The notes beneath the pieces are model-generated. The model was not told the origin of the DNA. It made no database searches and worked only from the letters and a program-made list of their open reading frames with translations. A program made the translations under genes and the position numbers. From NCBI RefSeq assembly GCF_038967635.1, contig NZ_CP152413.1:1240001-1304000 (forward strand): 64,000 nucleotides of DNA, written 5' to 3'. Shown here piece by piece: positions 1 through 64,000 of the stretch (positions within the stretch are counted from its first letter, which is position 1; every line of letters begins with the position of its first letter). Source of the DNA: Bradyrhizobium sp. B124 (lineage in GTDB: Bacteria; Pseudomonadota; Alphaproteobacteria; Rhizobiales; Xanthobacteraceae).

Positions 1-329
1 CGATCGCCGACGTGGGTGAGCCCGCCGCCCTTGACCGTGCCGACATTCATCGTCACGCCTTCGCGGATCGTGCAGGCCTCGCCGACTTCGAGACGGGTTG
101 GCTCGCCGCGATAGCTGAGATCCTGCGGCGGCCCGCCGAGCGCGGCAAACGGCGAGATGATGCAGCCGGCGCCGATCTTCGTATGCCCGCTGATCGTGAC
201 ATGCGCGATCAGCTTGCAGTTCTCGCCCAGCACGACGTTGGGGCCGATGATGCAGTACGGACCGATCTCGGTGCCGGCCCCGATCACAGCGCCATCGGCA
301 ATCCGCGCAGTGGGGTCGATCATGCTCAT
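1..329 (-). CDS. lpxA: UDP-N-acetylglucosamine acyltransferase LpxA, N-terminal part (cut by window edge)
   Basis: LpxA adds the first 3-hydroxyacyl chain to UDP-GlcNAc, the first step of lipid A synthesis in the cytoplasm. About 109 N-terminal codons are present; the rest lies left of the window. The translation starts MSMIDPTARIADGAVIG and continues as left-handed beta-helix hexapeptide repeats (IGAGTEIGPYCIIGPN, then ENCKLIAHVTISGHTKIG), followed by the LpxA-like stretch GGPPQDLSYRGEPTRLEVG. The start at 329 is the first ATG of the frame; a second ATG lies two codons further in. It belongs to the lpxD-fabZ-lpxA cluster, but here a plus-strand gene separates it from fabZ by about 550 bases. 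The call is secure from the repeat pattern plus neighbours; only the missing C-terminus is unseen. Confidence 0.93.
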   Translation of the reverse strand, partial: MSMIDPTARIADGAVIGAGTEIGPYCIIGPNVVLGENCKLIAHVTISGHTKIGAGCIISPFAALGGPPQDLSYRGEPTRLEVGEACTIREGVTMNVGTVKGGGLTHVGD

Positions 330-478
330 GTCGTTACGGTCCGGAATTCGTGAGTGGCGCCAAGGCGCTATCAAGGCGTTATGCAGTCGATTTGGGCGGT
401 CGTTAGCGCGACTTTGCCCGCCCTGTCCAGTGACGTATGATGACGACCTGTTGCAAACGAGAAGGTCGCAACCGATCC

Positions 479-802
479 ATGGTCCGGGCCGCCGCGCTGA
501 TCCTCAGCCTGTTCTCCGCGCCGATCGGGCCGGAGACCGTCGATCTCGGCAACAGCACGAGCGTCGATCTCTCGTCCTTCGACTGCCGCGACATCAACCG
601 CAGCACGATCGTCCAGCGCGTCTGCTACAGCGCGAGCGAACGCACGCTGCTGGTCGCGGTCAGGGGCAGCTACCAGCACTATTGCGGCGTGCCCACGGAG
701 ACCTACGACGCGCTGATGATCGCACCATCGATGGGCGTCTTCCTCAATCGCGTCCTGCGCATCGCCGGCGCGGACGGCCGTTACGCGTGCAGGACGTCGT
801 GA
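479..802 (+). CDS. exported KTSC-domain protein between fabZ and lpxA
   Basis: A 107-residue product. The N-terminus MVRAAALILSLFSAPIG looks like a short signal peptide. The rest matches the KTSC domain pattern: Ser/Thr-rich start (NRSTIVQRVCYSASERTL), a core LLVAVRGSYQHYCGVP, then YDALMIAPSMGVFLNRVLRI, which fits the family form 'Y.GVP..Y..L..A.S.G.F.N..IR'. The function of KTSC domains is not established; some occur with nucleic-acid enzymes, others alone. Two conserved-looking Cys pairs could form disulfides in the periplasm. An in-frame ATG at 437 would add 14 residues of unlikely sequence, so the start at 479 is preferred. The gene lies on the opposite strand to the lipid A genes around it and ends in its own hairpin terminator, which suggests an independent insertion. 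Confidence 0.72.
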   Translation: MVRAAALILSLFSAPIGPETVDLGNSTSVDLSSFDCRDINRSTIVQRVCYSASERTLLVAVRGSYQHYCGVPTETYDALMIAPSMGVFLNRVLRIAGADGRYACRTS

Positions 803-829
803 CCTCGGCCGCCGAGGGCTTCTTTTCTT
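803..829 (+). terminator. rho-independent terminator of the KTSC gene
   Basis: CCTCGG (803-808), a three-base loop, CCGAGG (812-817), then a T-rich tail CTTCTTTTCTT (819-829). It begins directly after the TGA of the KTSC gene. Confidence 0.6.
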
Positions 830-830
830 G

Positions 831-876
831 ACGCGTTTTCTTCACGTGAACCGGGGGCCACTTCGCTCGAAAACGC
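831..876. repeat. short interspersed palindrome, copy A
   Basis: GCGTTTTC (833-840) and GAAAACGC (869-876) form an inverted repeat around a loop containing TTCAC, GAACCG and CCACTTCGC. A related copy lies at 19909-19954. Both copies abut the stop codon of a minus-strand gene (fabZ here, lolD there). This looks like a dispersed rhizobial intergenic repeat; it might also help end fabZ transcription. Confidence 0.5.
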
Positions 877-877
877 A

Positions 878-1336
878 CTAATCCGTCAGCATCGCGCCGA
901 CATCGGCCTCGGCGACAACCTGACCGTTGACCTTGGCGTCGCCGTGAAACCACCACATCGTCTTGCGGCGGCCGAGCGAGCGCATGTGGTACTCGATGGT
1001 GTCGCCGGGCATCACCGGCTTCCTGAACTTGCACTTGTCGATGGTGAGGAAATACACCGCGCGCGGCTTCTCGGTGCCCTCGACCGACTTGATGCCGATC
1101 ACGCCGGCGGTCTGCGCCATCGCCTCGATCATCATCACGCCGGGGTAAACCGGGCGATCCGGGAAATGCCCCTGGAACGGCGGCTCGTTGAAAGTGACGT
1201 TCTTGATGCCGATACCGCTGTAGTCGGTGCGGATCTTGATCACGCGGTCGATCAGCAACATCGGAAAGCGATGCGGGAGCGTCTTCAGGATATCGTTGAT
1301 ATCCACGAGCTCGAATTTGACCGGTGCCTCCTCCAT
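878..1336 (-). CDS. fabZ: 3-hydroxyacyl-[acyl-carrier-protein] dehydratase FabZ
   Basis: Dehydrates 3-hydroxyacyl-ACP in the fatty acid elongation cycle, competing with LpxA/LpxD for 3-hydroxyacyl-ACP. 152 residues, the usual size. The hot-dog fold catalytic pair is visible: His in [16 protein letters not shown] and Glu in [13 protein letters not shown]. The start [12 protein letters not shown] at 1336 is chosen because its ATG overlaps the TGA of lpxD (ATGA), a sign of translational coupling. Upstream in-frame codons encode an Arg-rich stretch that overlaps lpxD and is unlikely to be translated. Part of the lpxD-fabZ-lpxA cluster. Confidence 0.96.
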
Positions 1337-2397
1337 CACTCCTGTTCCTTGCCTTTGGCTTCGTTGTCGCGCACGAGGCGCTCCACCGCGATAATTTCCC
1401 TGAACCACTGCTTGGTCGGCTTGGCGAAATGCCCGCCCCAGCGACCATTGGCCGGAATGTCGTCCTTGACCGCGCTCATCGCCGTCACCTGGGCGCCGTC
1501 GCCGATCTTGAGGTGGTTGTTGATGCCCACCTTGGCGCCGAGCGCGACATTGTCGCCGATCGTCAGGCTGCCGGCGAGCCCGATCTGGGCCGCGAGCAGG
1601 CAGTGCCGGCCGATGGTCACATTGTGGCCGATCTGGACCTGGTTGTCGATTTTAGTGCCCTCGCCGATCACGGTGTCGCGCAGGGAACCGCGGTCGATGG
1701 TCGAGGCAGCGCCGACCTCGACATTGTTCTGGATCACCACGCGGCCGGTCTGCGGCACCTTCACGTGCCCTGCCGGCCCGAAGAAGATGAAGCCGTAGCC
1801 GTCCTGGCCGATATTGCAGGCTGGGTGGATCAGCACGTTGTTGCCGATCAGCGCGAACTGAATGGTGGTCTTGGCGCCGACATTGCAGTCGCGGCCGATC
1901 TTGACGTCGGCGCCGATCACCGCGCCGGCGCCGATGATGGTGCCGGAGCCGATCTCGACCCGCGGGCCGATCACGACCAGCGGATCGACGATGACGCCGT
2001 CCTCGAGGCGCGCGGTGGGATCGATGATCGCCGACGGGGCGACGCCCTCGGTGCCGAACCAGGATTGCGGCCGCAGCGCATCGGCGTGCCATTCGCGGGC
2101 GAGCTCGACGAACACCTGGAACGGCTTCGCGGCGCGCAGCACGGCGGTGCCGTTCGGCACCTGCGCCTCGAAACGCGGGCTGACCAGGCAGGCGCCGGCC
2201 TTGGTCGCGGCGAGTTGGTCGACGTATTTGAGATTGTCGAAAAACGCGAGATGCATCGGACCGGCCTCGTCGAGCGAGGCCAGCCCCCTGATCTGAAGCG
2301 CGCCCCTTTCGGGGTCGACCAGTTGCGCCTTCGTCAGCGCGGCGATTTCAGCCAGCGATGACGAAGGAGGACTTTTGAAGAAGATCGGCTGCGCCAT
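1336..2397 (-). CDS. lpxD: UDP-3-O-(3-hydroxyacyl)glucosamine N-acyltransferase LpxD
   Basis: Transfers the N-linked 3-hydroxyacyl chain in the third step of lipid A synthesis. 353 residues. An N-terminal uridine-binding domain (about residues 1-100, [19 protein letters not shown] onward) precedes a long run of hexapeptide repeats ([20 protein letters not shown] and similar). The catalytic His is expected in the QIGHNVTIG segment. The C-terminal helical tail ends [14 protein letters not shown]. It follows bamA by 32 bases on the same strand and overlaps fabZ by 4 bases, so bamA-lpxD-fabZ probably form one transcript linking outer-membrane protein assembly with lipid A synthesis. Confidence 0.96.
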
Positions 2398-2429
2398 TCC
2401 ATCCGTCGCAGTCCGGTCGAGCCGCGGTG

Positions 2430-4973
2430 TTAGAAAGTCGTACCGCCGCCAAACCGGAATTCTTGCACGCGGTCATACGCACCCTTGGTCAGCGGCACAG
2501 CGTAGTCGAAGCGCAGCGGACCAAACGGCGACTGCCAGATCAGGCCGACACCGACGGAGGTACGGACAACCTTGCTGTCGTCAAAACTCAGGCCAAGGCA
2601 GGTACCCGGAGACGGCGGGTTGTTCGTCGGCCTCACGCAGTTAGCCGTGTTGACTTCGCCCGTCGCCGCCCACGAGGTCGGTCCCTTATAGTCGTACAGG
2701 CCGCCGGCGTCGGCATAGACCGCGCCCTTGAGCCCGACTTCCTTCGGCAGGAACCAGAACGGCATCTGCAGCTCCGCCGACACGCCCCAGTACTTGGTGC
2801 CGCCGACCGCGTCCATGGTGCCGTAGGGATTGATGTCACGCGGACCAATGCCGTTCGGCGCAAAGCCGCGGACCAGGTTCGGGCCCATCTGGAAGTGATC
2901 CAGCATGCGCAGTTCGTCGCTGCCCAGCTTGTTCAGGATGCCGCCCTGGGCGTGGATCACGCCGACGATATCCGACACCAGCGGGGTGTAGTACTTCGCG
3001 TCGATCGCGCTCTTGATGTAGCTGACGTCGCCGCCGACGCCGGCGAAGTCCTGCTTGAAGTCGATGATCAGACCGTCGGTCGGGTTCTTGTTGTTGTCGA
3101 GCGTGTTGTAGTTGAGCGTATAGCCCAGCGCCGAGGTCAGCGTCTTGCCGCCCGCCAGCTCCTTGCGGACCGGCAGCGAGGCTTCGCCATCGCTGTAGCA
3201 GCCGAGACCGTTGGTCGACACCAGGCTGATCCCGTTCAGGTTCGCATAGGCCGGGCTCGGATTGAACGCAGGATTGGGCGTTACACCGTCAGACAGGAAG
3301 GGATTGTTGTTACAGTTGTTGAGCGTCGACGGCAGGGTGATTTCCTGCTGATAGATCGAGTAGCGCAGCTGCAACGACAGGTCTTCCCGCAGGCTGAAGC
3401 CAAGCCGCGGGCTGAAGCCGAGCGTCTTGGTGCCGTAGGCGATGTAGCTGTTGGACAGCTGCTGGCGCTGGTAGAAATCGAGGCCGAGCGCGACGCGGTA
3501 GTCGAGCAGATAGGGCTCGACGAACGACAGCGAGTAGCCGCGGGCATACTGGCCGTAGGTCACCGACGCCTTCGCGAACAGGCCGCGGCCGAGCAGGTTG
3601 CGCTCGGAGACGCTGACTTCAGCCAGCGCGCCATCGGTGGTCGAATAGCCGCCCGACACCGAGAAGTCGCCGGTCGACTTCTCCTCGAGATCGACGATCA
3701 GGATGACGCGATCGCTGGAGGATCCGGGTTCGGTGGTGATCTTCACCGTCTTGAAGAAGTCGAGGTTCTTCAGCCGGCGCTCGGCACGGTCGACCAGCGC
3801 ACGGTTGTAGGCGTCGCCTTCCGAGATATCGAATTCGCGGCGGATCACGTAGTCGCGCGTGCGGCTGTTGCCGCGGATGTTGATGCGCTCGATATAGGTG
3901 CGCGGACCTTCATCGATCGCGAAGGTGATCGACACCGTGTGATTGTCAAAATTGCGATCGCCGCGCGGACGGACCACCGCGAACGCGTAGCCGCGGCGCG
4001 ACGCCTCGATCTGCATCTCCTCGACCGACTTCTCCAGCGCCTCGGCGTTGTAGAGCGAGCCGATATTGACGCGCGAGAACGAGCGCAGCGCGTTCGGATC
4101 GAGCGTTGCGATCGACGACGTATAGTTGACGGCCGCGACGCGGTACTGCTGGCCCTCTTCGATCTTAAAGGTAACCAGGAAGCCCTTCTTGTCGGGATCG
4201 TATTCGGTCAGCGCGGCCACGACCTGAACGTCGGCGTAGCCGTTCTTGAGATAGAAGCGGCGCAACAGGTCACGGTCGGCCTCGACCCGGTCGGGGTCGT
4301 AGACGTCGTTGCCGCCGAGGAAGCTCAACAGGTTTGATTCGCGGGTCTTGATGACGTCGCGCAGGCGGGACGCCGAGTAGGCATTGTTGCCCAGGAACTC
4401 GATCGACCGCACACCGGTCTTCACGCCTTCATTGACCTCAAAGATCAGGTCGACGCGGTTGTTCGGCTGCTCGATGATCTGCGGATTGACCCGCACGTCG
4501 TAGCGGCCCGAACGGCGGTAGATTTCGGCGATGCGCAGGGCATCCGACTGCACCATCGGGCGCGAGAAGGTGCCGCGCGGCTTGGACTGGACTTCGGCGG
4601 TGAGCTGCTCGTCCTTGACCTTCTTGTTGCCTTCGAAGGCAACGCGGCCAATCACCGGGTTCTCGACCACGACCACAACGAGGCGCCCGCCCCGCTGATC
4701 GATATGGACGTCCTGGAACAGGCCGGTCTCGATCAGCGCCTTCAGGCCGTCGTCGATCTGGGCCTGGCCCAGCCGACCGCCCGGTCCGGGATGGAAATAG
4801 GAACGGATGGTTTCGAGCTCGACGCGGCGGTTCCCCTCCACCGTGATCGAATCGACCGTCTGCGCAAGCGCAGGCGCAGAGACAGCAACGGCCGCCAAGG
4901 TGGCCGCCACCGGCGCGGCGAACATGACCAAGGCGGCGAACAGCCCCCCCCTCACTCGCATTCCAAACATCAT
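2430..4973 (-). CDS. bamA: outer membrane protein assembly factor BamA
   Basis: BamA is the Omp85 barrel that inserts beta-barrel proteins into the outer membrane. 847 residues from [10 protein letters not shown]; a signal peptide ends near APALAQ. Five POTRA repeats follow (first one [21 protein letters not shown]; last one [21 protein letters not shown]), then the surface-antigen barrel starting at [26 protein letters not shown]. The diagnostic VRGF motif of lid loop 6 is present ([15 protein letters not shown]). The protein ends in an aromatic residue (FRFGGGTTF), as expected for a barrel. An ATG 63 bases upstream is possible but would put 21 non-hydrophobic residues before the signal peptide. 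It follows rseP, a common alphaproteobacterial order. Confidence 0.96.
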
Positions 4974-5150
4974 GCGCAACGCGCCCTTATCTTTCGCAAT
5001 GCCGGACCGTTCCCCAACGACCCGACAGATTCCCAACCTGCCGCTCAGCTTGTAGCCAACTTTGCCGAGGGGGCAAACTTACTACAGCCGAACATTTCCA
5101 TTTTCATACCAAGACGTTGCCCATTGGCAACGCCACAGAAAAGCCCCGTT

Positions 5151-6302
5151 TCAGGACCCAGCGATTCTGAGGATGTCGTTATATGTCGCAAACACCATCA
5201 GCATCAGAACCAAACCCAGACCGATTCGGAAACCCACCTCCTGCGTCCGCTCCGAAAGCGGGCGTCCACGAAGTGCCTCCGCGCTGTAGAACAGGAGGTG
5301 TCCACCGTCCAAAAGCGGAATCGGGAACAGATTCAACAGCCCGATCGAGACCGAGAGGATCGCGCAAAGATTGACAACGAACTGGAACCCGGCGCTCGCG
5401 GCCTGACCCGACAGCTTCGCGATTCCAATGACCCCGCTCACCTCGGCCGGATTGCCAGTCCCGACGAACAGCGAGCCGAGGAACTTGAACGTGCTCGAAA
5501 TAATGTACCAAACCTGCTCGACACCGATCTTCATGGCTTCAAAGACGCCGACCGGAGCGCTGGATGCTTCGCCGACCTGAGCCTTGTGCTCGATTCCGAG
5601 CACGCCGATTCGGTGGGCATTGCCGAAGGGGTCCTTGACCTCCTTCAGCGCCGGCGCCGCCTTCAGCGAAACGATCGCGCCGTCCCGCTTCACTTTGAAA
5701 CCAAGCTCTGAACCGGCATTCGAAGCTACGATCCGCTGCATGTCGGCGAAGCTCTGGATCGCACTGCCGTCGATATCGACGACGACATCACCGACCTTGA
5801 AGCCCGCGTTCGCAGCGACGCTCTCGGCGACCAGGCCATCGACCCGGGCGATCGTGCTGGGCTTGCCGTAATAGAGCGCCATACCCGCGAAAATCAGGGC
5901 TCCGAGGATGAAGTTCGCCACCGGACCGGCCGCGACGATCGCGGTGCGCTTGCCGACCGACTTGTGATGGAAGCTGCCTTCGCGCTCCTCTGCCGTCATG
6001 GCGGCGAGCGTCTCCGTCGACGGCGTCGACGCTTCGCTATCGTCGCCGAAGAACTTGACGTAACCGCCGAGCGGAATCGCCGAGATCTTCCAGCGTGTGC
6101 CATGCCGGTCGTTGAAGCCGGCAAGCTCCGGCCCGAACCCCAGCGAGAACGTCAGCACCTTCACCCCGGCCCAGCGCGCAACCAGGAAATGGCCGAGCTC
6201 GTGAAAGAAAACAACGATGGTCAGGACGAAGAGAAAGGGAACGATATAACCGAGGAGCCCATGGCTCAACGCATTGATACTATGAAGAAAATACTCGGGC
6301 AT
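5151..6302 (-). CDS. rseP: RIP metalloprotease RseP (site-2 protease)
   Basis: Inner-membrane zinc protease that cleaves membrane-embedded anti-sigma factors and signal peptide remnants. 383 residues from MPEYFLHSIN. The zinc motif HELGH is at about residues 34-38 inside the first membrane segment. A PDZ domain occupies the middle (FKVGDVVVDIDGSAIQSFADMQ), and the third zinc ligand lies in the C-terminal membrane motif LFPIPLLDGGHLL. A final hydrophobic segment includes GLVLMLMVFATYNDI. The start six codons inside the longest frame is preferred because the extra residues are not family-like. The neighbours dxr upstream and bamA downstream are the conserved order for this family. Confidence 0.95.
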   Translation of the reverse strand: MPEYFLHSINALSHGLLGYIVPFLFVLTIVVFFHELGHFLVARWAGVKVLTFSLGFGPELAGFNDRHGTRWKISAIPLGGYVKFFGDDSEASTPSTETLAAMTAEEREGSFHHKSVGKRTAIVAAGPVANFILGALIFAGMALYYGKPSTIARVDGLVAESVAANAGFKVGDVVVDIDGSAIQSFADMQRIVASNAGSELGFKVKRDGAIVSLKAAPALKEVKDPFGNAHRIGVLGIEHKAQVGEASSAPVGVFEAMKIGVEQVWYIISSTFKFLGSLFVGTGNPAEVSGVIGIAKLSGQAASAGFQFVVNLCAILSVSIGLLNLFPIPLLDGGHLLFYSAEALRGRPLSERTQEVGFRIGLGLVLMLMVFATYNDILRIAGS

Positions 6303-6346
6303 TCGAATTCCCCTCGACAAGAGCCATAGGCTCCGTCCCCAACCCT

Positions 6347-7573
6347 CTAGGTTGCCTTTAAGGCAATTTGAGGCAATAGGGCGGCAGCTTTATTTCGCGC
6401 GATATGGTCAACGGAAATCGCATCATCCGCCGAGTGCAGTGGTGGCTGATTCCCCGACCTGATCCAATCGTTCATCGTGGCCTCGACCAGCCGGGCGATC
6501 GCACCGAACTTGATCTTGCCGGCGACAAACGCCGCGACCGCGATCTCGTTCGAGGCGTTGTAGACCGTTGTCGCGCCATTGCCGAGCCGCAGCGCCTCGT
6601 AAGCGAGCCGCAGCCCCGGGAAGCGCTGGAAGTCCGGCGCCTCGAAGGTGAGCTGCCCGATCTTGGCGAGATCGAGCTTGGCGGACGGGCCGACGATCCG
6701 GTCCGGCCAGCCGAGGCAATGCGCGATCGGGATCCGCATATCGGGCGCGCCGAGCTGGGCCATCACGGAGCGATCGGAGAACTCGACCATGCCGTGGATG
6801 ATCGACTGCGGGTGCACCAGCACGTCGATCTCGTCGGGCGCCAGGGCGAACAGGTAGGACGCCTCGATCACCTCGAGGCCCTTGTTCATCATCGAGGCGG
6901 AATCGATCGTGATCTTCTGCCCCATGCTCCAGTTGGGATGCTTGAGCGCCTGTTCCAGCGTCGCCTGCTCGATGTCGGCGGGAGCCCAGGTGCGGAACGG
7001 CCCGCCGGACGCCGTGATGATCACCCGCGTCAGTTCCTCGCGATTGCCGGAAGCCAGCGCCTGGAACAGCGCATTATGCTCGGAATCCGCCGGCAGGATG
7101 CAGGCGCCGGCCTTCTTGGCCCGCTCCATGAAGATGTCACCGGCACAGACCAGGCACTCCTTGTTGGCGAGCGCGACGGTTGCGCCGCGATCGACCGCGG
7201 CAAGTGCCGGCTTCAATCCGGCAGCTCCGCTGACCGCGGCCATCACCCAATCCGCCGGCCGCGCAGCCGCCTCGATGATGGCGCTCTCCCCGGCCCCGCA
7301 TTCGATCCGGGTTCCAGCCAGTGCGTTCTTCAATTCGGAAAGCCGCGCCGGATCGGCAATGGCGGCGAACCGCGCGCCGAACTCCTTGGCGAGCTTGGCC
7401 AGTCCCTCGACATTGCTGTTCGCGGTCAGCGCCTCGACCCGGTAACGGTCGCGCGCGCCACGCAGCAGATCCATCGTGCTGTCGCCGATCGAGCCGGTGG
7501 CACCGAGGACGGTCACGGACCGCGCTGCGGATGCCGCCGCGGCCTTGTTGTTACGCAACGGAACTGCGCTCAT
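6347..7573 (-). CDS. dxr: 1-deoxy-D-xylulose 5-phosphate reductoisomerase
   Basis: Converts DXP to 2-C-methylerythritol 4-phosphate with NADPH, the committed step of the MEP isoprenoid pathway. 408 residues from [14 protein letters not shown], the usual length. The NADPH site [17 protein letters not shown] lies near residue 20. The conserved NKE motif is seen in [13 protein letters not shown]. The metal and substrate-binding region includes [22 protein letters not shown], and [27 protein letters not shown] in parts. The frame is open 40 codons further upstream, but that part overlaps cdsA. Downstream of cdsA by only 4 bases, so probably cotranscribed with uppS-cdsA; UppS uses the isoprenoid units this pathway supplies. 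Confidence 0.96.
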
Positions 7574-7577
7574 CTCA

Positions 7578-8450
7578 TCACCAAACCATAAGACCGCGTC
7601 CGACGCCATCGGCGCCACCACGGAGAAAGCCGAAAATCGCCGCCACAATGACGGCCGCGACAAATCCGTCCAGGCGATCCAAAAGGCCGCCATGGCCGGG
7701 AATGATGTGGCTCGAATCCTTCACCCCGAACCGCCGCTTCACAGCGGATTCGAAGAGATCGCCAAGTTGCGAGACCACCGACAACACGGCTCCGAGCATC
7801 AGCAGCGGCCCGGCCGTGCCGATCTCGAACGCGGCAAAGCAGGCCGCAACCAACAGGCTCGCGACGAAGCCACCGGCCGCGCCCGCCCATGTCTTCTTCG
7901 GGCTGACCCGCACCCAAAGCTTCGGCCCGCCGATGCTGCGGCCCGCGAAATAGCCGCCGATGTCGGTGACCCACACGATCAGCAACACGAACATCAGCGC
8001 GGCAAAGCCCTTCGCCGTATCGAGACGCAGCAGCACCGATGCGATCTCGGCGGCCGCAGCATAGACCAATCCCGCAATCGCCCAGTTGCGCCGCGCGCCC
8101 GAGGTCAGCGCCACGACAACCGCACCGGCGGCGAGGACCGCCAGCGCCGCATCGATGCGGCCGGCCATCAGGCAAAGTCCGGCGAGCAGCAGCGCGATAA
8201 TGCCGGGCACCATGACGCGGAGTTCGCGTCCGAGCCCGGTAACCATGAGCCATTCCGCGAACAATCCGACCGCAACCAGCGTCACCAGCAGCGACCAGGC
8301 GATGCCACCCAGATAGGCCAGCGCGATCGCAACCGGCGCCAGCACCAGCGCCGCAACCACGCGCATCGCGAAGTTGCGCGACCCCTGCTCGCTTGCTGCC
8401 GTCGGCGACTGCCCGCTTGCTGCCGCCGGTGCGGCTTCGCGCTCGCTCAC
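7578..8450 (-). CDS. cdsA: phosphatidate cytidylyltransferase CdsA
   Basis: Makes CDP-diacylglycerol from phosphatidic acid and CTP, the branch point of phospholipid synthesis, in the inner membrane. 290 residues with several hydrophobic segments ([30 protein letters not shown] and others). The CDS family signature is clear near the C-terminus: [20 protein letters not shown] followed by GGLLDRLDG, containing the acidic metal-binding residues. The N-terminus before the first helix is Ala/Ser-rich and poorly conserved. The start overlaps the uppS stop by four bases, indicating coupling. Confidence 0.94.
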
Positions 8451-9205
8451 GAGCCGGTTTTCGCGGCGAGGCCGCCGAACCGGCGCTCACGCTTGCCGTA
8501 TTCCGCAATCGCGCCTTCGAGCGCCGCCTTGTCGAAATCCGGCCAGTGAATCGGCACGAACACGAGCTCGCTATAGGCGGCCTGCCACATCAGGAAGTTC
8601 GACAGCCGCTGTTCGCCGCTGGTCCGGATGATCAGATCCGGGTCCGGAATGTCGGGCGCATCGAGATATTGGCCGAGCGTATCGGCATCGATGGAGTCGG
8701 CGTCGCGCTTGCCCTCGGCGACCTCGCGCGCAAGGCGCCGCGCGGCGGCAGCGATCTCCGCCCGCGAGCCGTAATTGAAGGCGACCACAAGGTTGAGCTT
8801 GACGTTATTCCGCGTCAGCTCCTCGGCCTCGTTGAGCAGCGCGCAGATGTCGGGATCGAGCCCGGCGCGCTCGCCGATCACGCGCACCCGCACGCCGTCG
8901 CGATGCAGCGTCGCCAGATCGTTGCGGATGAAGCGGCGCAGCAAGCCGAACAGATCGCCGATCTCGCTGGCCGGCCGCGACCAGTTTTCCGAGCTGAACG
9001 AAAAGATCGTGAGATAGACGATGCCGAGTTCATGGGCCGCACGCACCACGCGGCGCAACGCCTCGACGCCGCGGCGATGGCCCTCGACGCGCGGCAGGCC
9101 GCGCGAAGCGGCCCAGCGCCCGTTGCCGTCCATGATGATCGCCACATGCAACGGACTGCCGGAGCGATCCGGTCCGTCGGTTGCTGGGGCGGCGGCGTTC
9201 GACAT
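8447..9205 (-). CDS. uppS: isoprenyl transferase (undecaprenyl diphosphate synthase)
   Basis: Condenses isopentenyl diphosphate onto farnesyl diphosphate to give the C55 lipid carrier for peptidoglycan and polysaccharides. 252 residues. The catalytic Asp and substrate loop are in [20 protein letters not shown]; the family segments [14 protein letters not shown] and [13 protein letters not shown] are also present, as is [19 protein letters not shown] with the conserved Arg/Ser residues. It sits between frr and cdsA, the standard order, and overlaps cdsA. Confidence 0.96.
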
Positions 9206-9226
9206 CTGCTCTTTCCCGTAGCGCCT

Positions 9227-9790
9227 TCAGACCGTCAGGATTTCCTTTTCCTTGGCGGCAAGCAGCTGATCGACTTCGGCGATCACGCCGTCGGTCGCCT
9301 TCTGCACCTCGTTCGACAGGCGCTCCTGATCGTCCTCGGAGATCTCGTGATTCTTCTCGAGCTTCTTGATCACGTCGAGGCCGTCGCGGCGCACGTGGCG
9401 TACCGCGACCTTGGCCGCTTCCGCGTATTTGTGCGCGACCTTGACCAGTTCCTTGCGGCGCTCCTCGTTGAGTTCGGGAATCCGCAAGCGCAGCACCTGG
9501 CCTTCGGTTGCCGGCGAAAGGCCGAGGTTGGAGTCGACGATCGCCTTCTCCACCGCCTTCACCATCGTCTTGTCCCAGACCTGCACCGAGAGCAGGCGCG
9601 GCTCGGGCACGCTGATGGTCGCAACCTGGTTGAGCGGCATATGCGAGCCGTAAGCCTCGACCTGGACCGGCTCCAGCATAGAGGCCGCGGCGCGGCCGGT
9701 ACGCAGACCGCCGAGCTCGTGCTTGAGCGATTGTGTGGCGCCCTGCATGCGGCGCTTCACGTCGTTGATGTCAAAACCAGCTGCGGCCAT
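9227..9790 (-). CDS. frr: ribosome recycling factor
   Basis: Works with EF-G to split the post-termination ribosome. 187 residues from [15 protein letters not shown], the normal RRF length. Conserved blocks: [43 protein letters not shown] (shown in part) and [20 protein letters not shown] Leu/Lys-rich C-terminal helix ends KEKEILTV. The frame is open 72 codons further upstream, but those residues are Ser/Arg-rich noise overlapping the frr-pyrH gap. It lies 73 bases after pyrH and 21 before uppS. Confidence 0.97.
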
Positions 9791-9830
9791 GACGCTTCTC
9801 CCTTTACTAGAAACCGGCTGTCGACGCCCT

Positions 9831-9851
9831 CGGGTCCAAAGTCTGGACCCG
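9831..9851. repeat. hairpin in the pyrH-frr gap
   Basis: CGGGTCCA (9831-9838), five-base loop, TGGACCCG (9844-9851). No T-run follows on either strand, so it is more likely an mRNA-stability or processing hairpin than a terminator. Confidence 0.5.
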
Positions 9852-9863
9852 GAGGCGCGGCAA

Positions 9864-10580
9864 TCAGCCGGCGACGACCGTGCCGTGTCCGGTACCGCGC
9901 AGAATCGCACCGATCGAACCGGGCTCCGCGATCGAGAACACGATGATAGGCAGCGACGTCTCGCGGGCAAGTGCGAAAGCGGTCGCGTCCATGACCTTGT
10001 AGCCACCCTCGATCGCCTGCGAATGGGTCAGGCGGTCGAAGCGCTTGGCTTTGGGATCCTTCTTCGGATCGGCGCTGTAGACGCCGTCGACATTGGTGGC
10101 TTTCAGCACCGCCTCTGCCCCGATCTCGGCCCCGCGCAGCACGGCGGTGGTATCGGTGGTGAAGAACGGGTTGCCGGTTCCGCCACCGAGCAGGACGATG
10201 CGTCCCTCGGCGAGATATTTGTGCGTCGCACTACGGGTGAACAGCTCGGAAATCTCCGGCATCACGAATGCCGACAAGGTCCGCGCCGGGGTCCCCTTGC
10301 GCTCGATCGCCGCCTCGAGCGCGAGGCAGTTCATCATGGTGGCAAGCATGCCCATGGTGTCGCCGGTCGGCCGGGACACGCCGCGCGAGGACACCTCGAC
10401 GCCGCGGACGATGTTGCCGCCGCCGATCACGACCGCGACCTCGACACCCAGCTTGCGGGCCGCGATCAGGTCGTCGGCGACGCGGTCGACCGTCGGTTGA
10501 TCGATACCGAACCCGTGGGAGCCGGCCAGATATTCGCCGGACAGCTTGATCACCACGCGACGATAGATCGGCTCAGCCAT
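9864..10580 (-). CDS. pyrH: UMP kinase
   Basis: Phosphorylates UMP to UDP in pyrimidine nucleotide synthesis. 238 residues of the amino-acid-kinase fold. Seen motifs: the N-terminal phosphate-binding [14 protein letters not shown], the glycine-rich [11 protein letters not shown], the [13 protein letters not shown] segment, [20 protein letters not shown], and the UMP-side [18 protein letters not shown]. In bacteria this enzyme is typically hexameric and controlled by GTP and UTP. Position between tsf and frr is conserved across alphaproteobacteria. Confidence 0.97.
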
Positions 10581-10649
10581 GATGCGATCGCTTTCTCATC
10601 CCGCGCAGGCAGGCCTCCGGCGCGGACGCCGGACGCCAGGTGTCAGCGG

Positions 10650-11573
10650 TTACTTCTTGCCGCTGGCGGCCGCGACTTCGGCGGCGAAGTCGCTTTCCTG
10701 CTTCTCGATTCCCTCACCGAGAGCATAGTTCACAAAGCCAGCGATTTTGATCGGCCCGCCGACCTTACCCTCAGCTTCCTTCACCGCCTGGGCAACGGAC
10801 TTGCCGCTGTCGTGGATAAAGGCCTGATCGAGCAGGCAGACTTCCTTGTAGTAGGTCTTCAGACCGGAATCGACGATCTTCTCGATGACGTTCTCAGGCT
10901 TGCCCTGCTGGCGGTACTTGTCGGCCAGTACGTCCTTCTCGCGCTTGACGGTCTCCGGGTCGAGCCCGGCCGGATCGAGCGCCAGCGGCTTTGCCGCCGC
11001 GACGTGCATCGCGAGCTGGCGGCCGAGCACCGCGAGCTCGTCAGTCTTGCCGGTGGACTCCAGTGCCACGATCACGCCGATCTTGCCGGCGCCTTCGACG
11101 ACGGCGTTGTGGACGTAGCTTGACACCACGCCCTTGCTCACCTCGAGCGAAGCGGCGCGGCGCAACGTCATGTTCTCGCCGATGGTCGCGATGGCGTCGG
11201 AGATCGCGGTCTCGACGGTGACGTCGCCGACCTTGGCCGCCTTGATCGTCTCGACATTGGCACCGTTATGCAGCGCGACCTGGGCGATCATCTTGACCAG
11301 ACCCTGGAATTGCTCGTTGCGCGCAACGAAGTCGGTCTCCGAATTGACCTCGACCAGCACGCCCTTGGTGCCGGAGGTCAGCGCGCCGATCAGGCCCTCG
11401 GCGGCCACACGGCCGGCCTTCTTGGCGGCCTTGGACAGACCCTTCTTGCGCAGCCAATCCTGCGCGGCCTGCATGTCGCCGTTGTTCTCGGTCAGCGCCG
11501 CCTTGCAATCCATCATGCCCGCGCCGGTCGATTCGCGGAGATCCTTGACCATCGCTGCTGTGATCGTTGCCAT
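10650..11573 (-). CDS. tsf: translation elongation factor Ts
   Basis: Nucleotide exchange factor for EF-Tu. 307 residues. The N-terminal module [24 protein letters not shown] is unmistakable; the TDFVARN motif that contacts EF-Tu appears in [18 protein letters not shown]. The dimerisation/core domain follows with [12 protein letters not shown], and a C-terminal coiled-coil and [21 protein letters not shown] end the protein. It follows rpsB by about 127 bases, the nearly universal rpsB-tsf pair. Confidence 0.97.
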
Positions 11574-11700
11574 CGTTCAATGTCCTTCTTGCCTGTACAG
11601 AAACCGCGGCGCCCGATGGCGCCGCTGTCAGCGACAGGGAAATCGTTGTTCGTGGAATAGAAGCGGCGGCCGGGCGAGACCCGGCCACGCCGCGTAACCT

Positions 11701-12693
11701 TTATTCCGCTTCGGCGAGCGTCTTGGCCTGGGCAACCCAGGCGTCGGCACGGCTCGGCAGACCGACTTCTTCGCCGATCTTGTGCGCGGTGTCATGGTCG
11801 AGCTCGGCGAGCTGCCAGTAGTGGAAGATGCCGAGGTCGTTGAGCTTCTTCTCGATCGTACCGGACACGCCGGTGAGCTTCTTGAGATTGTCGGCGGTGC
11901 CGCGCGGACCAGCGAGGCCCTGGAAGCCGGACGGCGCAGCCGCCGGGAGCTCTTCCTGCACGGGCGCAGCCGACGCACCGATATCGATTCCGGAATCGCC
12001 CTGCGCACGCGAGATGCCGTCGATGGCGGCGCGCGCCACGAGATCGCAATACAGCGAGATCGCGCGGCCGGCGTCGTCATTGCCCGGCACCACATAGGTG
12101 ATGCCCTTGGGGTCCGAATTGGTGTCGACGATCGCAGCGACCGGGATGTTGAGCCGCTGGGCTTCCTGGATCGCGATGTCTTCCTTGTTGGTGTCGATCA
12201 CGAAGATCATGTCGGGAAGACCGCCCATGTCCTTGATGCCGCCAAGCGAACGGTCGAGCTTGTCGCGCTCGCGCTGCAGCGTCAGCCGCTCCTTCTTGGT
12301 GTAGGAGCTGGCTTCGCCCGACGAGAGCACGTCGTCGAGATGGCGCAGCCGCTTGATCGAGGCCGAGATCGTCTTCCAGTTGGTCAGCGTACCGCCGAGC
12401 CAGCGCGAGTTGACGAAATACTGGGCCGAACGCTTGGCCGCATCGGCAACGCCGTCCTGGGCCGAGCGCTTGGTGCCGACGAACAGGATGCGGCCGCCCT
12501 TGGCGACGGTATCGCTGACCGCCTGCAAGGCACGGTGCAGCATCGGCACGGTCTGCGCGAGGTCGATGATGTGGATGTTGTTGCGGGCGCCGAAGATGTA
12601 ATCCTGCATCTTCGGGTTCCAGCGGTGGGACTGGTGGCCAAAGTGAACGCCAGCTTCCAAGAGCTGACGCATGTTGAATTCGGGCAGCGACAT
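11701..12693 (-). CDS. rpsB: 30S ribosomal protein S2 with C-terminal helix-hairpin-helix extension
   Basis: Small-subunit protein near the mRNA exit platform. 330 residues from [20 protein letters not shown], versus about 240 for a minimal S2. The S2 core is complete ([68 protein letters not shown]). After an Ala/Pro-rich linker, residues about 265-330 form an extra domain: [21 protein letters not shown] then [21 protein letters not shown], which fits the helix-hairpin-helix module found as a tail on several rhizobial proteins. The start at 12693 is set by homology; upstream in-frame codons fall in the leader. Confidence 0.95.
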
Positions 12694-12805
12694 AGATCTA
12701 ATTCTCCGGTTGGTTCCTCCGGAAACGTGTGAGCAAACGAGCCTGAATGGCCCGGTTGCCACCGGACGGCCTTTGAGAGCCATGTTTCCGTGTGAGATGG
12801 CGCGG

Positions 12806-12833
12806 TATATAGCGCGATTTGCGCCAGAAGCAA
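12806..12833 (-). promoter_or_regulatory. candidate promoter for rpsB-tsf
   Basis: On the minus strand TTGCTT (12828-12833), a 16-base spacer and TATATA (12806-12811). It would start transcription near 12799 and give a leader of about 105 bases, suited to leader-mediated autoregulation by S2, which is known in other bacteria but not visible here. The remainder of 12694-12952 holds no supported gene. Confidence 0.4.
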
Positions 12834-12952
12834 GGAAATACGGCCGGTACAGCGGCCGGACGGGCCCTTTGAGCCCCGAAACTGATCCGTTTTGCGCCAA
12901 ATGGCCCGGTATGGCCGGCCAAGGCCCCCGCCAAGATCCCGCCGGGCGATCC

Positions 12953-13480
12953 CTATTGCGCCAATTGTAGCTCCGCCAGCGTCGAGCGCGCGGTCGCCTC
13001 GTCCAGCGCTACGAAATCGGCCGGCCCCGGATTGGCGGCGTTCGCGGTCGCAGCCGACGCGACGAAGCCACCAACCAAACCGCCCACCATCGACACGCCG
13101 GTGACGGAGTCGTGGCGCTCGCTCGATCTCAACAGAAAGAAATAGGTGCGGCCCGGCTCGGTTGCGAAGTTTAAGGTGGTGTCGCCGGGAAACATCACTT
13201 CGCTCGCGACCAGTTGATGACGGCCGGCGGGGCGATCGGCGAACGCGTAGGTCCCGAATGCGACCTTGCCGATCGGCTCGCCATCAAGCTTCAGGTCGCA
13301 GGCGCAAAACGCCATGCTCAGACCCTTGCGTTTTTGCTGGAGCACGACGACGCGGGAATGTCCCGGCTTCGGTGGCCCGAACTTCTGCGAGATCGCCGCA
13401 TAGTCGGTGCCGACACCATCGCTCACGCAGCCCGACACCATCAACACACCGGCCAGCAAGGCCGCGTAACGTCCAAACAT
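12953..13480 (-). CDS. DUF2846-type outer-membrane lipoprotein
   Basis: 175 residues from [20 protein letters not shown], a lipoprotein signal with lipobox V-S-G-C; the Cys would be lipidated after cleavage. The body fits the DUF2846 beta-sandwich pattern: a [10 protein letters not shown] strand, then [26 protein letters not shown] and [13 protein letters not shown] glycine-rich hydrophobic stretch ([15 protein letters not shown]) near residue 130 is unusual for a soluble domain. Function is unknown. The start at 13480 is preferred over one 15 codons earlier because it puts the Arg directly before the hydrophobic core. It is separated from dnaE by about 110 bases on the same strand. Confidence 0.8.
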
Positions 13481-13590
13481 CCGGCCCCCGAAATTCCAAG
13501 CGGGCGGGACCATAGAAAGAAGCACGGTGTGGTTGCAATAGTGCTTAAGCCGAAGCCATTAGATTTCCGCAGCGTCGGCGGGATCGTCGT

Positions 13591-16500
13591 CTACAGCGTC
13601 TGCACGTCGACCACGCCCGCGACCGCCTTGATCGCGCCGGCGATCTGCGGCGAGACCTTGTAGCGGCCGGGCAGCTTCATCTCGACCTCGGTTTCGAGGT
13701 CCAGCATCATCACCAGCGAGACGTCGCCATCGGCGCCAGCCGCGGGTGGCGGCGCGGAGGCCGGCTTCACCGCTGGTGCCTTTGCGGAAGCGCCCGGGGC
13801 GGCCGCGGCGTCCGGCATGTTGAGCCGGCGTGCGATCGAATCCAGCGGCTTGGTGTCGCGCACGAAGATCCGCAGACCCTTTTGCGTCTTGGCAGCGGCG
13901 TGATCCAGCGGCTCGGCGTGCAGCACCCTCGCCCGTACATCCTCACCCTGCAGCTCGGCGCCGAGCTGCAGCAGCACGGCCGCGCCGGGCTCCAGCACAT
14001 CGCGGTACTGCGCGAGGCCCTCGGAGAACAACACCGCCTCGAAATGGCCGGTCGGATCCGACAGGCCCATGATGCCCATCTTGTTGCCGGTCTTGGTGCG
14101 CCGCTCCATGCGCGACACCACGGTTGCCGCGACCTTGCCCGCTGTCGCGCCGGTCTTCACCGCACGCGAGAACTCCGCCCAGGATTGCACGCGCAGCCGC
14201 TTCAGCGCGGTCGCGTAGTCGTCGAGCGGATGACCCGACAGGAAGAAGCCGATCGCATCATATTCGCGCCGCAGCCGGTCCGCGGGCAGCCATGGCTCGA
14301 CCTGCGGCAGCATGATGCTGGGCGCATCCGGAGCGCTGCCGAACATGTCGTTCTGGCCCGAGGTTGCCGCCTCGTGGCTGCGCTGGCAGGCGGCCAGGAT
14401 CGCATCGGCTCCGGCGAACACGCGGGCCCGGTTCGGGTCCAGCGTGTCGAACGCGCCGGCCGCCGCAAGGCTTTCGATGATCCGCTTGTTGACGGCGCGC
14501 GGGCTCACCCTTGCTGCGAAATCGGCGAGCGAGGTGAAGGCGCCCTTCCTGTTGCGCTCCTCGATGATCTGCTCCACCGCCTGGATGCCGACACCCTTCA
14601 GCGCGGCGAGCGCGTAGTAGATCGTGTTGCCGCTGACCTCGAAGGTCGGGCCGGAGCGATTGATGTTGGGCGCTTCGACCTTGATGCCGAGCCGCTGCGC
14701 CTCGGAGCGGAATTCGGAGAGCTTGTCGGTGTTGTTGAGTTCGAGCGTCATCGACGCAGCGAGGAACTCGACCGGGTAATGCGCCTTCATATAGGCGGTG
14801 TGGTACGACACCAGCGCATAGGCCGCCGCGTGGCTCTTGTTGAAGCCGTAGTCGGCGAACTTGGCGAGCAGCTCGAAGATCGTCTCCGCCTGCCCCTTCC
14901 CAACGCCGTTCTTCATCGCGCCGGCGACGAAGATGTCGCGCTGCTTGTCCATTTCGGCGCGGATCTTCTTGCCCATCGCGCGGCGCAGCAGGTCGGCCTG
15001 GCCGAGCGAATAGCCCGCCATCTGCTGCGCGATCTGCATCACCTGTTCCTGATAGATGATGACGCCGAAGGTCTCCTTCAGGATCGGCTCCAGGATCGGA
15101 TGCAGATATTCCGACTCCTCATCGCCGTGCTTGCGCGCGCAATAGGTCGGGATGTTCGCCATCGGGCCCGGGCGATACAGCGCCACCAGCGCGATGATGT
15201 CCTCGAAGCGGTCCGGCCGCATGTCGATCAGCGCGCGCCGCATGCCCTGGCTTTCCACCTGGAACACGCCGACGACGTCGCCCCGGGCCAGCATCTGGTA
15301 ACTCGGCGCATCGTCGATCGGCAGCGTCGCGAGATCGACGTGCACATCGCGCTGCTTGAGCAGCTTGACCGCGACATCGAGCACCGTCAGCGTCTTGAGG
15401 CCGAGGAAGTCGAACTTCACGAGGCCGGCCGGCTCGACCCATTTCATGTTGAACTGGGTGACCGGCATGTCCGATTTCGGATCGCGGTACATCGGCACCA
15501 GCTCGCTCAGCGGCCGGTCGCCGATCACGATACCGGCAGCGTGGGTCGAGGCGTGGCGCGTCAGGCCCTCGAGGCGCTGCGCGATGTCGAACGCACGCGC
15601 CACCACCGGATCCTCGTCGCGGAACGCCTGTAGCTTGGGCTCGCCTTCGATCGCCTGCGCCAGCGTCACGGGAGCCGCGGGGTTCTGCGGCACCAGCTTG
15701 GTCAGCTTGTCGACCTGCCCGTACGGCATCTGCAGCACGCGCCCGACGTCGCGCAGCACGCCGCGCGCCTGCAGCGTACCGAAGGTGATGATCTGCGCCA
15801 CCTGGTCGCGGCCGTAGCGTTCCTGCACGTACTGGATCACCTCGCCGCGGCGGTCCTGGCAGAAGTCGATGTCGAAATCCGGCATCGAGACGCGCTCTGG
15901 ATTGAGGAAGCGCTCGAACAGCAGGGCGAAGCGCATCGGATCGAGGTCGGTGATGGTGAGCACCCAGGCGACCAGTGAGCCCGCACCGGAGCCGCGGCCC
16001 GGTCCGACCGGAATGCCCTGCGCCTTCGCCCATTTGATGAAGTCCGAGACGATCAGGAAGTAGCCCGCATATTTCATGCGGGTGATGACGTCGAGCTCGA
16101 AAGCCAGTCGCTTGCTGTAGTCCTCCTCGGTCATTCCCGGCGAGAGACCGTGCACCCGCAGGCGGTTGGCGAGCCCCTCCTCGGCCTGGCGCTTCAGCTC
16201 GGCGGCTTCGTCCGCGGCGGCATCGGAGCTGGCGGCGGCGCCGACCGTGAAGAACGGCAGGATCGGCTTGCGGGTCTTCGGCCGGAACGAGCAGCGCTCG
16301 GCGATCTCCAGCGTCGAGGCCAGCGCCTCCGGAATATCGGCAAACAGCACCGCCATTTCCGCGCGGGTCTTGAAGCGGTGATCCGGGGTCAGCTGCTCGC
16401 GGTTGGTCTCGGCGATCAAGTGGCCGCCGGCGATGCACAGCAGCGCATCATGCGATTCGTAGTCGTCACTGCTGGCGAAATACGGCTCGTTGGTCGCAAC

Positions 16501-17115
16501 CAGCGGCAGGCCCTTGCTGTAGGCGAGATCGATCAGACCGCCCTCGGTGCGGCGCTCCTTGTCGATGCCGTGGCGTTGCAATTCGATGTAGAGACGATCG
16601 CCGAACAGACTCGCCAGGCGTTCGCAGCGGGTCGCGGCCAGCGCGGCCTGCTCGGCGCGCAGCGCCAGCGCGATCGGCCCGTCGGGACCACCGGTCAGCG
16701 CGATCAGATCCTCGGCGTCGTCGGTGAGCCAGTCGAGCTTGATGTGCGGGGTCTGGTTGACCGGTGTCTCCAGGAACGCCCGCGAGTTCAGCCGCATCAG
16801 GCTGCGGTAGCCGCGCTCGCGGGCCGCCAGCAGCACGATTCGCGTCGGCCCCGTCGTCGCCAGGATGCTCCGCGTATTGGGGTCGACATCGCCGAAATCC
16901 ACCGCCAGCTCGCAGCCGACGATCGGCTGGATGCCGTAGCCGGCCATCTTGTCGGAGAATTCCAGCGCCCCGAACATGTTGTCGGTGTCGGTGAGCGCCA
17001 GCGCCGGCTGGCGGTCGGCCTTGGCGAGCTCGCCGAGCTTGGCGATCTTGATCGAGCCCTTCAGCAGCGAATAGGCGGAATGGACGTGAAGATGAACGAA
17101 TCCGGCATTCGGCAT
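13591..17115 (-). CDS. dnaE: DNA polymerase III alpha subunit (replicative DnaE1 type)
   Basis: Catalytic subunit of the replicative polymerase. 1174 residues. The N-terminal PHP domain starts FVHLHVHSAYSLLKG with the metal-type HLHVHS motif. The polymerase palm carries the catalytic acids in PDFDIDFCQDRRGEV, preceded by GPGRGSGAGSLVAWVL. Thumb and fingers include SFRDEDP-like and VSYHTAYMKAHYPVEFLAA segments; a helix-hairpin-helix region follows (LKGVGIQAVEQII), then an OB-fold near residue 1000 and a C-terminal tau-binding region. It is the replicative type rather than error-prone DnaE2/ImuC: the order, length and absence of imuA/imuB neighbours all agree. Its promoter must lie in 17116-17305. 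Confidence 0.96.
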   Translation of the reverse strand: MPNAGFVHLHVHSAYSLLKGSIKIAKLGELAKADRQPALALTDTDNMFGALEFSDKMAGYGIQPIVGCELAVDFGDVDPNTRSILATTGPTRIVLLAARERGYRSLMRLNSRAFLETPVNQTPHIKLDWLTDDAEDLIALTGGPDGPIALALRAEQAALAATRCERLASLFGDRLYIELQRHGIDKERRTEGGLIDLAYSKGLPLVATNEPYFASSDDYESHDALLCIAGGHLIAETNREQLTPDHRFKTRAEMAVLFADIPEALASTLEIAERCSFRPKTRKPILPFFTVGAAASSDAAADEAAELKRQAEEGLANRLRVHGLSPGMTEEDYSKRLAFELDVITRMKYAGYFLIVSDFIKWAKAQGIPVGPGRGSGAGSLVAWVLTITDLDPMRFALLFERFLNPERVSMPDFDIDFCQDRRGEVIQYVQERYGRDQVAQIITFGTLQARGVLRDVGRVLQMPYGQVDKLTKLVPQNPAAPVTLAQAIEGEPKLQAFRDEDPVVARAFDIAQRLEGLTRHASTHAAGIVIGDRPLSELVPMYRDPKSDMPVTQFNMKWVEPAGLVKFDFLGLKTLTVLDVAVKLLKQRDVHVDLATLPIDDAPSYQMLARGDVVGVFQVESQGMRRALIDMRPDRFEDIIALVALYRPGPMANIPTYCARKHGDEESEYLHPILEPILKETFGVIIYQEQVMQIAQQMAGYSLGQADLLRRAMGKKIRAEMDKQRDIFVAGAMKNGVGKGQAETIFELLAKFADYGFNKSHAAAYALVSYHTAYMKAHYPVEFLAASMTLELNNTDKLSEFRSEAQRLGIKVEAPNINRSGPTFEVSGNTIYYALAALKGVGIQAVEQIIEERNRKGAFTSLADFAARVSPRAVNKRIIESLAAAGAFDTLDPNRARVFAGADAILAACQRSHEAATSGQNDMFGSAPDAPSIMLPQVEPWLPADRLRREYDAIGFFLSGHPLDDYATALKRLRVQSWAEFSRAVKTGATAGKVAATVVSRMERRTKTGNKMGIMGLSDPTGHFEAVLFSEGLAQYRDVLEPGAAVLLQLGAELQGEDVRARVLHAEPLDHAAAKTQKGLRIFVRDTKPLDSIARRLNMPDAAAAPGASAKAPAVKPASAPPPAAGADGDVSLVMMLDLETEVEMKLPGRYKVSPQIAGAIKAVAGVVDVQTL

Positions 17116-17213
17116 GGCTGCTCGGGGGTCTCTTGAAGGCAGGGATGGCGCGAGTGCCCAAGCCGGAGCTCGAAAGCATCAGACCCGACTCGCATCCCCA
17201 TCGTGGGGCCTCG

Positions 17214-17254
17214 GCCCTGCCAAGTCCACGCCGAACACGGCGTGGCGGCAGGGC
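17214..17254. repeat. long two-part hairpin between dnaE and the SOS microprotein gene
   Basis: Outer stem GCCCTGCC (17214-17221) with GGCAGGGC (17247-17254), inner stem CCACGCCG (17226-17233) with CGGCGTGG (17238-17245) and an AACA loop. Sixteen perfect pairs. No strong T-run follows on the minus strand. It could end or stabilise the small transcript above it, or fold in the dnaE leader. Confidence 0.6.
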
Positions 17255-17305
17255 GTCCCGCTTTTCCCCAGAAGCAACCTATGCCCCTGTCCCTGCGGGC
17301 ACATT

Positions 17306-17404
17306 TCAGAACTGGGTGATCAGCTGGGCCCAAACCGCGATCATCCCGACGAACAGCGTGATCGATGCCAGCGCTGCAGCTTCCTGCACGAAAATCTTCA
17401 ACAT
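17306..17404 (-). CDS. 32-residue membrane microprotein under predicted LexA control
   Basis: A very short gene: MLKIFVQEAAALASITLFVG followed by 12 residues ending WAQLITQF. One hydrophobic helix spans about residues 9-30, with an acidic residue at position 8 and a Trp near the far end, so a single-pass inner-membrane peptide is expected. A GGAGA ribosome-binding sequence lies about 9 bases before the ATG. A good promoter with two LexA boxes stands directly upstream (17424-17466). Size, topology and control resemble SidA, the 29-residue SOS-induced division inhibitor of Caulobacter; sequence homology is not shown, so the role is inference. The gene reads toward dnaE. Confidence 0.75.
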   Translation of the reverse strand: MLKIFVQEAAALASITLFVGMIAVWAQLITQF

Positions 17405-17423
17405 GGCCGCTCTCCGTGAACTG

Positions 17424-17466
17424 GAACATATGAAGAACATTGTTCCTTTTTTGTTCTCAGAGTCAA
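17424..17466 (-). promoter_or_regulatory. promoter with two LexA (SOS) boxes
   Basis: Two direct-repeat boxes of the alphaproteobacterial LexA type: GAAC-N7-GAAC at 17424-17438 and GTTC-N7-GTTC at 17442-17456. On the minus strand a -35 TTGACT (17461-17466) and -10 ACAATG (17438-17443) are 17 bases apart, so one box fills the spacer and the other covers the start site. Repression by LexA and release after DNA damage are predicted. Confidence 0.8.
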
Positions 17467-17517
17467 GCGAGGGTAGTGGGTCAGTTTGAAAGCTGACCGC
17501 GAAAGAAAATCCCTTGG

Positions 17518-17646
17518 TTAATCGTGGCGGGAGCTGGCAGCGCCTCTAGTTCTATTCTCCAGTAGCCAGCCCTGCGACTTCGCGCGCGCCCATTCCAGCG
17601 CTTCATCCCTGCTCTGAAAGCCGAAGACGCTATCGACCTTTAGCAC
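17518..17646 (-). pseudogene. fragment of a small gene (C-terminal part only)
   Basis: A GTG-started frame of 42 codons, MLKVDSVFGFQSRDEALEWA then RAKSQGWLLENRTRG. The 'F.FQSRDEA..WA...S..WL' pattern looks like the C-terminal end of a small rhizobial protein whose N-terminal half is missing. It follows the decayed gene at 17660-17852. No good ribosome-binding site is visible. Most likely a remnant; a functional short protein is not excluded. Confidence 0.35.
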
Positions 17647-17659
17647 CTGCCCTGGCGAT

Positions 17660-17852
17660 CTACGCGACGTTCTTTGTAAGGTTTGCCACCGTCACCCTGC
17701 CGCCCTTGACGCCGCCCAGCTTGCCACGATGGACGGCAGCCAGGTCTTTGCGCTCTTCCTCCGGCGTAGGATCGCGGTCAGGCGCCTCGCCCGTAGCAAT
17801 ATCAATGATCCGCTTGGCGAGCTGGTTGGGCCTCTGGGGCGTTTAGGGTCAT
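17660..17852 (-). pseudogene. frameshifted small 'KGG'-type basic protein gene
   Basis: The codons read NQLAKRIIDIATGEAPDRDP then TPEEERKDLAAVHRGKLGG and VKGGRVTVANLTKNVA before a TAG. This is the layout of small rhizobial proteins of form 'KRP.DPNQLAK.IIDIATGE...PTPEE..KD.AAV..G..GG..GG..RA..LT'. The matching N-terminus (PKRPRG) lies in another frame, so an indel near 17830 has split the gene, and the usual C-terminal IAKKAA tail follows after the stop. The ATG at 17852 overlaps the stop of the upstream 45-codon gene (ATGA), which shows it was once translationally coupled. Confidence 0.55.
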
Positions 17853-17986
17853 TTGTGCGATTTTTTATGCGCCACGATGGTTTGGACGACGTCATCGTCA
17901 TCAGCATCGAAGGCCAAGTAACCAATGACCATCCATCCGGCGCACACTCCGAAAATGACCAAGGCCGCTTTTAGCCACCGTCCCAT
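17849..17986 (-). CDS. small single-pass membrane protein, unknown function
   Basis: 45 residues: MGRWLKAALVIFGVCAGWMV, then IGYLAFDADDDDVVQTIVAH and a Lys/His tail KKSHK. A positive N-terminus followed by about 20 hydrophobic residues predicts one membrane helix, with an acidic DADDDD patch just after it. The stop overlaps the start of the decayed KGG-type gene, supporting a real two-gene unit in the past. The ribosome-binding site is weak. I recognise no family. Confidence 0.45.
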   Translation of the reverse strand: MGRWLKAALVIFGVCAGWMVIGYLAFDADDDDVVQTIVAHKKSHK

Positions 17987-18063
17987 GGGAGCAAATATGC
18001 CCCCAGAGCCGGTTGTTTTCCATCCCCGCCCACTCGCCACAATGGCTAATCCGCCAGGCCAAC

Positions 18064-18093
18064 AAAAAACCCCGGGCCGAAGCCCGGGGTTTT
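18064..18093 (-). terminator. bidirectional rho-independent terminator of the Omp31-like gene
   Basis: Perfect stem CCCCGGGC (18070-18077) with GCCCGGGG (18082-18089) and a four-base loop, flanked by six A's on the left and four T's on the right. On the minus strand it gives a GC stem followed by TTTTTT, ideal for ending the gene that stops at 18120. Confidence 0.9.
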
Positions 18094-18119
18094 CGATGCC
18101 GCTTGGATTAAGCGAGCGA

Positions 18120-18854
18120 TCAGTAACGCGCGATGATCGGGCCACCGAACTTGTAGTTCAGACGGCCGAGGACCATGTCGGTGTCGCCACCGGTGTGGAA
18201 GCCGGTCACGCCGACGCCAGCCGGGGTCACGAAGGTCGCACCGTGCGTGTCTTCGAAGATGTGGTTGTATTCGACGCCGAGCGACCAGCCCTGAGTGAAG
18301 GCGAATTCGAGGCCAACGCCGACCGTCGGGCTCCAACGGGTGTCGTAGCCGGTCGAGGACGCCAGCGCGCCGCCCGGTGCCAGGAACTGGTAGTTGCGAT
18401 CGGTGACCGCAGCACCGCCCTTGGCGTACAGCAGGACGTTGTTCCAGGCGTAGCCGATCTGACCGGTGAACAGGCCGAACGCATCGGTCTTCGAGCGAAC
18501 GGTGCCGCCCGGGACCAGCAGGTTGCCGGTGCTGCCGGAGAAGTCAGCCCAGTTGCCCTGAGCTTCCAGACCCCAGACCCAGCCGCCGGTCTGCCAGCGG
18601 TAGCCGACCTGGCCACCGACGGTGCCGCCGTTGGCATCGTAGCTGCCGGCCTGGCCGAAGCCGTCGACCGAACGGTTGTCGTGGCTCTGGCCCCAACCAC
18701 CGTTGATACCGATGTAGAAGCCGGTCCAATCATACACAGCGGCAACCATGGGCGGCGGAGCCTTCGTGTAAGGGCGAGCCGCGAGGTCAGCCGCAGAGGC
18801 AGCGGTCGCGCTGAGCGCGAGCAGGCTGGCGGTGACAAGCAAAATCTTTTTCAT
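18120..18854 (-). CDS. Omp31-like outer membrane beta-barrel protein
   Basis: 244 residues from MKKILLVTASLLALSATAAS; signal peptide cut near ASAA. The mature protein has the usual start of this rhizobial porin-like family, DLAARPYTKAPPPMVAAVYDW followed by TGFYIGINGGWG, then alternating beta strands such as GGQVGYRWQTGGWVWGLEAQ and SPTVGVGLEFAFTQGWSLGV, and ends with an aromatic residue (GGPIIARY). It is an 8-stranded-type barrel of the OmpA-like transmembrane/Omp31 group; transport activity is not established. Monocistronic: strong terminator below and a 290-base leader above, shared with the divergent DUF3551 gene. An alternative start 11 codons upstream is less likely. Confidence 0.9.
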   Translation of the reverse strand: MKKILLVTASLLALSATAASAADLAARPYTKAPPPMVAAVYDWTGFYIGINGGWGQSHDNRSVDGFGQAGSYDANGGTVGGQVGYRWQTGGWVWGLEAQGNWADFSGSTGNLLVPGGTVRSKTDAFGLFTGQIGYAWNNVLLYAKGGAAVTDRNYQFLAPGGALASSTGYDTRWSPTVGVGLEFAFTQGWSLGVEYNHIFEDTHGATFVTPAGVGVTGFHTGGDTDMVLGRLNYKFGGPIIARY

Positions 18855-19052
18855 TTTCCCGTTCCAACTTTTTCTACAGGCCCCCAAGGCCGCGAGACAC
18901 CGTCATAGCAGCCCCCGTCGGAATTGCTGTAACTTCGCTGCAACAGGCAGGCCCAAACGACTTCGCTCAAATTTGAAGTTAATACTGCGTTACAGGCACT
19001 TCTTGGAACTTTCTCCACATAACTGCCGCACAATCTTCACAATTCAAAGCTG

Positions 19053-19072
19053 CTTGCGCGGCTGCGCGCAAG
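19053..19072. repeat. perfect hairpin in the porin/DUF3551 divergent region
   Basis: CTTGCGCG (19053-19060), loop GCTG, CGCGCAAG (19065-19072). It lies about 77 bases before the DUF3551 start and about 200 before the porin start. The rest of 18855-19148 holds no supported gene. Possible regulator site or leader hairpin. Confidence 0.45.
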
Positions 19073-19148
19073 ATCGTGTTGACCGGAACCGGCTTGTCCG
19101 ATTTGGATCGTCGCCGAGATCGAATCTTCGCAGCGATAAGGAATGCCC

Positions 19149-19445
19149 ATGCGGACGATGATTCTTGCTGCTGCGGCGTCTGTGGTCGCGCTCGCTACGC
19201 TTGGTACGGCGCCCTCCCATGCCGTCGGCGTGCGCTACCCGTTCTGCATCCAGGGCGACCGCTATCCAGGTCTCAGCAACTGCTCCTATCCGTCCTATGA
19301 GGCGTGCCTCGCCACCGCCTCCGGCATCGGACAGAACTGCATCGCCAACCCCTATTATGCCGGCGACAACGACCCGCGCTCCTATCTGCACGTCTCCCCG
19401 CGGGACCGCCGCGAGGGCAACTTTTTCGACCTGTTCATTCACTGA
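19149..19445 (+). CDS. DUF3551 exported protein (first of two)
   Basis: 98 residues from MRTMILAAAASVVALATLGT; signal peptide ends near SHA. The DUF3551 core is plain: VRYPFCIQGDRYPGLSNCSY, PSYEACLATASGIGQNCIAN, PYYAG, with four conserved Cys (two disulfides likely in the periplasm) and the NPYY signature. Function unknown; the family is abundant in Bradyrhizobium. The start at 19149 is chosen over the ATG at 19143 because AAGGA (19138-19142) is 6 bases before it and touches the other. Followed 118 bases later by a paralogue. Confidence 0.85.
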   Translation: MRTMILAAAASVVALATLGTAPSHAVGVRYPFCIQGDRYPGLSNCSYPSYEACLATASGIGQNCIANPYYAGDNDPRSYLHVSPRDRREGNFFDLFIH

Positions 19446-19563
19446 CACCCGGCCCGGCGTCGCCGCCGCGGGAATGTGAATTGATCGTTCCCGCACGCCG
19501 GTGCCTATTCGCACGGATGGTTCGGCGCGAGCGTTGCCGGTGCCAGATCGACTGGAGCTTCTG

Positions 19564-19845
19564 ATGCGAAACCTGATTCTGGTACTGTTTCCGGCGCTCC
19601 TAGCGCTGGGTACCATCGCAAGTACGCCAGCCAATGCCCAGAAATACGATTCGACCTCGCCGATCTGCAAGACGAACTACCGATGGGGCGGTGAGGATAC
19701 CGACTGCGGCTACATCTCGCTGGAGCAGTGCCGCGCCTCAGCGTCCGGCCTCGCCGCGATGTGCATCAACAATCCCTATTATGCCGGGCCGCCGATCGAT
19801 CGTCGGCCGAGCCAGTCTGGCAGACGGCCTCGCCCCGCTTATTGA
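19564..19845 (+). CDS. DUF3551 exported protein (second of two)
   Basis: 93 residues from MRNLILVLFPALLALGTIAS, signal peptide to about ANAQ. Core features shared with the upstream gene: a first Cys in SPICKTNYRWGGEDTDCGYI, the SLEQCRASASGLAAMCINNPYY segment and a Pro/Arg-rich tail. GGAG (19554-19557) lies 6 bases before the ATG; a longer frame from 19501 would spoil the signal peptide. The two copies differ much outside the Cys/NPYY core, so the duplication is old. Confidence 0.85.
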   Translation: MRNLILVLFPALLALGTIASTPANAQKYDSTSPICKTNYRWGGEDTDCGYISLEQCRASASGLAAMCINNPYYAGPPIDRRPSQSGRRPRPAY

Positions 19846-19908
19846 GGGCTCAAGCCCTTTCCATTCCGATTTAATCAGAGCGGAAAAGGCCCTAGATTCC
19901 TGCGCTTA

Positions 19909-19954
19909 GCGAGCGTTCTTCACACGAACCGCGATCCACTTCGCGCGAAGCGCT
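19909..19954. repeat. short interspersed palindrome, copy B
   Basis: Related to the element at 831-876: shares TTCTTCAC, CGAACCG, TCCACTTCGC and a closing inverted AGCG/CGCT. It ends on the stop codon of lolD, as copy A does on that of fabZ. Confidence 0.45.
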
Positions 19955-20651
19955 ATTCGAGCTCGACGACCTGGCCGTTCGACAGCGACACCCGGCGATC
20001 CATCCGTGCGGCGAGATCCATGTTGTGGGTCGCGATCAGCATCGCGACCCGGGTCGCCTTCACGAGCTGCATCAGCGCGTTGAAGACGTGATCGGCCGTT
20101 CCCGGATCCAGATTCCCGGTCGGCTCGTCCGCAAACAGCACCCGCGGTGCGTTCGCAACCGCGCGCGCGATCGCCACACGCTGCTGTTCGCCGCCCGAGA
20201 GCTCGGCGGGACGATGGGTGATGCGGTCGCCAAGTCCGAGATAGGACAGGATCTCGGTCGCGCGTTTCACGGTTTCGGAGCGCTTGAGGCCACGAATCAT
20301 CTGCGGCAGCATGACGTTCTCGAGCGCCGAGAACTCCGGCAACAGCCGGTGCGACTGATAGACGAAGCCGATATCGGAGCGGCGAATCTGCGTGCGGTCG
20401 ACGTCGGACATCTGCGAGGTCGGCGTGCCCGCGACATAGACCTCACCCTCATCGGGACTCTCGAGCAGGCCCGCGATGTGCAGCAGCGTCGACTTGCCGG
20501 ATCCCGACGGCGCCACCAGCGCCACCGATTGACCGGGCCACAGCGCCAGCTTGGCGCCGTTCAGGACCGTCAGCGTCGCTTCGCCCTGCCTGTATTCCCG
20601 CTTGATATCATGAAGATAGACGACCGGTACGTCTTCCGCCCCCTCTGCCAT
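19953..20651 (-). CDS. lolD: lipoprotein-releasing system ATP-binding protein LolD
   Basis: ATPase that powers release of outer-membrane lipoproteins from the inner membrane to LolA. 232 residues from [20 protein letters not shown]. Walker [17 protein letters not shown] (near residue 45), Q-loop [16 protein letters not shown] signature [15 protein letters not shown], Walker [13 protein letters not shown] and H-loop ATHNMD are all present. The first in-frame ATG, 19 codons earlier, overlaps lolC and is rejected. The Lol-type [11 protein letters not shown] segment supports LolD over general export ATPases. It follows its permease with 8 bases between. Confidence 0.95.
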
Positions 20652-20659
20652 GTGCGCTC

Positions 20660-21940
20660 CTATTCGTACCGGAGCGCTTCGACCGGATCGAGGCGCGCGG
20701 CGCGCCACGACGGGTAGAGCGTCGCAAGGAAGGACAGCGTCAGCGCCATGATCACGACGGCGAGCGTCTCGCCGAAATCGACCTCAGCCGGCAGCTTGGA
20801 GAGGAAATACAGTTCCGGCGAGAACAGCTCGGTGTTGGTGAGCCATGACAGGAACTGCCTGATCGATTCGATGTTCAGGCAGATCAGCATGCCGACCGCA
20901 AAGCCGGTCAGCGTTCCGACCACGCCGATCGAGGCGCCGGTGATCAGGAAGATTCGCATGATCGAGCCCTGCGAAGCGCCCATGGTGCGCAGGATCGCGA
21001 TGTCCTGGCCCTTGTCCTTCACCAGCATGATCAGCCCGGAGACGATGTTGAGCGCTGCGACCAGCACGATCATGGTCAGGATCAGGAACATCACGTTGCG
21101 TTCGACCTGCAGCGCGTTGAAGAACGTCGAGTTGCGCTGCCGCCAGTCGACAAGGAAGACCGGCCGCCCGGCCGCCTCCGTCACCAGCTTGCGGTAGGTG
21201 TCGATCTTGTCCGGATTGGTGGTGAACACCTCGATCGAAGACACGTCGTTGTTGCGGTTGAAATAGGCCTGCGCCTCCGCCAGCGGCATGAACACGAATG
21301 TCGAATCGTATTCCGACATGCCGATCTCGAACACCGCCGTGATCTTGTAGGGCTTGATGCGCGGCGTGGTGCCCATCGGCGTCACCGCGCCCTTCGGCGA
21401 AACCAGCGTGATCATGTCGCCGGCATGCAGCGAGAGCTGGTCGGCAAGCCGGCGGCCGATCGCAACCCCCTGCCCCTCGTCGAAGCCCTCGAGCGTGCCC
21501 TGCTTGATGTTCTTGGCGATCGAGGTGAGGTTGTTGAGATCGTCGGCGCGAATGCCGCGGATGAAGACGCCGGCCGCGTTGAACGGCGACGAGCCGAGCC
21601 CCTGTCCGTCCACGACGGGCGCGGCCAGACGGATGCCCTGCACCTGGCTGATGCGGTCGGCGACATCCTTCCAGTCGGTCAGCGGCGATTCTAGTGGCTG
21701 CACCAGAAGGTGGCCGTTGAGGCCGAGGATCTTGTCGAGCAGCTCCTTGCGGAAGCCGTTCATGACGGCCATCACCACGATCAGCGTGGCAACGCCGAGC
21801 ATGATGCCGAGGAACGAAAAGCCGGCGATGACCGAGATGAACCCTTCCTTGCGGCGCGCGCGCAGATAGCGTCCGGACAGCAGCCATTCGAATGGCGCAA
21901 AAGGCGGGGTACGGACTGGCTCGCTCATGGTCTCATCCAT
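20660..21940 (-). CDS. lolC: lipoprotein-releasing system permease LolC/LolE type
   Basis: Inner-membrane partner of LolD. 426 residues; four membrane helices with the FtsX-like topology: one near residue 35-60 ([20 protein letters not shown]), a large periplasmic domain (about 65-280), then three C-terminal helices ([59 protein letters not shown]). The coupling segment [17 protein letters not shown] that docks on the ATPase is conserved. A single LolC/E gene with LolD suggests the LolF-type arrangement of alphaproteobacteria, where one permease serves as a homodimer; this is inference. Start could also be the ATG at 21928. Confidence 0.94.
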
Positions 21941-22012
21941 CTCTCGATAATCCCATGATTCGGGTCAAATGTGGCCGGATTACCCCGCCGATTGATACGG
22001 CGTGAATAAACT

Positions 22013-23332
22013 TTAACCCGCGAGCTTCGCGACCACGTCCGCGGGGCTCATGTTCTCGCGTGAACCGTCGCTGCGGCGCTTCACTTCGACCTTGCCTTCC
22101 GCGAGCCCCTTGGGCCCAACGAGAATCTGCCAGGGGATACCGATCAGATCGGCCGCGGCGAACTTGGCGCCGGCGCGCTGATCGGTGTCGTCGTAGAGCA
22201 CATCGACGCCCTTCGCCGAGAGCTCGCGATAGAGCTGCTCGCAGGCGCCGTCGACCGCGGCATCGCCCTGCTTGAGGTTGAGGATCGCGGCGCGGAACGG
22301 CGCGACCGCCTCGGGCCACTTGATGCCGGCGTCATCGTGACAGGCCTCGATGATCGCGCCGACCAGACGCGATACGCCGACACCGTAGGAACCGCCATGG
22401 ATCGGCACGTCGACGCCATCGGGGCCCGCCACCATCGCCTTCATGGTGTCGGAATATTTGGTGCCGAAATAGAATATCTGGCCGACCTCGATACCGCGGG
22501 TGTTGAGCCGCTTGGCTTCAGGCACTTCCTGCTCGAAGCGCGCAGCCTCGTGGACGTCCTCCGTCGCCGCATAGACCGAGGTCCACTGCTTGATGATCGG
22601 CGTGAGATCGCCCTCATAGTCGACGTCCTCGCCCGGCACCGGCAGGTCCAGCACATCGCGGTTGATGTAGACGCCGGACTCGCCGGTCTCCGCCAGCACG
22701 ATGAATTCGTGGCTGAGGTCGCCGCCGATCGGGCCGGTCTCGGCCCGCATCGGGATCGCCTTCAGGCCCATTCGCGCGAAGGTGCGCAGATAAGCCACGA
22801 ACATCTTGTTGTAGGAGCGCCGTGCGCCGGCCTCGTCGAGGTCGAACGAATAGGCGTCCTTCATCAGGAATTCGCGGCCGCGCATCACGCCGAAACGCGG
22901 ACGCTGCTCGTCGCGGAACTTCCACTGGATGTGGTAGAGGTTGAGCGGCAGGTTCTTGTAGGACTTGACGTAGGAGCGGAAGATCTCGGTGATCATTTCC
23001 TCATTGGTCGGTCCGTACAACAGCTCGCGCTTGTGACGATCGAGGATGCGCAGCATCTCCGGGCCATAGGCGTCGTAGCGGCCGCTTTCGCGCCAGAGAT
23101 CGGCAAGCTGCAGCGTCGGCATCAAGAGCTCGAGCGCACCGGCGCGGTTCTGCTCCTCGCGAACGATCTGCTCGATCTTCTTCAGCACCCGGAAGCCGAG
23201 CGGCAGCCAGGCATAGATGCCGGCCGCCTCCTGCCGCATCATGCCCGCGCGCAGCATCAGCCGATGCGAGACGATCTCCGCCTCTTTCGGGTTTTCTTTC
23301 AGGATGGGCAGAAAAAACCGCGACAATCGCAT
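22013..23332 (-). CDS. proS: prolyl-tRNA synthetase, short type without editing insert
   Basis: Charges tRNA-Pro. 439 residues, the compact alphaproteobacterial type that lacks the INS editing domain between class II motifs 2 and 3. Class II motifs: motif 1 near [20 protein letters not shown], motif 2 [23 protein letters not shown], motif 3 [20 protein letters not shown]. The C-terminal anticodon-binding domain includes [20 protein letters not shown]. Lying upstream of lolC on the same strand matches the proS-lolC-lolD order of related genomes. The 164 bases above it (23333-23496) hold no gene. Confidence 0.97.
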
Positions 23333-23496
23333 GGCGTTACTCGGGAATCAGGAAAGCGTGGGAAGCGCAGCAGTGAAACCGGATCGGCTGTGAAAACACA
23401 AGGCCGCCAAATGACAAAAGCCCTTCAAATCAGGCTATTTTCCGCCATTTGAGCGATTTGCGTCCCGCCGACGTGCCCGGCGCGCTGATCGTGCGT

Positions 23497-25074
23497 TTAC
23501 CTGACCTCGAAATCGTCTTCCAGCGTCACTTTCCTGAAATCGGTCACCAGGGCGTCGATCTGCATGTGCCAGCGGCCCGGGACCGGCAACGGCACCTTCT
23601 TCACGTGCCAATAGCCGTCGGGACCCAGCGCGGCGCTGCGTTCCAACGGCTCGACGCCGCGATCCGGCAGGCTCAGCGTCAACGTCGCCTCCTTGGCGGC
23701 GAACGGGCTCGCGTCGCCGTTCATCAGTTGCAGCACAAATTCGTTCTGTCCGACCTTGCCCGGCGCGATCAGCACCTGGAACATCGCGGCATCGGTGTGG
23801 ATGTGGACCGCGAGCGGAACGTCGTCTGACATTGCCAGCACGCGCGGCGGCGGCGTGAAGCGCCATAGCGCGACGAGACCGAGGATCGCGATCATCAGCA
23901 CGAACTCGAGCGCGATCGAGCGCTGCAGCGGCCGCGTGCGGTGAAATTCGCGCGCGATCGCCGGCGTGAACACCAGCCGGTTCAGTACAGCGAGCGTGAG
24001 CAACAGCGACACCAGCACAAGTTTGACGAGGAGAATGTTGCCGTATCCGGTGTCGATCAGTGCGCCAAAGCTTTCGAGCTGAACGACAGCGAGTGCCAGG
24101 CCGGACAAGGCGATCAACGCGACGACCGGCACCGCAAGCGTTGAAAAGCGCCCGAGCACCCGCAGCAGCGAATCCTTGCGCTGCCAGGCCAGCACCGCCA
24201 GCGGCCCGAGCGCACCCATCCAAAACGCCAGGCCAACGCCATGGATGAACAGCGCGGTCCGCGTCAGCCATTGCGGAGAGGCAGTGGTGGCATGACCGCT
24301 GACCGCAAGCGACAGCCCGACACAGATCATTGCGACCGCGGTGCGGATCCAGGCCGCGCTGAACGACGGGCTGCGCCAGGCGATCGCCGCGATCAACATC
24401 GCAGCAATCGCGAGCAGCAGTGCAGGAAACAGGCTGGTGCCGGCGGCGCTGGCCCACGCCGCCCATGTCAGGATGCCCGTGATCGGCAGGTTCAGCAGGT
24501 CGACGCCCTGCAAGCCAAGCGAGGCGACCGCGCCGATGAGGCCGATCGCCAGCGACCACATGATCAGCCGTTCGCCGGCCGGGCCCTGCCCGATCCATGC
24601 AGCAAAGAACACACCGCCGACGCCGGCAAACAGCCCGAGATAGTGCCCGAGCCGTGCCAGCCAGATCAGCGCATGCAGCACGCCGTCGCCAGTTGGCGCC
24701 GCCGAGCCGGTGACGACGCCGATCGAGAACAAGAGCGAGCCCGCGACCGGATGGCCGTCCTGCGACACCACGCGATAGCTGACCACCTGCGTACCCTGAG
24801 GCAAGTCCGCCGGCAGGGTCACCATGACAGATTGATCGACGGCGCGGATCGCGACGTCGCGCGGCTTGCCCGCAGCGTCGAGCAGGCTGACCGCGGTCGG
24901 CGCCACCGCCTCGTTGAAGCGGAGCACCACTGTCTTCGGTGCCTCCGTCACCACGCTGCCATCCGCAGGTTCAGCGGCGATCAGAACGGCATGCGCACGG
25001 GCCGAGGTCGCAAGACACAGCGCCAACAGCAGCGCAGCCAGGCCCGTTACAACCAGACTTGCGACCGCCCGCAC
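23497..25074 (-). CDS. CopC-CopD fusion copper resistance/import protein
   Basis: 525 residues joining two proteins. A signal peptide ends at SARA, so the mature protein begins HAVLIAAEPADG, the N-terminal His that forms the copper site of CopC. The CopC beta-barrel spans about residues 28-125 and includes VVLRFNEAVAP and SQDGHPVAGSLLFSIG. CopD follows from about 135 with eight or so membrane segments (LGLFAGVGGVFFAAW; LLLAIAAMLIAAIAW; VGLAFWMGALGPLAVLAW with others) and ends in a periplasmic beta domain (EFVLQLMNGDASPFAAKEAT). Fused forms are usually called YcnJ-like and are linked to copper uptake. It is the last gene of the copper operon, 3 bases after the YcnI-like gene. Confidence 0.9.
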   Translation of the reverse strand: MRAVASLVVTGLAALLLALCLATSARAHAVLIAAEPADGSVVTEAPKTVVLRFNEAVAPTAVSLLDAAGKPRDVAIRAVDQSVMVTLPADLPQGTQVVSYRVVSQDGHPVAGSLLFSIGVVTGSAAPTGDGVLHALIWLARLGHYLGLFAGVGGVFFAAWIGQGPAGERLIMWSLAIGLIGAVASLGLQGVDLLNLPITGILTWAAWASAAGTSLFPALLLAIAAMLIAAIAWRSPSFSAAWIRTAVAMICVGLSLAVSGHATTASPQWLTRTALFIHGVGLAFWMGALGPLAVLAWQRKDSLLRVLGRFSTLAVPVVALIALSGLALAVVQLESFGALIDTGYGNILLVKLVLVSLLLTLAVLNRLVFTPAIAREFHRTRPLQRSIALEFVLMIAILGLVALWRFTPPPRVLAMSDDVPLAVHIHTDAAMFQVLIAPGKVGQNEFVLQLMNGDASPFAAKEATLTLSLPDRGVEPLERSAALGPDGYWHVKKVPLPVPGRWHMQIDALVTDFRKVTLEDDFEVR

Positions 25075-25077
25075 GGC

Positions 25078-25605
25078 TTACGACTTCGGCAACAGCTTGA
25101 CGCCGGGCGCCGGCGTCTTGCTGCCATGGTCGTGCCAGCCGCCCTGCCCCTCAGCCGGAACATCGATCCAGCGGCTGACGCCCTGTTCGCATTCCTGCAC
25201 GACGGGAAAATACAACGTGGTGTTCGGCTTCAGCGTATCGGTGAGAAACGTCTGCATCACGAACTCGTCGTAGTTCTGGTCGGAGAGCTTGCCACCGCTC
25301 CAGGCGACTTCCTTCACGCCCTCGGAGAGCTTGGCGCCGTGATAGTCGTATTGGGCGGCGTATTTGCCGGTGACCGTATCGAGAGTCCAGCCGGGCTTCG
25401 GCATCGGCTTCACCCCGATCACGCCTTCCGGAATCTGCACGCGGATCTTGATCGTCGCCGATCCCGCGCAGCCATGCGGCACGGCGAAGACAGCCTTATA
25501 ATACGAACCGACCGCCGCCTGCTTTCCTTCAAGCGTGATATGAGCGACCGCCGGCGACGCTGCGAGCAGCGCCGCCGTGGCAATGAAGAGCGTGTGTGAT
25601 CGCAT
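25078..25605 (-). CDS. YcnI-like copper-binding protein (DUF1775)
   Basis: 175 residues. Signal peptide MRSHTLFIATAALLAASPAVA then mature HITLEGKQAAVGSYYKAVFA, whose leading His is the copper ligand of the YcnI family. Further family marks are VPHGCAGSATIKIRVQIPEG, PKPGWTLDTVTGKY and FPVVQECEQGVSRWID. A DHGSK tail adds another His. Likely periplasmic, passing copper between the PCuAC chaperone and the CopC-CopD channel. Very tight spacing with both neighbours indicates one transcript. Confidence 0.9.
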   Translation of the reverse strand: MRSHTLFIATAALLAASPAVAHITLEGKQAAVGSYYKAVFAVPHGCAGSATIKIRVQIPEGVIGVKPMPKPGWTLDTVTGKYAAQYDYHGAKLSEGVKEVAWSGGKLSDQNYDEFVMQTFLTDTLKPNTTLYFPVVQECEQGVSRWIDVPAEGQGGWHDHGSKTPAPGVKLLPKS

Positions 25606-25612
25606 GGCTTCC

Positions 25613-26140
25613 TCACATCTTCTTCATGTCCATGTGACCGGAATGGTCGCCATGGCCGGAGTGGTCGCCGGCACCCGGCGCCTGCGCACCGACAGCCTGG
25701 ACGTCCAGCGAGACCGAGACCTTCCCGGCCTTCTCGAATTCGAGCGTGACCGGCACCTTGTCGCCCTGCTTCAGCGGGTTCTTCAGGTCGAACATCATCA
25801 GGTGATAGCCGCCCGGTGCGAGCTTCACGATCTTGCCCGGCTCGATGGTCAGTCCCTTGTCGAGCGCACGCATCTTCATGACGCCATTGTCCATCGACAT
25901 TTCGTGGACTTCGATCTTGCCGGCGACGTCGCCGGAGCCCGACACCAGCCGGTCGGGCGTCGTCCCCTTGTTCTCGATCGTCAGATAGCCGCCGCCGATC
26001 TTGGCGCCGTTCGGCGTCGCGCGCGTCCACGCCCGCGTGATCACGAGGTCGCCGGCCTTGACGTCCTCCGCGCGTACGGACGTGGACACGAGCGCGGCAG
26101 TCAGCGTCGTGAGGGCGAGGATGCGAGAGAACGATTTCAT
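25613..26140 (-). CDS. periplasmic copper chaperone PCuAC
   Basis: 175 residues. Signal peptide to about VRA. The Cu(I) site H-M-x10-M-x21-H-x-M can be followed: IEVHEMSMDNGVMKMRAL leads to LTIEPGKIVKLAPGGYHLMM. PCuAC supplies copper to cytochrome oxidase subunits and acts with Sco-type or thioredoxin-like proteins. A Met/His-rich tail (GDHSGHGDHSGHMDMKKM) adds a second copper-binding patch, seen in a subgroup of the family. Sits between the TlpA-like and YcnI-like genes. Confidence 0.93.
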   Translation of the reverse strand: MKSFSRILALTTLTAALVSTSVRAEDVKAGDLVITRAWTRATPNGAKIGGGYLTIENKGTTPDRLVSGSGDVAGKIEVHEMSMDNGVMKMRALDKGLTIEPGKIVKLAPGGYHLMMFDLKNPLKQGDKVPVTLEFEKAGKVSVSLDVQAVGAQAPGAGDHSGHGDHSGHMDMKKM

Positions 26141-26174
26141 GGTGACGGCTTCCTTTCAGATTGAAGTAGTTGTG

Positions 26175-26672
26175 CTATCGGATTGTTGCGGCGTGGGCCT
26201 CAGACCATTTGCTCAGATCGGCGATTTCGGCCGATCCTTCGATCGTTGTGATCGTTCCGTCACGAGCGATCAGCATGGTTCGCGGGATATCACCTTGCCA
26301 TGCCGGATCGATCTCAAATCTCAATCGCTCGGCAAAGCCGTCGCCAAAAATCCAGTTTTCGGCGGAAGCGAGCCCGGCGTGATCCAGCATCGATCGCGTC
26401 GCCTCGGGAAGGTTCGGAACCAAATCCGCGCTGATCGTGACGACGTCGATATCGGGATGATCCTTCATGAACTGGCCAAGCTGCGGTAGTTCGACCTTGC
26501 ATGGTCCGCAGGTCACGCCCCAAAAGTGCACCAGGGTCGGATGACCGGCATGCGCATGCAGCAGCTTCTGCCAGCTGCCGCGTTCGAACGGCTTCGGCGC
26601 GCCCTCGCCCGCCGCCAGTGCGGACGGCAGCGTTGCGAGCAGGACAAGAGCAGCGAGCAAATGACGTTTCAT
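26175..26672 (-). CDS. TlpA-like periplasmic thioredoxin
   Basis: 165 residues from MKRHLLAALVLLATLPSALA (signal peptide). Active site Cys55-Gly-Pro-Cys58 in VHFWGVTCGPCKVELPQL; thioredoxin fold elements VVTISADLVPNLPEATRSML and the cis-Pro loop IPRTMLIARDGTI follow. TlpA-family proteins reduce periplasmic cysteines, including those of copper chaperones. Its ATG overlaps the stop of the Asp-box gene by four bases, so the two are coupled; it may keep the cysteines of that protein reduced (inference). Confidence 0.88.
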   Translation of the reverse strand: MKRHLLAALVLLATLPSALAAGEGAPKPFERGSWQKLLHAHAGHPTLVHFWGVTCGPCKVELPQLGQFMKDHPDIDVVTISADLVPNLPEATRSMLDHAGLASAENWIFGDGFAERLRFEIDPAWQGDIPRTMLIARDGTITTIEGSAEIADLSKWSEAHAATIR

Positions 26673-27895
26673 GGTTCGCCCTCGATCGCTTGAAAATGGT
26701 AGCCGTCGGCCTTCGTCATCCACGACAGGTAGGTCTGCCGACTGTCCGAGACCAGCAGCGGATGGTCGGAGCTGTCGGCGGTGTCGGCGATATCAGTGGG
26801 CTTCGACCATGTCGCTCCATCGTCGTGCGACGTCATCAGATTGATCGATGTCTTCTGCCCGTCGAACTCCTTCCAGGCCATCACAAGCCCCCGCGGCCCT
26901 GCGATGATCTGCGGCCGTGACGGGCTGCGGTTCGGCTGACCGATCTGAAGCGGATCGGAGAAGGTTTTGCCGCCGTCGCGTGACCGCGCATAGAACAATC
27001 CCTTGCGCGCCTTTCCGTTGGTGTACCACGTCACGTGGTAGGTTCCTGCGGACGAGATGGTCAGGCTCGGACCGTGGTGCGGGCATGCCGCGATCTGCCA
27101 GTCGTCGCGGCTCACCCGATGCACCTCGCCGGGCGTAGCCAGATCGTTGAATGTCACGATCGCATGGTCGCGCACGCCGCCTTCGAAAATATTCCGGAAC
27201 ACGACCACCGGATGGCCGGCACCATCGAACGCCAGGGCGAGACGGCAGCATTCGCAGGTGTTGTCGGCCACGAGCCGCGCATCGGAATAGGTCGCGCCAC
27301 CGTCCTTCGAAGTCGCAAAGAACAATCCGGCACCGTCATACTTCTCGCCGCGCCGCTGCGCCGGCACGCGGTTGCGCTTGTCGAGCCAGACCGCGAACAC
27401 GGCGCCGGCTGGATCGAAGCCGATCGCCTCGAACCGCTGGCTCTCGTTGTTGGTGGTGACCGGCTTCGGCGGATCGAAGCTGCGCCCGCCATCGGTCGAC
27501 CGCGTGGTCAGCACCTGCCCGTTGAAGGCTTGATCGCGGAAGGTCGAGAAAGCCAACGCGAGCTCCCCCTTGGCGTCGATCGCAACCTTCGGCCGCGCGT
27601 CCGGCCCCCAATCCAGATTGAGCCGCTCCCGCGTCACCTGCACCGGCGTGGAAAAGCTCCTGCCCCGATCTTTCGAGCTCGCGACGGAGATCTGGCCTCC
27701 GGCCATCCAGGCCAGCCACAACGTCCCGTCCGGCGCGAAGGCAGGCGTGACCTTGGTCGCGCAGCGCAGCACGGTCTCCTCGCAGGCCGCTTCGGAGGCG
27801 TGCTGATGGCTCATCTGTGCGATGGCAAGGTTCGGCAAGACCGCAAGCATGACCGTTGCCAGCACCGTCAGAGTCGCAGGTTTGCGGTATGTCAT
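26669..27895 (-). CDS. secreted Asp-box (BNR) beta-propeller protein of the copper operon
   Basis: 408 residues, signal peptide to about AIAQ. Five Asp-box motifs are seen (SKDRGRSF, STDGGRSF, SKDGGATY, SRDGGKTF, SHDDGATW), so a six-bladed propeller as in sialidases is likely. The sialidase arginine triad is not evident: there is no F/Y-R-I-P motif near the start, so the usual automatic name 'exo-alpha-sialidase' is doubtful. Instead there are cysteines at 38, 45, 214, 216, 217 and 271 and a CPHHGP motif at 271-276 (NTCECCRL and AACPHHGP), plus an N-terminal MSHQH. This looks like a metal- or redox-linked propeller. Coupled to the thioredoxin gene downstream and 11 bases after the TonB receptor gene. 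Confidence 0.75.
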   Translation of the reverse strand: MTYRKPATLTVLATVMLAVLPNLAIAQMSHQHASEAACEETVLRCATKVTPAFAPDGTLWLAWMAGGQISVASSKDRGRSFSTPVQVTRERLNLDWGPDARPKVAIDAKGELALAFSTFRDQAFNGQVLTTRSTDGGRSFDPPKPVTTNNESQRFEAIGFDPAGAVFAVWLDKRNRVPAQRRGEKYDGAGLFFATSKDGGATYSDARLVADNTCECCRLALAFDGAGHPVVVFRNIFEGGVRDHAIVTFNDLATPGEVHRVSRDDWQIAACPHHGPSLTISSAGTYHVTWYTNGKARKGLFYARSRDGGKTFSDPLQIGQPNRSPSRPQIIAGPRGLVMAWKEFDGQKTSINLMTSHDDGATWSKPTDIADTADSSDHPLLVSDSRQTYLSWMTKADGYHFQAIEGEP

Positions 27896-27906
27896 CGATG
27901 CGCTCC

Positions 27907-30291
27907 TCACTTGAACGCAATCTTCATGCCCGCCACGAAAGCGCGCGGCGATCCGGCATAGATCGAGTTGGGCGAGTTCGCCAGTACGCTCGCGGGATTT
28001 TGAATGCCCGCCGCGGTCACCGAATTCGTGATGTTGTTCGCCGAAGCCACGTAGGTCCGATCGAAAACATTCCTCACCTCGACGTAAAGATTCAGCGTCT
28101 TGAAATAATCGGAGACGAGACCGGTCGTGTAGTGCAGGTTGAGATTGACGAGTTCATAGCCGGGCGCCCTCAAGAGGTTGGCGTTGTCCATGTAGAAGCC
28201 ATCCTTCCACTGGACCTCGACGAGCCCGCCCAGTCCCTGCAACGGACCCGACAATTGGTCGTAGCCCAACCGCGTCGTGAGTTCGTTCGGCGAGATGCCG
28301 GGAATCTTGTTGCCGGCACGATTGAAGCTGAAGACAGTGCCGTTCGTGATGTTCTCGACGTATTCCGTGTAGACCTCGTCGAGATAGGTGTAGGCGGCCG
28401 AGAACCGCCAGCCCGGCAGGAATTTCCAGTCGGCGGCGAGTTCGACGCCGCGATGTTCCGATCGCGGCGCATTGAACGTGTAGGAGATGCCCGATTGTGG
28501 AGTTGCCTGCGAGACGAGCTCGTCCTTGAAGAATTCATAGAACCCGGTGACGCTTACCTTGAGCGCATTGTTTGGCGTCCAGTCGGCGCCGATGTCGTAG
28601 CCCAGATTCTTCTGCGTCTGCAGCTGCGTGTTATTGCCCGAAGCGCCGCTCGGCAGGACGAAGAGATTGCTGACTTGCGGTGTGCCATAGCCGGTTGCCA
28701 CGCGGCCGCGGAATTGCCAGTCGCTGTTCAGCCGGTAGAGCAGCGCAAGCTCAGGCGCGGTATTCTGGAATTGCCGATCCGCGGCCGTGATCGCCGTGGT
28801 CGTCGCCCCGGCCGCGCCGGTGTAGGTATAGGCAGTGTTTCGCCCCGTGAGGTTGGTGGTCTCCCAGCCGATACCGGCAACGGCTGTCAGCGCAGAGGTG
28901 AGCTTTAGTTCCTCGCGCGCCCGAAGGCCGTAATTCGTCGTCGTGCTGAACAGATTGCTGGACAGGCTTCCAGGCGTCGCATTTCCGCCCGGCACCACAT
29001 TGCGCGTGTCGCTCGAAGCGGTGAGCGTATTGTAGAAGCCGCCGAAATAGGCCGTCGAATCCATCCCGAAGATGTCGCCGCGTCTGACGACGTCGCTCAT
29101 GTAGTTGTAGGACGGGAAGTCACCGATTGCGCTCGTCGATCCCGTCGGTTGGCTGATATTGCGGTCGTCGAAGACGAACTGGTTGCGCCAGGTGGTCTGG
29201 TTGTCGAAGTCGTGCTCCCAGCGGCCGCCGACGATGGTACGGCGATCATCGCGCCCAAGACCCGCCTGGACAGCGGTCTCCTTGTCGGTCCCTGCCGCCG
29301 AATTGAACCCGTTGTTGAACAAGGTCACGGTTCCACACCCCGGCGCGGCCGTCGTTCCGGTCGCGCAGCCCTGCTGGAACGGGTTCTGGTTGAACTGATT
29401 GAGCGACGAGCGGATCGGCAGGCGCGCCGTCAGGTCATTATTGATCAGCTTGAACGTGAAACGATCGTCCGGCGTGACCTGCAACGTGCCGAGGAAATTG
29501 ACAGTCTGGGTATTGAACCAGCTGTTGCCGATATAGCCGTCGCCACGCGCGTCGCTCGCGAACAGCGAGCCCTCGAAATTGCCGACCTTCTTGCCCGCGG
29601 CCAGATAGTTGTTGAGATAGCCGAAGCTGCCGCCGTCGACGCCGTATTCCACGCCGTCGATCGTGCCGCCCGGCCGGGTCCGGAAATTCAACGCGCCGCC
29701 GGTCGCATAGTTGCCGTAGAGCGCCGATGATGGCCCGCGGACCACGTCGATCGCGCCATAGGCGTGTGGATCGATCAGGTCGCTGCGAGACAGGCCGTCT
29801 GGCTGAGTGACCGGAAAGCCGTCGTCGAAGATCACCAGATTGCGGATGCCGAAGCCATTGCGAGCATTCGACCCGCGGATCGAGATGCCGAAATCACGCG
29901 GGCCGTTGCCCTGCTTGATCGAGATGCCGGGACTGTCGCGCAACACGTCCGCGACCGAGAAGGACCGCCGATTGTCGAACTGGCTGCGATCGACGGTGGT
30001 TTGCGTCTGACCGGCGGGCCCCTGGTTCAGGCTGTCCCGCGCCGCGCTGGGCGTGATGCGCTGCGCGCGGCCGGCCGCCACGGCCAAGGGCGCCAGCGGC
30101 CGTGCGGGCCGCCGGGCGGCAACCGCGCGCGTCTTCGGCTTGGACCTTGCCGGTTTCGCTCGCGCGGCCTGCGGCGCATCGACCGTGACGGACGGCAGCG
30201 TCGTCTGGGCCTCTGCCCAACTTGTAAGCATGGAAAGCCCGAGGCCCAGCGTGAGCGCACTGGCTCCGGCCCGCGGATGAAGTCGAAACAT
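27907..30291 (-). CDS. TonB-dependent outer membrane receptor, probably for copper or a copper complex
   Basis: 794 residues. Signal peptide to AEAQ, then a TonB-box-like TLPSVTVDAP and an unusual Ala/Arg/Lys/Pro-rich linker (about residues 40-75). The plug domain follows: RSFSVADVLRDSPGISIKQG, FGISIRGSNARNGFGIRNLV, DVVRGPSSALYGNYATGGAL. The barrel runs to the end, GSPRAFVAGMKIAFK. The FecA/OprC-like plug alone does not tell the substrate; the shared operon with four copper-binding proteins points to copper. Iron-siderophore uptake remains possible. The preceding gene ends 84 bases upstream. Confidence 0.88.
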   Translation of the reverse strand: MFRLHPRAGASALTLGLGLSMLTSWAEAQTTLPSVTVDAPQAARAKPARSKPKTRAVAARRPARPLAPLAVAAGRAQRITPSAARDSLNQGPAGQTQTTVDRSQFDNRRSFSVADVLRDSPGISIKQGNGPRDFGISIRGSNARNGFGIRNLVIFDDGFPVTQPDGLSRSDLIDPHAYGAIDVVRGPSSALYGNYATGGALNFRTRPGGTIDGVEYGVDGGSFGYLNNYLAAGKKVGNFEGSLFASDARGDGYIGNSWFNTQTVNFLGTLQVTPDDRFTFKLINNDLTARLPIRSSLNQFNQNPFQQGCATGTTAAPGCGTVTLFNNGFNSAAGTDKETAVQAGLGRDDRRTIVGGRWEHDFDNQTTWRNQFVFDDRNISQPTGSTSAIGDFPSYNYMSDVVRRGDIFGMDSTAYFGGFYNTLTASSDTRNVVPGGNATPGSLSSNLFSTTTNYGLRAREELKLTSALTAVAGIGWETTNLTGRNTAYTYTGAAGATTTAITAADRQFQNTAPELALLYRLNSDWQFRGRVATGYGTPQVSNLFVLPSGASGNNTQLQTQKNLGYDIGADWTPNNALKVSVTGFYEFFKDELVSQATPQSGISYTFNAPRSEHRGVELAADWKFLPGWRFSAAYTYLDEVYTEYVENITNGTVFSFNRAGNKIPGISPNELTTRLGYDQLSGPLQGLGGLVEVQWKDGFYMDNANLLRAPGYELVNLNLHYTTGLVSDYFKTLNLYVEVRNVFDRTYVASANNITNSVTAAGIQNPASVLANSPNSIYAGSPRAFVAGMKIAFK

Positions 30292-30375
30292 GGATGAATC
30301 CTGACACCGGCTCTGCGGCCGGCTTGCTCTAAGGCACTCGCCGACGCGCGACGCGCACCGGCAGCGAGAACGTCG

Positions 30376-30759
30376 TCAGGAAAAAACCGGCGGCGCGCGG
30401 GCTTGCGCGGACAGGCGCGCCTGCGAGCGATCGAACTCGCCGGCGAAATCAAGCCAGGCGATCCGCGTCGAAGGCCGCTCGACGGCGTGAGCCGTCGTCT
30501 CCGGGCTATCAACGGGCGCACCGGTCTGCAGCACGCTGCATGCGGAGCAACAGCCGTCATGGGCATCATGACCGGACTGGTCACCCTGCCCGGCTCCGGA
30601 GCCGGCATTGCCATGGCAGATGGTGGCGGCCGCGAGCGGGTCGGACGCGGCAAAGCTCGCCGCCCAGCAGGCCCCGATCGGTGAGAAAATCTGCACCAGC
30701 AGGGCAACCAGGACTATGGGCAGAAAAATCTTCAGCCGCCGGCGCATCGCAAAACCCAT
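30376..30759 (-). CDS. DUF2946-type small protein with CHxG and CCSACS cysteines
   Basis: 127 residues from MGFAMRRRLKIFLPIVLVAL (a start at 30747 is also possible). One hydrophobic N-terminal segment may be a signal anchor. The family marks are AATICHGNAGSG and SGHDAHDGCCSACSVL: a Cys/His-rich centre fit to bind copper. DUF2946 genes are often the first gene before TonB copper receptors, as here. It is the first gene of the copper operon, whose promoter must lie in 30760-31020. No ribosome-binding site stands out. Confidence 0.72.
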   Translation of the reverse strand: MGFAMRRRLKIFLPIVLVALLVQIFSPIGACWAASFAASDPLAAATICHGNAGSGAGQGDQSGHDAHDGCCSACSVLQTGAPVDSPETTAHAVERPSTRIAWLDFAGEFDRSQARLSAQARAPPVFS

Positions 30760-31019
30760 CCGGGACGGAACTAACCACCACAGCCGTCGGAAGTCGAGAT
30801 CATCGACATCGCTCGTTTCTTCCGGCTGACGGAAATTGCCGGGCGTGACACTTGCGTTACGGCCACTCCACAGGCCTTTGTATCCCCTTACCCTGTCACG
30901 TGTTTTCAGCTCGCTTTCGCAACTGCCGGTGGCACCATCCCAATCATTTCGCAAATTGCTCGAAATTTGAACAATCGTTGCCGAAAATGATGACAAGGCT
31001 GGAAAGATAGTCTACCAAT

Positions 31020-31184
31020 TCGGGCTCAGGCCAGCCGCGAGGTGTGTCCTGGTGGTCCAAGTCTCGGGAGGAGCCCGACGCGCACAAGCAGCGTCACCCC
31101 ATCAATCAAGATCAAACCGAATTTTTGGGGCAAATAGGGTCGACACAATTTTTGGAGCAGGGCTTGGAGCCCTGCTCTTTTTTT
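31020..31184 (+). ncRNA. possible small RNA or leader ending in a strong terminator
   Basis: Region 30760-31205 has no supported protein gene on either strand, yet a strong plus-strand terminator ends at 31184. Some transcript must therefore run into it. Either a small RNA begins near 31020 or the globin gene, whose ATG is 22 bases further on, has a terminator in its leader. The 5' end is a guess: ATGACA and TACCAA, 17 bases apart near 30987-31015, are a weak promoter candidate. No known RNA family was recognised. Confidence 0.35.
31154..31184 (+). terminator. strong rho-independent terminator 22 bases before the globin start
   Basis: GAGCAGGGC (31155-31163), five-base loop, GCCCTGCTC (31169-31177), then seven T's. 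The T-run is on the plus strand only. Confidence 0.88.
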
Positions 31185-31205
31185 ATGTGATGATCGCACA
31201 GCGCT

Positions 31206-31631
31206 ATGACTCCATCGTCGAATCCAATCGAACGCAGCTTTGAACTCGCAGCAGCCGCTTGCGATGATCTGACGCCGTTGGTGTACCAGCGCTTGTTTCG
31301 CGAACATCCCGAGGCGCAGACGATGTTTCGCACCGAAGGCAGCGAGCCGGTGAAAGGCTCGATGCTGCAGCTCGCGATCGAAGCCATCCTCGATTTCGTG
31401 GGCGAGCGCCGCGGACATTTTCGCCTGATCGAATCCGAGGTGTTCTCGCATGATGCCTATGGGACGCCGCGCGAATTGTTCGTCGCATTCTTTGCCGTGA
31501 TCGCGGACTGCTTGCGCGACATTCTCGGTGAGCAATGGTCTGCGGACGTCGATGCTGCGTGGCACAAGCTGCTTCGCGACATCGAGGCCATCGTGCTGCA
31601 GCAGAAACATCTCGTGGACGCGAAGGCGTAG
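31206..31631 (+). CDS. single-domain bacterial globin
   Basis: 141 residues. Globin helices are recognisable: LTPLVYQRLFREHPEAQTMF (B-C-D), EAILDFVGERRGHFRLIESE (E) and SHDAYGTPRELFVAFFAVIA (F-G), then a final helix HKLLRDIEAIV. His82 in VFSHDAYG takes the place of the proximal F8 His of flavohaemoglobin-like globins. No reductase domain follows, so it is a haem-only protein, possibly for oxygen or nitric oxide sensing or delivery. The gene stands alone, 88 bases before the ABC importer genes and just after a strong terminator, which could control it. Confidence 0.8.
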   Translation: MTPSSNPIERSFELAAAACDDLTPLVYQRLFREHPEAQTMFRTEGSEPVKGSMLQLAIEAILDFVGERRGHFRLIESEVFSHDAYGTPRELFVAFFAVIADCLRDILGEQWSADVDAAWHKLLRDIEAIVLQQKHLVDAKA

Positions 31632-31719
31632 CGTCACCGTTCCGATTGTGACACACTCCCTTTATCCGCGGCGCGTGCAACTGACGCCGACGGTCAGAAA
31701 AACCAAGAGGGAGCAAACA

Positions 31720-32754
31720 ATGCCAGGGACCGACAAGGGGATGGACAAGGCGTCGACGACTCGGCGCGATCTTCTGCAATTGGCGGCGGCAGGCGGAGCT
31801 GCGGCCAGCCTGTTCGGCGGAATGGGCGTGACGTCCGCGCTCGCAGCCGAAATGGGACGTTCGGAAAAACCGCTGAAGGCCGCGTTCTCCAACGCCGGAC
31901 TGCAGGCGACATGGTGCGCGCAGGGCAAGCAGGCCGCCGAATTCTGGGGCAAGCTGTTCAATGTCGAGGTGACATGGTTCGACGGCCAGCTCGATGCCGT
32001 CAAGCAGCGCGCAGCGATCGACAACATGGCCTCGCAGAAATGGGACTTCGTCGCGATCCAGGCGTTCGGCATCGGCACGCTGACCCAGCCGGTGCAGAAG
32101 ATGATCGACGCCGGCACCCCCGTGATCGACATGGACACGCTGATCGCGCCGCTCGACCAGATCAATGTCCATTCGTTCCTCGCCCCCGACAACGAGTTCA
32201 TGGGCGCCTCGGTGACGCAGGCGCTGTGCAACGCGATCGGCGGCAAGGGCAAGGTCATCATGACCCAGGGTGCGCTCGGCCACACCGGCGCGCAGGGCCG
32301 CGCCAAGGGCTTCAACTCCGTCGTGAAGCAGTTCCCGAACATCGAGGTGCTGGATACCCAGCCCGCCGATTGGGACGTCTCCAAGACCGCCCGGCTCTGG
32401 GAAACCTATCTGACGAAGTATCCGCAGATCGACGCCGCCTTCTTCCACAATGACGACATGGCGCTTGCCGCCGCCAACATCATGAAGGCGCACAACCGCA
32501 CCAACATCCTGATCGGCGGCGTCGACGCCATGCCGCCGGCGATCCAGGCGGTCAGCGAAGGCCGCATGTACGCAACCGTGCGCAATCCGTCCTGCCGCAT
32601 CCATGGCGGCGCGATCGTGGCGGGCGTCGCAGCCGTGGTCGGCGGCGAGAAGAGCGGCCAGGGGATTCCGAAGAACGTCGTGACCGATGGTCCCGTCGTG
32701 ACCAAGGCCAACGCCGCCGGCATGCAATGGATGGAGGATCACTTCCTGATCTGA
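31720..32754 (+). CDS. sugar-type ABC transporter periplasmic binding protein (Tat-exported)
   Basis: 344 residues from MPGTDKGMDKASTTRRDLLQ. The twin arginines (15-16) before a hydrophobic stretch (LAAAGGAAASLFGGMGVTSALA) indicate Tat export. The rest is a periplasmic-binding-protein type 1 (ribose/xylose-like) fold: WFDGQLDAVKQRAAIDNMAS, PVIDMDTLIAPLDQINVHSF, AFFHNDDMALAAANIMKAH and GGVDAMPPAIQAVSEGRMYA. The ligand is not deducible. AAGAGGGAG lies 6-14 bases before the ATG. First gene of a three-gene importer; gaps of 9 bases to the next two genes. Confidence 0.9.
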   Translation: MPGTDKGMDKASTTRRDLLQLAAAGGAAASLFGGMGVTSALAAEMGRSEKPLKAAFSNAGLQATWCAQGKQAAEFWGKLFNVEVTWFDGQLDAVKQRAAIDNMASQKWDFVAIQAFGIGTLTQPVQKMIDAGTPVIDMDTLIAPLDQINVHSFLAPDNEFMGASVTQALCNAIGGKGKVIMTQGALGHTGAQGRAKGFNSVVKQFPNIEVLDTQPADWDVSKTARLWETYLTKYPQIDAAFFHNDDMALAAANIMKAHNRTNILIGGVDAMPPAIQAVSEGRMYATVRNPSCRIHGGAIVAGVAAVVGGEKSGQGIPKNVVTDGPVVTKANAAGMQWMEDHFLI

Positions 32755-32763
32755 GCGGTCCGC

Positions 32764-34266
32764 ATGTCGCAGGGACGCTCCCCGATCCTCGAGTTGAACC
32801 AGATCACGAAGGCCTTCGGCGGTGTCGAAGCCCTTCGTGGGGTTGACTTCGCGCTGCACGCCGGCGAGATCCATGGTCTCGTCGGCGAGAACGGCGCCGG
32901 AAAAAGCACGCTGATGAAGATCATCGCCGGCGTGCATCCGGAGTTCTCCGGCCGTTTCGTGCTCGACGGCAAGGAAACCCGCTTCCGCTCCACCCGCGAC
33001 GCGCACGCCGCCGGCATCGGCATGGTGCATCAGGAGCTCAGCGTCGCGCCTGATCTCACCGTCGCCGAGAACGTCTTTCTCGGCAACCAGCCGACCAACC
33101 GCCTCGGCTTCGTGCAATGGCGGCGGATGGCGCGCGAGGCCGGCGAGCAGCTGTCCCGGTTCGGCATCGACGTCGATCCGATGACGCGGCTCGGCGACCT
33201 GCCGATCGGCCTGCAGCAGCTGATCGAGATCGCCCGCGTGCTGTTTTCCGGCGCGCGCATCATCATCCTGGACGAGCCGACCTCCACGCTCTCCCCGCCC
33301 GAGGTCGAACGCCTGTTCACGACGCTGCACAGGCTTCGTGACGAAGGCACCAGCATCGTCTTCATCTCGCATTTCATCGAGGACATCCTGCGGGTCTCCG
33401 ACGTGGTGACCGTGTTCCGCAACGGGCGGAAGATCGCCGAGACCGCGTCCAAGGACACCACCAAGGGCGCGCTGATCGAAGCCATGATCGGCCGCGGCGG
33501 CGAGGCGCTGGAGCACAGCTACACCGATGACCTGATGCTCCCGCAACCCGGTGGCGGTTCGACGGTGCTGAAGGTCGCTCAGCTCTCGCTGCGCCGCAGC
33601 CTGCAGGACGTCTCGTTCGAGGCCCGCGCCGGCGAAGTGCTCGGCATCTATGGCTTCATGGGCTGCGGGCAACTGGAGCTGTCGCGGATTCTGTTCGGCA
33701 AGCTCCGGCCGGACGGCGGAACGCTTGTTGTCGATGGCTCCGCCAAAACATTCCGCAGCACCGCGGCGGCGCGGCGGGCCGGCGTCGCGCTGGTGCCGGA
33801 GAGCCGCCGCGCCATGCTGTTCCACCAGGAGCCGGTCTACAAGAACATCTCGATCAGCATCCTCGAGCGGATCTCGGCGCTGCTGCTCAAGCCTGTGCGC
33901 GAGCGCGCCATCGCCCAGCGCCAGGTCGAGCAGTTGCAGATCAGGCCGCCGGTGGTCGGCCTTGATCTCGGCATGCTCTCCGGCGGCAACCAGCAGAAGG
34001 TGGCGCTGGCGAAATGGCTGACCTACCCGCCGCGCCTGCTGGTGCTGTGCGAGCCGACCCGCGGCATGGATGTCGGCGCCAAGAACGACGTGATCAACAT
34101 CGTGCGCGACCTCCGCGCCAAGGGCCTTGCAATCATCGTGCTGTCGACCGAGCCGGAAACGGTGCTGTCGCTGGCCGATCGGATCCTGGTGCTCAAGCGC
34201 GGCGCGGTGGTGCGCGAATTCGCAGGCGAAGCGGTCAGCAAGGATCGGCTGCTCGAGGCGGCCTAA
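32764..34266 (+). CDS. sugar ABC transporter ATP-binding protein with two ATPase domains
   Basis: 500 residues of the RbsA/XylG/MglA type. Domain 1: Walker A GLVGENGAGKST (near 40-49), a degenerate signature LPIGLQQLIEIARV and Walker B IIILDEPTSTLSP. Domain 2: the Walker A is replaced by GFMGCGQLELSRI, as is usual in the inactive half of this family, while the signature LSGGNQQKVALAKWL and LVLCEPTRGMDVG are kept. It energises import of the sugar bound by the upstream protein. Confidence 0.94.
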   Translation: MSQGRSPILELNQITKAFGGVEALRGVDFALHAGEIHGLVGENGAGKSTLMKIIAGVHPEFSGRFVLDGKETRFRSTRDAHAAGIGMVHQELSVAPDLTVAENVFLGNQPTNRLGFVQWRRMAREAGEQLSRFGIDVDPMTRLGDLPIGLQQLIEIARVLFSGARIIILDEPTSTLSPPEVERLFTTLHRLRDEGTSIVFISHFIEDILRVSDVVTVFRNGRKIAETASKDTTKGALIEAMIGRGGEALEHSYTDDLMLPQPGGGSTVLKVAQLSLRRSLQDVSFEARAGEVLGIYGFMGCGQLELSRILFGKLRPDGGTLVVDGSAKTFRSTAAARRAGVALVPESRRAMLFHQEPVYKNISISILERISALLLKPVRERAIAQRQVEQLQIRPPVVGLDLGMLSGGNQQKVALAKWLTYPPRLLVLCEPTRGMDVGAKNDVINIVRDLRAKGLAIIVLSTEPETVLSLADRILVLKRGAVVREFAGEAVSKDRLLEAA

Positions 34267-34275
34267 TGGAGTGGG

Positions 34276-35313
34276 ATGATGGCGAGCAGTGACAGCGCGA
34301 CGAGCCCAGCCGATCACAAGCGGCCACGCGGGCTGGCGCCGTTCCTGCGCTCGCAGATGCGCAACATCGCGCCGTTCCTGACGCTGATCTTTCTCAGCGG
34401 CTTCTTCGCGATCGCCAGCCCCTCCTTTGCGACTATCGACAATCTCGGCAATATCCTGACGCAGGTGTCGGTCACCGGCATCATCGCCGTCGGCCTCACC
34501 TTCGTGATCCTGTGCGCCGAGATCGACCTGTCGATTGCCAGCATCGCCAACGTCACCGGCATTGCGGTGGCGTACTTCACGCTGCAGGAGTCCTACGTCA
34601 ACATCGCCAATGTCCCGATGTCGGGCTTTGCCGCGATCCTGCTGGCGCTGGCGCTGTGCGCACTGCTCGGCCTCGTCAACGCGCTGGGCCTGACCATCAT
34701 CGGCATCCCCTCCTTCATCATGACGCTGGCCATGATGCAGATCGCGGCCGGCGTCTCGGCGCTCCTGGTGCGCGGCCAGATCGCCTACAAGGTGCCGCCG
34801 CTGATCACGACGCTCGGCTCGAGCTCGATCGGCGGCATCCCCTGGATCGTGATCGTCGCCGCGGTGATGCTGCTCGGCGGCCATCTCGTGCTGACCTACA
34901 CGCGGTTCGGCCGCTACGTCTACATGGTCGGCGGCAACCGCGAGGCCGCGGAATTTGCCGGCCTCAACGTCAAGCTCATCCTCGGCAGCGTGATGGTGAT
35001 CTCGGCGGTCTGCTCCGGGATCGGCGGCATGCTCGGCGTCGCGCATTTCGGCAGCGCGCAGCAGAACGAGTTCGACACCTATCTCCTGGATTCGATCGCG
35101 GCCGTTGTGGTGGGTGGCACCAGCCTGTTCGGTGGCCGCGGCGGCATCGGCAACACCATCGTCGGCCTGTTCGTGCTCGGCGTGCTCAACAACGGCCTCG
35201 ACCACGTCAATATCGACAGCTTCCTGAAAATCCTGATCCGCGGCCTGATCCTGCTCGCCGCGCTGATCATCAACGTCTACGCGCAGCGGTTACGGGAGCA
35301 GGCGGCGGAGTGA
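34276..35313 (+). CDS. sugar ABC transporter permease
   Basis: 345 residues, RbsC-like inner membrane protein with about nine hydrophobic segments (for example GFFAIASPSF, GIIAVGLTFVILCAEIDLSI, IGIPSFIMTLAMMQIAAG, AAVVVGGTSLFGGRGGI). The DLSI-type motif in the third segment and the GGTSLFGGRGGIGNTIVG loop are family hallmarks. A second ATG at 34279 is three bases inside and better spaced from GGAG (34268-34271). Last gene of the importer operon. Confidence 0.92.
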   Translation: MMASSDSATSPADHKRPRGLAPFLRSQMRNIAPFLTLIFLSGFFAIASPSFATIDNLGNILTQVSVTGIIAVGLTFVILCAEIDLSIASIANVTGIAVAYFTLQESYVNIANVPMSGFAAILLALALCALLGLVNALGLTIIGIPSFIMTLAMMQIAAGVSALLVRGQIAYKVPPLITTLGSSSIGGIPWIVIVAAVMLLGGHLVLTYTRFGRYVYMVGGNREAAEFAGLNVKLILGSVMVISAVCSGIGGMLGVAHFGSAQQNEFDTYLLDSIAAVVVGGTSLFGGRGGIGNTIVGLFVLGVLNNGLDHVNIDSFLKILIRGLILLAALIINVYAQRLREQAAE

Positions 35314-35394
35314 ACTGGCTAAGGCCGGCTCAGCATCATGGTGATGGAAGCGCTCGTCCTCTCCAGTTGTCGATATCGCGACACATCCACCGCT

Positions 35395-35516
35395 GTCGTC
35401 CTGGCGAAAGCCAGGACCCATACGCCGCCGCGTGAATTGTGAACGGGACTCGTCATCCCAACGTCGCGTAACAATGATCATTCGGGGTAATGGGTCCTGG
35501 CTTTCGCCAGGACGAC
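35395..35516. repeat. REP-type palindromic repeat pair
   Basis: A 26-base segment (35395-35420) returns as an exact inverse copy at 35491-35516. Each half contains its own stem CCTGGC, loop GAAA, GCCAGG. This is the layout of a bacterial REP doublet (BIME). Confidence 0.85.
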
Positions 35517-35519
35517 GAT

Positions 35520-36020
35520 GAGTATGGGGACGCAGCTTCGCGTTCTCGCGACATAATTTGCCCGAGCTTTGCTCTTCGTTCCGCCCTCTCTCTTGAAGAG
35601 GGCGCAGGGAAAGCCGGGTGCCGATCGCACCCATGGGCCCCGTGCATAGGATAGAAAGCACGGGCGGTAGGACCACAGGTGTAACCGGAAACAACCCGGC
35701 CTTCCCTGCGCGATGGCTTACGGCTTATACGTGCTCTCCCCGGCGAGACCGGGCTTTGTTGTCACCGTTCTCGCAAGGCGCATCGCGCTTCGCGAAAAGA
35801 CACCTACCACTAGGGCGTCAGGCCTGCACGACTTCGCCGTCCGCATCATGCGCATTCGTCGACTGCGCATTCGGCGTCCACCGCATCTCGACCCACGTTC
35901 GTGACGACCGCGAAGCGCACCCTCGATCGGGTGAGACGGGCGGATTCATATATTGAGTTGCCCTTCTGATAAAGCGAAATATTTTTGCTACGGGGGCTTG
36001 CGCCGTCGGGCAACTCAGTG
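35520..36020. repeat. non-coding repeat-like region with several inverted repeats
   Basis: No supported gene is present in 35517-36106. Hairpins include GCCCTCT/AGAGGGC (35583-35603) and TGAGTTGCCC/GGGCAACTCA (35954-35963 and 36008-36017), the latter bracketing an AT-rich stretch that stands out from the GC-rich surroundings. From general knowledge this sequence class recurs in Bradyrhizobium genomes; I cannot check it here. Short open frames inside it have no protein-like character. Confidence 0.5.
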
Positions 36021-36106
36021 GCATGGGCGCCCTCAGCGAACCCCAAGCCGCCGACCGCGCGCAAGCACGGTCGATTTGTCCTGGAATGCAGGGCGTTCGG
36101 CGAGCG

Positions 36107-36135
36107 CTGTCAATGGCGTCAAGTCATGCTATGCT
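36107..36135 (+). promoter_or_regulatory. candidate promoter of the cyclase-PAP2-protease operon
   Basis: CTGTCA (36107-36112), a 17-base spacer and TATGCT (36130-36135), four of six matches in each box. It would start about 25-30 bases before the GTG start of the cyclase gene. Confidence 0.35.
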
Positions 36136-36168
36136 GATCATGTTCGGCAACGTCGCGGAGCAATAGCG

Positions 36169-37947
36169 GTGATCCATCCGGGGGTCAGTACTGGGGAATC
36201 TCCGCCGAAGAGGCGCGTGCTCGCTATTCTGGCTGCTGATGTCGTCGGGTATGCTCGCCTCACCGAAGTGGCGGAGGAAGCCACTCACGTCCGCCTCCGC
36301 GCGCTTCGCTTTGGCGTGATCAACCCGTGCATCGTCTCCTATCGCGGCAAGATCGTGAAGAATACGGGTGACGGCTATCTCGCCTCGTTCGATTCCTCGC
36401 TTGATGCCGCGCGGTGCGCGGTCGCCTTGCAGCATGAAGTGGCCGCGGTGCAGAGCCGAGAAGGACATGATCGGAAGATACAATTCCGGATGGGTCTGAA
36501 CGTTGCACAGACCATCGTCGAATCGGAGGACATTTTCGGAAAGGGCGTCAACATAGCGGCGAGGCTCGAGCAGTCAGCGCCGGCTGGCGGCGTCATAATT
36601 TCAGATGAGATGTTCCAGGAGATCAAGGACCGGCTCGAGGTAGCTGTCGAAGATCTCGGCTTGCTCCGGCTCAAGCACCTTTCGCGACCCGTCCACGCTT
36701 ACTCTCTCCTGCTGCCGGAGGCCGAGCGATTGCCGCCAAGCCGGGCGAGCCGTCAGGCCAAGGTGCCCTTCATCGCGGTGCTGCCGTTTCGTACGCAAGG
36801 AAGCCCGGAGGACGATTACTTCGGCGATGGGACGGCCGACGAGATCGTTGTGGCGCTTCAGAGCATCCGTGGCCTGTTCGTCATCTCAAGCATGTCCACG
36901 CTTCCCTATCGTACCGGACCGGTCGACAGCCAGAAGGTCGGCCAAGAACTCGGCGTCCGTTACGTCTTGAGCGGCAGCATCCGCCGGGCCGACAAGCAGC
37001 TTCGCATTGGAGTGGAGTTGAAGGACGTCGAAGCCGGCATCGTGCTGTGGGCAGATCACTATGACGGCGATGTCTCCGAGCTATTTGAATTTCAGAGCCG
37101 CATTGCCACGCGCATCGTGTGGAGTATTGCTCCCCAGGTCCGCGAGGCGGAGCTGAAGCGGGCGCTCCGCAAGCGTTCGGACAATCTCAATGCCTATGAG
37201 TTGCTCATGAAGGCGATCGACTTCATGTATCGCATGAATTTCTTCGACTTCGGCCGAGCGGGCGAATTGTTGCAGGCCGCGATCGCTTCGGATCCGAATT
37301 ATGCGACCGCCTATGCCTATGCCGCGCTTTGGCACATTCACAATGTCGCACAAGGCTGGGGCGCCGAGGGCGGCCCCGACGCGGCGGAAAGTGCACGCCT
37401 TGCCGCTGCCGCGGTCGATCGTGCGCCGGCTGACGGCTTCGCGTTGGCCGTTCTTGGGCACACCAAAGCACTTTTATTCAAAGACTATGATGCGGCGCTC
37501 GACCTCTTTGATAGAGCATTGAGCGCGTCGCCCGGAAATGCTATGGCTTGGACGCTTAGCAGCGGCGTGTACGGCTACCTTGAGGAGGGGCAATCGGCGA
37601 TCACGCGCGCTGAACAGGGATTGCGTCTATCGCCGGCCGACACACAGGCATATTTTTACCTGATGTTCCTCGGCCAAGCGCATTACATCAGTGGCAATTT
37701 CGATGAGGCGGTCGTCTGGGCACGCAAGACCGCTGCTTTAAACGGACGGCTATCCGCCAACTTGCGTGTCCTGGCAGCGGCCTATGTTGCGAGTGGCCGA
37801 GGCGCAGAAGCGCGGGCCGTCGCCAAGACTCTTCTTGAGATACAACCTCGATTCCAACTTTCGGCCTACAGTGAGCGGTGCCCATTCAGAGAAGGTCTGC
37901 GGGAGCGCTTCATCGATCATTTGCGGCAGGCGGGTTTGCCAGACTGA
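36169..37947 (+). CDS. class III adenylate/guanylate cyclase with TolB-like domain and TPR repeats
   Basis: 592 residues from a GTG start; GGAG (36157-36160) is 8 bases upstream. The cyclase domain (about 16-185) has both metal aspartates (D24 in LAADVVGYARL, D68 in VKNTGDGYLASF) and the N128/R132 pair in KGVNIAARLE, so it should be active. A TolB-like domain follows (about 198-310, FIAVLPFRTQGSPEDDYFGD and RYVLSGSIRRADKQLRIGVEL in part), then TPR helices to the end (AAIASDPNYATAYAYAALWH; YDAALDLFDRALSASPGNAM). No membrane helix, so it is cytoplasmic. This architecture is common in Bradyrhizobium as a sensor enzyme of unknown input. Two unusual genes follow with gaps of 41 and 42 bases. Confidence 0.9.
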   Translation: MIHPGVSTGESPPKRRVLAILAADVVGYARLTEVAEEATHVRLRALRFGVINPCIVSYRGKIVKNTGDGYLASFDSSLDAARCAVALQHEVAAVQSREGHDRKIQFRMGLNVAQTIVESEDIFGKGVNIAARLEQSAPAGGVIISDEMFQEIKDRLEVAVEDLGLLRLKHLSRPVHAYSLLLPEAERLPPSRASRQAKVPFIAVLPFRTQGSPEDDYFGDGTADEIVVALQSIRGLFVISSMSTLPYRTGPVDSQKVGQELGVRYVLSGSIRRADKQLRIGVELKDVEAGIVLWADHYDGDVSELFEFQSRIATRIVWSIAPQVREAELKRALRKRSDNLNAYELLMKAIDFMYRMNFFDFGRAGELLQAAIASDPNYATAYAYAALWHIHNVAQGWGAEGGPDAAESARLAAAAVDRAPADGFALAVLGHTKALLFKDYDAALDLFDRALSASPGNAMAWTLSSGVYGYLEEGQSAITRAEQGLRLSPADTQAYFYLMFLGQAHYISGNFDEAVVWARKTAALNGRLSANLRVLAAAYVASGRGAEARAVAKTLLEIQPRFQLSAYSERCPFREGLRERFIDHLRQAGLPD

Positions 37948-37988
37948 AGTCGTGGTGCATTTTCATAGCGAACGACAGGAGGTCCGTG

Positions 37989-38813
37989 ATGGGGGGCAAT
38001 TGGTTCGGAAGCGGGTTCGGAGGCAACTGGACAGGCGGCTCGGGTGGCGGCAATGCAACGCCCGTTTATGCCATGCGGGCTGACCGGCCCCTTGCCGAGA
38101 TCGCGATACCACGGGCGTACAACGCGAAGTTCACGGAAGCGGAATGGGATCCGGATTTGCGCGCCACGGCGATCCTGCCCGAATTCCTGGCGCAGCAGAT
38201 CGGAGGCCAGCACTGGCAGGCGGCGGTCGCGCTACCACCCCCCACCTACCCGGTCACGACGCAGATGATCGACGAACTCCTTGTGCTGGCGGTCGCGGAG
38301 CGACCCGAAGCGCTGGGCGAAATCGTGGAGGAAGATCAGAATTTTCAGCTGCGCTGGCTGCAGCTTCTCAACATCAATGCCGCATCCTACCCGCACACGT
38401 TCCTGCTGATGAAGATCATGGCCCGGATCGGCGAGTTCACGATGGTCCAGCTCAAGCTCCAGTATTCGAACATGGCTGGTGCCGCCCCCCCACCCTATTG
38501 GTACCAGCCGCGACCAAACCAGGTCTGCCCGACACTGTATCCGCCGGTCGCGGTCCCGGGGCATCCAGCCTATCCGGCCGGGCATGCGCTCATCGGCACG
38601 CTCACGTCCGCATGCCTTGCCGACCTGCTGCCTCAATACAGCCAGGCATTGAGCGCGTTGGCTGCGCGAGTCGCGATGAACCGGATGATCGCGGGATTGC
38701 ATTATCGCGAGGACATTGATGCAGGCGCCAGGTCAGCGCTCGCCTTGAAACCCTTCCTCACGGCTTGCCCGTTCTATGCCGCCACGTTCGCGCTCGCGCA
38801 GACCGAATGGTAG
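37989..38813 (+). CDS. PAP2 / vanadium-haloperoxidase-like protein
   Basis: 274 residues. A Gly/Asn/Trp-rich N-terminus (MGGNWFGSGFGGNWTGGSGG) precedes a helical domain. Residues 175-244 hold the acid phosphatase/haloperoxidase site in altered form: RP at 175-176 in YQPRPNQVCP, PAGH at 196-199 (VPGHPAYPAGHA) where PSGH is usual, and N231-R232-x5-H238-x3-D242 where S-R is usual. The VPGH-x2-YP-x-GHA context is that of bacterial vanadium-haloperoxidase-like PAP2 proteins. It may be a phosphatase or a haloperoxidase. No signal peptide or clear membrane helix. AGGAGG lies 6 bases before the ATG. Confidence 0.75.
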   Translation: MGGNWFGSGFGGNWTGGSGGGNATPVYAMRADRPLAEIAIPRAYNAKFTEAEWDPDLRATAILPEFLAQQIGGQHWQAAVALPPPTYPVTTQMIDELLVLAVAERPEALGEIVEEDQNFQLRWLQLLNINAASYPHTFLLMKIMARIGEFTMVQLKLQYSNMAGAAPPPYWYQPRPNQVCPTLYPPVAVPGHPAYPAGHALIGTLTSACLADLLPQYSQALSALAARVAMNRMIAGLHYREDIDAGARSALALKPFLTACPFYAATFALAQTEW

Positions 38814-38855
38814 CGAGATCGCGCCCAACCTGAACCACTGGACCGGGAGGGAGCC

Positions 38856-40265
38856 ATGAAGCCCTGGGAAATGCCCACCGGCTATGTACGGGTGCTGGCG
38901 CAGCGCAATCAGCACGACACGCTGGTCCAGGCTGCCAATGACATGTTGGAGGGCCGGAGCCCGGCCGAGCAAATGCGGGTTTACGCCGACGCGAACGCGA
39001 AGCACGACTTTGTCGTCGACACTGAATTCGGCGCTGTGCCGATCTGGGACGGCGCCGATCGCCGACCAGCGATCTCTGTCATCGACAGGGGCAAAAAGGC
39101 GCGCTCGCTCCTCGCGCTCGATAAATCGAGGAAATTCCTGATCCGCGCCTACGTTGCTCCCGCGAGCCTCGCGAAATCGAATTTCAACGATGGCGAGCCG
39201 GTCTGGTCCGACCCGGATCTAAGCAGCAACTATGCCTTACCGCCCGCAAACCAGGCCACAGGCGACACCCACCAGGTTCGGCAGGACCTCGACACGACGA
39301 CGCTGCAGGACAACGGACTTTATGGTGGAGGCGTTGCCGTCGCCATCGTCGATACCGGCATCTGCAGACCGCACCTTGCCAAGCGGCTTGGCTTCAACCC
39401 GGCCCTTGATGTCGGCAATTCCTGGACGCCACCGACCCTGGCGACGACGCCGGGCCTCAATCGCATCGGACATGGCACGATGTGTGCCTATGGCGTGCTC
39501 GCGATTGCCCCGAACGTGGCGCTGCTCGACTATCCGTTGCTGCTTGGGCGACCGGCCGGGGAGCACACCGTCAGCGCAACGATCGGGGAAATGATGCGCG
39601 GCTACTTGGTCCTGATCTGGCGCTGGGCGATCATCGGCTCCATTTCGCAGAGCGCGCTCGTGGTCAACAACAGTTGGGGCATCTTTCATCCGAGCCTCGA
39701 CGAATTTCCGGCCAACGATCCCAGGCGTTACATCGACAATCCCAATCACCCCTTCGCGCTGTACATCTGGTTGCTTACGGCATTCGGAGCCGACGTGGTT
39801 TTCGCCGCCGGCAATTGCGGGAACGGATGCCCGAGTGCTGTGTGTCTGCAGCGGACGGCGGGAATGATCATGGGTGCCAACGCATATGACGACGTGCTGA
39901 CGCTCGCCGGTTGCGATATCCACGATGTGCGCGTCTGTTATTCCTCGCAGGGGCCGGCCATAGCGGGCATGCCTCCGCAGAAGCCGGACATCACCGCCTA
40001 CACGCAGTTTCTCGGCTCGAAGGTGCTACGGGGCCCGCGCGGCTTCGAACCGGACACCGGAACGTCTACATCATGCGCCATCGCCTCCGGGTGCATCGCT
40101 GCGCTGCGAACCCGGCAGCCACCGACGGCGACGGATCCGGCAGCCATGATTGCAGTATTGCAGGCGACGGCGTTGCCTGCGGGTGGCGCCGTGCCCAATT
40201 ACGATTACGGCTATGGCGTCGTTCGGCCGGTGGCGGCGGGGCGGAGCCTCGGCATTATCCCATGA
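38856..40265 (+). CDS. subtilisin-like serine protease (S8), without signal peptide
   Basis: 469 residues. The subtilase triad is complete: D166 in VAVAIVDTGIC, H206 in NRIGHGTMCA, S404 in DTGTSTSCAIASG, with oxyanion Asn320 in FAAGNCGNGC. Insertions between the His and the Asn regions are longer than in subtilisin. About 155 N-terminal residues before the protease domain resemble no family I recognise and may be a propeptide or sensor part; several Cys (170, 210, 323, 326, 330, 353, 361, 407) are unusual for an intracellular enzyme. No signal peptide. Preceded by a strong GGGAGGG ribosome site and 42 bases after the PAP2-like gene. Confidence 0.85.
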   Translation: MKPWEMPTGYVRVLAQRNQHDTLVQAANDMLEGRSPAEQMRVYADANAKHDFVVDTEFGAVPIWDGADRRPAISVIDRGKKARSLLALDKSRKFLIRAYVAPASLAKSNFNDGEPVWSDPDLSSNYALPPANQATGDTHQVRQDLDTTTLQDNGLYGGGVAVAIVDTGICRPHLAKRLGFNPALDVGNSWTPPTLATTPGLNRIGHGTMCAYGVLAIAPNVALLDYPLLLGRPAGEHTVSATIGEMMRGYLVLIWRWAIIGSISQSALVVNNSWGIFHPSLDEFPANDPRRYIDNPNHPFALYIWLLTAFGADVVFAAGNCGNGCPSAVCLQRTAGMIMGANAYDDVLTLAGCDIHDVRVCYSSQGPAIAGMPPQKPDITAYTQFLGSKVLRGPRGFEPDTGTSTSCAIASGCIAALRTRQPPTATDPAAMIAVLQATALPAGGAVPNYDYGYGVVRPVAAGRSLGIIP

Positions 40266-40456
40266 CCCGCAAATGGCCCGCAGAGCCCGCATCAGGCGTC
40301 AATGCTGTTCGCTCATGAAACTTGTCGAGGCCGACGGGCCGAACGTCCGCTCATGGTCACTTCCGCACCCATGCGCTGCAGCAACTGCAATGACATTTCC
40401 GAACAAGCCCAGCCCGGTCGGCGCTAACCTCCGCCGGGCAGCGGAGGGTTACTCTT

Positions 40457-40846
40457 TTGTCAGCGGCGACGGCGCATCGCGATATGACCGGGAGGGTTAG
40501 CAGGAAAATCGCCATTGCGGCCGGGCTTGCTCTAAGTCAGGCCGCGGTAGCAGCACCGCCCGATAGCCCAAATCCCGCGCTTGCCCCATGGTTTGAGAGC
40601 CTGAAGCAACCAGGCACCGGTGCATCGTGCTGCTCGATTGCAGATTGCCGGACTGTTGAGTTCCGACAGGACCGAGACGGCTACGAAGTACTAATCGATG
40701 GTCGCTGGAAGTTGTCGGCGCCATTTTGGCTGCGGGTCCCGCCAAACAGGATCATCGACAGAACCGACAACCCGACGAACCGCGCCGTGGTCTGTTTCAC
40801 GCCTGAGGCGGGCGTTCTCTGTTTCGTGCGTCCGGCCGAAAGCTAG
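40457..40846 (+). CDS. small exported protein, unknown function
   Basis: 129 residues. A signal peptide ends near AAVAAPPD. The mature part has the Cys-rich pattern PALAPWFESLKQPGTGASCC, SIADCRTVEFRQDRDGYEVL, RTDNPTNRAVVCFTPEAGVL then CFVRPAES, a family common in Bradyrhizobium with no known role. Start choice: TTG at 40457 has a perfect GGAGGG (40443-40448) 8 bases upstream, while the first ATG at 40484 has none, so TTG is preferred. The 190 bases between the protease gene and this one hold nothing else supported. Confidence 0.7.
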   Translation: MSAATAHRDMTGRVSRKIAIAAGLALSQAAVAAPPDSPNPALAPWFESLKQPGTGASCCSIADCRTVEFRQDRDGYEVLIDGRWKLSAPFWLRVPPNRIIDRTDNPTNRAVVCFTPEAGVLCFVRPAES

Positions 40847-41035
40847 TCCATGCCGCTGCGGCTTGATCTTAGTTCCTCAGCGGCAGGCTTCGAGGGGTGA
40901 CAAAGGTCGTACCAACGAACACCGCGACCGCCTGAGATAACCCCTCATGCTCCGCGGAACTGCTCGCCGAACATTCCTTGCCGATCCTCGTGGACGCGAA
41001 TTCAACTTGCCGCACACGACGATCGATACTCCCGG

Positions 41036-42340
41036 TTATCTGGCAAAATCCGGCCGCCAGTGGCGCAATTCTCGCGCCGCGTAGGTGACTGTGCCGATCG
41101 TCGTGTAGGACGCTGCTTCCAGCATCATGTTGCGCGCGAGCTTGAGGGCCCGTGCCTCGCAGATCGCGCGCTGCTTCGCGTCCGCGATCCACTCGAAATC
41201 GATGTTGTGCGCAAGGCCAAGGATGCGCCGGATAGTCTTGGCCGCGGCAAAGCCGACGGTGTCCTGAAACAGCCGCGCCATGTAGCTCTGTCGTTCGGCC
41301 TCCAGCCGCGCGGCCCCCGCCTCACCTGCGAACAGCGACACCGGATAGCCGTCGCCCTTGGCCTCGTTGCGCCACAGCGCGAGGAACTTGCGCGAAAATT
41401 CTGTCCAGACACCCTCGATGGTCTCGAGCAGCCACGCCTCGAACGAGGCGCGCTCGCCCGCCGTGCGCTCATGGCCGGCGGAGGCCAGGTAGGCCATCAG
41501 GAGGTTGCCGATGACGGCGCCGATGTCGAAGCCCATCGGGCCGTAGAAGGCGAATTCGGGATCGATCACCTTGGTCTCGGTTTCGGTGACCATGATCGAG
41601 CCGGTGTGCAGGTCGCCGTGGAGCAGCGCCTCGGGGCTCGCCATGAACTTCAGCTTGAGCCTGGAGATCGCGACATGGAGGTCGAGATCCTCGCGGAACG
41701 CCGTCGCCGTTGCGTCGAGATACGGTGCGGTCCAGCGGTTCTGCTCGGCGATGCGATAGGGGTCGGTGAAGATCAAATCCTCGGTGATCTTGCAGAGCGC
41801 GTGATTGCCGGCGAAATCGGCGATCCCCTGCTTCTTCTCCGCGGCCGACAGCGCCAAATCGGATGTGAAGAACAGCGTCTGCGCCAGGAAGGTCGAGATA
41901 TCCTCGACAAAGCGCGGATAGCGCGTGGCGCCGATCAGCCCTTTGCGCATGATGATGTGGGGCTCGAGCAGCTCCATCGCGGTGAGCGCGAGCGGCGCGT
42001 CATGATGCAGCACTGCCGGCACGAGTTTTGGCGCCAGCCGCGCCTGATGCACCAGCGCCAGATGTTCATAATGCGCCCGCGACAGCGGCAGCGGCCAGCT
42101 TTCGCCGACCAGCCGCACATAGGGCAGTGCCTGCTTGACGGCGATGCCGCCGCTGGTGCCCTTGACGATGAAGACGAGGTTGAGATTACCGTCACCGACC
42201 TCGCTGATCGACCAGTCGGCCGGCGCTCCGCCAAGCTGCGTGACGATGGCGGGAAGGCTCGCTAGATAATCCCGCAGATCGGCTTCCCGCAGGATTCGAT
42301 AGGCGCTCTGCCCGGAGCCTGGTTGGGCCCGCAGGTTCAT
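41036..42340 (-). CDS. mtnK: S-methyl-5-thioribose kinase
   Basis: Phosphorylates methylthioribose in the methionine salvage pathway. 434 residues from MNLRAQPGSGQSAYRILREA. Kinase fold with N-lobe GDGNLNLVFIVKGTSGGIAVK (in part), the catalytic loop ALLHGDLHTGSIM and metal Asp in KVIDPEFAFYGP, as in choline-kinase-like MTR kinases. A GGAGG ribosome site lies about 8 bases before the ATG; the longer frame upstream is rejected. The partner mtnA is not adjacent. 71 bases downstream of the DUF1467 gene on the same strand. Confidence 0.9.
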   Translation of the reverse strand: MNLRAQPGSGQSAYRILREADLRDYLASLPAIVTQLGGAPADWSISEVGDGNLNLVFIVKGTSGGIAVKQALPYVRLVGESWPLPLSRAHYEHLALVHQARLAPKLVPAVLHHDAPLALTAMELLEPHIIMRKGLIGATRYPRFVEDISTFLAQTLFFTSDLALSAAEKKQGIADFAGNHALCKITEDLIFTDPYRIAEQNRWTAPYLDATATAFREDLDLHVAISRLKLKFMASPEALLHGDLHTGSIMVTETETKVIDPEFAFYGPMGFDIGAVIGNLLMAYLASAGHERTAGERASFEAWLLETIEGVWTEFSRKFLALWRNEAKGDGYPVSLFAGEAGAARLEAERQSYMARLFQDTVGFAAAKTIRRILGLAHNIDFEWIADAKQRAICEARALKLARNMMLEAASYTTIGTVTYAARELRHWRPDFAR

Positions 42341-42411
42341 CTTGGTCGCCTCCTCCGCATCGCCGGGGTGAGGTTGATCCTCACTCCATCGGCACCAGAT
42401 CCTGGTCGGTT

Positions 42412-42687
42412 TTAGAACGGCATCCCCATCAGCTTCGACAGCCGCTCGATCGAGAGATAGCCGGCATAATAGGCCCACATGCCGATCGCAAAGATCACGG
42501 CCGAGATCAGCGTGGTCCACAGCAGCTTGCGGCCCATTCGCGCCATGATCGGCGCGCCGGGATCGGTGCCGGGTGCGCCAACGCCGTCCTCATGCTGGCT
42601 GCGTATGCCGAACGGCAGCGTCAGGAACAGCACGAGCCACCAAAGGACGAAGTAGATCGCAAGCCCGGTGGTGATCTGGTACGCCAT
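42412..42687 (-). CDS. DUF1467 small membrane protein
   Basis: 91 residues with two membrane helices (YFVLWWLVLFLTLPFG and LWTTLISAVIFAIGMWAYY) joined by a polar loop rich in Gly/Pro (GVGAPGTDPGAPIMARMG). The 'RSQHEDG...APGTDPGAP' loop is the DUF1467 signature. Function unknown; the gene follows mce and RNase J in most alphaproteobacteria, as here with 6 bases between. Confidence 0.9.
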   Translation of the reverse strand: MAYQITTGLAIYFVLWWLVLFLTLPFGIRSQHEDGVGAPGTDPGAPIMARMGRKLLWTTLISAVIFAIGMWAYYAGYLSIERLSKLMGMPF

Positions 42688-42693
42688 GTGGGC

Positions 42694-43098
42694 TCAGGCC
42701 TGCTCGATCTCGACCAAAGCGCCGGAAAAGTCCTTGGGGTGGAAGAACAGCACCGGCTTGCCGTGCGCGCCGATCTTCGGCTGGCCGTCGCCCAGCACCC
42801 GCGCGCCCTCGGCGATCATGCGGTCGCGGGCCGCGATGATGTCGGGCACGTCGTAGCAGACATGGTGGATGCCGCCATCGGCGTTACGCTCGACGAACTT
42901 CGCGATCGGCGAGGCCTCGCCGAGCGGCTCGATGAACTCGATCTTGGTGTTGGGCAGCGTCACGAACACGGTGATGACGCCATGCTCCGGCAGCGGTACC
43001 GCGTCGGAAATCTCGGCATTGAAGGCCGTGCCGTAAATCTTGGCGGCCTGCCTGGCGTCCTTGACCGCGATGGCGACGTGATTGAGGCGGCCCAGCAT
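42694..43098 (-). CDS. mce: methylmalonyl-CoA epimerase
   Basis: Interconverts the (S) and (R) forms of methylmalonyl-CoA in propionyl-CoA breakdown. 134 residues of the vicinal-oxygen-chelate fold. Metal ligands: His in GRLNHVAIAV, Gln/Glu positions around FIEPLGEASPIAKFVER, His in GGIHHVCYDVPD, and Glu in GALVEIEQ. Position between RNase J and DUF1467 is conserved in related genomes. Confidence 0.94.
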   Translation of the reverse strand: MLGRLNHVAIAVKDARQAAKIYGTAFNAEISDAVPLPEHGVITVFVTLPNTKIEFIEPLGEASPIAKFVERNADGGIHHVCYDVPDIIAARDRMIAEGARVLGDGQPKIGAHGKPVLFFHPKDFSGALVEIEQA

Positions 43099-43140
43099 AT
43101 CTCTCTCCCTTTGTCGTTGCGCACGCCTTGAAGGCGTGTG

Positions 43141-44811
43141 TCAGACCGTCAGAACGTGCACGACGCAGATCGGCTTCTTGCCCCACTGCTCGTTCAGCGC
43201 GGCCCGCACCGCACGGCGCACCGATTCCCCGAGTGCGTCCGGATCGCGGCGCCGCGGCCGGGGCAGGCCCTCGATCGTCGATACCACGACATCGAACACG
43301 ATGTCGTCGAACAATTCGCCCGCGGCATTTTTCTCCGGCATGCCGACGAGATCAACCTCGGGATCGTCGACCATCTCGCCCTGCGCGGTCATGGCGACGG
43401 CGACGAAGGCGCAGCCGGCGAAACCCATCCGCCGCCGCTCGACCACGGCGCGCGACTTGGAGTCCTCAAGGATGGTTCCGTCCTTGTAGAGCCGCCCCGA
43501 TGGCACTTCGCCGACGATGCCGGGATCGCCGGGCCCGAGCTTGACGAGGTCGCCGTTGCGGCAGGTCAGGACTTTCGGGACACCCGCGGCGCGCGCCAGC
43601 TTGGCGTGCTCGGCGAGATGCAGCGCCTCGCCATGCACAGGGATCAGGAGCTGCGGCCGCACCCAGGAGATCATGTCGCGCAGCTCGTCGCGACGCGGAT
43701 GGCCGGAGACATGCACCAGATGCTCGCGGTCGGTGATGATTTCGACGCCCTGGGTCACCAGCCCGTTGATGATGCCGCCGACCGCCTTCTCGTTGCCGGG
43801 GATGGTGCGGGAGGAGAAGATCACGGTGTCGCCCCTGTTCAGGGTCACCTGCGGATGATCGTTGTTGGCGATCCGCGCCAGCGCGGCGCGGGGCTCGCCC
43901 TGGCTGCCGGTGCACAGCGCCAGCACCTTGTCGGCTGGGAAATGGCCGTAATAGTCGGTGCTGCGGAATTTGTGCGAGCTGTCGAGATAGCCGCATTCGC
44001 GCGCGACCTGCACCACGCGCTCCATGGCGCGACCGACCACGACGACCTCGCGATCGGCGGCGTTCGCGGCGTCCGCCACCGCCCTCACGCGGGCGACATT
44101 GGAGGCGAAGGTGGTGACCGCGACCCGGCCCTTGGCCGCCTTGACCAGCTTCTTGATGGTGGCGGCAACCTCGGTCTCCGAGGGCGAGCGCCCGTCGCGC
44201 ACCGCGTTGGTGGAATCGCCGACCAGCGCCAGCACACCTTCGTCACCAAGCTCGCGCAGCCGCCGCTCGTCGGTCGGCAGGCCGATGATCGGCGTCGGAT
44301 CGATCTTCCAGTCGCCGGTGTGGAGCACGGTGCCGACATCGGTCTTGATCGCCAGCGCGTGCGATTCCGGAATCGAATGCGCGACCGGGATGAACTCGAC
44401 ATTGAACGGGCCGATATCGACCCGCCCGCCCGACGGGATCACCGTGATCGGGATCTTGGGCGGATTGCGCTCGGCGGCGCATTTGGCCTCGAACAGCGCC
44501 GCGCTGAACTGCGTCGCGTAGATCTTGCAGCCGAGCTTCGGCCAGAGATCGATGATCGCGCCGAAATGGTCCTCATGGGCGTGCGTTAGCACGAGGCCCA
44601 TCAGATTGTTGCGCTCTTTCTCGAGGAAGCGCACATCCGGCATGATCAGGTCGATGCCCGGCAGATGCTCCTCGTCGCCGAAGGAGACGCCGAGATCGAC
44701 CGCGAGAAACGAGCGCTGGTGGCGGTTGCCGAGCCCATAGATCGACAAATTCATGCCTATCTCGCCGACGCCGCCGAGCGGTGCAAAGGTAAGCTCGTCA
44801 GGTCGCGCCAT
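43141..44811 (-). CDS. rnj: ribonuclease J
   Basis: Metallo-beta-lactamase-fold RNase with endonuclease and 5'-3' exonuclease activity, used in rRNA and mRNA processing. 556 residues. Zinc motif HAHEDHFGAI, further ligands in VAHSIPESHAL and LHTGDWKIDPT, the beta-CASP domain (VAVTTFASNVARV, LALCTGSQGEPRAAL, FSSRTIPGNE) and the closing ligand in LIPVHGEALHL. A C-terminal domain ends in the window. Its ATG overlaps the birA stop (ATGA). Confidence 0.96.
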   Translation of the reverse strand: MARPDELTFAPLGGVGEIGMNLSIYGLGNRHQRSFLAVDLGVSFGDEEHLPGIDLIMPDVRFLEKERNNLMGLVLTHAHEDHFGAIIDLWPKLGCKIYATQFSAALFEAKCAAERNPPKIPITVIPSGGRVDIGPFNVEFIPVAHSIPESHALAIKTDVGTVLHTGDWKIDPTPIIGLPTDERRLRELGDEGVLALVGDSTNAVRDGRSPSETEVAATIKKLVKAAKGRVAVTTFASNVARVRAVADAANAADREVVVVGRAMERVVQVARECGYLDSSHKFRSTDYYGHFPADKVLALCTGSQGEPRAALARIANNDHPQVTLNRGDTVIFSSRTIPGNEKAVGGIINGLVTQGVEIITDREHLVHVSGHPRRDELRDMISWVRPQLLIPVHGEALHLAEHAKLARAAGVPKVLTCRNGDLVKLGPGDPGIVGEVPSGRLYKDGTILEDSKSRAVVERRRMGFAGCAFVAVAMTAQGEMVDDPEVDLVGMPEKNAAGELFDDIVFDVVVSTIEGLPRPRRRDPDALGESVRRAVRAALNEQWGKKPICVVHVLTV

Positions 44812-45617
44812 CAGTTGGCCCTCACTGTGGCTGCGGTGCCGAAATAGACCTCGCCGGCCGTTACGGGCAAGCGCTGCCCGGCCACGGTGCGGACGATCAG
44901 GCAGCCGGTGTCGTCGATGGTGTCAAAGGTACCTTCAACGGTCGCCGTGCCGGTCTGGACCGCGACCCTGTCGCCGAGGCCGGCTGCGCGCTCCAGCCAA
45001 AGCCTGCGGATCTCCGGGAAGCCGCGGCCATCGTCCCAGATGCCGCGAAACTCGACCCAAGCATCCGACAATGCCACAAACAGCTCTTCCGCACCGATCT
45101 GGATGCCGAGCGCAGCGAGCGATACCGCAGGCGTCGGCGTGCCCTCGGGCGCCGCAACGACGTTGGTGCCGATGCCGACGACGACTGCAAGCCGGTCGCC
45201 GACCGCCTCGGCCTCCAGCAGGATGCCCGAGAGCTTCTTGCCGTTGGCCAGCACGTCGTTCGGCCATTTCAGGGTGAATTTCGGGCTGTCCGGCCCGAGC
45301 CGCAGCGCCGCCTCGATGCTAACCTTCCGCAACGCAGCTTCGAGCGACAGCCCAGCGGCAAAGCCGAGCGTCGCGGCAACCGCCGGCTGAACGTCGGTCA
45401 CCTCCAGAATGCTGCTGGCGAGATTGCCGCGCGGTGCGACCCAGACCCGCTGACGGCGTCCGCGGCCAGCGGTCTGCTCCGGCGTCACGAACCACATCGG
45501 CCCGCGCTCGCCATCGCGCGCGCGCAGCATCGCCTCGGCATTGGTCGAGCCGATCTGATCGAAGGCGGCGAGCTTATAGCCCGCCGCAATGGCCCGGGGT
45601 CCGAGCGTGAAGGTCAT
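44811..45617 (-). CDS. birA: biotin-[acetyl-CoA-carboxylase] ligase
   Basis: Attaches biotin to the carrier protein of biotin-dependent carboxylases. 268 residues. It starts directly with the catalytic domain (KLAAFDQIGSTNAEAMLRAR, the biotin/ATP loop GRGRRQRVWVAPRGNL, and KWPNDVLANGKKLSGILLEA), then an SH3-like C-terminal domain (GRGFPEIRRLWLERAAGLGD onward). There is no N-terminal winged helix, so it should not repress biotin genes. Cotranscribed with RNase J and 60 bases after nuoN. Confidence 0.94.
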   Translation of the reverse strand: MTFTLGPRAIAAGYKLAAFDQIGSTNAEAMLRARDGERGPMWFVTPEQTAGRGRRQRVWVAPRGNLASSILEVTDVQPAVAATLGFAAGLSLEAALRKVSIEAALRLGPDSPKFTLKWPNDVLANGKKLSGILLEAEAVGDRLAVVVGIGTNVVAAPEGTPTPAVSLAALGIQIGAEELFVALSDAWVEFRGIWDDGRGFPEIRRLWLERAAGLGDRVAVQTGTATVEGTFDTIDDTGCLIVRTVAGQRLPVTAGEVYFGTAATVRAN

Positions 45618-45628
45618 AGTGAGGTTAT

Positions 45629-45677
45629 GCGCATGATCCGATCCGAAAGCCAGCGTCCTGTTTTCGGGATCATGTGC
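45629..45677. repeat. intergenic palindrome between birA and nuoN
   Basis: GCGCATGATCC (45629-45639) pairs with GGATCATGTGC (45667-45677), with a CCGAAA/TTTTCGG inner pairing. It is a common rhizobial intergenic palindrome pattern and fills the whole gap of about 60 bases. Confidence 0.55.
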
Positions 45678-45678
45678 T

Positions 45679-47115
45679 TTAGAACAGCGACTTCGCCGCC
45701 GCCGTGGCCACGCTCACCAGCGGTCCGGGATAGGCGAAGAAGAAGATATTGAAGATGCCTGCGACCGCTAGCACGGTGCGCAGCTCGACGCGGACCGGGT
45801 CGAGCTTGCCGAGCGGCTGGTCGAAATACATCACCTTGACGATCGACAGATAATAGAACGCGCCCACCACGCTGGTCAGCACGCCGATCACCGCGAGCGT
45901 GAACAGGTTGGCCTTGATCGCGGCGACGAACACGTACCATTTGCCGAAGAAGCCGGCGAGCGGCGGCACGCCGGCCAGCGAGAACAGCAGCATCGCGAAG
46001 ACGAAGGCAATCAGCGGGTTGGTGCGGGACAGGCCGGCGAAATCGCTGATCTGCTCCAGCGCCTGGCCGTTGCGCTTCATGGCAAGGATGATCGAGAAGG
46101 TGCCGAGCGTCATCGCGACATAAATCGCGATGTAGATCAAGACGCCCTGCGCGCCCTCGACCGTGCCGGAGGCGAGGCCGACCAGCGCAAAGCCCATATG
46201 GCCGATCGAGGAATAGGCCATCAGCCGCTTGATGTTGGACTGGCCGATCGCGGCGAACGAGCCCAGCGCCATCGAGGCGATCGCCACGAACACCAGGATC
46301 TGCTGCCACTGGGTAACGATGCCCGGGAACGCGGTCAACGTCGCACGGGTGAACACGGCGAGCGCCGCGACCTTCGGGGCCGAGGCGAAGAACGCCGTCA
46401 CCGGCGTCGGTGCGCCCTCATAGACGTCGGGCGTCCACATATGGAACGGCACCGCCGAGACCTTGAAGCAGAGGCCGGCGAGCAGGAACACCAGGCCGAA
46501 CACGATGCCGATGCTGCCGGTGGTTGCGGCGGCCGCGATGCCGGCGAAGCTGACGGTGCCGGTGAAGCCGTAGATCAGCGAGGCGCCGTAGAGCAGCATG
46601 CCCGACGACAGCGCGCCGAGCACGAAATACTTCAGGCCGGCCTCGCTCGACTTGGCATTGTCGCGCTGGCTGGCGGCGACGACGTAGAGCGCAAGGCTCA
46701 TCAGCTCGAGGCCGAGATAGAGCGAAATCAGGTCGCCGGCCGAGATCAGCACCATCATGCCGAGCGTCGATAGCAGCACCAGGATCGAGAACTCGAAATT
46801 GCGGGTCGATGGCTGGGACAGGTACTCGGTCGATAGGATCAGCGTTGCCGCCGAGGCGATCAAAGCGAGGATCTTCAGGAAGCGGGCGAAGTCGTCGACG
46901 ATGAAGCTGCCGCCGAAGGTGACGAGCTTGCCGGCCGGCAGCCAGAGCTCCAGCACGCCGGTCAGCACCAGGAGACACACCGCGAGCGCGGTGATCAGCC
47001 GGGTCGTCCCCTGCCCGCGATAAGCTCCGATCATCAACAGCACCATAGCGCCGACCGCGAGCACCAGCTCCGGCAGCACCGGCTGCAACTGATAACCTGC
47101 ACTGGAAAAGCTCAT
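45679..47115 (-). CDS. nuoN: NADH-quinone oxidoreductase subunit N
   Basis: Proton-pumping antiporter-like membrane subunit. 478 residues with about 14 membrane helices. Key features: LYLGLELMSLALYVV with the buried Glu, SSEAGLKYFVLGALSSGMLL with the buried Lys on a broken helix, FKVSAVPFHMWTPDVYEGAP and MAYSSIGHMGFALVGLA. Last gene of the nuo operon, 10 bases after nuoM. Confidence 0.96.
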   Translation of the reverse strand: MSFSSAGYQLQPVLPELVLAVGAMVLLMIGAYRGQGTTRLITALAVCLLVLTGVLELWLPAGKLVTFGGSFIVDDFARFLKILALIASAATLILSTEYLSQPSTRNFEFSILVLLSTLGMMVLISAGDLISLYLGLELMSLALYVVAASQRDNAKSSEAGLKYFVLGALSSGMLLYGASLIYGFTGTVSFAGIAAAATTGSIGIVFGLVFLLAGLCFKVSAVPFHMWTPDVYEGAPTPVTAFFASAPKVAALAVFTRATLTAFPGIVTQWQQILVFVAIASMALGSFAAIGQSNIKRLMAYSSIGHMGFALVGLASGTVEGAQGVLIYIAIYVAMTLGTFSIILAMKRNGQALEQISDFAGLSRTNPLIAFVFAMLLFSLAGVPPLAGFFGKWYVFVAAIKANLFTLAVIGVLTSVVGAFYYLSIVKVMYFDQPLGKLDPVRVELRTVLAVAGIFNIFFFAYPGPLVSVATAAAKSLF

Positions 47116-47125
47116 GGCGGCGGCC

Positions 47126-48640
47126 TTACTGCGTAACCAGCGCGGCTGCCTTCACGGCAGTCACGGCGGTGTTGTAATTGTTGACGAGCTGCTGGACCGA
47201 GGCGGCCGACATGTCGAGCACCGGCTTCGGATAGACGCCGAACAGGATGGTCAGCGCGATCAGCGGGAACAGCGTCACGCATTCGCGGAAGGTCAGATCC
47301 TTGATCGACATCAGCGACGGCTTGACCAGCGCGCCGAACACCACCTTGCGGTAGAGCCAGAGCGCGTAGCAGGCCGACAGGATCACGCCCGTGGTGGCGA
47401 AGAACGCCGTCGGCAGCGAGATCTTGAAGGTGCCGAGCAAGGTCATGAACTCGCCGACGAATCCGCTCGTGCCCGGCAGACCGACATTGGCCATGGTGAA
47501 GACCATGAAGGTCATCGCATAGAGCGGCATCCGATTGACGAGGCCGCCATAGGCCGCGATCTCGCGGGTGTGCATGCGGTCGTAGACGATGCCGACGCAG
47601 AGGAACAGCGCGCCGGAGACGATGCCGTGCGAGATCATCTGGAACATGCCGCCGGCGACGCCCTGCGTGGTCACCGCGAAGATGCCCATGGTGACGAAGC
47701 CCATATGCGCGACGGACGAGTACGCGATCAGCTTCTTCATGTCCTCCTGCATCATCGCCACCAGCGAGGTGTAGATGATGGCGATCACCGACAGCGTGAA
47801 CACGAACGGCGCGAAGTCGTGCGAGGCCAGCGGGAACATCGGCAGCGAGAAGCGCAGGAAGCCGTAGCCGCCCATCTTCAGCAGGATCGCGGCCAGGATC
47901 ACCGAGCCCGCCGTCGGCGCCTCGACATGCGCGTCAGGCAGCCAGGTGTGCACCGGCCACATCGGCATCTTCACCGCGAACGAGGCGAAGAAGGCGAGCC
48001 ACGCCCAGGTCTGCATCGAGCGCGGCACCGCGGTGTGCATCAGGGTCGGGATGTCGGTGGTGCCGGCGTTCCAGTACAGCGCCATGATGGCGAGCAGCAT
48101 CAAGACCGAGCCGAGGAAGGTGTAGAGGAAGAACTTGAACGAGGCGTAGACCCGGCGCGGACCGCCCCAGACGCCGATGATCAGGAACATCGGGATCAGG
48201 CCGCCCTCGAAGAACAGATAGAACAGCACGAGGTCGAGCGCCGAGAAGGTGCCGACCATCAGCGTTTCCAGGATCAGGAACGCCATCATGTATTCGCTGA
48301 CGCGCTGCGTCACCGACTTCCAGCTCGCGATGATGCAGAGCGGCATGATCGCGGTGGTCAGGATGATCAGCGGCAGCGAGATGCCGTCGATGCCCATGTG
48401 ATAGGTGATGCCGGTGGCAAGCCAGGACGTCTTCTCGACGAACTGGAAGTCGGACTGCGCGGGATCGAAACGCGCGACCAGGATCAGCGACACCGCGAAG
48501 GTGATCAGCGTGGTCCACAGCGCGATCCAGCGCGCCGTGCGGCTCGCGGTCTCGTCGCCGCCCCGCGCCAGCAGGTAGACCAGGATCGCGCCGACCGCCG
48601 GCAGGAAGGTCGTGACGGAAAGGATGGGCCAGGTTGTCAT
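47126..48640 (-). CDS. nuoM: NADH-quinone oxidoreductase subunit M
   Basis: Proton-pumping membrane subunit, 504 residues, about 14 helices. Seen: [20 protein letters not shown] (buried Glu), [20 protein letters not shown] (buried Lys), [20 protein letters not shown] and [16 protein letters not shown]. Its ATG follows the nuoL stop with no gap at all, so the two are translationally linked. Confidence 0.97.
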
Positions 48641-50713
48641 TTACTGGCCTCCCAAGCCGAACATGAACCAGGTGATCAATCCGGCGGCCCCGATCAGCAT
48701 CGCGAACGCGTAGTGATAGAGGTAGCCGGTCTGCAATTTCACGACGTTGCGGGTGACGTCGAGCACGCGGGCCGAGACGCCGTCCGGACCGAAGCCGTCG
48801 ATGACGAAGCCATCGCCCTTCTTCCACAGCGTGTAGCCGAGCCACTTCGCCGGGCGCACGAAGATCCAGTCGTACAGTTCGTCGAAGTACCATTTGTTGA
48901 GCAGGAACTGGTACAGCATCGGCTGCTGGTTCGCGAGCTCGACCGGCAGATACGGCCTTGCATAGTAGAAGATGTAAGAGACGAGGAAGCCAAGCACCAT
49001 CATGACGAACGGCAGCTGCCCCAGCAGGAACGGCATATGTTCCATATCTTCGAGGATGTGAGGATTCATCTTCACTGACTCACGGAAGAATTCCTCGACG
49101 CCGTGAGGGCTCGCGAACACCTCCTTGAACGGATAGCCGGCGAGAATCGACCCGGCCGCGAGAATGCCTATCGGAACCAGCATCCACAACGGGCTCTCGT
49201 GAGCCGCCTCATAGTGCTTCTGGTCGTGCGGCTGGCCGAAGAACGTCTTGAAGATCAGGCGCCAAGAGTAGAACGAGGTCAGGCCGGCGGCGACGATCGT
49301 CAGCAGATAGGCGTAGATCGCAATTGGATTATGCGAAGCATAAGCGGCTTCGATGATGGCATCCTTCGAGAAGAAGCCGGCGAAGCCCGGCACACCAGTG
49401 AGCGCCATCGTGCCAATTGCCATCACCGCGAAGGTGTACGGAATCTTGCGCCACAGGCCGCCCATGTTGCGGATGTCCTGCTCGTGGTGCATCGCGTAGA
49501 TCACCGAGCCTGAGCCCAGGAACAGCAGCGCCTTGAAGAAGGCGTGCGTGAATAGATGGAACATGCCGACCGAATAGGCCCCCGCTCCCATCGCCACGAA
49601 CATGTAGCCGAGCTGCGAACAGGTCGAGTACGCGACGATGCGCTTGATGTCGTTCTGCACGAGGCCGATCGTGGCGGCGAAGAACGCCGTGGTCGCGCCG
49701 AAGAACATCACCACCGCCTGCGCGGTCGGTGACAGCTCGAACAGCGGCGACAGCCGCGCCACCATGAAGACGCCGGCGGTGACCATGGTCGCGGCGTGGA
49801 TCAGCGCCGACACCGGGGTCGGGCCTTCCATCGCGTCCGGCAACCAGGTGTGCAGCAGGAACTGGGCGGACTTGCCCATCGCGCCCATGAACAGGAACAG
49901 ACAGGTCAGCGTCAGCGCATCGGGATGCCAGCCGAAGAAGTCGATGGTCTTGCCGGTCAGCCCGGGCGCGGCGTGGAAGATGGTCTCGAAATCGGTCGAG
50001 CCGACCAGCGCGAAGATCGCGAAGATGCCGAGCGCGAAGCCGAAGTCGCCGACGCGGTTGACCACGAAAGCCTTGATGGCCGCCGCATTGGCCGACGGCT
50101 TCTGGTACCAGAAGCCGATCAGGAGGTAGCTCGCGAGACCCACGCCTTCCCAGCCGAAGAACAGCTGCACGAGGTTGTCCGAGGTCACCAGCATCAGCAT
50201 CGCGAAGGTGAACAGCGAGAGATAGCCGAAGAAGCGCGGCCGGTTCGGGTCCTCGTCCATGTAGCCGATGGAATAGAGGTGGACGAGCGCGGATACGGTG
50301 TTGACCACGACCAGCATCACCGCTGTCAGGGTGTCGACCCGCAGCGTCCAGGCAACCTGGAGGTCGCCCGAGGTGATCCAGGGCAGCAGCACGACGCGCG
50401 CGTCATGGTGCATGAAGCCGACGTCGACCAGCATGAACCAGGACAGCGCCGCCGAGACGAACAAGAGACCCGTGGTGATCAGCTCGGCCAGCCGGGAGCC
50501 GGCCGCCGCCGGCTCGGCGACATGGTGGTTGTCATGGCTATGGTCGTCATGGCCGTGATCGTCGTGGGCTGCCGACGCATGGGCATCGCCATGCGCATCG
50601 TCGTGATGGTCGACGGTGTCGCCGCTCGGGCAGCGCGCATGCGCGCCGACCAGCGAGATGATCCCCGCGAGAATGGCTCCCAGCAGAGGCAGAAATACGA
50701 TTGCCTGTATCAT
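48641..50713 (-). CDS. nuoL: NADH-quinone oxidoreductase subunit L, with His-rich loop
   Basis: Largest proton-pumping subunit, with a long lateral helix. 690 residues. Core motifs: [40 protein letters not shown] and [19 protein letters not shown]. Unusual feature: residues 34-64, between the first two membrane helices, form a loop with 11 His among Asp and Ala ([20 protein letters not shown], then [11 protein letters not shown]). This would lie at the membrane surface and could bind metal. It is absent from E. coli NuoL. Confidence 0.97.
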
Positions 50714-50720
50714 CGCCGGA

Positions 50721-51029
50721 TTAGCCCTTCATCAGATTGACGTCTTCAACCGCGATCGAACCGCGGTTGCGGAAATACACCACCAGCACGGCAAGGCCGA
50801 TTGCGGCCTCGGCGGCGGCCACCGTCAGCACGAGCAGCGCGAACACCTGGCCGACGATGTCGCCGAGGAAGGTCGAGAACGCCACCAGGTTGATGTTGAC
50901 CGAGAGCAGGATCAGCTCGATCGACATCAGGATGACGATGATGTTCTTGCGGTTGAGGAAGATGCCGAGGATCCCGAGCGTGAACAGGATCGCGCCGACC
51001 GCCAGATAGTGCCCGAGCCCGATCGTCAT
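50721..51029 (-). CDS. nuoK: NADH-quinone oxidoreductase subunit K
   Basis: 102 residues from [20 protein letters not shown]. Three membrane helices with the two conserved Glu for proton transfer ([39 protein letters not shown]). The ATG overlaps the nuoJ stop by four bases; a start three codons earlier is also open. Confidence 0.96.
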
Positions 51030-51664
51030 TTCACCCACTCCGCCGCATCGGCATCCTGCAGGCCCTGCCCCGACGCCACCTTGCGCATCGCCATCGCAAT
51101 CTCGGGCGTGCGCGCGTTCTGCACGTTGATGTTCTGCCGCTTGACGTTGGCCTTGTGGCGCAGCGTCAGCACGATGGCACCGATCATCGCGACCAGGAGC
51201 ACCATGCCGGCGAGCTGGAAGTAATGGATGTACTTCGTATAGAGCACGAGGCCGAGCGCCTCGGTGTTGCTGACATTGGTCGGGATCGCCGCCGTGATCG
51301 TCTTGGTCACGGACGGGTTGATCACCCAGGCGCCGACCACCAGCAGCAGCTCGAACAGGAAGATGCCGCCGATCACGATGCCGATCGGCAGGTACTGCAT
51401 GAAGCCCTCGCGCAGTTCGACGAAGTCGACGTCGAGCATCATGATCACGAACAGGAACAGCACCGCGACGGCGCCGACATAGACCACGATCAGCATCATC
51501 CCGAGGAACTCGGCGCCCATCAGGATGAACAGGCCCGAGGCGTTGACGAACGCCAGGATCAGGTACAGCACGGAGTGCACGGGATTGCGCGAGACAATCA
51601 CCATGACCGCCGAGGCCACGCAGGCCGCGGCAAACAGATAGAAGAACAGCGCCGGAAGGATCAT
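51026..51664 (-). CDS. nuoJ: NADH-quinone oxidoreductase subunit J
   Basis: 212 residues, five membrane helices; [20 protein letters not shown] is the characteristic pi-bulge helix involved in coupling. The C-terminal tail after the last helix ([20 protein letters not shown] and on) is polar and longer than in E. coli. Coupled with nuoK. Confidence 0.96.
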
Positions 51665-51673
51665 GCCCTCACC

Positions 51674-52168
51674 TCACCGGTACGGCGCGTCGAGCGCGAT
51701 CGACTTCGCGAGCTCGCGCTCCCAGCGGTCGCCATTGGCGAGCAGCTTCGCCTTGTCATAGTAGAGTTCCTCGCGGGTCTCGGTCGCGAATTCGAAATTC
51801 GGTCCCTCGACGATGGCGTCCACCGGGCATGCCTCCTGGCACAGGCCGCAATAGATGCACTTCACCATGTCGATGTCGTAGCGCACCGTGCGGCGGGTGC
51901 CGTCGTTGCGGCGCGGGCCGGCCTCTATCGTGATCGCCTGCGCCGGGCAGATCGCCTCACACAGCTTGCAGGCGATGCAGCGTTCCTCGCCGTTCGGATA
52001 GCGGCGCAGCGCGTGCTCGCCGCGGAAGCGCGGCGAGATCGGCCCCTTCTCGAAGGGATAGTTCAGCGTCGGCTTCGGCTTGAAGAAATAGCGCATGGCG
52101 AGAACGAACGCCGAGACGAATTCCGAGAGCAGAAGCGAGCGGGCTGTTGCGTTGACGTTGACACTCAT
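51674..52168 (-). CDS. nuoI: NADH-quinone oxidoreductase subunit I
   Basis: 164 residues from [20 protein letters not shown]. Carries two 4Fe-4S clusters (N6a and N6b) with motifs [12 protein letters not shown] and [12 protein letters not shown] on the path to quinone. The N-terminal amphipathic region anchors it to the membrane arm. The longer frame upstream overlaps nuoH and is rejected. Confidence 0.97.
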
Positions 52169-52175
52169 GACGACC

Positions 52176-53246
52176 TCACTTCGGCGCGATGCCGGCGAAC
52201 TGCAGCACACCGGCCACGATCACCACCATCGCCAGCGACAGCGGCAGAAACACCTTCCAGCCGAGCCGCATCAGTTGATCGTAGCGGTAGCGCGGCACGA
52301 TCGCCTTCGCCATCGCGAACATGAAGAACATGAAGAACACCTTCAGGGCGAACCAGACGATGCCCGGAATCCAGGTGAACGGCGGCAGGTTGACCGGCGG
52401 CAGCCAGCCGCCCAGGAACAGGATCGAGGCCAGCGCGCACATCGTGGTGATCGCGACATACTCGCCGAGCATGAACAGGAGATACGGCGTCGAGCCGTAT
52501 TCGGTCATGAAGCCGGCGACGAGCTCGGACTCCGCTTCGACCAGGTCGAACGGCGGACGGTTGGTCTCCGCCAGCGCCGAGACGTAGAACACCACGAACA
52601 TCGGGAACAGCGGCCACACATACCAGTTCAGGATGGTGAGCTGCGGCAGGCCGATCAGGTGCGCGAGCCCGCGGCTGTTCTGGGCCTCGACCACCGCCGA
52701 CAGGTTCAGCGAGCCGACGCAAAGCAGCACGGTAATGATGACGAAGCCGATCGAGACCTCGTAGGACACCATTTGCGCCGCCGAGCGCAGCGCGGCCAGG
52801 AACGGGTACTTCGAGTTCGACGACCAGCCGGCCATGATGACGCCGTAGATCGACAGCGACGAGATCGCGAAGATGTAGAGAATGCCGACATTGATGTCGG
52901 AGATCACCCAGCCGAGATTGAACGGGATCACGGCCCAGGCGGCCAGCGCCAGCACGCAGGAGACCAGCGGCGCCAGCAGGAACACGCCCTTGTTGGAGCC
53001 GGACGGAATCACCGGCTCCTTCAGCACGAACTTCAGGAGGTCGGCGAAGGATTGCAGCAATCCGAACGGGCCGACCACGTTGGGGCCGCGGCGGATCTGC
53101 ACCGCCGCCCAGATCTTGCGGTCGGCGAGCAGGATGTAGGCGATCGCGATCAGCAGCACGACGAGCAGCAACAGGCTTTCCGCGACCATGATGATCAGCG
53201 GCCAGAGGAAGCCGGTCCAGAACGAGCTTGCGAAGAATTCAGCCAT
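52176..53246 (-). CDS. nuoH: NADH-quinone oxidoreductase subunit H
   Basis: 356 residues, eight membrane helices; forms the quinone chamber with NuoB and NuoD. Conserved loop [20 protein letters not shown] and the acidic E-channel segments [20 protein letters not shown] and [19 protein letters not shown]. Between nuoG and nuoI, gaps of 7-10 bases. Confidence 0.97.
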
Positions 53247-53256
53247 CAGGTCACGC

Positions 53257-55332
53257 TCACTCCGCTGCCGTCAGCATTCGCCCCGACGCCAGCCGCGAGC
53301 ATTCCGCCATCACGGCAGAGGCCCGCGCGATCGGGTTGGTCAGATAAAAATCCTCGACGGTCGGCTTGAATGCCGCCTTGTCGACGCTGCCGCCCTTGCC
53401 AGCCAGCGCCTTGACGTCATCAGCCTTGCCGGCCTCGATCTGGTCGAGCCGCATCAGATGCGGATAGGTCTTGAACATCGCCTGGCGCAGCGCCTGCAGC
53501 GAGTCGAACGGCAGCTTCTTGCCGAGCACGTCGGACAGCGCGCGGATGATCGCCCAGTCCTCGCGGGCTTCGCCCGGCGGGAACGCGGCGCGGTTGGCGA
53601 TCTGCGCCCGGCCCTCGGTGCTGACGTAGATGCCGGACTTCTCGGTATAGGCGGCGCCCGGCAGGATCACGTCGGCGCGGTGCGCGCCCTGGTCGCCATG
53701 GGTGCCGATATAGACCACGAAGGTGCCATCCGGCGCCTTGATCTCGTCGGCACCGAGCAGGAACAGCACGTCGAGCGTGCCGAAGGTCGTCATCTGCGCC
53801 GCGGTCAGGCCGCCGGCCGAAGGCGAGAAGCCGATATCGAGCGCACCGGCGCGCGAGGCGGTGTCCTGCAGCACGGCAAAGCCGTTCCAGCCGTCTTTCA
53901 GCGCCCCGACGTCGACGGCGAGCTTGGCGGCCTGCGCCAGCACCGCCGCGCCGTCATGCCTGGTGTAGGCGCCGGCGCCGACCAGGATGATCGGGTTCTT
54001 GGCGTTCTTCAGCACGTCGGCAAAGGAGTGCTTGCCGGCCGCGAGGTCCGCGAGCGTGTCGGTGCCTGCGCCGAGATAGTCGTGCTCATAGGTGAAATCG
54101 GCCTTGGCGCCGATCATGCCGACCTTGAGCCCGCCGGTGCGCCAGCGCTTGCGGATCCGCGCGTTCAGCACGGCAGCTTCCTTGCGCGGCTGCGAGCCGA
54201 TGATCAAGATCGCGTCGGCCTGGTCGATGCCGGCAATCGTCGGGTTGAAGATGTAGGAGCCACGGCCGGCCTTGGCGTCGAACGCGTCGCCGCCCTGCAC
54301 TGCCAGGTTGACCGAGCCGAACTTCGCGAGCAGCTCCTTCAGCGCATACATTTCATCGACCGCGGCGAGATCGCCGGCGATCGCACCGATCCGCTTGCCG
54401 TCGATGCGGCCGGCCTTGGCGGCGATGGTAGCAAAGGCTTCCTGCCAGGTCGCCGACTTGAGCTGGCCGTTCTCACGCACATAGGGACGGTCGAGGCGCT
54501 GCGTGCGCAGGCCGTCGACGACGTGGCGGGTCTTGTCGGAGATCCACTCCTCGTTCACCGACTCGTTGATGCGCGGCAGGATGCGCATCACCTCGCGGCC
54601 GCGGGTGTCGACCCGGATCGCGGAGCCGACGCCGTCCATGACGTCGACCGACTGCGTCTTGCCGAGCTCCCAAGGGCGCGCCGCGAAGGCATAGGGCTTC
54701 GAGGTCAGCGCACCGACCGGGCAGATATCGACGAGATTGCCCTGCAGCTCCGAGCTCAGCGCCTGCTCGAGATAGGTGGTGATCTCCATGTCCTCGCCGC
54801 GCCCGGTCGCGCCCATTTCCGGCGCGCCGCAGACTTCGGCGGAGAAGCGGACGCAGCGCGTGCACTGGATGCAGCGGTTCATCGAGGTCTTGACCAGCGC
54901 GCCGAGATACTTGTCCTCGACCGCGCGCTTGTTCTCGGCGAAACGGCTGGTGTCGACGCCGTAGCCCATCGCCTGGTCCTGCAGATCGCACTCGCCGCCC
55001 TGGTCGCAGATCGGGCAGTCCAGCGGATGGTTGATCAGCAGGAATTCCATCACGCCTTCGCGCGCCTTCTTGACCATCGGCGAACGGGTCGAGATCTCCG
55101 GCGGCTCACCCTTCGGTCCCGGACGGCAGTCGCGCACGGCCCAGGCGCAGCTGGCGACCGGCTTCGGGCCGCCCTTCACCTCGACCAGGCACATCCGGCA
55201 ATTGCCGGCGATCGACAACCGCTCGTGATAGCAGAAGCGCGGAATCTCGGCGCCGGCCGCCTCGCACGCCTGCAACAGCGTGTACTCCGGCGGCACATCG
55301 ATCTCTTTGCCATCGACGATGATCTTGCTCAT
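53257..55332 (-). CDS. nuoG: NADH-quinone oxidoreductase subunit G
   Basis: 691 residues. N-terminal 2Fe-2S domain ([20 protein letters not shown], then NCRMCLVEV), a His/Cys 4Fe-4S site ([20 protein letters not shown]) and a [10 protein letters not shown] cluster. The rest is the molybdopterin-oxidoreductase-like domain without cofactor, ending with a short C-terminal tail. Passes electrons from NuoF/E to NuoI. Confidence 0.97.
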
Positions 55333-55341
55333 GTCTCTTCT

Positions 55342-56667
<1,326 letters not shown>

Positions 56668-56686
56668 GCTCAAAACTTTCCGAACA

Positions 56687-56911
56687 TCACCGATTGGCTT
56701 GCGAATAAGCGAGCCCGGCAGCACAGCCGCCGAACACGATGGCCCACAACAGGCTGGATTCCAGCGTCGCGCTCAGGCCGTAACGTTGCAGCAGGAACAT
56801 GAAGCCGGCCGCGACAGTGGTATGCAGGGCGATCGTGCGCCAGGCCTTCATCGCAGCGCCCCTCCCCACCTTGTATTCCTGCCCGTTTGCCTGCACCTGA
56901 AAGCCCCCCAT
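56687..56911 (-). CDS. small membrane protein inside the nuo operon, unknown function
   Basis: 74 residues: a polar N-terminus [20 protein letters not shown], then two hydrophobic segments ([20 protein letters not shown] and [20 protein letters not shown]). Its ATG overlaps the nuoE stop (ATGA) and nuoF starts 19 bases after it, so it is cotranslated with complex I genes. It is not one of the 14 core subunits. The position suggests an accessory or assembly role; this is inference. I recognise no named family. Confidence 0.75.
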
Positions 56912-57522
56912 CAGGTGGTTTCCTTCAGCGTCGTCGGCCCGCCTGCGGGCGCCGAGAACTGACGGTCGACCTGCGGGCCCGGCTTCGGCGGATTGCCGGC
57001 AGCAAAGCCGTCGAGCACCTTGCCGAAGCTTTCCTTGGTCAGATCCTCATAGGTGTCCTTCCAGATCAGCACCATCGGCGCGTTCACGCAGGCCCCTAAG
57101 CACTCGACCTCTTCCCAGGAAAAGTTGCCGTCCTTCGACAGCTGGAAAGGATCGTGATGGATGCGATGCTGGCACACCTCGATCAGGTCGGCGGCGCCAC
57201 GCAGCCGGCACGGCGTGGTGCCGCAGACCTGGACATGCGCCTTCTTGCCGACCGGCGAGAGCTGGAACATGGTGTAGAAGGTCGCGATCTCCAGCATGCG
57301 GATATGCGGCATCTCGAGCAGGTCGGCGACGGCGCGGATCGCCGCTTCCGAGACCCAGCCGTCATGCTGCTCCTGCACGCGCCACAGAATCGCGATCGCA
57401 GCCGAGGCCTGACGTCCCGGCGGATATTTCTCGATCTGCTTCTTGGCCCAGGCGAGATTCTCGTCCGTGAACGTGAAGCTCGCGGGCTGCAATTCCTTCG
57501 GGGCAAGGCGGCGGACGGACAT
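56911..57522 (-). CDS. nuoE: NADH-quinone oxidoreductase subunit E
   Basis: 203 residues, thioredoxin-like 2Fe-2S subunit (cluster N1a). Ligands in [17 protein letters not shown] and [14 protein letters not shown] Pro-rich C-terminal tail ([20 protein letters not shown]) extends past the E. coli length. Coupled to the small membrane gene after it. Confidence 0.97.
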
Positions 57523-57563
57523 CGATCAAACTCTCATTGCGGGCGGTGCGGATGCGGACATCA

Positions 57564-58754
57564 TCACCGGTCGACCTCGCCGAACACGATGTCCAGCGAG
57601 CCAAGGATGGCGGAAACGTCGGCCAGCAGATGGCCCTTGCAGATGTGATCCATCGCCTGCAGATGGGCGAAGCCCGGCGCGCGGATCTTGCACTTATAGG
57701 GTTTGTTGGTGCCGTCGGCGACGAGATAGACGCCGAACTCGCCCTTCGGCGCCTCGACCGCGGCGTAGACCTCACCGGCCGGCACATGCACGCCCTCGGT
57801 GTAGAGCTTGAAGTGATGGATCAGCGCTTCCATCGAGCGCTTCATGTCACCACGGCGCGGCGGCGCGATCTTGTTGTCTTCGACCACGACCGGGCCCTGC
57901 CCGTCCGCCGCCTTCAGCTTCTGGATGCACTGCTTCATGATGCGCACCGACTGACGCATCTCTTCCATGCGGATCAGGTAGCGGTCGTAGCAGTCGCCGT
58001 TCTTGCCGATCGGAATGTCGAAATCCATCTCGGCGTAGCACTCATAGGGCTGCGACTTGCGCAGGTCCCAGGCCGCGCCCGAGCCGCGCACCATCACGCC
58101 GGAGAAGCCCCACTCCCAGGCCTCCTTCAGCGGCACCACGCCGATGTCGACGTTGCGCTGCTTGAAGATGCGGTTGCCGGTCAACAGCGTGTCGAGGTCG
58201 TCGACGACCTTGAGGAACGGATCGCACCACGCCTCGATATCGTCGATCAGCTTCGGTGGCAGATCCTGGTGCACGCCGCCGACCCGGAAGAACGCCGCGT
58301 GCATGCGCGAGCCCGAGGCGCGCTCGTAGAACACCATCAACTTCTCGCGCTCTTCAAAACCCCACAGCGGCGGGGTGAGCGCGCCGACGTCCATCGCCTG
58401 CGTGGTGACGTTGAGCAGATGGGAGAGAATGCGGCCGATCTCGCAATACAGCACGCGGATCAGCTGGCCGCGGCGCGGCACCGTGATGCCGAGCAGCTTT
58501 TCCGCCGCGAGGCAGAACGCGTGCTCCTGGTTCATCGGCGCGACGTAGTCGAGCCGATCGAAATACGGAATCGCCTGCAGGTAGGTCTTGTGCTCGATCA
58601 GCTTCTCGGTACCGCGGTGAAGCAGACCGATATGCGGATCGACGCGCTCGACGACTTCGCCGTCCAATTCGAGCACCAAGCGAAGCACGCCGTGGGCGGC
58701 CGGATGCTGCGGCCCAAAGTTGATGGTGAAATTGCGAAGATTCTGTTCGTTCAT
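57564..58754 (-). CDS. nuoD: NADH-quinone oxidoreductase subunit D
   Basis: 396 residues, the 49-kDa-type subunit. Quinone-site His and Tyr in [20 protein letters not shown] and [20 protein letters not shown]; other conserved blocks include [20 protein letters not shown] and [20 protein letters not shown]. Separate from nuoC by 2 bases (not fused as in E. coli). Confidence 0.97.
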
Positions 58755-58756
58755 GA

Positions 58757-59374
58757 TCAGGCCTTCGGTTCCGCCTTCGCCTTTTCGTCACCCGGCAAGG
58801 GGTAATCGGCCCCTTCCCACGGAGACAGGAAATCGAACTTGCGGAATTCCTGGTTGAGCCGGACCGGCTCGTACAGCACCCGCTTCTCCTGGTCGTCGTA
58901 GCGCACCTCGACGAAGCCGGTCAGCGGGAAATCCTTGCGCAGCGGATGGCCATCGAAGCCGTAATCCGTCAGCAGGCGGCGCATGTCGGGGTGGCCGATG
59001 AAGATCACGCCATAGAGGTCGTAGGTCTCGCGCTCGAACCAGTCGGCGCCGGGGAAGACGCCGATGATCGATGGGACCTGCGTGGTCTCGTCGGCCTGGC
59101 CGCGTACGCGGATGCGCGTGTTCAGCGTCGGCGACAGCAGATGATAGACAACATCGAAGCGCTTTTCGCGGCTCGGATAGTCGACCGCGGTTGCGTCGGT
59201 GAAGCTGACGAAGCGGCAGTTCGGATCGTCACGCAGAAAAGTGACGACGTCCACGATTCTGCCAATCTCGACGTCGATAGTGAGTTGATTGAACGCGACC
59301 GAGTGCGCCGTGGCGGCGCCCGGAAGCGCGCTCACGATCGTCTGCCCAAGGGCGTCGAGCTTGCCGTCGTCCAT
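58757..59374 (-). CDS. nuoC: NADH-quinone oxidoreductase subunit C
   Basis: 205 residues from [20 protein letters not shown]. The 30-kDa subunit signature is clear: [20 protein letters not shown] followed by [17 protein letters not shown]. The frame continues far upstream inside nuoB, where it encodes Arg/Ser noise; hence the start at 59374. Confidence 0.96.
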
Positions 59375-59384
59375 GCCTGAAACC

Positions 59385-59975
59385 TTAGCGTTCGATAGTG
59401 CCGATACGGCGGATCTTCTTCTGCAGCAGCAGCACACCGTAGAGCAGCGCTTCCGCCGTGGGCGGACAGCCCGGCACGTAGATGTCGATCGGCACGATGC
59501 GGTCGCAGCCACGCACCACCGAGTACGAATAGTGGTAGTAGCCGCCGCCGTTGGCGCAGGAGCCCATCGAGATGACGTAGCGCGGCTCCGGCATCTGGTC
59601 GTAGACCTTCCGCAGCGCGGGCGCCATCTTGTTGGTCAGCGTGCCCGCAACGATCATCACGTCGGACTGCCGCGGCGAAGCACGCGGCGCGAAGCCGAAG
59701 CGCTCGACGTCGTAGCGCGGCATCGAGACCTGCATCATCTCGACCGCGCAGCAGGCGAGACCGAAGGTCATCCACATCAGCGAGCCGGTGCGCGCCCAGG
59801 TGATCAGGTCATCGGCCGCAGCGACGAAGAAGCCTTTGTCGGACAGCTCGTGATTGACCTCGAGGAAAAACGGATCATTGGCGCCGACCGGCTTGCCGGT
59901 CGACGGGTCGAGAATGCCTCTCGGAGCTTGCGCAATCGCCGGCTGCGAGGTTGCGGCGGTGGGGCTCAATCCCAT
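59385..59975 (-). CDS. nuoB: NADH-quinone oxidoreductase subunit B
   Basis: 196 residues from [20 protein letters not shown]. Ligands of the terminal cluster N2: the tandem Cys in [14 protein letters not shown], one in [15 protein letters not shown] and one in [14 protein letters not shown]. The ATG overlaps the nuoA stop by 10 bases. The N-terminal extension is typical of alphaproteobacteria and mitochondria-like forms. Confidence 0.97.
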
Positions 59976-60331
59976 TCGAGCGCGCCTTTCTTCCATTCAT
60001 ACGCGAATCCGACCGTCAGCACGGCCAGGAACACCATCATCGACCAGAAACCGGTCGCGCCCAGTTTTCCGAACGCCACGGCCCACGGGAACAGGAATGC
60101 CACTTCGAGATCGAAGATGATGAAGAGGATCGCCACCAGATAGAAGCGGACGTCGAACTTCATGCGGGCGTCGTCAAAAGCGTTGAATCCGCATTCATAG
60201 GCGGACAGCTTTTCCGGATCCGGCGACTGGAACGCGACCAGGAACGGCGCGATCAGGAGCGCCAGCCCGATCAGGCTCGCGACCCCGATAAAGACCACAA
60301 GTGGGAGATAATTCTGCAGGATGCCGGTCAT
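59966..60331 (-). CDS. nuoA: NADH-quinone oxidoreductase subunit A
   Basis: 121 residues from [20 protein letters not shown]. Three membrane helices; the conserved surface loop [20 protein letters not shown] carries the Cys that marks the quinone-access loop. First gene of the operon; its promoter should lie in 60332-60537, where no clear boxes or genes were seen. Confidence 0.96.
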
Positions 60332-60537
60332 CGGCGAGGCCTTCTTGCTGCGGTTTCGGACGTGCCGCAGATTCGTTGATTGGAATTGTTCTTGAGGCTT
60401 TAGCGCAGCGCAACAGGGGGCGCAAGACAAGCTATTTTGACGCTTTTACCGCCCCTTCCCGCGGGCTGATGGCCTCATCGGGCGGCTGCGCTGCCTCAAT
60501 GGGCAACGGCCACCCGGTGCCCTGCGCTCTCCCCATA

Positions 60538-61059
60538 TCAGCCCAGCTCCCGCTCGGCAGCGAGCATCTCAGCCGCGGTCAGCGTCAGCCGGTCAATATG
60601 TCCGAGCAGCAACTCAAGATCCTGCGGGCCGAGCTGTTCCAGCAGGCGCCGGTTTCGCTCCTGCGCGCCGGCCACAATGGCGTCATGGGCGGCGAGCCCG
60701 GCCTTGGTGAGGGAGACAAGTGTTTCCCGATTGTCACGCGGGTTGGCAGCCTTGGCGACCAGCTTGCGCGCGACGAGCTCGGCGAGCGCCCGGCTGATCT
60801 GGCCCTTGTCCATGCCGACGGCTTCGGCAAGCCGCACCACGCTCATCGGCGGCCGCCGGCCGAGCGAGGCAACCAGGCCGAACTCGACCGAGGACAGGCC
60901 GGTCAGCCGCTTGTAGCGCAGCAGTGCACCGCGCCTGAGCAGATTCGCTAGCAGCATCAGCCGCGACGACATCATCGCGGTGATCGGCGCCAGCTCGGCA
61001 TCGACCACCGCCTCCGGCGGCAAGGCCCTCGCAGTCCTGAGCTTCTCGGTCATCGCCAA
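60538..61059 (-). CDS. MarR-family transcriptional regulator
   Basis: 173 residues. Winged-helix core LTGLSSVEFGLVASLGRRPP, then MSVVRLAEAVGMDKGQISRA (recognition helix) and the wing VAKAANPRDNRETLVSLTKA; C-terminal dimerisation helix. It is divergent from a Rieske oxygenase and an MFS transporter, with four palindromes in the gap, so it very likely controls those genes (and itself) and responds to an aromatic or related substrate. A second Met at codon 3 could also start it. Confidence 0.9.
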   Translation of the reverse strand: MAMTEKLRTARALPPEAVVDAELAPITAMMSSRLMLLANLLRRGALLRYKRLTGLSSVEFGLVASLGRRPPMSVVRLAEAVGMDKGQISRALAELVARKLVAKAANPRDNRETLVSLTKAGLAAHDAIVAGAQERNRRLLEQLGPQDLELLLGHIDRLTLTAAEMLAAERELG

Positions 61060-61101
61060 CCTCTGCCAACAAAGCCTGTCGCTGCCAAGCTAAACGAGAT
61101 C

Positions 61102-61176
61102 GTTGACATTGTCATCGATATATCGTTGACTTCGTCAACAACGTTGACTGGGGTCAACAGGTTGACCGCCATCAAC
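61102..61176. promoter_or_regulatory. four operator-like palindromes in the marR-oxygenase divergent region
   Basis: GTTGAC-N3/4-GTCAAC type sites: 61102-61116 (GTCATC in the second half), 61125-61139 perfect, 61143-61158 perfect with 4-base spacer, 61161-61176 (ATCAAC in the second half). The left half-sites start 23, 18 and 18 bases apart. They lie between the MarR gene and its neighbour, the classic place for a MarR operator; side-by-side dimers on one DNA face are suggested. Confidence 0.75.
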
Positions 61177-61222
61177 GACACAGCGACCGCAGGCAGAAGT
61201 CCGGCGGCGGGAGGAAACCAGC

Positions 61223-62413
61223 ATGACGACGACCCAGCTCGATCGCGATCTCGGCACGGCCTATGCGATGAAGCCGTCCACCACCCGGACCGAGCTGACC
61301 TCAGTCGTCCGCGGCACACCGATGGGCGAGCTGCTGCGTCGCTACTGGCACCCGATCGGCCTCGTCGGCGACGCCACCGATATCCCCAGAAAAGTCCGTG
61401 CGCTCGGCGAAGATTTGATCCTGTTCCGCGACGGGCATGGCCGGGTCGGCCTGCTGCATGCGCGCTGCTGCCATCGCGGCACCACACTCTATTACGGCAA
61501 GGTCGAGGAAGACGGCATCCGCTGCTGCTATCACGGCTGGAAGTTCGACACCGAAGGCCGCTGCCTCGAACAGCCCTGCGAGCCCGAAGGCGGCCTGTTC
61601 AAGGGCAAGGTGCGCCAGCCCTGGTATCCGGCGCAGGAACGCTACGGCCTGATCTTCGCCTATATGGGCCCGGCCGATAAGAAGCCGGTGCTGCCGCGCT
61701 ACGAGTGCCTGGAGAATATGGACGACGGCGAATTCGTCGAGACCGACGATTCCTCGATCGGCGGCGGCGGGCCTGCCGTGATCCCGTGCAACTGGCTGCA
61801 GCATTTCGAGAACGTAGCCGACCCCTATCATGTGCCGGTGCTGCACGGCTCGTTCTCAGGACCGCAATTCACCACCATGATGGCCTCGATGCCCGAGGTG
61901 AAGTTCGAGATGTCGCCGCGCGGCGTCGCGGTGCGCTCGATCCGCCGGCAGGACGACGGCAAGGTGTTCTATCGCGTCACCGAGGCCGCCCTCCCCACGC
62001 TCCGCGTCGTGCCCAATCCGCGGGTCGCGCAATTCGCCCGCGTCGAATCGATCGGCTGGACCCTGCCGATCGACGACACCTCGTTCCGCATCTATGTCGC
62101 CGGCCGGGTCAAGAAGTCAGGCGATATCGGCCGCATGCGCTCGAAGTTCAACGGCAAGTTCTGGTGGGACATGACGGAGCAGGAGCACCAGCAATTCCCC
62201 GGCGACTACGAGGCGCAGGTCGGCCAGGGGCCGGTGACCATCCACTCGGAAGAGCATTTCGGCCAGAGCGACCGCGGCGTCCTGATGATCCGCCGGATGC
62301 TGTCTGACCAACTCGAGGCCATGGCCGCCGGCCGCGACACGATCGGCGTGTCGTTCGATGCCGATGCCAAGCCGGTCGAATTCGAGGCAGGGAATTATAT
62401 CCGCGAGGCGTAA
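61223..62413 (+). CDS. Rieske non-heme iron aromatic ring-hydroxylating oxygenase
   Basis: 396 residues. Rieske 2Fe-2S site: C-x-H in LLHARCCHRGTTLYY and C-x2-H in IRCCYHGWKFDTEG. Catalytic iron domain: the HFENVADPYHVPVLHGS segment contains two His, and an Asp is expected later. The layout matches single-component oxygenase subunits of the phthalate 4,5-dioxygenase/vanillate demethylase group; the substrate cannot be told. The reductase partner is not in view. GGGAGGAAACC lies before the ATG. Confidence 0.88.
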   Translation: MTTTQLDRDLGTAYAMKPSTTRTELTSVVRGTPMGELLRRYWHPIGLVGDATDIPRKVRALGEDLILFRDGHGRVGLLHARCCHRGTTLYYGKVEEDGIRCCYHGWKFDTEGRCLEQPCEPEGGLFKGKVRQPWYPAQERYGLIFAYMGPADKKPVLPRYECLENMDDGEFVETDDSSIGGGGPAVIPCNWLQHFENVADPYHVPVLHGSFSGPQFTTMMASMPEVKFEMSPRGVAVRSIRRQDDGKVFYRVTEAALPTLRVVPNPRVAQFARVESIGWTLPIDDTSFRIYVAGRVKKSGDIGRMRSKFNGKFWWDMTEQEHQQFPGDYEAQVGQGPVTIHSEEHFGQSDRGVLMIRRMLSDQLEAMAAGRDTIGVSFDADAKPVEFEAGNYIREA

Positions 62414-62466
62414 GGCCCGCGCGCAAGCAAACAAGAAAAGACAAGAGATCGTCGGGGGAGGAAGTC

Positions 62467-63759
62467 ATGGTCGATGTCGCACCGCAGGCGGCTGCGCAAG
62501 CGCAAGTCAGCGCCAGGCCTGCTGCCCGCCGCTATTACGTCCTCGCCCTGCTCACGATCATCTACGCCCTCAACTTCCTCGACCGCACGATCTTCAATGT
62601 GCTGATCGAGCCGATCAAGAAGGAGTTCGCGCTCAGCGACACCACGATGGGCCTGCTCGCCGGGTTCGGCTTCGTGCTGTTCTATTCGCTGCTCGGCATT
62701 CCGATTGCGCGGATGGCCGATCGCCTCAATCGCCGCAACATCGTCGCGGCAGCCTTCGCGTTCTGGAGCGCGATGACCTATCTCTGCGGCATGGCCTCCA
62801 GCGTCACGACGCTGGCAATGGCGCGGGTCGGCGTCGGCATCGGGGAATCCGCAGGCACGCCGGCCTCGCAATCGATGATCGCCGATCTGTTCGACAAGAA
62901 CGAGCGTCCGCGCGCGCTCGGCATCTACGCGATCGGCACCTATCTCGGCGTCTTCCTCGGCTATTTTATCGGCGGTTACGTCAATCAGCACTATGGCTGG
63001 CGGATGGCCTTCTTCACTGCGGGCCTGCCCGGCATCGCGCTCGCCGCGGTGCTGTGGCTGACGATCTCCGAGCCGAAGCGCGGCGCGATGGCCGAGACCT
63101 TCAAGGCCGAGCCGATCGGTCCGACGCTGGGCTTCCTGATGTCGCAGCCGAGCTTCGTCATCGTGCTGGTCGGCTTCTGTCTTACGACCTACACCAACTA
63201 CGCCACCGCGGTGTGGATCCCGCCGTTCCTGGCCCGCATCCATCATCTGACCAGCGCCGAGATCGGCACCTATGCCGGCACCTTCAAGGGCCTCGCCGGC
63301 ATGGCGGGCACGCTGATCGGCGGCCTCGTGGTGGCGCAGATCGGCCGCCGCGACGACCGCTGGAAGCTGTGGGCGCCCGCGATCATGTCGGGCCTCGCCG
63401 GTCCTGTCTTCGCGCTGTGCATGCTGACGCAAAGCTTCACGCTGATGGTCGCGACGCTGGCGCTGACCTCGTTCATGGTCGGCTTCCGTCTCGGCCCGAT
63501 CTTTGCGATCGCCCAGACGGTCGCAAAGCCCAGCATGCGGGCGCTGGCCTCGGCGATCGTGCTGCTCACCGCGACCTGCTTCGGCCAGGGCGTCGGTCCC
63601 CTCGCCGTCGGCATGATCAACGACGCCCTGAAGGGCACATACGGCACGGATGCGGTTCGCTACTCGCTGCTGTCGGCCGCGGTGACGACGACGCTGGGCG
63701 CGCTGCTGTTCGTCTGGGCGGCGCGCTGGATCCGCGCCGATATCGCTCGCGCCAGCTAG
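62467..63759 (+). CDS. MFS transporter, probable substrate importer of the Rieske oxygenase module
   Basis: 430 residues, 12 predicted helices. MFS marks: ALNFLDRTIFNVLIEPIKKE in helix 1, the loop 2-3 motif GIPIARMADRLNRRNIVAAA and GVGIGESAGTPASQSMIAD with the Arg/Gly motifs. The position just after the oxygenase gene (53 bases) and under the same MarR region suggests uptake of its substrate; aromatic acid porters of this type are common. GGGGGAGGAAG stands before the ATG. Confidence 0.88.
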   Translation: MVDVAPQAAAQAQVSARPAARRYYVLALLTIIYALNFLDRTIFNVLIEPIKKEFALSDTTMGLLAGFGFVLFYSLLGIPIARMADRLNRRNIVAAAFAFWSAMTYLCGMASSVTTLAMARVGVGIGESAGTPASQSMIADLFDKNERPRALGIYAIGTYLGVFLGYFIGGYVNQHYGWRMAFFTAGLPGIALAAVLWLTISEPKRGAMAETFKAEPIGPTLGFLMSQPSFVIVLVGFCLTTYTNYATAVWIPPFLARIHHLTSAEIGTYAGTFKGLAGMAGTLIGGLVVAQIGRRDDRWKLWAPAIMSGLAGPVFALCMLTQSFTLMVATLALTSFMVGFRLGPIFAIAQTVAKPSMRALASAIVLLTATCFGQGVGPLAVGMINDALKGTYGTDAVRYSLLSAAVTTTLGALLFVWAARWIRADIARAS

Positions 63760-64000
63760 GCGTCCATGAAGGCCATCAGGTCGGCCATCAGGCGCGCACT
63801 GTGCGTCAGAGGCAGAGCGTGCGGCGCGCCTTCATAGACGGCGAACTTGCTTCCCTTGATCAGAGCCGCCGTCTTCGCGCCGGTCAGCTCGAGCGGCGCG
63901 CTGGCATCCTTGTCGCCGTGCACGATCAGCGTCGGGCGGTCGATCCTTTTGGCCGCGGCACGCAGATCGGCAAACGAGATCGTCCTGCGGCAGGCCAGCG
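63756..64000 (-). CDS. alpha/beta hydrolase, C-terminal part (cut by window edge)
   Basis: About 80 codons to the TAG. The frame reads ISFADLRAAAKRIDRPTLIV, HGDKDASAPLELTGAKTAAL, then YEGAPHALPLTH, ending MADLMAFMDA. The HGDKD (acid loop) and APHALPLTH (catalytic His) motifs mark an alpha/beta hydrolase of the haloperoxidase/lactonase type. Convergent with the MFS gene: the two stop codons overlap by two bases. The start lies beyond 64000. Confidence 0.8.
   Translation of the reverse strand, partial: LACRRTISFADLRAAAKRIDRPTLIVHGDKDASAPLELTGAKTAALIKGSKFAVYEGAPHALPLTHSARLMADLMAFMDA

Follow-up and report, generated by a model that had tools for sequence, protein, structure and literature searches.

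To our knowledge, the way in which bacteria without SulA arrest division after DNA damage has been worked out in few species. The Caulobacter protein SidA, 29 residues long, is an established inhibitor of division that targets FtsW (PMC4211646) and is under LexA control (PMC12700426). A second Caulobacter protein, DidA, is also a small, damage-induced, single-helix division inhibitor. It differs from SidA in having 71 residues, in being SOS-independent and activated by DriD, in binding FtsN, and in being encoded at another locus (CCNA_03212) (PMC4211646).

YneA of Bacillus subtilis (PMC13396833) and SosA of Staphylococcus (PMC6851548) are likewise SOS-induced membrane division inhibitors, and YneA acts on FtsW (PMC13396833). 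According to their published descriptions, which set them apart from the peptide studied here, both are longer and have parts outside the membrane, an extended region in the case of SosA. The part of YneA outside the membrane is of the LysM type. The SOS regulon of E. coli also includes short hydrophobic peptides, among them the small single-helix peptide DinQ (PMC3567139). Peptides of this type are toxic and are controlled by antisense RNA. TisB is another short hydrophobic, SOS-controlled peptide of E. coli.

We found a gene that resembles sidA in a 64,000-nucleotide stretch of the Bradyrhizobium sp. B124 genome (the whole stretch analysed, here called the window). An open reading frame (ORF) of 32 codons plus TGA on the minus strand (17306..17404, ATG at 17404), recognized by sequence reading, family matches and purifying selection, encodes the product MLKIFVQEAAALASITLFVGMIAVWAQLITQF. 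Residues 9-32 are uncharged and constitute a candidate for a single membrane helix. The product is thus similar to SidA in length (32 versus 29 residues) and, judged from its sequence, in having one helix; in both, the hydrophobic stretch follows a short charged start. The ribosome-binding site GGAGAG (17410..17415, minus strand) lies ahead of the ATG. The host peptide is not DidA: it has 32 residues and its promoter contains LexA-type boxes. An alternative start that would give 44 residues (ATG at 17440) was rejected because this ATG is inside the operator and has no ribosome site, and because the distances from box to ATG in relatives (12, 13, 14, 15, 17 nt and others) keep no single frame.

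Searches of Pfam, NCBIfam and PDB sequences with the peptide gave no match. The sequence-only reading had held that short genes such as this one are missed by annotation. That was only partly so: versions with the longer start are recorded in databases, and among the 120 matches listed of 463 they are unnamed or called 'hypothetical protein'. No terminator was found near the ORF in a terminator scan. Another ORF, of 42 codons (MLKVDSVFGFQSRDEALEWARAKSQGWLLENRTRGAASSRHD; 17518-17646, minus strand), lies just upstream of the promoter of the sidA-like gene.

The promoter region contains two LexA-type boxes in opposed orientation. Box 1 (GAACAAAAAAGGAAC; 17442..17456, minus strand) is in the promoter spacer, and box 2 (GTTCTTCATATGTTC; 17424..17438, minus strand) follows it after 3 nt. 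The -35-like hexamer TTGACT (17461..17466, minus strand) and the -10-like hexamer ACAATG (17438..17443, minus strand) are separated by 17 nt. ACAATG overlaps both boxes and is the consensus in relatives; a consensus promoter scan favours AACAAT over it, with a 16-nt spacer (9/12). The ATG of the small ORF is 19 nt past the second box.

We found that the double box is informative and that single boxes are not. The host genome searched was one contig of 9,169,800 bases. It contains 112+104 boxes of the form GAAC-N7-GAAC, versus 99+118 for the reversed pattern, and the window contains 2 versus 1.65 expected. Because there is no enrichment over the reversed pattern, a single box is uninformative, and single boxes were dropped as evidence. 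In contrast, the pair GAAC-N7-GAAC-N(0-12)-GTTC-N7-GTTC has a single location in the 9.17 Mb, and the reversed control has none. The best of the three LexA-domain genes in the genome is 31 kb away, and a box lies 155 nt ahead of its own ATG.

The peptide is conserved in the family of the host. Of 198 family genomes, 152, representing 39 of 47 genera, have a match to it at E<=1, and the other 46 have none at this threshold. We collected 70 loci and kept 66, after dropping three second matches without boxes and away from dnaE (L062, L063 and L064) and a second contig copy from one genome (L065, G004). One of the dropped matches, L062 (G140:C1:2803263-2803352; MIRLMAKEVAALLSLLAFCGMISVWAMVLS), may be a paralog or a chance match. 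All 66 ORF sequences are distinct, with no stops over 29 codons. Differences at codon positions 1, 2 and 3 were 0.268, 0.105 and 0.514, respectively, and pN/pS was 0.290 when all pairs were taken together and 0.105 for the 171 close pairs. The peptide is under purifying selection. Six residues are invariant among 39 aligned family peptides: M1, E8, L12, L17, F18 and W25.

The control elements are conserved as well. Two or more boxes were found in 56 of the 66 peptide-matched loci, one box in 8, and none in 2 (L004 and L018, where the peptide is retained but no strict box is found). The sequence-only reading had proposed seeking the same gene together with its boxes in relatives, and this combination is what most of these loci contain. 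The exact double box with N3 spacing is present in 50 of 66 relatives, and in 46 of these 50 the distance from box to ATG is 12-30 nt. Of the 64 loci with a box, 59 have TTGAC no more than 18 nt ahead of the first one, versus 9 of 1279 control windows. In 65 of the 66 loci, GGAG, GAGG or AGGA lies 4-17 nt ahead of the start.

The claim that two LexA boxes fill a TTGACT-N17-ACAATG promoter ahead of a 32-codon gene with a good ribosome site is confirmed in every element. The arrangement is far beyond chance, because the double box is unique in the genome and because TTGAC, the N3-spaced double box and the ribosome site are kept in relatives.

We located SidA of Caulobacter by genomic place, since the literature searched gave no sequence for it. 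In the parts of that literature retrieved there was no SidA sequence and no statement that sidA adjoins dnaE in strain NA1000. Caulobacter sidA is CCNA_02004 (PMC10769358) and dnaE is CC1926 (PMC1839093). These two tags belong to different numberings. We take sidA to be CC1927. A gene for LpxI is situated next to the window, and its relative in the PDB, 4ggm, pointed to other Caulobacteraceae and, at 100% identity, to C. vibrioides DSM 9893; 80 loci were kept. We searched 16 of the 80 for dnaE and found it in all 16, and each of these loci also has a small ORF of similar kind immediately before dnaE.

In C. vibrioides DSM 9893 (L257), the frame opens 11 codons earlier, and an inner ATG preceded by GGAGG gives 29 residues. 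This ORF is just upstream of dnaE and behind LexA-type boxes, the same order as in the window. Judged by species, length, LexA-type boxes and the gene order that we presume, the 29-residue peptide is SidA, in a strain other than NA1000.

Strict boxes were present in 9 of the 16 Caulobacteraceae loci, and 7 had one-mismatch boxes only. Two boxes with at most one mismatch and starts 16-18 nt apart were found in 16 of 16, versus 1 of 3200 mononucleotide shuffles. The operators differ in detail. The host has two perfect opposed boxes; C. vibrioides has three that all point the same way, one of them strict and two with one mismatch. The paired boxes of L253-L268 (Caulobacter and Phenylobacterium) are also in the same orientation, whereas those of the host's family are opposed, with starts 18 nt apart.

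We found that genomic place worked better than sequence for tracing the gene. A class-wide profile search of 385 genomes with the family alignment alone gave nothing convincing outside the order. The 66 family loci were selected by peptide match and so cannot reveal loss of the peptide; a survey by place is a fairer test. Among the order genomes, 110 had a match, and we took the regions upstream of dnaE in 60 of them, which represent 44 families (f1, f20 and f37 are not included; the last two were viewed separately). We asked for a strict box within 600 nt of dnaE and for a hydrophobic ORF of 22-50 residues starting 5-160 nt after the box.

A strict box was found in 31 of the 60 loci. The ORF followed the box in 27 of these 31, versus 4.9% in shuffles, and any such ORF was present in 9 of 29 unboxed loci (Fisher 1.4e-5). 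Of the four boxed loci outside this count, L277, L315 and L316 have a similar ORF further off, as judged by eye, and L295 has none. At L271, L285 and L304 the ORF counted is not the most SidA-like one, and a better one also follows the box. The sequence-only reading had named boxes kept with a lost reading frame as a result that would speak against it; the 27 of 31 strict-box loci that keep a small membrane ORF do not show this pattern. One locus from another family (L286; G218, f22) has an opposed double box with starts 18 nt apart, like that of the host's family, before a short hydrophobic ORF.

Counted by family, 20 of the 44 other families in the order have a box and a small membrane ORF upstream of dnaE. 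In a sample of the class (40 of 178 genomes with a dnaE match), the ORF was present in 10 of 13 boxed loci versus 3 of 27 unboxed loci (Fisher 7e-5; shuffles 2.0%). No strict box was found upstream of dnaE in 29 of 60 order samples and 27 of 40 class samples. From these counts, the arrangement of box, ORF and dnaE is widespread but not universal.

We compared the peptides by scoring them with a family profile against column-shuffled peptides. Fifteen Caulobacteraceae peptides (from the 16 loci, one identical peptide omitted) gave p 0.0045, all at the same one-residue offset. The C. vibrioides peptide alone gave p 0.054 with this family-only profile. A broader profile combined the family with 15 of 24 peptides from other families of the order that passed p<=0.002 (the other 9 had p>0.002); its construction involved no Caulobacteraceae sequences. 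With the broader profile, none of 5000 shuffles scored as well as the Caulobacteraceae peptides (z 6.8), and the C. vibrioides peptide scored 10.1 (p 0.0005). None of 16 control membrane segments, taken from three proteins encoded in the window, scored above 0.2; the lowest p values among them were 0.007 and 0.048. Six of eight class-sample peptides had p<=0.003; L130 (0.064) and L132 (0.39) failed.

In an ungapped alignment, the window peptide is identical to C. vibrioides SidA at 9 of 28 residues. The proposal of a SidA-like division checkpoint candidate gains support here, in that the gene occupies the same place as the one for the 29-residue peptide of C. vibrioides and the Caulobacteraceae peptides align in register. 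The view that the window gene is a sidA ortholog is well supported by these comparisons. No SidA protein outside Caulobacter appears among the literature matches listed, and one match to 'SidA' in a Bradyrhizobium paper proved to be the statistical term Sidak. The primary 2011 paper may hold a remark on wider conservation.

The host genome encodes both FtsW and LexA. Three substitutions in Caulobacter FtsW act as suppressors: A31K is a strong suppressor of SidA overproduction, and F145L and A246T each work against SidA as well as DidA (PMC4211646). These residues, A31, F145 and A246, align with A24, F137 and A238 of host FtsW when the C. vibrioides start is chosen to match the published numbering (PMC4211646). 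Since the two FtsW proteins are identical at 169 of 364 sites overall, the three shared residues are weak evidence. A 2026 paper models SidA on FtsW helix 7, not with high confidence (PMC13396833).

A peptide of SidA ancestry could also have come to act on a different divisome target, such as FtsN or FtsI, in the Rhizobiales, which grow and divide unlike Caulobacter. SidA itself contacts FtsN in two-hybrid tests (PMC4211646), and the modest identity to SidA, with the family-invariant L17 and W25 absent there, would fit such a change. However, the family-invariant E8, L12 and F18 are all retained in C. vibrioides SidA, and at the three sites related to SidA the residues of host FtsW agree with those of Caulobacter FtsW. 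We regard a changed target as unlikely.

The regular position of the ORF next to dnaE could point to a different kind of function, in which the boxes and the ORF, as a leader peptide or upstream ORF, would tune dnaE after damage and the peptide would have no target. The dnaE gene (DNA polymerase III alpha; 13591..17115, minus strand) is a conserved neighbour and not part of the inhibitor. Its ATG is 190 nt beyond the stop of the small ORF, and nearly every family locus retrieved has the ORF ahead of dnaE. A GC-rich hairpin between the two (17205-17262, minus strand; approximately -38 kcal/mol) might also be taken to favour a leader. We gave it no weight because it has no T-run and because the hairpins between ORF and dnaE in 12 relatives that we folded are different and weaker. 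The gap between ORF and dnaE varies from approximately 100 to 1100 nt, and purifying selection acts on the amino-acid sequence. Moreover, L003 (G093) and L048 (G029) keep the ORF and double boxes with no dnaE within 1.5 kb downstream, and SidA is an established division inhibitor in Caulobacter (PMC4211646). These observations argue against a dnaE leader, which we consider highly improbable.

Two side observations concern these neighbours. At L003 and L048, nusG-like and RimK-like genes, named from ORF reading, are nearby instead of dnaE. Another gene for DNA polymerase III alpha, at G000:C1:8751907-8752674, may be the error-prone dnaE2.

A membrane toxin of the TisB/DinQ type, which would depolarise the inner membrane and slow metabolism without binding FtsW, would likewise be a small hydrophobic single-helix SOS peptide, but it is very hard to credit, as both sequence and place match SidA, there is no known antisense antitoxin because no known RNA family lies within 17000-17900 (no Rfam match at E<=1, a search that a new antisense RNA would escape), and the short distance from second box to ATG, here and in relatives, leaves scant room for a structured leader.

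We therefore return to SidA as the model. It is very probable that the host gene is a LexA-repressed sidA whose 32-residue peptide blocks septation through FtsW after damage; LexA binding, damage induction, membrane insertion, FtsW binding and division arrest are steps that we infer from the work in Caulobacter. In an undamaged cell, LexA on the opposed double operator would cover the promoter and keep the sidA-like gene off. After DNA damage, RecA would trigger self-cleavage of LexA, which would free the promoter. The 32-residue single-helix peptide would then insert in the inner membrane and bind FtsW in the assembled divisome, keeping the FtsW/FtsI/FtsN complex inactive. Septation would be delayed until repair is complete and LexA is back.

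With somewhat less assurance, we favour the view that SidA is an ancestral alphaproteobacterial SOS checkpoint peptide. It would have been fixed for a long time between a LexA operator and dnaE while its sequence diverged past the reach of normal sequence search, and the opposed double operator would be a tight off-switch in the lineage of the host.

A gene of approximately 30 codons that neither Pfam nor NCBIfam recognizes could be traced through its place and operator, and not by sequence alone. The natural set of diverged peptides flags positions of possible importance: E8, L12 and F18 are common to the family and SidA, and L17 and W25 are not. If the gene is sidA, then the same peptide switch would be testable in rhizobia and other Rhizobiales.
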